Source of the DNA: Symbiobacteriaceae bacterium
GTDB taxonomy: Bacteria > Bacillota_E > Symbiobacteriia > Symbiobacteriales > Symbiobacteriaceae
Assembly: GCA_027356675.1 (NCBI GenBank)
Contig: DAHVXO010000326.1
Span: 1 to 23,993, forward strand
Reading direction: 5' to 3'
Length of the DNA stretch: 23,993 nucleotides
Numbering within the stretch: the first letter of the stretch is position 1; the number at the start of each line of letters is the position of its first letter. A program made the translations under genes and the position numbers. Below the pieces are notes generated by a model that searched no databases, was not told where the DNA came from, and was given only the letters and a program-made list of their open reading frames with translations. Shown in pieces: positions 1 to 23,993 of the stretch.

Positions 1-148
1 GTGACTGCGAAGCAGGTCCATGGCGGCGGCATGGCCCTTCTGTTCGGCCACTGTGAATATGGACTAGCCCGGGGTCCTGGTCCAGGAGCGCCTGCACGCG
101 ATCCGCTTCCCAGGCCTTTATGGCGGCAATCAGATCAGCCATTCCCAC
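1..148 (-). pseudogene. Ankyrin-repeat-like N-terminal fragment, apparently frame-broken, runs off left edge
   Basis: Read on the minus strand from a GTG at 148 (or ATG at 142), the frame gives MADLIAAIKAWEADRVQALL followed by a DQDPG turn. This matches the helix-turn-helix pattern of a first ankyrin repeat. A TAGGGGGT element at 156-163 is correctly placed as a ribosome binding site for the GTG. After about residue 33 this frame stops looking like ankyrin, while the neighbouring frame from 51 down to 1 reads VAEQKGHAAAMDLLRSH, a typical second half of an ankyrin repeat. About ten residues that normally join the two parts are also absent. I infer a degraded or frame-shifted ankyrin-repeat gene whose remainder lies outside the window. 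A chance resemblance is possible because the stretch is short. Confidence 0.35.
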
Positions 149-229
149 GTTCTGTACCCCCTATACGGATGTCAGGGGCCGGGGTGCCACCTCGGTGGCG
201 TCCACGTTCTGCAGACCCATAACGTGCAA

Positions 230-364
230 TCAGGGTAACCCGCAGACCCACATTGGCGCTTGTCTCAGGATTTCCATCGTTTCTGGTGCAGCCACCAACG
301 CGAAGCCGACGAGACCGCCGACCCAGGGGACTAGCGCCACCAGGTGCAGGAAATCCGCTACCAT
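230..364 (-). CDS. Possible 44-residue single-span membrane peptide
   Basis: An ATG at 364 has an AGAGGG element eight bases upstream and opens a 44-codon frame. Residues 4-26 (FLHLVALVPWVGGLVGFALV) form one convincing hydrophobic span with a Gly-Gly pair. This resembles the first helix of CopD/DUF4149-type membrane proteins, but no further spans follow. It sits upstream of, and in the same frame as, the ankyrin-like fragment. It could be a genuine small membrane protein, the remnant of a larger membrane protein, or fortuitous. Function is not assigned. Confidence 0.3.
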   Translation of the reverse strand: MVADFLHLVALVPWVGGLVGFALVAAPETMEILRQAPMWVCGLP

Positions 365-410
365 GGGCAAGGCCCTCTGAGTCGCCCTTGCATGGACACC
401 TTCCTCTTTG

Positions 411-438
411 TTGCGGACACATAGACCTATGGTACTAT
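411..438 (+). promoter_or_regulatory. Candidate sigma-A promoter for the DUF2935 gene
   Basis: TTGCGG (411-416) and TACTAT (433-438) are separated by 16 bases and lie about 70 bases before the GTG start at 516. Each box is an imperfect match to TTGACA/TATAAT, so this is a candidate only. Confidence 0.3.
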
Positions 439-515
439 GCTTCACCGTTATCGGCAACGACCCGGAATCTGTGTTAGGGCCTCGCGGCGTATCTTTTGGC
501 AAAGGGGAATGGGTG

Positions 516-1247
516 GTGTCTGAGGCTCATGAGAGCATAACAGGCTCCCTGCGGGAGCGTTGGTTCGCTGGAATCGCGGGGTCCGCCGGGTCGTACGCCC
601 TCCAGCCAGCCATGGCCGAGCCGCCTCTGGCCGAGCTCCGGGGTGGAGAACTGAACCGCTACGCGCTCTCAGCCACCAGGTTGAGCCGGTCCCTCTCTGA
701 AATGGTCGCTTCGCTCCGTGCGTTCAAGGCGCAGATTCTCCAGATGAAGCTGGACTGCCAGGTGGACATCGCCCTGCCACCCACACTGATCGCCCATATG
801 ATTACCGAGGCCGATGAGGCGTACCGGGTCCTGATTGGCCGGCCCGTGAGCGAGCCGCCCGATCCTGCGGTGACCCTCATGCACCACCACCTGATCTGGT
901 TGCCGGATGCTGCGGGGCATGCTGCCGTGCTGCATGGGGACCTTGACGGGACCGAACAGCGCCTGCTGCGGGCCACCGAGGACTTCAAGGAGGTCTTCAA
1001 CGGGATGCATATCAAGGCGCTGGAGCTCTATAGCATGCTGCGCGTAGCGCCGCGGATGGTCGGGGCGCTGCGGCGCCTGAACCGGGATTCCATGGCGCAG
1101 ATCGCCACTTTCCGAGGCTTCCTCTCCGAGCTGCGGGAGCACCTCGAAGGGTGCGAAGTGCTCGGATCGCTCACCCCAGTGCTCGCAGATCACATGTTGC
1201 GGGAAGAGCTGTATTACACGGAAAAAATAATGGGGAAAACCTTGTAG
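516..1247 (+). CDS. DUF2935 family protein, putative helical-bundle protein
   Basis: 243 residues. I chose the GTG at 516 because AAAGGGGA (501-508) precedes it at normal spacing; the frame is open upstream to 408 but lacks a good binding site there. The family is recognised from the block LPPTLIAHM...EADEAYRVL, the triple histidine HHHLIWLPDAAGHA (His123-125) and the C-terminal block EVLGSLTPVLADHMLREELYY. DUF2935 proteins are all-helical, usually with two similar four-helix bundles, and their biochemical role is not established; conserved His/Glu residues suggest possible metal binding (inference). This copy has a full second bundle but a short N-terminal part, roughly 45 residues before the conserved region, compared with typical members of about 270 residues. 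No signal peptide or membrane span is evident. It may share a transcript with the gene at 1327. Confidence 0.75.
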   Translation: MSEAHESITGSLRERWFAGIAGSAGSYALQPAMAEPPLAELRGGELNRYALSATRLSRSLSEMVASLRAFKAQILQMKLDCQVDIALPPTLIAHMITEADEAYRVLIGRPVSEPPDPAVTLMHHHLIWLPDAAGHAAVLHGDLDGTEQRLLRATEDFKEVFNGMHIKALELYSMLRVAPRMVGALRRLNRDSMAQIATFRGFLSELREHLEGCEVLGSLTPVLADHMLREELYYTEKIMGKTL

Positions 1248-1282
1248 TCGACTTCGAACATTCTGAGGGCGCCACTCGTACT

Positions 1283-1310
1283 ACCTGGCAGACAGATTCA
1301 TCTGTCAGGT
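1283..1310 (+). promoter_or_regulatory. Imperfect stem-loop abutting the ribosome binding site of the next gene
   Basis: ACCTG (1283-1287) pairs with CAGGT (1306-1310), and ACAGA (1292-1296) pairs with TCTGT (1301-1305) around a TTCA loop, leaving GCAG as a one-sided bulge. The right arm ends exactly where AAGGAGG (1311-1317) begins. There is no T-tract, so it is not a classical terminator. It could protect or modulate translation initiation of the downstream gene, which is inference. Confidence 0.4.
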
Positions 1311-1326
1311 AAGGAGGGTGTCCCCC

Positions 1327-1854
1327 GTGTTCATTCCCTTGACTGACCACACCCGGCTCGAGCAGTATCTCTGGATGATCACCATGAACTCCAAGAACAT
1401 GGCCAACGTGAACCCGCTGGTGAAGAAGGGCCTCGATTCCACGGCTTCCGGTCCCTATGACAAAGTGGTGCTCGCCTTGCTGGACGAGGCCGGTGCCGAG
1501 GCAGCAATCGTCGGTGGTGACAAGACCGCCGAGGGCGCCCTCCGCCTGATCGCCTCTGAGTCTGGCGATACTGCCCGGTTCTCCCTGACGCTCCTGGTGA
1601 CCAAGTACCCATCCCTGCGGGTTGAGCCGGGCCGGGTCCGGGTCTTCCCGGCACGTGTGCGCGACGAGAACGGCAAGAAGATGGTGGTGCTCGACCTCCT
1701 TAACACCTCGGTAGAAGTGCCCGCGGTGCTCCAGAAGCGCAAGCGGGCTCAGGCCCGAGCGGCGAAGTCTCAGGGTGGAGCGCAGGCGGGGGCTCCCAAA
1801 GAAGCAGAGCCCTCACCGAAGGAGACTCCGCCCACCGGCGAGTCGGAAGAGTAG
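1327..1854 (+). CDS. Hypothetical protein with charged, low-complexity C-terminal tail
   Basis: 175 residues; I do not recognise the family. The GTG at 1327 is chosen because AAGGAGG (1311-1317) lies nine bases before it; the in-frame GTG at 1318 would touch the binding site. Residues 1 to about 40 (FIPLTDHTRLEQYLWMITMN, then an Asn/Lys-rich stretch) look ordered. Residues 45-135 have a mixed alpha/beta pattern, with a helix DKVVLALLDEAG, two strand-like segments and a VVLDLLNTSVEVP strand. The last 40 residues are Lys/Arg/Ala-rich and then Pro/Glu-rich, typical of a disordered tail. There is no signal peptide or membrane span, so it is probably cytoplasmic. It lies 79 bases behind the DUF2935 gene on the same strand, so co-transcription is possible. 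Confidence 0.7.
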   Translation: MFIPLTDHTRLEQYLWMITMNSKNMANVNPLVKKGLDSTASGPYDKVVLALLDEAGAEAAIVGGDKTAEGALRLIASESGDTARFSLTLLVTKYPSLRVEPGRVRVFPARVRDENGKKMVVLDLLNTSVEVPAVLQKRKRAQARAAKSQGGAQAGAPKEAEPSPKETPPTGESEE

Positions 1855-1880
1855 ATCCAGGAGAGCGCGGCGATCCCGTC

Positions 1881-1903
1881 CACGGGGGCCGTGCTTTCTT
1901 GTT
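1881..1903 (+). terminator. Probable intrinsic terminator after the hypothetical gene
   Basis: CACGG (1881-1885) and CCGTG (1889-1893) form a short GC stem with a GGG loop, followed directly by CTTTCTTGTT. It lies 27 bases after the stop codon at 1854. The stem is short, so strength is uncertain. Confidence 0.45.
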
Positions 1904-2394
1904 CGCCCGCTCGGTCGCATCGGTTCCCCACCTGAATGCGTTATGCATGCACCCGCGTGCAACATACAGGCTACTCGACCGCCATTGACTTCTCCCGACG
2001 CGCAACCGCCGATGGGGTCGCCTTCCTCCAGCCGGCAGGCAGGGTACCAAGCAGTTCGTCGCTTGCATGTAAGGTGGCAGTAGGGCAATGGGAACCGCAT
2101 CCTTGACTCGTCCCCCGAGCCACCCCAAGGTGACAGTCCGGTCCCACCCCTCGCGCCTCGAACGGTACCGATCAGATCCCGGCCTGCACTTGGATGCTGT
2201 GTGACCTGCAGTCCGTGTCCCACAAGCCGTCGATCCAATGTTGACTCTATGCATAGAGACTGCTGTTGCCTCGCCACACGACGTGCAGTGACTGCTCCCG
2301 ACTCGCAAGTCAATGGCGTGCAGGGTTATGCCAGGCTCACCGCCGAAGTAACTTGGGCAGCACCAGAGTACCAACGAAGAGAGGACAAGGGCTC
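1904..2394. other. Long gene-poor intergenic stretch upstream of trmJ
   Basis: About 490 bases without a convincing gene on either strand. Frames that are open here give compositions unlike neighbouring proteins, with many Cys/Arg/Ser and no domain pattern. It contains a 14-bp palindrome at 2245-2258 and a small TGCAC/GTGCA inverted repeat near 1944-1960. On the minus strand near 2135-2150 there is a GGGTGGGACCG string that superficially resembles a T-box core. I see no tRNA cloverleaf and no clear promoter boxes. It could hold an untranslated leader, an unrecognised small RNA, or decayed sequence. Confidence 0.5.
2245..2258. repeat. 14-bp perfect palindrome, possible operator
   Basis: CTCTATGCATAGAG is a perfect dyad 137 bases before the trmJ start. 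It is AT-richer than its surroundings. Length and symmetry fit a dimeric regulator site, but no factor can be named. Confidence 0.35.
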
Positions 2395-3135
2395 ATGTCA
2401 GCCTACCTGGATCACATTGTCTTCATCATGTACATGCCCCAGGACGTCGTCAACGTCGCTGGGGTGGTAAGAGTCATGTCCAACTTCGGCCTCCCCCACC
2501 TGCGGCTGGTGGAGCCAGCTGCCTTCGACCCCTACCGGATCGAGGGCATCGCCCACGGCACTGCGACGCTCGTAGCGAACGCGCGCCGGTTCCCCACCCT
2601 GGCCGATGCCTCCGCCGACTGTACGCTGGTCCTGGGCACCACCGGCCGTCCGCGCGAGGCCGAGCGGCAGGTCCTCACGCCGCGCGAGGCCTCACCACTG
2701 CTACTCGGGCTCGGTGCGGAACCGGCCGCACCGCATGTCGCCGTCGTCTTCGGTCCCGAACAAGACGGCCTGCCGAACGCCGCTCTGGACCTGTGCCATG
2801 GCGTCATCACAATTCCAACCCATCCCGATAACCGCTCCCTCAACCTCGCCCAGGCCGCGCTGGTCATCGCCTACGAGTTGTGGAGCCTGGCCTCGGCCGA
2901 GCAGCCGCTCACGCCCACTGAGCCCGACCTGGCCGGGGGCGAACAGCGAGAAAGCCTGTTTAGCGCCGTGGAAGCCTTGCTACGGGCCCTTTACCCCAAC
3001 ACCACCGACGTCCGACTTGAGGCCTCGCTCTCTCGCCTGCGCACTGTGCTCATGCGCGCCAGACCCCGTACCGAAGAAGCTACGTCCCTGACCAACCTGT
3101 TTACCCATGCCGCCAGAGCGCTGACCAGGAGATAA
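2395..3135 (+). CDS. trmJ: TrmJ/SpoU-family RNA 2'-O-ribose methyltransferase
   Basis: 246 residues, the usual TrmJ length. The SPOUT (TrmH) fold uses S-adenosylmethionine through a C-terminal knot. Motif 1 is seen as NVAGVVRVMSNFGLPHLRLV near the N-terminus, motif 2 as VAVVFGPEQDGLPN, and motif 3 as IPTHPDNRSLNLAQAALVIAYEL, which forms the knot and cofactor loop. The last 80 residues are a helical extension as in TrmJ. Known TrmJ proteins methylate position 32 of tRNAs; some relatives modify rRNA, so the exact substrate is inferred. The ATG at 2395 has GAAGAGAGG upstream at 2376-2384, about ten bases away. The frame is open upstream to 2266, but that stretch is not conserved-looking. The gene stands alone and converges on the antiporter gene. 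Confidence 0.85.
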   Translation: MSAYLDHIVFIMYMPQDVVNVAGVVRVMSNFGLPHLRLVEPAAFDPYRIEGIAHGTATLVANARRFPTLADASADCTLVLGTTGRPREAERQVLTPREASPLLLGLGAEPAAPHVAVVFGPEQDGLPNAALDLCHGVITIPTHPDNRSLNLAQAALVIAYELWSLASAEQPLTPTEPDLAGGEQRESLFSAVEALLRALYPNTTDVRLEASLSRLRTVLMRARPRTEEATSLTNLFTHAARALTRR

Positions 3136-3232
3136 AGCTGTTGCGCGACAGGACCCCCACCGTACAGCGTCCCGGCACCTTTGTTGCCCGCCACTGCGCA
3201 TGAGGGCAACGGAGACACCACAGGCACGGCAA

Positions 3233-3258
3233 GGGCCCCGCCACACCTGGCGGGGCCC
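3233..3258. terminator. Bidirectional hairpin between converging trmJ and cax
   Basis: GGGCCCCGCCA (3233-3243) is exactly complementary to TGGCGGGGCCC (3248-3258) with a CACC loop, an 11-bp perfect GC-rich stem. It lies between two convergent stop codons (3135 and 3279). Flanking T-tracts are weak on both strands, so termination efficiency is inferred from position and stem strength. Confidence 0.7.
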
Positions 3259-3278
3259 CGTTCGCGCCATCCAACGCC

Positions 3279-4334
3279 CTACTGACCAGCTGGGATAAAG
3301 TAGAACCCGGTCGCCAGGATCACGTAAGTCCCCAGGAGCAGGAGCCCTTCCAGCCAGTTTGTCTCCCCGTCGCGGGTCACCTGGTTGACTGTCAGCACTG
3401 AGATCAGAATCGCCACCAACTCCGCCGCCATGAACTCCAGCGACATGGGACGCCCCATCGCCCATGAAGCAAACACGGCCACCGGCGCCACCAACATGGC
3501 GATCTGGGTCGTGGACCCGATGGCAATCTCCACCGCCACGTCCATCCGGTCCTTGAGCGCCATGGTGATCGCCGTCGAATGCTCCGCCGCATTCCCGACC
3601 AGGGCGACCACGACAACGCCCACGAATAGCTCCGACCATCTCAGCAGTTCCAGCACCGGCTCGATGCTGCTCACCAGCACCTCCGACATGACCACCACCA
3701 GCACCGTCGCCACACCTAACAGCATGAAGGATTTCGGCGGTGACCACTCTGCCTTATCCGCGTGCCCCCCGGCCGTCACAAACAGGTGTGAGTGGGTGCG
3801 GAAACTGAAGAGCAGGCTGGCCACGTAGGTGCCGACGAGCACCACCGCCGCCACCAGGCTGAGAATCGCCACATCGCCCTCGGGAATGGGCGGCAGGCTG
3901 TGATGGAAGATCGCGGGCACGACCAGCGCCGTAACCGCCATGAACATCAGACTCACGTTGAAGCGGGTGATATTCCGGTTGAACTGCTGGTGCTGATACT
4001 TGAGCCCCCCCGTGAATGTCGCCGCGCCCAATACGAGCAAGGCGTTGCCGATGATCGACCCGGTGATCGAGGCCTTGACGACCTCGTACAAGCCCTCACG
4101 CACCGCGAGGACGACGATAATCAACTCCGCCGCGTTTCCAAATGTACCGTTCAGAAACCCACCGATGCGCGGCCCGCTATGGATCGCCACCTGCTCCGTG
4201 GCGCGGCCCATCCAACCGGCCAGGCGCAACACCGCCAGAGCCGACGCCACGAAAGCGATCAGCGGGCTGTGCCCCAGGTACTCTGCCCATAACGCGACGG
4301 GAATGCCGATCAGGAGCAGGTCCGCATAACTCAT
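3279..4334 (-). CDS. cax: Ca2+/H+ antiporter (CaCA superfamily, Cax type)
   Basis: 351 residues, a normal bacterial Cax length. The two inverted alpha-repeats that form the ion pathway are visible as FGNAAELII (GNAAE at 66-70) and VGNAAEHST (GNAAE at 247-251), each with the transport-essential Glu. About ten or eleven hydrophobic spans alternate with short loops, and a His/acidic loop (HSHLFVTAGGHADKAEW, about 181-197) divides the two halves. The protein should sit in the cytoplasmic membrane and export Ca2+ in exchange for protons. The ATG at 4334 is preceded by AAGGAG at normal spacing. An upstream in-frame extension to 4466 overlaps the terminator-like hairpin and is not credible. It follows the nuo operon on the same strand; 4421-4453 probably separates their transcripts at least partly. 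Confidence 0.9.
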   Translation of the reverse strand: MSYADLLLIGIPVALWAEYLGHSPLIAFVASALAVLRLAGWMGRATEQVAIHSGPRIGGFLNGTFGNAAELIIVVLAVREGLYEVVKASITGSIIGNALLVLGAATFTGGLKYQHQQFNRNITRFNVSLMFMAVTALVVPAIFHHSLPPIPEGDVAILSLVAAVVLVGTYVASLLFSFRTHSHLFVTAGGHADKAEWSPPKSFMLLGVATVLVVVMSEVLVSSIEPVLELLRWSELFVGVVVVALVGNAAEHSTAITMALKDRMDVAVEIAIGSTTQIAMLVAPVAVFASWAMGRPMSLEFMAAELVAILISVLTVNQVTRDGETNWLEGLLLLGTYVILATGFYFIPAGQ

Positions 4335-4420
4335 CCGATCCGACTCCTTCACCCGTGTTACCTTGCCCTTAAGACCTTCTCCGATGACCCCACCCGATCC
4401 TGCCGTCGCCAGGGCCGCGC

Positions 4421-4453
4421 AAAGAGCGGGCGAAAAGTTGCCTTCCCGCCCGC
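4421..4453 (-). terminator. Probable terminator at the end of the nuo operon
   Basis: On the minus strand GCGGGCG (4453-4447) pairs with CGCCCGC (4432-4426). The inner segments GGAAG and CTTTT extend the stem to 12 pairs, including two G-U pairs, around a GCAA tetraloop. It is followed by TCTTT. It lies 20 bases past the TAG that ends the in-frame nuoN extension and about 87 bases before the cax start. Confidence 0.55.
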
Positions 4454-4472
4454 CCTGCCAACCCACGACCCT

Positions 4473-4604
4473 CTACAGGCCGATCTTCAACGCATCCAAC
4501 GGCACCCCGGGCAAGACCCCGAGCCACAGCGTGCCGACGATCGCGATCACCAGCACCGCCAGGACGCCGTACTGCACCACAGCGGGTGAGAATGCCAGCG
4601 CCCC
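4473..4604 (-). other. In-frame continuation of nuoN beyond a TAA stop
   Basis: Immediately after the nuoN TAA (4607-4605) the same frame continues for 43 sense codons to a TAG at 4475-4473. It encodes GALAFSPAVVQYGVLAVLVI, then a Gly-Thr-Leu-Trp segment and LPGVPLDALKIGL. This has the shape of the normal NuoN C-terminus: a SPA-type linker, a final membrane helix with a GT-L-LG motif, and a short amphipathic tail. With it, NuoN would be 497 codons long including the position now occupied by TAA, a usual family length. A hairpin terminator follows the TAG rather than the TAA. Confidence 0.75.
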
Positions 4605-5966
4605 TTACGAGGCGGTGTCTGCCACCGAGTGCCGCACAGCGGCTTCCCGAGCCGACTTCTTCAACATCGTCCCAATGACCCGCAGATACACATAAGCCGA
4701 GATGCCCGTCGACACGATCAGACCGACCAGCAGGGTCCAGCTGTTGGCCGGCATGGTAGCTGCCGCACCCACAGCCGCCTTCGCCAGCAGGAACTTGCCG
4801 ATGAACCCGCCTGTGGGCGGCAAGCCCGCCAGACCGAACATCAACAGCGACAGCGATGCCGCCAGCCACGGCCGCCGGTAGTAGAGCCCTTCATACGATG
4901 CAAGGTCGCTCCCGGCCTCCCCACCCGCCTCCAGTAGCGTGATCACAGCGAAGATGCCGAACGCCGTGAACCCGTAGGCCGCCATGTAATAGGCAGCGGC
5001 CGTCAGGCCGTCAGCAGCCAGGGCCGGAATCGCCATCACCAGATACCCGGCATGGGAGATGCCCGAGTACGCCATCAGCCGCTTCAGATCGTTCTGCCAC
5101 ATCCCGACCGTGGCGCCCCAGAGCATCGAGAGCGCCGCCAGGACCGACAGCGGCAGCAACCACTTCGCAGCGGCGGAACCCGCCGGCACCGTGGCCATTA
5201 GCAGCCGCGCCAGCATCGCCAGCGCCGCGCCCTTGGTGCCGACCGCCATAAAGGCGGTAGTCGCCGTCGGCGCGCCCTGGTACACATCAGGCGCCCAGGC
5301 ATGAAACGGCACCAGCGCCAGCTTGAATGCAAACCCCACCAACGCCAGCGCCATGCCGGCTTTGTAGTAGAGCTCCCCGCCGTGAATCGGCGTTCTGGCG
5401 ATCACGCTGAGGTCCATGCTGCCGGTCACGCCGTAGATCAGCGCAAACCCGAACAGGATGAACGCCGATGCCACGGACCCAAGCACAAAATACTTCAGGG
5501 CAGCTTCACGGGCGTTCGGATGCTCCGGGTCAAAGGCCACGGCCACATACAGCGCCAGCGAGAGCAGCTCGAGCCCGAGGAAGACCGTCATCAGGTTGCC
5601 GGCGGAGACCATCATGAGCATGCCCATGGCCGCCCAGAGGATCAGCGCCAGATACCCCGACTTGTCAAGCTCGGTGCGAATCGTAGACAACAAGACCGTC
5701 AGGAAGACAGCGCCCACCAGCACGGCGCCAAAGACCACGGCCAGCTGATCCATCAGCATGGCCCCGCCATAGCCGGTGAGGTCCTTGCCCCATAGCGGGA
5801 TCAGGTAGTACCCCGCCAGTGCAGCCGAACCCAGACCGGCCACGTGCCACCAGCCATGAATCGACTGCGCGGGCAGGATCAAGTCGAGTAAGAGAATCAC
5901 CAACGCCCCGGCGGCCAGCGCCAGGAGCGGCGCCGCGACGGTGAAGTTGACCGGATCAAAGGTCAT
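4605..5966 (-). CDS. nuoN: NADH-quinone oxidoreductase subunit N, prematurely stopped
   Basis: 453 residues as read, versus about 480-500 in the family. NuoN is one of three antiporter-like proton-channel subunits of the complex I membrane arm. Identity is clear from KYFVLGSVASAFILFGFALI, VPFHAWAPDVYQGAPTATTA and AGLPPTGGFIGKFLLAKA. The TM5 Glu (in LGLELLSLALY), the TM7 Lys (FKLALVPFHAW), the TM8 Lys (GTKGAALAM) and the TM12 Lys (FIGKFLL) are all present, so the channel core is intact. The ATG at 5966 has AAGGAGG at ideal spacing. The frame ends at an in-frame TAA followed by 43 codons of typical NuoN C-terminus. This could be a real nonsense mutation removing the last helix, readthrough, or a sequence error. 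NuoN follows nuoL directly, with nuoM missing between them. Confidence 0.93.
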   Translation of the reverse strand: MTFDPVNFTVAAPLLALAAGALVILLLDLILPAQSIHGWWHVAGLGSAALAGYYLIPLWGKDLTGYGGAMLMDQLAVVFGAVLVGAVFLTVLLSTIRTELDKSGYLALILWAAMGMLMMVSAGNLMTVFLGLELLSLALYVAVAFDPEHPNAREAALKYFVLGSVASAFILFGFALIYGVTGSMDLSVIARTPIHGGELYYKAGMALALVGFAFKLALVPFHAWAPDVYQGAPTATTAFMAVGTKGAALAMLARLLMATVPAGSAAAKWLLPLSVLAALSMLWGATVGMWQNDLKRLMAYSGISHAGYLVMAIPALAADGLTAAAYYMAAYGFTAFGIFAVITLLEAGGEAGSDLASYEGLYYRRPWLAASLSLLMFGLAGLPPTGGFIGKFLLAKAAVGAAATMPANSWTLLVGLIVSTGISAYVYLRVIGTMLKKSAREAAVRHSVADTAS

Positions 5967-5997
5967 GCGAGCCCCTCCTTCTCAGTCCACCGGGGTC

Positions 5998-7932
5998 TTA
6001 TACAAGTGTAATGAAGTATGCCAGCATCAGCACGAGCCCGCCGAACATGTAAATCGCATACCGGGGAATATGGCCGGTCTGCACCTGCCGCAGACTGGCG
6101 CCAACGGCGGCTGCGGTCCGTCCGAAACCATCCACGATCCCGTCGATCACCTTGCCGTCGCCGATCGCCGCGACGAAGCCGGCTGTTGCCAGCAGCGGTT
6201 TGACGACCAGAAAATCGTAGAGGGCATCGAAGTAGAACATGTTGACCAGGATGCCGCCACGGACGCTGGTATCCCGTTCGGCATTACGGCGGACGCCGTT
6301 GGTGCCGTATAGGTACCAGGCCAAATAGCCACCGACCAGCGCCATGGTGAGCGTCACACCAGCCACCAGGTAGTTGATGCTCTCGGGCTCCAGCTCCAGG
6401 CCCGCGAAGGCGGGTTTAAGAAACGTAAGCTGCCAGTGCGGGAAGAAGATCAACCCACCGACCACCGAGAGGGCTGCCAGGATGCCCACGGACCACTTCA
6501 TGGCCCAGGGGGTCTCATGTGCGTGATCGTGACCCTGTGCGCCGTGGGAACCGTGCGCATCGTGACCGTGGTCCGTTCGGGTGGCTGAAGCCCGCTTCTT
6601 CGCCAGCGCCTTGACCGCGGGCGCCCAGGGCGAGCCAAAGAAGACCAGGCTGATCAGGCGCACGTTGTAGAACGCCGTCACGCCAGCCGCCAGGATGCCG
6701 ATGATGAAGAGTGCCATATTCTTGTGCATGGCCGCCAGCAGGATCTCGTCCTTGGAGAAGAAGCCAGCGAACGGGAAGATGCCGATGAGCGCCAGCGCCC
6801 CGATCGCAAAGGCCCAGAAGGCAAACTTGTCCTTCTGGTACAGCCCACCCATATGGCGGATATCCTGGTCGCCGGCGTAATGGTGAATCACGATACCGGC
6901 GGTAAGGAAGAGGGCCGCCTTGAAGAAGGCGTGGGTCAGGAAGTGGAAGTCGGCCGCAACGTAGGCTTGCAGGCCGTTGCCCATGAACATGTAGCCAATC
7001 TGCGAGAGCGTCGAGAACGCCAGGACCCGCTTGATATCATTCTGCCCTGCCGCGACCACGGCGCCGAAGAGCGCACCGATGCCACCGACCCAGGCCACCA
7101 GAGCAGCCGCAGTCTCCGCATTCTGGTAGATCGGCCAGGCCCGGGAGACCAGATAGACGCCTGCCGTCACCATCGTGGCGGCATGGATCAAGGCGGAGAC
7201 CGGGGTCGGTCCTTCCATGGCGTACGGTAGCCAGGTGTGCAGCGGAAACTGCGCCGACTTGGCGATGGCGCCTACAGCAAGCAACACGCCGATCAGGTTG
7301 AGCACCTCGTTCCCGGTGCCGGCCTTGATCCCGGCGAAGACCCCATCAAACGAGAGCGTCCCGTAGGTCTTGTAGATAAAGGCGATACCTGCAACCAATC
7401 CCACCTCGCCGATGCCATTCATGATGAAGGCCTTCATGGCAGCGGCGGTGGCGGAGGGCTTTTTGTAGTAGAAGCCGATCAACATGTACGAGGCCAGACC
7501 TACGTTTGCCCATCCTATCAATAGACCGACGAAGTTGTCCGAGACCACCAGCAGGCTCATGGCGAAGATGAAGAAGTTCAGCTGTGCCATAAACCGCCCG
7601 TAGGATGGGTCATCGATCATGTACCCAGTCGAGTACAGGTGGATCAGGAAGCCGCAACCCGTGACCACCAGCATCCACCAGATGGAGAGGCTGTCAGCCA
7701 CGAACCCGAAGTTACTCATGAGCGGGCCCAGGTTCGTCACCGTGGCCCGGATGGGCACACCGGTCTGTAGAAATTGTGCGAAAAGCACCAGGGTCATCGC
7801 AAACGTGGCGAAAACGGAGCCGCTGGCCACCCAGGACACCATGGTCTTCGACCAGGTGTTCCGGAAGGAGCCGACGACTGCCGCGCTCAGAAGCGGCAAT
7901 ACGACCAGGGCCGTCAACATCCAGGCGCTCAC
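5998..7932 (-). CDS. nuoL: NADH-quinone oxidoreductase subunit L, with atypical TM5 site
   Basis: 644 residues, a normal NuoL length. It is the distal antiporter-like subunit that contributes a proton channel and the long lateral helix. Identity is shown by QFPLHTWLP, then EGPTPVSALIHAATMVTAGV, and by THAFFKAALFLTAG. Lysines matching the TM7 (AIAKSAQFP) and TM12 (FFKAALF) sites are present. Unusually, the TM5 motif normally WEGVGL(C/A)SY reads W141-Ala142-Asn143-VGLASY, so the conserved acidic residue is missing. Nearby the usual Arg-Val-Gly-Asp reads Gly173-Ile-Gly-Glu176, and WLPDAM reads WLPYAM. A His-rich loop at about 454-473 is common in NuoL proteins. The start is a GTG at 7932 with a GGAAGGAAG element upstream; an ATG four codons later is an alternative. 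Confidence 0.95.
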   Translation of the reverse strand: MSAWMLTALVVLPLLSAAVVGSFRNTWSKTMVSWVASGSVFATFAMTLVLFAQFLQTGVPIRATVTNLGPLMSNFGFVADSLSIWWMLVVTGCGFLIHLYSTGYMIDDPSYGRFMAQLNFFIFAMSLLVVSDNFVGLLIGWANVGLASYMLIGFYYKKPSATAAAMKAFIMNGIGEVGLVAGIAFIYKTYGTLSFDGVFAGIKAGTGNEVLNLIGVLLAVGAIAKSAQFPLHTWLPYAMEGPTPVSALIHAATMVTAGVYLVSRAWPIYQNAETAAALVAWVGGIGALFGAVVAAGQNDIKRVLAFSTLSQIGYMFMGNGLQAYVAADFHFLTHAFFKAALFLTAGIVIHHYAGDQDIRHMGGLYQKDKFAFWAFAIGALALIGIFPFAGFFSKDEILLAAMHKNMALFIIGILAAGVTAFYNVRLISLVFFGSPWAPAVKALAKKRASATRTDHGHDAHGSHGAQGHDHAHETPWAMKWSVGILAALSVVGGLIFFPHWQLTFLKPAFAGLELEPESINYLVAGVTLTMALVGGYLAWYLYGTNGVRRNAERDTSVRGGILVNMFYFDALYDFLVVKPLLATAGFVAAIGDGKVIDGIVDGFGRTAAAVGASLRQVQTGHIPRYAIYMFGGLVLMLAYFITLV

Positions 7933-7959
7933 GTCCGGTTCACTTCCTTCCAGGGGTGG

Positions 7960-8268
7960 CTAGTGCTTGAGGTCCGCAACGTCATCGATGTCGGCATGCT
8001 CCCGCTTGCGGAAGAGCAGGACGATAATGGCAAGACCGATGGCGACCTCGGCGGCAGCCACGGTGATCACCAGGAAGGCCATCACGTGGCCGTCCAGGTT
8101 CCCGTGCTGCCGTGCGAACGCAATAAAGAGCAGGTTCGCGGCGTTCCACATGATTTCCACGCTCATCAGGATTGCCAGCGGGCTGCGCCGCACCAGGACC
8201 CCGATGCCGCCCAGGGCGAAGAGGATGGCGGCCAATGCGACGAAGAGGTTCGAAGATACGGTTGGCAT
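7960..8268 (-). CDS. nuoK: NADH-quinone oxidoreductase subunit K
   Basis: 102 residues, the standard NuoK length, with three membrane helices. NuoK lies between NuoJ and NuoN in the membrane arm and forms part of the proton path. Both conserved buried glutamates are visible, one in ILMSVEIMWNAANLLF (TM2) and one in VAAAEVAIGLAII (TM3). The C-terminus is a short charged cytoplasmic tail (RKREHADIDDVADLKH). The ATG at 8268 is preceded by AAGGAGGAGG. The gap to nuoJ is 16 bases and to nuoL 27 bases, consistent with one operon. Confidence 0.96.
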   Translation of the reverse strand: MPTVSSNLFVALAAILFALGGIGVLVRRSPLAILMSVEIMWNAANLLFIAFARQHGNLDGHVMAFLVITVAAAEVAIGLAIIVLLFRKREHADIDDVADLKH

Positions 8269-8284
8269 ATGTCCTCCTCCTTCC

Positions 8285-8791
8285 CTAAGCCTTCTGGCGA
8301 CCGACGAGGATGACGACCCCGATTACGGCCACCATGAGGATAAACGCCGTGAGTTCAAAGGGCAGTACATGAACCGTGAGCAGTTCCGCACCGAAGTTCT
8401 TCACGCTGCCGAAGGACTCGCTGATTGAGGCAAACGAACCGCTCGCCTTGCCCACCAGGCCCACCAGTGCCAGCATCAGCAGCACGGCGCCGCCCACGGC
8501 GTATCCGGCGATGCGGTGGGGTGAGACCAGGCTCTGGTCCCGCTCGATCGGATCCTTACGGGCGGTCAGTAGGGCGATGACGAAGAGGAACAGGATCATG
8601 ACCGCGCCGCCGTAGACGATCAACTGAATCACGGCCATGAACTCAGCGGAAAGGCTCAGGTAGAGCACCGCCAGGCCGATGAAGTTGAGCACGGTGGCGA
8701 GGACCTGGTGAACCGGATAGCGGGCCACGACCACGCCCAGAGCGCCGGCGAGTGCGATCAGTCCTGCGATCACGAATACGGCGAGATTCAT
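8285..8791 (-). CDS. nuoJ: NADH-quinone oxidoreductase subunit J
   Basis: 168 residues with five membrane helices. NuoJ sits between NuoA/H and NuoK, and its TM3 pi-bulge region is important for coupling. The diagnostic block IQLIVYGGAVMILFLFVIALL contains the conserved Tyr-Gly-Gly-Ala-Val stretch. The loop between TM4 and TM5 is Ser/Gly-rich. The ATG at 8791 overlaps the nuoI stop (ATGA) and has only a weak binding site, so translation is probably coupled to nuoI. Confidence 0.96.
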   Translation of the reverse strand: MNLAVFVIAGLIALAGALGVVVARYPVHQVLATVLNFIGLAVLYLSLSAEFMAVIQLIVYGGAVMILFLFVIALLTARKDPIERDQSLVSPHRIAGYAVGGAVLLMLALVGLVGKASGSFASISESFGSVKNFGAELLTVHVLPFELTAFILMVAVIGVVILVGRQKA

Positions 8792-9273
8792 GGCTTCACC
8801 GCCTGACGCCCTGCGAAGGGCGGATAGACGTTCATCGGCACCGTGAAGGCCGACGGCGCCTTGTTCACCAGCTGATCCTTCTGATAGATCAGCGACTCAC
8901 GTGAGAAGTTGGAGAGCTCGAACTCCTGCGTCAGGTGCAGGCAATCGGTCGGGCACGCCTCTTCGCAGAGGCCGCAGAAGATGCAGCGGAGCAGGTCGAC
9001 CTGGTACTTGTAGCCGTAGCGTTCGCCAGGGCTGTGCGGATGGGCCGGATCGTTCTCCGCCGCCAACACTGTGATGGCTGCCGCAGGGCAAGCCACCTGG
9101 CAGAGCTCGCAGCCCACGCACATCTCCAGGCCGTTCTCGTAGGTCCTCAGTTCATGCCGACCGTGGTAGCGACGGCTCCGCGGCTTCTTGACCTCGGGGT
9201 ACGAGATCGTCACCTTGGGCCGGAAGAGGACTTTCAGCGTGGCGCCGAGTCCCTTTGCAATCGCCATAAACAT
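8788..9273 (-). CDS. nuoI: NADH-quinone oxidoreductase subunit I (2 x 4Fe-4S)
   Basis: 161 residues. NuoI carries clusters N6a and N6b that pass electrons from NuoG towards N2 in NuoB. Both ferredoxin motifs are complete: CVGCELCQVACPAAAI and CIFCGLCEEACPTDCL, each CxxCxxC plus CP. The N-terminal segment (VLFRPKVTISYPEVKK) is the usual membrane-surface anchor region. The ATG at 9273 has a near-perfect AAGGAGGT eight bases upstream, which decides the start over the longer frame to 9375. That longer frame would overlap nuoH extensively. Its 3' end overlaps nuoJ by four bases. Confidence 0.97.
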   Translation of the reverse strand: MFMAIAKGLGATLKVLFRPKVTISYPEVKKPRSRRYHGRHELRTYENGLEMCVGCELCQVACPAAAITVLAAENDPAHPHSPGERYGYKYQVDLLRCIFCGLCEEACPTDCLHLTQEFELSNFSRESLIYQKDQLVNKAPSAFTVPMNVYPPFAGRQAVKP

Positions 9274-9293
9274 GCTGCCGTACCTCCTTCCGA

Positions 9294-10271
9294 TCAGGCC
9301 TTGGGAGCCAGGAGCGCCACATAGACCGCTGTGCCGACCAGATTCAAGGCTGCCAGCGGGAGCATAACCTTCCAACCGAAGCTCATCAGCCGGTCATAGC
9401 GCATCCGGGGCCACGTCGCCCTAACCCAGATAAAGACGAAGATCATGAGGCAGACCTTCAGGACGAAGGCCACCACGGGCGGAATGAACTGGAGGAAAAA
9501 GATCCGGTTCCAGCCGCCCAAATACAGGAGAGTGATCAGCGAGGCCATGTTGAGCAGGTGGACGATCTCGCCCAGGAAGAAGAGGCCGAACCGCATGCCG
9601 GCGTACTCTGTATTGTAACCGCCGACCAGTTCGGTTTCCGCTTCGGGAAGGTCGAACGGCGTGCGGCTGGTCTCCGCCAGCGCCGCCATGAAGAAGACCA
9701 CGAAGCCGAGGATTTGCGGGATGATGTTGTACAGACCGTGCTGCGCCGTCACGATGTCGGTCAGCCGGGTCGAGCCTGCCATCAGAATGACGCCGATCAG
9801 CGCCATCCCCATGGCCAATTCGTAGCTGATCATCTGAGCGGTTGCGCGCATGGAGCCTAGCAGTGCGTACTTGGACTGCGACGCCCAACCGCCGAGGGCC
9901 ACGCCGTAGACAGAGAGCGAGCTCAGAGCCAGCATCACCAGGATACCGGCGTTGGGGTCTGCCATGGACCACCCGGGTCCCCAGGGGATGACCACATAGA
10001 TCGAGAGGGCCGCAAAGAAGGCGATCATCGGGGCGAGCCGGAAGACCAGGTTGTCGGCGTCACGCGGGATGATGTCTTCTTTAAAGATCATCTTCACCAC
10101 GTCGGCGATGGGCTGAAACACGCCCCAGGGTCCGACCCGATTGGGACCCACCCGCATCTGAAAGTACCCCAGGAGCTTGCGCTCCATGAGCAGTTCCACC
10201 GCAGCACTTAGAAGGATGACCGTGGCGAGGAGGAGCGCCTTTACGACAACCCAGAGGATAGTGCTTAGCAT
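9294..10271 (-). CDS. nuoH: NADH-quinone oxidoreductase subunit H
   Basis: 325 residues, eight membrane helices. NuoH forms the heel of the membrane arm and, with NuoB and NuoD, the quinone chamber and the entrance to the proton E-channel. Conserved blocks are MERKLLGYFQMRVGPNRVGP near the N-terminus, KEDIIPRDAD, and TSRTPFDLPEAETELVGGYN, with the acidic E-channel residues retained. It starts one base after the nuoG stop (TAACATG) with GGAGGTGG inside the nuoG end. It ends 20 bases before nuoI. Confidence 0.97.
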   Translation of the reverse strand: MLSTILWVVVKALLLATVILLSAAVELLMERKLLGYFQMRVGPNRVGPWGVFQPIADVVKMIFKEDIIPRDADNLVFRLAPMIAFFAALSIYVVIPWGPGWSMADPNAGILVMLALSSLSVYGVALGGWASQSKYALLGSMRATAQMISYELAMGMALIGVILMAGSTRLTDIVTAQHGLYNIIPQILGFVVFFMAALAETSRTPFDLPEAETELVGGYNTEYAGMRFGLFFLGEIVHLLNMASLITLLYLGGWNRIFFLQFIPPVVAFVLKVCLMIFVFIWVRATWPRMRYDRLMSFGWKVMLPLAALNLVGTAVYVALLAPKA

Positions 10272-10272
10272 G

Positions 10273-12782
10273 TTAGTCCGCCACCTCCACGGCCAGCTTC
10301 GCCACGGAGACGGCTACCGGAGCGCCGCCCACAGGGATGCCGGATGTCAGCAAGTTGACCGGTGCGCTACTGAGGCGCTTGATTGCCTGGATGGTGCCGG
10401 GAACGACGCTGCGTTCGACCATGACGGAGACCGTAATCCGAGCCTCGCCCACGCCGAGTTCCACCTGCTCGCCGGCGAGAAGCCCGAGGCGGGCGGCGTC
10501 AGCGGGGTGGATCAGGGCCACGGGCTGGGGCAGCACATGATTGAAGGCTGCGTCAAACTGGGCGGTGGAGCCGCCTGCGTAGAGCCGGTCAACCGGCACG
10601 AGGAGCATCCCCTCACCCGCCGGCGCAGCCAGGCCCGTAACCGCCGGCAGCACCGACGCCGGCGCGCCCGCCAGCACCGTGCCATCTGTCAATTTGGACG
10701 CTAGCTTGGCAATCTCCCAGGACGTCTCCTGCGGCGAAGCCGTCAGCCGCAAGCCCATGGCTGCGGCCAACGCCACCAGGATGTCCCCGTCAGGCTGGGC
10801 CGCGCCCTCGGGCTTCTTGGCCACCTTGACGCTCTGCACCAGGCCATCCAGGGCGGTATAGGTACCCGCCTTCTCACCCATGGCCGCCGCCGGCAGGACC
10901 ACATCCGCCTGCGCTGCCGTCTCATTGAGGAACAGGTCGATGGCGACCACGAAGCTGCCCCTGAGGGCAGCGGCCGCCAGTTTCCGGTCGGAATAAGTGT
11001 TAACAACGTTGGCCCCCGCCAGCAGCAGGGCCTTGATCTGGCCCTCAGCCGCCGCCTTCAGCATGGCCCCGGTCTCCAGGCCCGCATCCCAGACCAGATT
11101 CCGGGTGCCCCAGGTCTGCATGAGCGCCTCACGGGCCCGGGTCTCGGTCACTCCAGCCAGACCGGTCAGGAACCCGGGCAGCACGCCCATGGCCTCCGCA
11201 CCGCGGCTGTTGTTCTGCGCACCCGGAATCAGCACATGCACCGACCGTCCAGGAGCGGTGGCCGTTCCGACCTTTGCCGTTCCGACCTTTTCCGTACCGA
11301 CCTTTTCCGTACCGACCCTTTTAAGCGCCCCCGCCAGTTCGAGCACGGCGCGGCCCACACCGGCGTCATTCCCACCCCAGACCACGGCAACCTTGGTCAC
11401 CCCGGTCAGGATCTCAGCCAGCTTGGTCAGCGCCACCGCATCGGCAGCGCTCGCAGCACCCTTCTTACCAGACACAGCAGCAGCCAGCGCCAACAAAGCA
11501 CCAGCCACCTCACCAGGCTTCAACTGAACCCGCGCATGCCGTCCCCGGTACTTGGGCATCACGGAACCGACCACGGCGATCTTGGCCAGCTTCCGGTCGG
11601 CCATGCGGCGAATCCGCAAGTCGAGCACCGGGGCCGTCTCCGCCGGATCCACATCCACAATCAAGATCGCCCCGGCATCGGAAAGATCGGTCTGCCGCCC
11701 GGGGAAGGCCCCCAGCGACGCCACGATCTGATCCCCCACCCGGTGATCGATGTTGTTCGTCCTCAGGGCGACCCGGGCGAACTTCTGCAGCAGATAGGCT
11801 TCCTCGTTGGTCAGCTTGCCGCCGCCGATGACGCCAAAGCCGGCGCCGCCTACCGCAGCCTTGATCTCCTTGAACTTGCCGGCGACCACCGACAGCGCCT
11901 CGGTCCAGGACACAGGCACAAGGGCCCCGTCCTTCTTGACCAGCGGTTGCGTTAACCGCTGATCGTCTTGCACATACTGGTAGTTGAAGCGCCCACGGTC
12001 GCAAAGCCACCCGGTGTCGACGGCCGGATTTTCCCGGGAAGTCAGCCGGAGCAGCCGCCCATGCCGGTACTCCTGATTCACGTTGCAGCCCACGGAGCAT
12101 CCGGTACAGATCGACTCTACCTTCGCCAGGTCCCACGGACGAGCCTTGAAGCGATACAGCTCGCTGGTCAGCGCACCCACCGGGCAGAGCTCGATGGTAT
12201 TGCCGCTGAAGTAGGAATCGTACCGCTGCCCTTCCATGGTCGTGACGTGGTTGTTGTGGGCGCGCTCCGCAATGATCAGGGTCTGCTCAGTCGCGACCTC
12301 ATCATCGAAGCGAGTGCAGCGCCGGCACAGAATGCAGCGCTCGTTATCGAGCACGATGAAGTTGCCCAGGTCCACAGCCTTGTCCTTATGGATCTTGGGG
12401 TCCACGAGGCGGCTGGTACCCGCGCCGTGCTCGAGCGTCAGGTCCTGCAGGTCGCACTCGCCGCCCTTGTCGCAGACGGGGCAATCGAGTGGATGATTCA
12501 GCAGCAAAAACTCCAGGGCCCCCTTGCGCAGGTCCGCAACCTGAGCGCTCTGGGTGGTGACCACCATGCCATCGCCCACCTGCGTGGTACAGGCCGCTTG
12601 GGGCTTGGGAATCTTCTCGATCTGAACCAGGCACATGCGGCAGACGCCGGCGGGATCGAGCTTGGGGTGGTAGCAGAAGACGGGAATCTCGACCCCCGCC
12701 AGCTTCGCCGCCTCCACCAGGTTTGTGCCCTTGGGCACCTGGACAGTGCGGCCGTCAATCGTCACATTCACCAGGGGCTGGC

Positions 12783-12786
<4 letters not shown>
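10273..12786 (-). CDS. nuoG: NADH-quinone oxidoreductase subunit G
   Basis: 837 residues. This large peripheral-arm subunit holds a chain of Fe-S clusters and a molybdopterin-oxidoreductase-like domain without catalytic role. Visible ligands are the 2Fe-2S site FCYHPKLDPAGVCRMC, the His-ligated site HPLDCPVCDKGGEC, the 4Fe-4S site CILCRRC with ELCPVGAL, and the extra N7 site CTGCSVGC with LCDRGRF. The N7 cluster occurs only in some bacteria. The C-terminal beta-barrel (HPADAARLGLLAGEQVEL) is present. Around residues 489-510 a GTEKV-type repeat is encoded by four 15-bp tandem units. The ATG at 12786 overlaps the nuoF stop (ATGA) and has AAGGAGGTG upstream. Confidence 0.96.
11261..11320 (-). 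repeat. Four tandem 15-bp units inside nuoG
   Basis: On the plus strand the units are GCCGTTCCGACCTTT twice (11261-11275 and 11276-11290, identical), then TCCGTACCGACCTTT (11291-11305) and TCCGTACCGACCCTT (11306-11320). The unit is a multiple of three, so copy number can change without breaking the frame. It encodes about four repeats of Val-Gly-Thr-(Glu/Ala)-Lys in the molybdopterin-like half of NuoG, followed by Thr-Ala-Pro-Gly, probably a surface loop. Confidence 0.9.
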
Positions 12787-14060
<1,274 letters not shown>

Positions 14061-14076
14061 GCTGTTGGTGCCTCCT

Positions 14077-14757
14077 CTACTCCTGCTCCGACTTCGCTGC
14101 GGGCTCAGGTGCGGACTCAACCGCCGCCGCCGTCTCCATCACGGGCGCCTGGAACCCGGACCACTCCGCCTGGCTCGCCCCACCCATCAGCGGGATTTTC
14201 TCCAGGAAAGCATCGGGACCCTCGCCACTGCGCAGCGCTGCGACCAGCGCATCGAACTTCGCCGGTGTCATCTTCACGGCGTATTCCGTATTCACGTGGA
14301 TCACCGGCGCCAGGTCACAGGCCGCCAGGCACTCCGGCGTCACTTCGAGGGTAATCAACCCATCAGGCGTGGTCTGCAGGTTGCCAATCCCCAGACTCTG
14401 TTTGATATGCGCCTCCAGCGCCCGACCGCCCCCCAGCAGGTGGCAGCACATCGAGCCGCAGAGCGTGATCATGTACTGGCCCACCGGATGCCGGTGGAAC
14501 ATCGCATAGAACGAGCAGACCGAGTCCACGTACCCAGGGGATACCCCGACGATCTCAGCGATCGCCTCCATGTCGGAGATGGCCACGTAGTGCCCCTCGC
14601 GCTCGCGCATCGACAGATGCAGCAATGGCAGTACCGCCGACTTCTCCCGTCCCTCGGGATAGCGCGCGATGATCGCGTCGACCTCGTCCTTGCACCGCTC
14701 CGGCCACGTCGGGGCCGGCACCGCTGTGATGATGATCGACTTGGCCTCCTCAGACAT
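14077..14757 (-). CDS. nuoE: NADH-quinone oxidoreductase subunit E (2Fe-2S)
   Basis: 226 residues, longer than the usual 160-180. NuoE binds cluster N1a beside the FMN in NuoF. The four ligands are visible as LCGSMCC (first and last Cys; the middle Cys is an extra thiol where Ala is usual) and ECLAACDLAPV. The thioredoxin-like fold spans about residues 80-190. The last 45 residues are Ala/Glu/Pro-rich, including a METAAAVESAPEPAAKSEQE ending, and probably disordered. The ATG at 14757 shares a base with the nuoD stop (TAATG) and has GGGGAGGT upstream. Confidence 0.95.
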   Translation of the reverse strand: MSEEAKSIIITAVPAPTWPERCKDEVDAIIARYPEGREKSAVLPLLHLSMREREGHYVAISDMEAIAEIVGVSPGYVDSVCSFYAMFHRHPVGQYMITLCGSMCCHLLGGGRALEAHIKQSLGIGNLQTTPDGLITLEVTPECLAACDLAPVIHVNTEYAVKMTPAKFDALVAALRSGEGPDAFLEKIPLMGGASQAEWSGFQAPVMETAAAVESAPEPAAKSEQE

Positions 14758-15956
14758 TACCGGTCCACCTCCCCGAAGACCGGGTCGATCCCGGCGATGA
14801 TGCCCGCCATATCGGAGACGAAATGCCCCTTCAGCAGCTCGGTGAGCGCATAGGTGGCAAAGAAGCTAGGCGGTCGCACCCGCACCCGCATGGGCCGGTT
14901 GCCGCCGTCTGAGACCACGTAGAAGCCCAGTTCGCCACGGGGAGACTCGACGGCGTGGTACACCTCGCCGGCAGGCACGTTGAAACCTTGCTGCACCAGC
15001 TTGAAGTGATGGATCAGTGCCTCCATGGACTGCTTGACCTCCGCTTTGGGCGGCAGGACCAGCTTCCGGTCGTCAATCACATACCGGCCATCGGGCAAGT
15101 TAGCGAGCGCCTGACGGACGATCTTCAGGGACTCGTCGATCTCGTCGAAGCGAATCGCCACCCGATCGAAGAGGTCGCCATTGTGATAGACCGGCACCTT
15201 GAAATCGTAGTTTTCATAGCCGCAATAGGGATAGTACTTACGCACGTCATAGTCGGTGCCGGTCACGCGCAGGTTGTGTCCCGTGAGGCCGAGCGAAATC
15301 GCCTTATCGTAGGTGATGACGCCGATCTTCTTGGTGCGGTCCAGGAAGATCGGGTTGCCCAGAATCAGGTCCCGCAGCTCCTGCATCTTCTTGGGGGTCT
15401 CACGCAGGAACTTCTCGACCAGTTCTTTGAAGTTGGAAGGCAAGTCCTCAGCGATGCCGCCGACGCGAATGTAGCTCGGGTTCATGCGCTGACCGGTCGT
15501 CTCCTCGAAGATGTCGAGGATCTGCTCACGCAGATCGAAGCCCCAGAAGAACGGGGTGATGGCGCCCAGGTCCAGACCACCCGTGGAGATAAACACCAGA
15601 TGGGATGCAATCCGTTGCAATTCCATCAGGATGACCCGCGCCACTGTCGCCCGTTCGGGAATCCGGTCGGTGATCCCCAACAGCTTCTCAACGGCCAGAC
15701 AGTACCCGCAGTTATTGCCGATCGAGTTCAGGTAGTCCATCCGATCCATGACCGTGTTGGCCTGCTGCCACAGCAGGAACTCGGCGTTCTTCTCGATGCC
15801 GGTGTGTAGGAAGCCCGTCTCCGGATAAGCCGCGGCGATGATCTCGCCTTCGAGCTCCAGCACCACCCGCAGCACGCCGTGCGTCGCAGGATGATGCGGC
15901 CCGATCGAGAGCGTCATCCTGCTCGTGGACGGTTCAGCCCCTTGCGTCTGAGCCAT
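14757..15956 (-). CDS. nuoD: NADH-quinone oxidoreductase subunit D (49 kDa)
   Basis: 399 residues. NuoD is related to the large subunit of NiFe hydrogenases and builds the quinone head-group site with NuoB. The family blocks GPHHPATHGVLRVVLELEGE, HTGIEKNAEF, NYLNS-type DRMDYLNSIGNNCGYC, ESPRGELGFYVVSDGG and the C-terminal DPVFGEVDR are all present. The His pair of GPHHPATHG expected at the quinone site is retained. It is separate from NuoC, unlike the NuoCD fusion of Escherichia coli. The ATG at 15956 follows AGGGTGA. Upstream frame to 16100 overlaps nuoC and is rejected. Confidence 0.97.
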   Translation of the reverse strand: MAQTQGAEPSTSRMTLSIGPHHPATHGVLRVVLELEGEIIAAAYPETGFLHTGIEKNAEFLLWQQANTVMDRMDYLNSIGNNCGYCLAVEKLLGITDRIPERATVARVILMELQRIASHLVFISTGGLDLGAITPFFWGFDLREQILDIFEETTGQRMNPSYIRVGGIAEDLPSNFKELVEKFLRETPKKMQELRDLILGNPIFLDRTKKIGVITYDKAISLGLTGHNLRVTGTDYDVRKYYPYCGYENYDFKVPVYHNGDLFDRVAIRFDEIDESLKIVRQALANLPDGRYVIDDRKLVLPPKAEVKQSMEALIHHFKLVQQGFNVPAGEVYHAVESPRGELGFYVVSDGGNRPMRVRVRPPSFFATYALTELLKGHFVSDMAGIIAGIDPVFGEVDR

Positions 15957-15963
15957 ATTCACC

Positions 15964-16545
15964 CTACTTTCCGTCCTTGGACGATTCCTCGCCGGGAAAG
16001 TCATAATAGCGATTTTCGTCGGCTGGCATCTCCAGGCTAATGAGTGCACGCGGTCCCCGGGTTGGGTAGTCACGCCGCAGCGGGTGTCCTTCCCAGTCAT
16101 CCGGGTTCAAGATTCGCTTGAGATTCGGATGGCCCTTGAAGCGGATGCCGAACTGGTCGAAGACTTCCCGTTCCGCCGGGTCCGCCATGGACCAGAGATG
16201 CGATAGCGTGGGCACCTCGGCCTTCTCCCCGCAGCGCACCCGCACCCGGATGACGCCCAGAGCCGGCAACTGCCGGAAGTGGTAGACCATTTCGAAGCGG
16301 GGCTCACGGTTGGGGTAATAATCCACCGCCGTAAGGTCCACCAGCATGTTAAAACCGCAGCTTCTGAGCCACTGCACGACCTCGACGAGGACATCGGCAG
16401 GAGCCCAGACCTGCGGAATCTGGTCGCCGGTGGCTGCAATGAGGGAGACCTTGCTGCCAAAGGCCTTCACCAAGGCGGGAACAATTTCGGTGTTGACCTG
16501 CTCGCGGGCCTCAATGCCGCGCTGGATCATATCGGTGTTAGGCAT
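15964..16545 (-). CDS. nuoC: NADH-quinone oxidoreductase subunit C (30 kDa)
   Basis: 193 residues. NuoC is a structural peripheral-arm subunit next to NuoD. The signature lies at the C-terminal half: [20 protein letters not shown], then [17 protein letters not shown]. The preceding domain has the usual [23 protein letters not shown] pattern. The ATG at 16545 overlaps the end of nuoB by eight bases; its binding site is an AGGGGGG somewhat far upstream, so coupling to nuoB translation is likely. Confidence 0.96.
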
Positions 16546-17038
16546 GGCGCCGCACCAGCCCCCCCTTCGACTCGCCCCGGGCAATCTTGACGCGGATCTT
16601 CTGGATCGCGTCAATGACGGCTTCGGGGGCCGGCGGGCACCCCGGTACATAAATGTCGACCGGTATCACGTTATCGACGCCCTGGACGACGGCATAGTTA
16701 TCGAAAATGCCGCCCGAAGAGGCGCAGGCGCCCATGGCCACAACCCACTTGGGCTCGGCCATCTGCTGATACACCTGCTTGATCACGGGGACCATCTTAT
16801 TGCACAGACGGCCGGAAACGATCATCAGGTCGGCCTGGCGCAGAGAGGCACGGAAGGCCTCCGAGCCAAAGCGGGCCAGGTCGTATCGGGGGGCCGTCAA
16901 GTTCATCATCTCGATCGCACAGCACGCCAGACCGAACGTCAGTGGCCAGATGGAGTTGGACTGCGCCCAATGCAGGAACCCGTCGACCGTGGTCGTCACA
17001 AACCCGCCGTCCTTGCCCATCAAGTCTGCATTGCTCAT
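16538..17038 (-). CDS. nuoB: NADH-quinone oxidoreductase subunit B (cluster N2)
   Basis: 166 residues. NuoB holds cluster N2, the last Fe-S centre before quinone. The unusual adjacent cysteines are seen in [11 protein letters not shown], and the other two ligands in [10 protein letters not shown] and [10 protein letters not shown]. The conserved [17 protein letters not shown] segment carries SG(R/T) and KM. The ATG at 17038 overlaps the nuoA stop (ATGA). Confidence 0.97.
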
Positions 17039-17385
17039 CGCCAGGAGAAGCCCCCTTTCTTCCAAACATAGGCGTAACCCACGCCAAGCACGATCATGAA
17101 CGTGATCATCTCAATCAGCCCGAAAGCGCCGAGGCTTTTGAGGTTCACGGCCCAGGGATAGAATGAGGCCGTTTCTACGTCGAAAATGACGAAGAGCATT
17201 GCTATAAGGTAGAACTTCACAGGGAACCGGCCCATCAGCGGGGCCGTGGGATGACCAGACTCATAAGGCAGAAGCTTGAAGGGCTCGGGCTTTGAGGGCC
17301 CGAAGCTGGTGCCCAACAGGCTCATGACCACTGGAATCACCAGAGCCACCAGCAAGTAGATCAGCACGGGCACGTATGGATGCAT
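17035..17385 (-). CDS. nuoA: NADH-quinone oxidoreductase subunit A
   Basis: 116 residues, three membrane helices, first gene of the operon. The family signature [13 protein letters not shown] (the TM1-2 loop facing the quinone cavity) and [15 protein letters not shown] with its conserved Asp/Glu pair in TM2 are present. The ATG at 17385 has AAGGAGG seven bases upstream, which decides this start over a 35-codon longer frame that would run through the promoter. About 42 bases separate the predicted transcription start from the ATG. Confidence 0.97.
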
Positions 17386-17433
17386 CGGCCAGCCTCCTTC
17401 GATGATACAGACCCCTGGGAAACTTACTACACC

Positions 17434-17463
17434 AGTATACCAAGCCGCGAAAGCAGATGTCAT
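17434..17463 (-). promoter_or_regulatory. nuoA: Sigma-A promoter of the nuo operon
   Basis: On the minus strand ATGACA (17463-17458, five of six matches to TTGACA) and TATACT (17439-17434, five of six to TATAAT) are 18 bases apart. The predicted start is near 17427. It sits directly after the terminator of the upstream carboxypeptidase gene, so nuo should be an independent transcript. Confidence 0.75.
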
Positions 17464-17487
17464 CAGCTTTGTGAATGAAGTCGCAAT

Positions 17488-17512
17488 CAAAAAGCGGGCT
17501 CGAGAGCCCGCT
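17488..17512 (-). terminator. Intrinsic terminator of the D,D-carboxypeptidase gene
   Basis: AGCGGGCT(C) at 17493-17501 is self-complementary to (G)AGCCCGCT at 17504-17512, giving an eight to nine pair stem followed on the minus strand by TTTTT (17492-17488). It lies 30 bases after the stop at 17542 and just ahead of the nuo promoter. Confidence 0.85.
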
Positions 17513-17541
17513 AGGTCTAAAAAGCTACCGCTGAAGCACCG

Positions 17542-18723
17542 TCACAAAAAATCCGCGGCGGATGTCCAGCGTATGAGCGGCACGAACGGCTGCATCAGCC
17601 AGTCGATGAGTCGCCGTTCTTGGACATCGTGCGCCGCGACGAGGTCGCTTTCAGCGCGCACCGCGTTGCCGTCGGTCACGACCGCCTTGCCGACGACCTG
17701 ACCCCGGCGCAACGGGGCCCGTAGCTGCGAATCAATCCGCACCTCCAGCCGCGGCGTCTCTGCCGATTTGCGTGGCAGGACCAGGGCCAGGTCATGGGCC
17801 AGTTCCACTGATACCGCCCGCCGGCGCCCCAGCCGCACCGGTACCGATGCCACCACCTCGCCCTGGCGTCCCAGGCGGGCCAGGCGGAAGTTGTCGAAGG
17901 CCCAACTGAGCAGCGTGGCCGCCTCGCCAAAGCGGTTGCCCGCCCGCAGGACCACGGCCATCAGTCTCTGTTCGTCGCGCGTCGCGCTGGCAATGAGGCA
18001 GCGGCCAGCCGCAGCAGTGGTGCCAGTCTTGACCCCGTCGGCACCGGGCAGGAAGGCCAGCAGGGCATTCGTGTTGTGCAGGACCACCTGGCGGCCCAGG
18101 TTCTCATACGTCAGCGGCCGTTGCCGTTGTGCCACGATGCCGGCGAAGCGTTCATCACGCAAAGCGCGGCTGGTAATCACCGCCAGATCGTAGGCCGTGC
18201 TGTAATGTTGGGCGTTGGTCAGGCCGTGGGGATTCACGAAATGGCTGCCCTTCGCCCCCAGTGCCCGCGCCTTCTCATTCATGAGCACGGCAAAGGCCTC
18301 AACCGAGCCCGCAACGTGCTCCGCCAGCGCCACGGCCGCATCGTTGCCCGATCTGAGCAGGAGGCCGTAGAGCAAGTCGTGGACCGAATAGACCTCGCCG
18401 GCCCTGATATGCATGGACGAACCCGGTGTGTTGGCCGCCCCGGGGGACACCTTCACCTGGTCGTTTAGCTTTGCCCGCTCAAGGACGATCAACGCTGTGA
18501 GGACCTTGGTGGTGCTGGCCGGGTCACGGCGGCTGTAAGCATCCTTCGTATAGAGAATTTCGCCGGTCTCCCAATCCATCACGATGGCCGAGCCGGCACC
18601 GAGGCGTGGCGCCGGGGGAACGTTCCAGCGCGCGGGTTCCGCCCGCACGACCCCGGTGGGCAGGCACAACCAGAGCGAAAGCAGCACCGCAAAAAAGCAC
18701 GCAAGACGTCGGGGTCCAGCCAT
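17542..18723 (-). CDS. D-alanyl-D-alanine carboxypeptidase (family S11, DacA/DacF type)
   Basis: 393 residues. It trims the terminal D-Ala from peptidoglycan stem peptides outside the membrane. All three penicillin-binding motifs are present: Ser70-Thr-Thr-Lys73 (PASTTKV), Ser125-Gly-Asn127 (RSGNDAA) and Lys232-Thr-Gly234 (GVKTGTT). Residues 1-28 are a signal peptide (Arg-rich start, hydrophobic core FFAVLLSLWLCL, cleavage near VVRAEP). A C-terminal PBP5-like beta domain and a weakly amphipathic end follow (IDWLMQPFVPLIRW), which may dock to the membrane. The ATG at 18723 is chosen because GGGAGGG lies six bases upstream; the ATG at 18729 touches it. Sporulation-specific DacF or vegetative DacA cannot be told apart from sequence alone. 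Confidence 0.9.
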   Translation of the reverse strand: MAGPRRLACFFAVLLSLWLCLPTGVVRAEPARWNVPPAPRLGAGSAIVMDWETGEILYTKDAYSRRDPASTTKVLTALIVLERAKLNDQVKVSPGAANTPGSSMHIRAGEVYSVHDLLYGLLLRSGNDAAVALAEHVAGSVEAFAVLMNEKARALGAKGSHFVNPHGLTNAQHYSTAYDLAVITSRALRDERFAGIVAQRQRPLTYENLGRQVVLHNTNALLAFLPGADGVKTGTTAAAGRCLIASATRDEQRLMAVVLRAGNRFGEAATLLSWAFDNFRLARLGRQGEVVASVPVRLGRRRAVSVELAHDLALVLPRKSAETPRLEVRIDSQLRAPLRRGQVVGKAVVTDGNAVRAESDLVAAHDVQERRLIDWLMQPFVPLIRWTSAADFL

Positions 18724-18770
18724 GGCCATCCCTCCCGCCGTAGTGTTTGGCTGAACACCTGTGCCTATAC

Positions 18771-18798
18771 GAAAAGGCAGCAACGCCATGTTGCTGCC
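18771..18798 (-). terminator. Intrinsic terminator of the rodZ-like gene
   Basis: GGCAGCAAC (18776-18784) pairs perfectly with GTTGCTGCC (18790-18798) around a five-base loop; on the minus strand TTTT (18775-18772) follows. It begins 12 bases after the stop at 18811 and precedes the carboxypeptidase gene. Confidence 0.85.
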
Positions 18799-18810
18799 CC
18801 GTCTGATTCC

Positions 18811-19713
18811 CTAGGGTTGCCCTGTGAAGATCAGCATGTACGGTCCCCTGTCCAGCGGTTTTTCGAACCGCTGCCCGTTGACCACCAGACTCACGCCGAT
18901 CATGTTTCCCATGTGCAGACGGACACGCGATCCCTTGTACTCCAGCGGTTCCGTGGGGAACCCATCGTAGACCTGCTGGTCGTCCACATAAGCCCGCATC
19001 CAGACCCGTTCACCCTTCGTGAACTCCAGCCGCACGGCAATCTCCTTGGCCGGCACAGCGAAGAGCACATCCTGTCCGGCGCTCCTGGTCATGGTGACCT
19101 TTGGCAGTTCGGGCACAACCGGTGGCGGCGTGGTGACCGGTTCCGGCTGTTTGGCAGTCGCAACCGGGGGTGGCGTCGGTGTGGTCGTCTTCGATCCCGG
19201 TTTCGCGCCGAACTGTAGAGCAATAAGCCAGCCGAGATACCCAATGGCAACCGCCATAGTAACCGCAACCACCACAGTGGTGACACTCCGGGCCGAGATT
19301 TGCGGTCCCAGGCGCCGGGTGTGGGTCTGCCCGCCAGTAGCCTTCGGCCGGGTTGCTTCCTCACGCTGGCGGCGCTCCTGCGCCGTCAACCCAGCTAGTT
19401 TGGCGAACCGAGTCACGGCATCGGTCGCTTGACCCTGAGGTGCTTCAACCGTAGCCGCATTCTGCTGGAGCGGCCGCCGGGGCTCCTTCGACTCCTTGTA
19501 GCGGTCGACCAGAGCGGGGCCATCGAGTCCAAGGTAATTGCCGTAGGTACGCAGAAACCCCTTGAGGTAGACCTCGCCGGGCAGATCGGCATCATGACCG
19601 GATTCCAACGCCTCAAGGTACTTGCGCCGGATCCGTGTCTCCGTCTCCGCAGTCTCCAGGCTGATCTCCCTGGACTCCCGCGCAGTGCGCAGCCGCTGAC
19701 CGATCTCTTCCAC
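18811..19713 (-). CDS. rodZ: RodZ-like helix-turn-helix membrane protein
   Basis: 300 residues. In rod-shaped bacteria RodZ links the MreB cytoskeleton to the membrane. The order of domains fits: an Xre/HTH_25 helix-turn-helix at 1-75 (EEIGQRLRTARESREISLET, then IRRKYLEALESG and YLKGFLRTYGNYLGLD), a charged linker, one membrane span at about 144-168, a Thr/Pro-rich stretch at about 176-203, and a C-terminal extracytoplasmic beta domain (DUF4115-like, about 205-300). The GTG at 19713 is chosen because homologues begin with Met-Glu-Glu-(I/L)-Gly and GGGAGGGG lies about nine bases upstream; a GTG at 19722 is an alternative. Its neighbour is a cell-wall carboxypeptidase, consistent with an envelope role, although a terminator separates them. 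Confidence 0.8.
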   Translation of the reverse strand: MEEIGQRLRTARESREISLETAETETRIRRKYLEALESGHDADLPGEVYLKGFLRTYGNYLGLDGPALVDRYKESKEPRRPLQQNAATVEAPQGQATDAVTRFAKLAGLTAQERRQREEATRPKATGGQTHTRRLGPQISARSVTTVVVAVTMAVAIGYLGWLIALQFGAKPGSKTTTPTPPPVATAKQPEPVTTPPPVVPELPKVTMTRSAGQDVLFAVPAKEIAVRLEFTKGERVWMRAYVDDQQVYDGFPTEPLEYKGSRVRLHMGNMIGVSLVVNGQRFEKPLDRGPYMLIFTGQP

Positions 19714-19852
19714 GCCCCTCACCCCCTCCCGTTGGACGCAAAACCCGGCCGCACGGTTCCCCGTGAAGATTCCGTAAAGCTAAATCAATTCCTTTTTCTA
19801 CGCGACTGGGACTCTTCCTTCCACATCGAACGATAAATTCCCCGGAATCCGT

Positions 19853-19888
19853 AAAAAAACGATCAGGGCTGCAACCGGTTGAGCAGCC
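19853..19888 (-). terminator. Possible terminator at the end of asnS
   Basis: On the minus strand GGCTGC (19888-19883) and GCAGCC (19872-19867) can pair inside the last codons of asnS, and a run of seven T (19859-19853) follows after seven bases. The gap between stem and T-tract weakens the call. Confidence 0.35.
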
Positions 19889-21173
19889 GCGGGAACGCAA
19901 TGGTCTCCCGCACGTGATCCAGACCACAGATCCAGGCCACGGTCCGCTCCACCCCGAGGCCAAAACCGGAATGCGGCACAGTACCGTACCGCCGCAGGTC
20001 CATGTACCAGCCATAGGTAGCCTCGTCCAGGTGCTCCTGCTCGAACCGCTGCCGCAGGACCACAGGGTCGGCAATGCGCTGCGACCCGCCGATGATCTCC
20101 CCATAGCCCTCAGGAGCCAGCAGGTCCGCGCCGAGAACGACGTTCGGATTCATCGGGTCCGGCTCCATATAGAAGGCCTTGATCTGCGTCGGGAACTTCT
20201 CAACGAAGACCGGCTTATCAAACTGCTGGGTGATCACCGTCTCATGAGGCGCACCGAAATCCTCACCCCAGGGAATCGGTTCCCACTCATCGCCGGGCTG
20301 GTGGACCCGCTTGAGCAGCTCCACCGCCTCCGTGTAGGTGATGCGGGGAAACGGCGGCACCACCTGCTGCAGGAACGTGGTGTCCCGCCCGATGGTCTTG
20401 AGGTCCTCCGCCCGCCGCTCCAGCACCCGCTGGACGACGTACGAGATCAGCTCTTCCTGCAGCCGCAAGTTGTCCTCGTGGGTAAAGTATGCCGCCTCCG
20501 GCTCCACCATCCAGAATTCGATGAGGTGGCGCCGCGTCTTGGACTTTTCCGCCCGGAAGGTCGGACCAAAGCTATAGACCTTCCCCAGCGCCATAGCCAT
20601 CGCTTCCGCATACAGCTGGCCGGACTGGCTCAAGAAGGCCGGTTCATCGTTGACGTACTTTGTTTCAAACAGGCTGGCACCGCCCTCCGCCGACGTGCCC
20701 ATCAGAATGGGCGGCTCGGTGAGGATGAAGCCCTGATCCTGCAGGTATTGATGAATGGACATCGTGATCTCATTGCGTACGCGCAAAATGGACGCCTGCC
20801 GCGCGGACCGAATCCAGAGGTGGCGATGATCCATCAAGAACTCCGTGCCGTGCTCCTTCGGCGAGATCGGGTACTCCTCCGCCACTTGCACGATCTCGAG
20901 GTCCTTGACCCCGATTTCGTACCCGCCGGGCGCCCGGTCATCCTTGCGGACACTGCCGCGGATGATCAGCGAGGACTCCTGCGTCAGCCGTTTGGCGGCC
21001 TCGAAGACCTCCGGTGCCACATCGCGGATGAAGACCACGGCCTGGCAGATGCCCGTGCCATCCCGGAAGAGGATGAACTGGATCTTGCCGCTGGACCGAT
21101 AATTGTAGACCCAACCCCGGAGTTCGATGTCCTGCCCGACGTGCCCTGGCAGTTGGTTAATGTAAACATGCAT
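19863..21173 (-). CDS. asnS: Asparaginyl-tRNA synthetase
   Basis: 436 residues, a usual AsnRS length. It charges tRNA-Asn with asparagine. The N-terminal OB-fold anticodon-binding domain (about 1-105) reads VYINQLPGHVGQDIELRGWV then GKIQFILFRDGTG. The class II catalytic core follows, with motif 2 as GPTFRAEKSKTRRHLIEFWM and motif 3 as GFGLGVERTVAWICGLDHVR. The ATG at 21173 has GAGGAGG upstream at about 11 bases. AsnRS is distinguished from AspRS by the MVEPEAAYF segment after RHLIEFW and by overall length. Its presence suggests direct Asn-tRNA synthesis. It is divergent from the L,D-transpeptidase gene. Confidence 0.95.
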   Translation of the reverse strand: MHVYINQLPGHVGQDIELRGWVYNYRSSGKIQFILFRDGTGICQAVVFIRDVAPEVFEAAKRLTQESSLIIRGSVRKDDRAPGGYEIGVKDLEIVQVAEEYPISPKEHGTEFLMDHRHLWIRSARQASILRVRNEITMSIHQYLQDQGFILTEPPILMGTSAEGGASLFETKYVNDEPAFLSQSGQLYAEAMAMALGKVYSFGPTFRAEKSKTRRHLIEFWMVEPEAAYFTHEDNLRLQEELISYVVQRVLERRAEDLKTIGRDTTFLQQVVPPFPRITYTEAVELLKRVHQPGDEWEPIPWGEDFGAPHETVITQQFDKPVFVEKFPTQIKAFYMEPDPMNPNVVLGADLLAPEGYGEIIGGSQRIADPVVLRQRFEQEHLDEATYGWYMDLRRYGTVPHSGFGLGVERTVAWICGLDHVRETIAFPRLLNRLQP

Positions 21174-21290
21174 GGGATCGGCGGCCTCCTCATCTTTCGC
21201 ACGACTCGACCTTCAATCCGTGGTCATACTTCGTCCCCCGAAAGGCAACCTCCTGCTCACTTCGCCCACCGCGACGCATCAGGCATGCGC

Positions 21291-21296
21291 TATAAT
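21291..21296 (+). promoter_or_regulatory. Candidate -10 box (TATAAT) for the L,D-transpeptidase gene
   Basis: A perfect TATAAT lies 35 bases before the TTG start at 21331. No good -35 box is seen at 16-18 bases upstream, so it may need an activator or be fortuitous. Confidence 0.45.
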
Positions 21297-21330
21297 GTTA
21301 AACAGTATAAAGACACTGGAGGGACGGAGC

Positions 21331-22404
21331 TTGTCCGGGACCGGAGAGCCCGAGCGCCGCTCGCTAGGCGTGTCCGGCGGGCGACGGGACGCGAAGCGGG
21401 GCCGATACCGCCGCCGCCGTGCAGTCGCTGTGACACTGCTGATCATATTGTGCTTCGCCACCTACTATGGGGCGAGCTGGCTGGTAGCCCGCTGGTTCGG
21501 GTCCGGCACCGGGGCGCCCACCACGCCGCGACCGTCTCAGACGATCAACGATCCCTCACTGCCTGCCGCCAGGGACCCGCTCCCGTTCAAGGCCGAGCGC
21601 TACCTCAGCGCGGGTGACGTAGATGGCGATGGTCAGCCGGAACAGATCGCCATCGGCCCGGCGACCAGCGCTATGCGACCCGTGGCCCTGGTCAGCGGCA
21701 CAGGCCGCGCACAGCGGATGATCGGCACCCCGCTGAACCTGCCTGATTTCCCGCTGGAGGTCAAGGACCTGCCCCGTGCAAAGGGCATGCTAGTCCAGGC
21801 GGGCTTGCTTCCCTCTGATGGTCCCACCGCCGAGGTAGCGGTGGGCAGCCAGAAGGCGGTGCTGGCGGCCGGCGGCGAGCCGGACTTCAAGGCCTGGCGA
21901 CCCGACCGGAGCAAGGGGCTCGTACCGGTGGATTACTACCTGCTGGCGGCGCCCATGACCCCGCCCGCCCCGACGTCCATCCTCGTGGACAAGTACCGCA
22001 ACGTCCTCTGGTATTACGCCAACGGGGAGCTTTCGGCCACCTACCGCGTGGCGACGGGCAGGCACATCAAGGGGCCGCAGCCGACGGCCGCCAACCAGAC
22101 GATCAACTTCGTGACGCCCGTGGGACGGTATTCGATTGGCTCCAAGGTCCCCGGCCTGGCGTATTACAAGGAGAACATCCCAGCCAAGGATCCCCGCAAC
22201 CCTCTGGGCACCCGCTGGCTGGGCTTCAATGTCTTCCCCGGTGACAAGACCATGGTCTGGGGCATCCACGGCACCAACGAGCCGGATTCCATCGGCCGGT
22301 GGGTCTCCGAGGGTTGCGTGCGGATGCGCAACGCCGATGTCGAGGCGCTCTACGACATGGTCGCTGACGGCACTGTGATCGAGATCATCGATTCCCGACC
22401 GTAA
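21331..22404 (+). CDS. Membrane-anchored L,D-transpeptidase (YkuD) with a VCBS-like Asp/Gly repeat
   Basis: 357 residues. A TTG start at 21331 is chosen because GGAGGG lies seven bases before it; the longer frame to 21172 crosses the TATAAT and the divergent asnS start. The N-terminus is Arg-rich and followed by one membrane span (about 34-52, VAVTLLIILCFATYYGASW), so the rest should be outside the cell. DVDGDGQPE at about 96-104 matches a calcium-binding FG-GAP/VCBS repeat. The YkuD catalytic domain occupies about 210-357, with His313 in GIHGTNE and the nucleophile Cys329 in VSEGCVRM. These enzymes form 3-3 peptidoglycan cross-links or modify spore or vegetative cortex. A tandem of VCBS-like segment and YkuD is less common. 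Confidence 0.88.
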   Translation: MSGTGEPERRSLGVSGGRRDAKRGRYRRRRAVAVTLLIILCFATYYGASWLVARWFGSGTGAPTTPRPSQTINDPSLPAARDPLPFKAERYLSAGDVDGDGQPEQIAIGPATSAMRPVALVSGTGRAQRMIGTPLNLPDFPLEVKDLPRAKGMLVQAGLLPSDGPTAEVAVGSQKAVLAAGGEPDFKAWRPDRSKGLVPVDYYLLAAPMTPPAPTSILVDKYRNVLWYYANGELSATYRVATGRHIKGPQPTAANQTINFVTPVGRYSIGSKVPGLAYYKENIPAKDPRNPLGTRWLGFNVFPGDKTMVWGIHGTNEPDSIGRWVSEGCVRMRNADVEALYDMVADGTVIEIIDSRP

Positions 22405-22410
22405 GGACGC

Positions 22411-22446
22411 AAAATACCCCCTCCCAGCTCGCTGAGAGGGGGTTTT
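22411..22446. terminator. Bidirectional terminator between converging L,D-transpeptidase and carboxyltransferase genes
   Basis: CCCCCTC (22417-22423) pairs with GAGGGGG (22436-22442). TTTT follows on the plus strand (22443-22446), and AAAA precedes it (22411-22414), giving T-rich sequence on the minus strand too. It lies between the stop codons at 22404 and 22465. Confidence 0.85.
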
Positions 22447-22464
22447 GGTATGCGTGTGAATGCA

Positions 22465-23991
22465 TCACACCGGGGTCACGGGGTGCTTCTTCGCCGGCCA
22501 GGCCACAACCTTGGATGCGTACAGGTCGAACCGGGCCTCCAACTCCGCCCGCAGCCGGTCAAAGGGAATAAGCGCATCGACGATCAACTCCGACGCCAGC
22601 CGATAGATGTCGATGTCCTTCTGGTACTCCTCGCGCAGGTGCTGGACGAAGGCCGGCCGGTCCTCCGCCGGTTTTTCGGCGATCTTGTTGGCGAAAACGG
22701 CGTTGACCGCAGCCTCGGCTCCCATCACGGCGATACTTGCCGTAGGCAGGGCCAGGGTGCAGTCTGGCTCAAAAGCCGGACCGGTCATGGCATAGAGCCC
22801 GGCGCCATAAGCCTTGCGCACGACGACGCAGATCTTCGGCACCGTCGCTTCACTGATGGCCGCGATCATCTTGGCCCCGTGGCGAATGATACCTTGCCGC
22901 TCCACCGCCGTCCCGATCATGAAGCCGGGCACGTCGGCCAGGAAGAGCAGCGGGATATTAAAGGCATCGCATAGCCAGACGAAGCGGGCTGTCTTGTCCG
23001 CCGAATCAACGAAGAGCACGCCGCCCTTGACCCGCGGCTGATTCGCAATCACCCCGACCGTCCGCCCCCCAATCCGGGCGAAGCCGGTGATCATCTCCGC
23101 AGCAAACAGCTTCTTGATCTCGAAGAACGACCCGGCATCGACGATCTGATCGATCAACTCATACATCTGGAAGGCTGCGTTGATGTTGGTAGGGATGATC
23201 TCCGCGATCTTGCGGCCCGCGACCGGGGCAGCAGGCTCGGCGTGCGCCGGCGCCTCCGTAAAGTTCTGTGGGAAGTAGCTGAGGTAGAGCTTGGCCTTCG
23301 CAATGGCCTCCTGCTCGCTGGCGCAGAGCACGTCGCCGCAGCCGGAGACGGTACAGTGCATGCGTGCCCCGCCCATCTCCTCAAGCGTGACCTTCTCGCC
23401 GATGACCATCTCCGCCATGCGCGGCGACCCCAGGTACATGGAGGCGTTGCCCTCCACCATGATCACCACATCGCAGAAGGCGGGAATGTACGCCCCGCCT
23501 GCGGCGCTGGGCCCAAAGAGCACGCAGATCTGCGGGATGACCCCGCTGAGCCGAACTTCATTATGGAAGATGCGACCCGCATGCCGCCGGCCCGGGAACA
23601 TCTCCACCTGGTCCGTGATGCGTGCGCCCGCTGAATCCACCAGGTAGAGCAGCGGTACCCGCAGCCGCTCCGCAACCTCCTGGATGCGCAGGATCTTCTC
23701 AACGGTCCGGGCACCCCATGAGCCGGCCTTCACGGTCGAATCGTTGGCCATGAGGGCCACGGTCCGGCCGCTCACCTTCCCCAGTCCCGTCACCACGCCG
23801 TCGGCGGGCAGGTCCGGAGCCAGGTTGTTGGCGAACAGGCCGTCTTCGACGAAGGAGCCCGGGTCAACCAGCAGGTCAATGCGGTCGCGCACAAAGAGCT
23901 TGCGCTGCTGTTTCGCCTGCTCATGGTACTTGGGCGCCCCACCCTGCCGGATCTTTGCTTCTTCGGCCAACAGACGCTCCTCCAGGCTCAC
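22465..23991 (-). CDS. Acyl-CoA carboxylase carboxyltransferase (beta) subunit, propionyl-CoA type
   Basis: 508 residues from a GTG at 23991, two bases from the window edge, so the true start could lie outside and no binding site can be seen. It transfers carboxyl from carboxybiotin to an acyl-CoA (acetyl-, propionyl- or methylcrotonyl-CoA), or works in reverse in decarboxylases. Both crotonase-fold halves are present. The N-terminal half has RERID-like VRDRIDLLVDPGSF, LVDSAGARI and FGPSAAGGAYIPAFCD. The C-terminal half has DSADKTARFVWLCDAFNIPL, DVPGFMIGTAVERQGIIRHG and RKAYGAGLYAMTG. The glycine pairs that form the oxyanion holes (SAAGGAY, KAYGAGLY) are intact. Substrate cannot be fixed from the sequence alone. 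A biotin carboxylase or decarboxylase partner would be expected beyond the right edge. Confidence 0.88.
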   Translation of the reverse strand: MSLEERLLAEEAKIRQGGAPKYHEQAKQQRKLFVRDRIDLLVDPGSFVEDGLFANNLAPDLPADGVVTGLGKVSGRTVALMANDSTVKAGSWGARTVEKILRIQEVAERLRVPLLYLVDSAGARITDQVEMFPGRRHAGRIFHNEVRLSGVIPQICVLFGPSAAGGAYIPAFCDVVIMVEGNASMYLGSPRMAEMVIGEKVTLEEMGGARMHCTVSGCGDVLCASEQEAIAKAKLYLSYFPQNFTEAPAHAEPAAPVAGRKIAEIIPTNINAAFQMYELIDQIVDAGSFFEIKKLFAAEMITGFARIGGRTVGVIANQPRVKGGVLFVDSADKTARFVWLCDAFNIPLLFLADVPGFMIGTAVERQGIIRHGAKMIAAISEATVPKICVVVRKAYGAGLYAMTGPAFEPDCTLALPTASIAVMGAEAAVNAVFANKIAEKPAEDRPAFVQHLREEYQKDIDIYRLASELIVDALIPFDRLRAELEARFDLYASKVVAWPAKKHPVTPV

Positions 23992-23993
23992 GC

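What the first reader, a model, noticed from the sequence alone, without database searches (positions are those of the whole stretch)
4473..17385. Complex I with an intact electron-transfer arm but a reduced proton-pumping arm
Three separate anomalies fall on the antiporter-like subunits: nuoM is absent, NuoL lacks the TM5 acidic residue, and nuoN is cut by a stop codon. The Fe-S and FMN ligands of NuoB, E, F, G and I are all present, as are the conserved acidic residues of NuoA, H and K. In known complex I each antiporter-like subunit is thought to move one proton per cycle. If all three changes are real, this enzyme may oxidise NADH and reduce quinone with a lower proton yield, or work with a partner antiporter encoded elsewhere. 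That could be an adaptation to a small redox gap, or decay. The combined interpretation is inference.
Basis: partly seen in the sequence, partly recalled or inferred. Interest (0 to 1): 0.75.

Follow-up and report, generated by a model that had tools for sequence, protein, structure and literature searches.

The report
Complex I operon without its nuoM
A group of bacteria carries a respiratory complex I gene set that has lost the gene for its middle proton pump but kept the helical brace sized for three pumps, and the relatives examined always have that gene in a second complex I cluster, which suggests, but does not prove, that two enzymes share one pump part.

Summary
The window is from a Symbiobacteriaceae-like bacterium. 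Its nuo operon reads A-B-C-D-E-F-G-H-I-J-K-L-N. The missing nuoM is real: among 20 related genomes with this operon, nuoL is followed directly by nuoN in 19 (junction not visible in one), and the M-less NuoL rows form one clade, so M was lost once and long ago. The NuoL TM5 acid is also truly absent, but this is older than the M loss: M-containing relatives lack it too, together with an arginine (E. coli R175). The nuoN stop is private: none of 56 full-length relatives aligned shares it, and the tail behind it is undecayed. So the three anomalies are not one event, and the enzyme is not decaying. All 20 genomes carry a nuoM (whole or partly visible) in a second nuo cluster without EFG. The lateral helix of M-less NuoL keeps three-pump length (50-51 residues; two-pump complexes 23-27), while NuoL of the second cluster has four-pump length (76) with three pump genes. 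Best guess: NuoM from the second cluster fills the empty slot (0.45). Main rival: a true two-pump arm (0.33). The window's own genome is not held, and no experiment was possible.

The parts
17035..17385 (-). nuoA (longest frame starts at 17490)
   Evidence: NCBIfam NuoA models below their cut-offs; D79/E81 kept; start at the MHPYVPV methionine is inferred
16538..17065 (-). nuoB
15964..16650 (-). nuoC (start uncertain)
14757..16100 (-). nuoD (start uncertain)
14077..14757 (-). nuoE
12783..14120 (-). nuoF
10273..12786 (-). nuoG
9294..10271 (-). nuoH
8788..9375 (-). nuoI
8285..8791 (-). nuoJ
7960..8268 (-). nuoK, E36 and E72 kept
5998..7920 (-). nuoL, 640 aa (longest frame starts at 7932)
7507..7509 (-). 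Ala codon at the place of E. coli NuoL E144 (TM5)
7405..7407 (-). Glu codon at the place of E. coli NuoL D178; Glu in all readable M-less NuoL
6082..6231 (-). lateral helix HL of NuoL; anchor distance 51 = three-pump length
5967..5997 (.). 31-base nuoL-nuoN junction where other operons hold nuoM
4605..5966 (-). nuoN, 453 aa, ending at an in-frame TAA
   Evidence: E133, K217, K247, K395 equivalents kept
4473..4604 (-). open tail of nuoN (last TM helix) to TAG

Best explanation
This is a NADH-type complex I operon whose nuoM was lost once, in a common ancestor of the Symbiobacteriia- and Limnochordia-type lineages, without loss of the enzyme. The middle slot of the membrane arm is most likely still filled: a NuoM made from the second nuo cluster (A, B, D, H, J, K, L, M, N, with C and I found in most; no EFG) sits between NuoN and NuoL of this operon, giving a normal three-pump arm. 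Shown: M-less gene order, single origin in the tree, a nuoM in a second cluster of all 20 relatives, three-pump length of the lateral helix, intact ion-path residues apart from TM5. Inferred: that the NuoM protein is shared, that it sits in this slot, and that the window's own genome also has the second cluster.
For: Gene order: of 28 genomes in three orders, 20 hold the operon; nuoL is followed by nuoN with no M in 19, and in G543 the junction is not visible. The 18 M-less NuoL rows used form one clade (100/100) inside a clade of 35 rows (100/99) whose other 17 are M-containing. Partner: 20 of 20 carry an M gene in a second nuo cluster; G463 and G193, each held as practically one contig, have exactly five antiporter-like genes, L1, N1, L2, M2, N2. 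The second cluster occurs without the first in 4 genomes (G402, G537, G267, G538); the reverse was not seen. Brace length, residues from Asp565 to Gly616 of the window NuoL: 51 in the window, 50-51 in 18 of 18 readable genomes with the operon and in 60 of 60 rows of alignment A1 (gene context of those rows mostly unknown); MrpA of the two-pump Mrp 24 or 27 in 10 of 10; a two-pump hydrogenase-like locus (G546) 23; 46 M-containing loci 47-53. PMC9040806 (passages) reports a 26-aa insertion in this helix in complexes with an extra pump subunit. M2 keeps E144, K234, K265 and E407 in all 21 sequences read.
Against: Helix length does not always follow gene count: 30 loci with a single M have the long form of 76 residues (22 of 22 readable second-cluster NuoL, 7 of 20 further loci, and L008), so either M is used twice there or the ruler fails. 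M2 is not under extra constraint in genomes with both clusters: median M2/L2 distance ratio 0.88 with both (16 genomes) and 0.84 without (10). M2 lies in another operon, which makes stoichiometry harder. M-less NuoL has Glu at Asp178 in all 19 readable cases (window and 18 genomes) while 27 of 27 M-containing loci without the TM5 acid keep Asp, which hints that its neighbour changed. Co-occurrence may be plain common descent. The structure model does not fix where the helix lies.
Confidence: 0.45

Rival explanations
1. A true two-pump complex I: NuoL docks directly on NuoN, as MrpA docks on MrpD in the Mrp antiporter. NADH oxidation then moves fewer protons per electron pair, which would let the enzyme work against a higher proton-motive force or with a smaller redox gap.
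For: No M in the operon at 19 of 19 visible junctions. MrpA-MrpD is a precedent for direct contact (PMC7419157, passages). Glu in place of Asp178 is found only in M-less NuoL among loci of known context (19 of 19 against 0 of 27), as if the site next to the inner neighbour had been rebuilt. No extra constraint on M2.
Against: The lateral helix did not shorten: 50-51 residues against 23-27 in two-pump complexes. Direct contact would set NuoN Lys(TM12) against NuoL Lys(TM7) without the TM5 Glu that MrpA has (PMC7419157, passages); that Glu is present in none of the 19 readable M-less NuoL.
Confidence: 0.33
2. The slot is filled by a second copy of NuoN (N-N-L).
For: Fits the helix length and the Glu at 178, because the neighbour of NuoL would then carry Lys instead of Glu in TM12.
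Against: No precedent that I recall.
Confidence: 0.08
3. Decay: the operon is losing its pump arm, and the nuoN stop is the newest step.
For: Stop in nuoN, absent M, absent TM5 acid.
Against: Conservation over the whole clade and all ligands kept; the tail behind the stop is as similar to 55 relatives (mean 0.466) as that of the nearest full-length relative (0.436).
Confidence: 0.05
4. A separate question, so its odds do not add to the others: the nuoN stop is a sequencing or assembly error, or a very recent mutation in this population, without bearing on the enzyme type.
For: One stop in 497 codons, undecayed tail, none of 56 aligned full-length relatives shares it.
Against: The 453-aa form is also held on a 30,232-base contig.
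Confidence: 0.7

Closest known systems
Canonical 14-subunit complex I (E. coli Nuo, Thermus Nqo)
   Same: All 13 subunits present match the family models; cofactor ligands, NuoA/H/J/K key residues, the NuoN Lys/Glu set and the helix length match.
   Different: No nuoM in the operon; NuoL lacks E144 and R175 and has Glu at 178.
2M complex I with a fourth pump subunit (Nitrospira, Anaerolinea; Chadwick 2018, not held, known through passages of PMC9040806 and PMC7117926)
   Same: The second cluster of the relatives has the same kind of long lateral helix (76 residues, +25).
   Different: Only one M gene in that cluster; the window's own operon has the normal helix and no M.
Mrp antiporter, MrpA/MrpD
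   Same: Two antiporter-like proteins, one L-like and one N-like.
   Different: MrpA helix is 24-27 residues here and MrpA keeps the TM5 Glu (PMC7419157, passages); Mrp has no redox arm.
11-subunit complex I without NuoEFG
   Same: The second cluster of the relatives is of this gene content, as far as read.
   Different: The window's operon has NuoEFG.

Membership tests
Complex I (NDH-1), 14 core subunits | Redox arm NuoB, C, D, E, F, G, I with cofactor ligands | tested here: met
Complex I (NDH-1), 14 core subunits | Membrane subunits A, H, J, K, L, N | tested here: met
   NuoN cut short in this contig
Complex I (NDH-1), 14 core subunits | NuoM in the operon | tested here: not met
   relatives
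Complex I (NDH-1), 14 core subunits | NuoM in the genome | tested here: inconclusive
   own genome not held; present in 20 of 20 relatives
2M complex I | Two nuoM genes | tested here: not met
   no M in the window; one M in the second cluster of relatives
2M complex I | About 26-residue insertion in the NuoL lateral helix | tested here: not met
   window NuoL 51; second-cluster NuoL of relatives 76
Mrp antiporter | No redox arm | tested here: not met
   redox arm subunits present
11-subunit complex I | No NuoEFG | tested here: not met
   NuoE, F, G present
Complex I (NDH-1), 14 core subunits | Subunit content and proton stoichiometry of the enzyme | not testable with these tools
   needs purified enzyme

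The most novel reading that the evidence does not exclude
One nuoM gene serves two different complex I enzymes in the same cell: once as the middle pump of the NADH-type enzyme, and twice in the second enzyme, whose brace has room for four pumps although its cluster encodes three. The lateral helix is a molecular ruler in steps of about 25 residues (about 24, 51, 76) that reads the number of pumps, and pump modules are shared, reusable parts. This would also explain how 2M enzymes could arise repeatedly: reuse of one M first, gene duplication later.
Probability: 0.3. Interest if true: 0.85.

Novelty: new variant of a known kind. Interest (0 to 1): 0.66.

Why it matters
How many protons each antiporter-like subunit of complex I moves, and whether only NuoL releases them, is unsettled (PMC7419157, passages). 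A natural enzyme with N and L but no M of its own, or one that borrows its M, is a ready-made test of that question in named organisms (Symbiobacterium thermophilum, Caldinitratiruptor microaerophilus; Limnochordia isolates grow by aerobic respiration, PMC11456536, passages). The work also shows that the NuoL TM5 glutamate, called fully conserved in PMC4938563 (passage), is absent from a large group of NuoL proteins and is kept or lost together with R175.

Tried and rejected

Considered and rejected: contig break or missed gene (19 of 19 visible junctions are M-less); TM5 acid loss as a consequence of M loss (27 M-containing loci lack it too); stop in nuoN as a clade trait.

Rows dropped: G376 NuoL (C-terminal frame differs) and G544 NuoL (cut at contig edge) left out of the tree; G376 left out of the helix count; G543 NuoL not read; G544 unreadable at positions 144-178. 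G540 and G543 second-cluster helices are cut by contig ends. 60 of the 120 listed NuoL were put in alignment A1. In the 217-row table several loci stand twice under two names; the figure 27 is of distinct loci with the M visible, L072 left out because its next gene is not seen.

Literature: Chadwick 2018 and Spero 2015 were not held, so a prior report of M-less operons there is not excluded. Searches whose listings showed no report; one search had one hit, PMC13251983, whose passage concerns a tunnel in Francisella NuoM, not a missing gene.

Full report
What it is. The 23,993-base window carries 13 nuo genes on the minus strand, in the order A-B-C-D-E-F-G-H-I-J-K-L-N, between a D-Ala-D-Ala carboxypeptidase-like gene and a calcium/proton exchanger gene. 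The closest other NuoL and NuoN proteins are 88% and 90% identical and both stand on a contig of 8,228 bases; the next are 70% (NuoL) and 74% (NuoN), and names given further down the lists include Symbiobacteriaceae. No whole genome is held for the window, so every statement on 'the genome' is about relatives.

Reaching relatives. The genome-contig scan did not return Symbiobacteriia. Three orders were then searched for all antiporter-like genes (Pfam PF00361): order of G351, 8 genomes; of G313, 14; of G334, 6.

nuoM is absent as a fixed trait. Of these 28 genomes, 20 hold the window-type operon: G351, G403, G404, G422, G447, G463, G193, G218, G313, G334, G356, G376, G539, G540, G541, G542, G543, G544, G548, G549. 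In 19, nuoL is followed directly by nuoN; in G543 the junction is not visible. nuoA to nuoG are visible beside it in 15; in G447, G542, G543, G544 and G549 the stretch read ends earlier. Of the other eight genomes, four hold only second-cluster genes (G402, G537, G267, G538; G538 has besides a broken M-N pair), one a hydrogenase-like locus (G546), and three no such gene (G401, G545, G547). In a tree of 64 NuoL rows (62 different) the 18 M-less rows are one clade with full support, inside a clade of 35 rows whose other 17 are M-containing (root by midpoint). So nuoM was most simply lost once, and the loss has lasted over a divergence down to about 42% identity to the window.

The second cluster. 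All 20 genomes have another nuo cluster with an M gene and without E, F and G as far as read; in G543, G544 and G548 only its L-M-N part is seen, and in G540 and G549 it is spread over two contigs. G463 and G193, each held as practically one contig, have exactly five antiporter-like genes: L1, N1, L2, M2, N2. Thus each has one nuoM. G417, a genome with an M-containing NADH-type operon, also has a second cluster, with its own M.

The TM5 acid. Glu144 of E. coli NuoL is replaced by Ala, Gly, Thr or Ser in 117 of the 120 listed rows, the window's own included. It is missing in 27 of 27 distinct M-containing loci of the wider clade that were read, so it does not follow from M loss. In 217 rows (some loci twice) 51 have Glu144 and all 51 have Arg175; of 165 without Glu144 none has Arg175; one row is unreadable. 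The pair is kept or lost together, which suggests an ion pair (inference). Asp178 is Glu in all 19 readable M-less cases (window and 18 genomes) and Asp in those 27 M-containing loci. Being one event on the tree, this shows no cause. Lys229, Lys342 and Lys399 are kept in the readable L1 rows, and NuoN1 keeps Glu133, Lys217, Lys247, Lys395. PMC4938563 (passages) calls E144 fully conserved and cites loss of activity in E. coli mutants; in this clade it is plainly dispensable.

The nuoN stop. It removes the last TM helix. None of the 56 full-length relatives aligned shares it (P0042, P0055, P0059 left out). The tail behind it is as similar to 55 relatives (mean 0.466) as the tail of the nearest full-length protein is (0.436). 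It is therefore recent or an error. A contig of 30,232 bases holds the same 453-aa form.

The brace. NuoL sends a long lateral helix along the arm. From Asp565 to Gly616 (window numbering) it counts 51 in the window; 50-51 in 18 of 18 readable genomes with the operon (G376 and G543 not readable); 51 in 59 and 50 in 1 of 60 rows of A1. MrpA of the two-pump Mrp complex counts 27 in 3 and 24 in 7 of 10, and a two-pump hydrogenase-like L counts 23. 46 M-containing loci, E. coli included, count 47-53. The second-cluster NuoL counts 76 in 22 of 22 readable cases, as do 7 of 20 further loci and L008, with a single M gene in each; the second cluster of G417 counts 50. By eye, the extra 25 residues repeat the segment around the FD..VVDGLVN motif: no copy in MrpA, one in L1 and many three-pump L (not clear in E. 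coli), two in the 76-residue form. PMC9040806 (passages) describes a 26-residue insertion in complexes with an extra pump and also finds it in NuoL of two other complexes of the same organisms. So the steps are regular, but the match to gene number fails in two groups, M-less L1 and the 76-residue group, each one gene short.

Reading. If the helix is a true ruler, both enzymes hold one pump more than their clusters encode, and the only middle-type pump in the five-gene genomes is M2. This favours a shared NuoM. If the ruler is loose, a two-pump arm is as good. Against sharing: no extra constraint on M2 (ratio 0.88 against 0.84) and the Asp178 change. Against two pumps: the unshortened helix, and a coupling point with two lysines and no TM5 glutamate, where PMC7419157 (passages) places Glu(TM5), Lys(TM7) and the neighbour's Lys(TM12) together. 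I give 0.45 to sharing, 0.33 to two pumps, 0.08 to two NuoN copies, 0.05 to decay; the rest is unknown.

Known or new. It is a complex I by 13 subunits and all ligands tested, a variant by lack of nuoM. I saw no report of such operons in the listings, and the one hit is unrelated; the two most relevant surveys (Chadwick 2018, Spero 2015) were not held. The Limnochordia paper PMC11456536 (passages) mentions a proton-translocating NADH:quinone oxidoreductase and aerobic growth; no word in it begins with nuo.

Noticed in passing
second-cluster NuoN in L098, L100, L102, L104, L106, L108, L114, L116, L119, L121, L123, L125: The TM8 lysine (E. coli NuoN K247) is Glu in 12 of 12 of these genomes, which hold both clusters, but Lys in G402, G537, G267, G538 (second cluster only) and in G351, G403, G404, G422, G447, G463.
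   Followed up: no
NuoL, window 7507-7509 and 7414-7416: Glu144 and Arg175 (E. coli numbers) are kept or lost together in 216 of 216 readable rows, some loci counted twice.
   Followed up: partly
window nuoL 7222-7224: The Asp of the WLPDAM motif is Tyr, Asn, His, Phe or Val in P0121-P0172 but Asp in 67 of the other 68 listed NuoL.
   Followed up: no
L132, L133, L135, L136, L141, L142, L143, L008: Single-M nuo loci with the four-pump helix length of 76 residues, outside the window's clade.
   Followed up: partly
L152 (G546) 6399-13752: Hydrogenase-like locus with an L-like and an N-like protein and B, C, D, H, I-like genes; helix length 23.
   Followed up: partly
window nuoG, about 11,230-11,310: NuoG holds a short repeat VGTEKVGTEKVGTAKVGTATAP.
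   Followed up: no
P0042, P0132 (listings): Proteins labelled Mycobacterium leprae (MAG) that are 65-67% identical to the window's; probably mislabelled bins.
   Followed up: no
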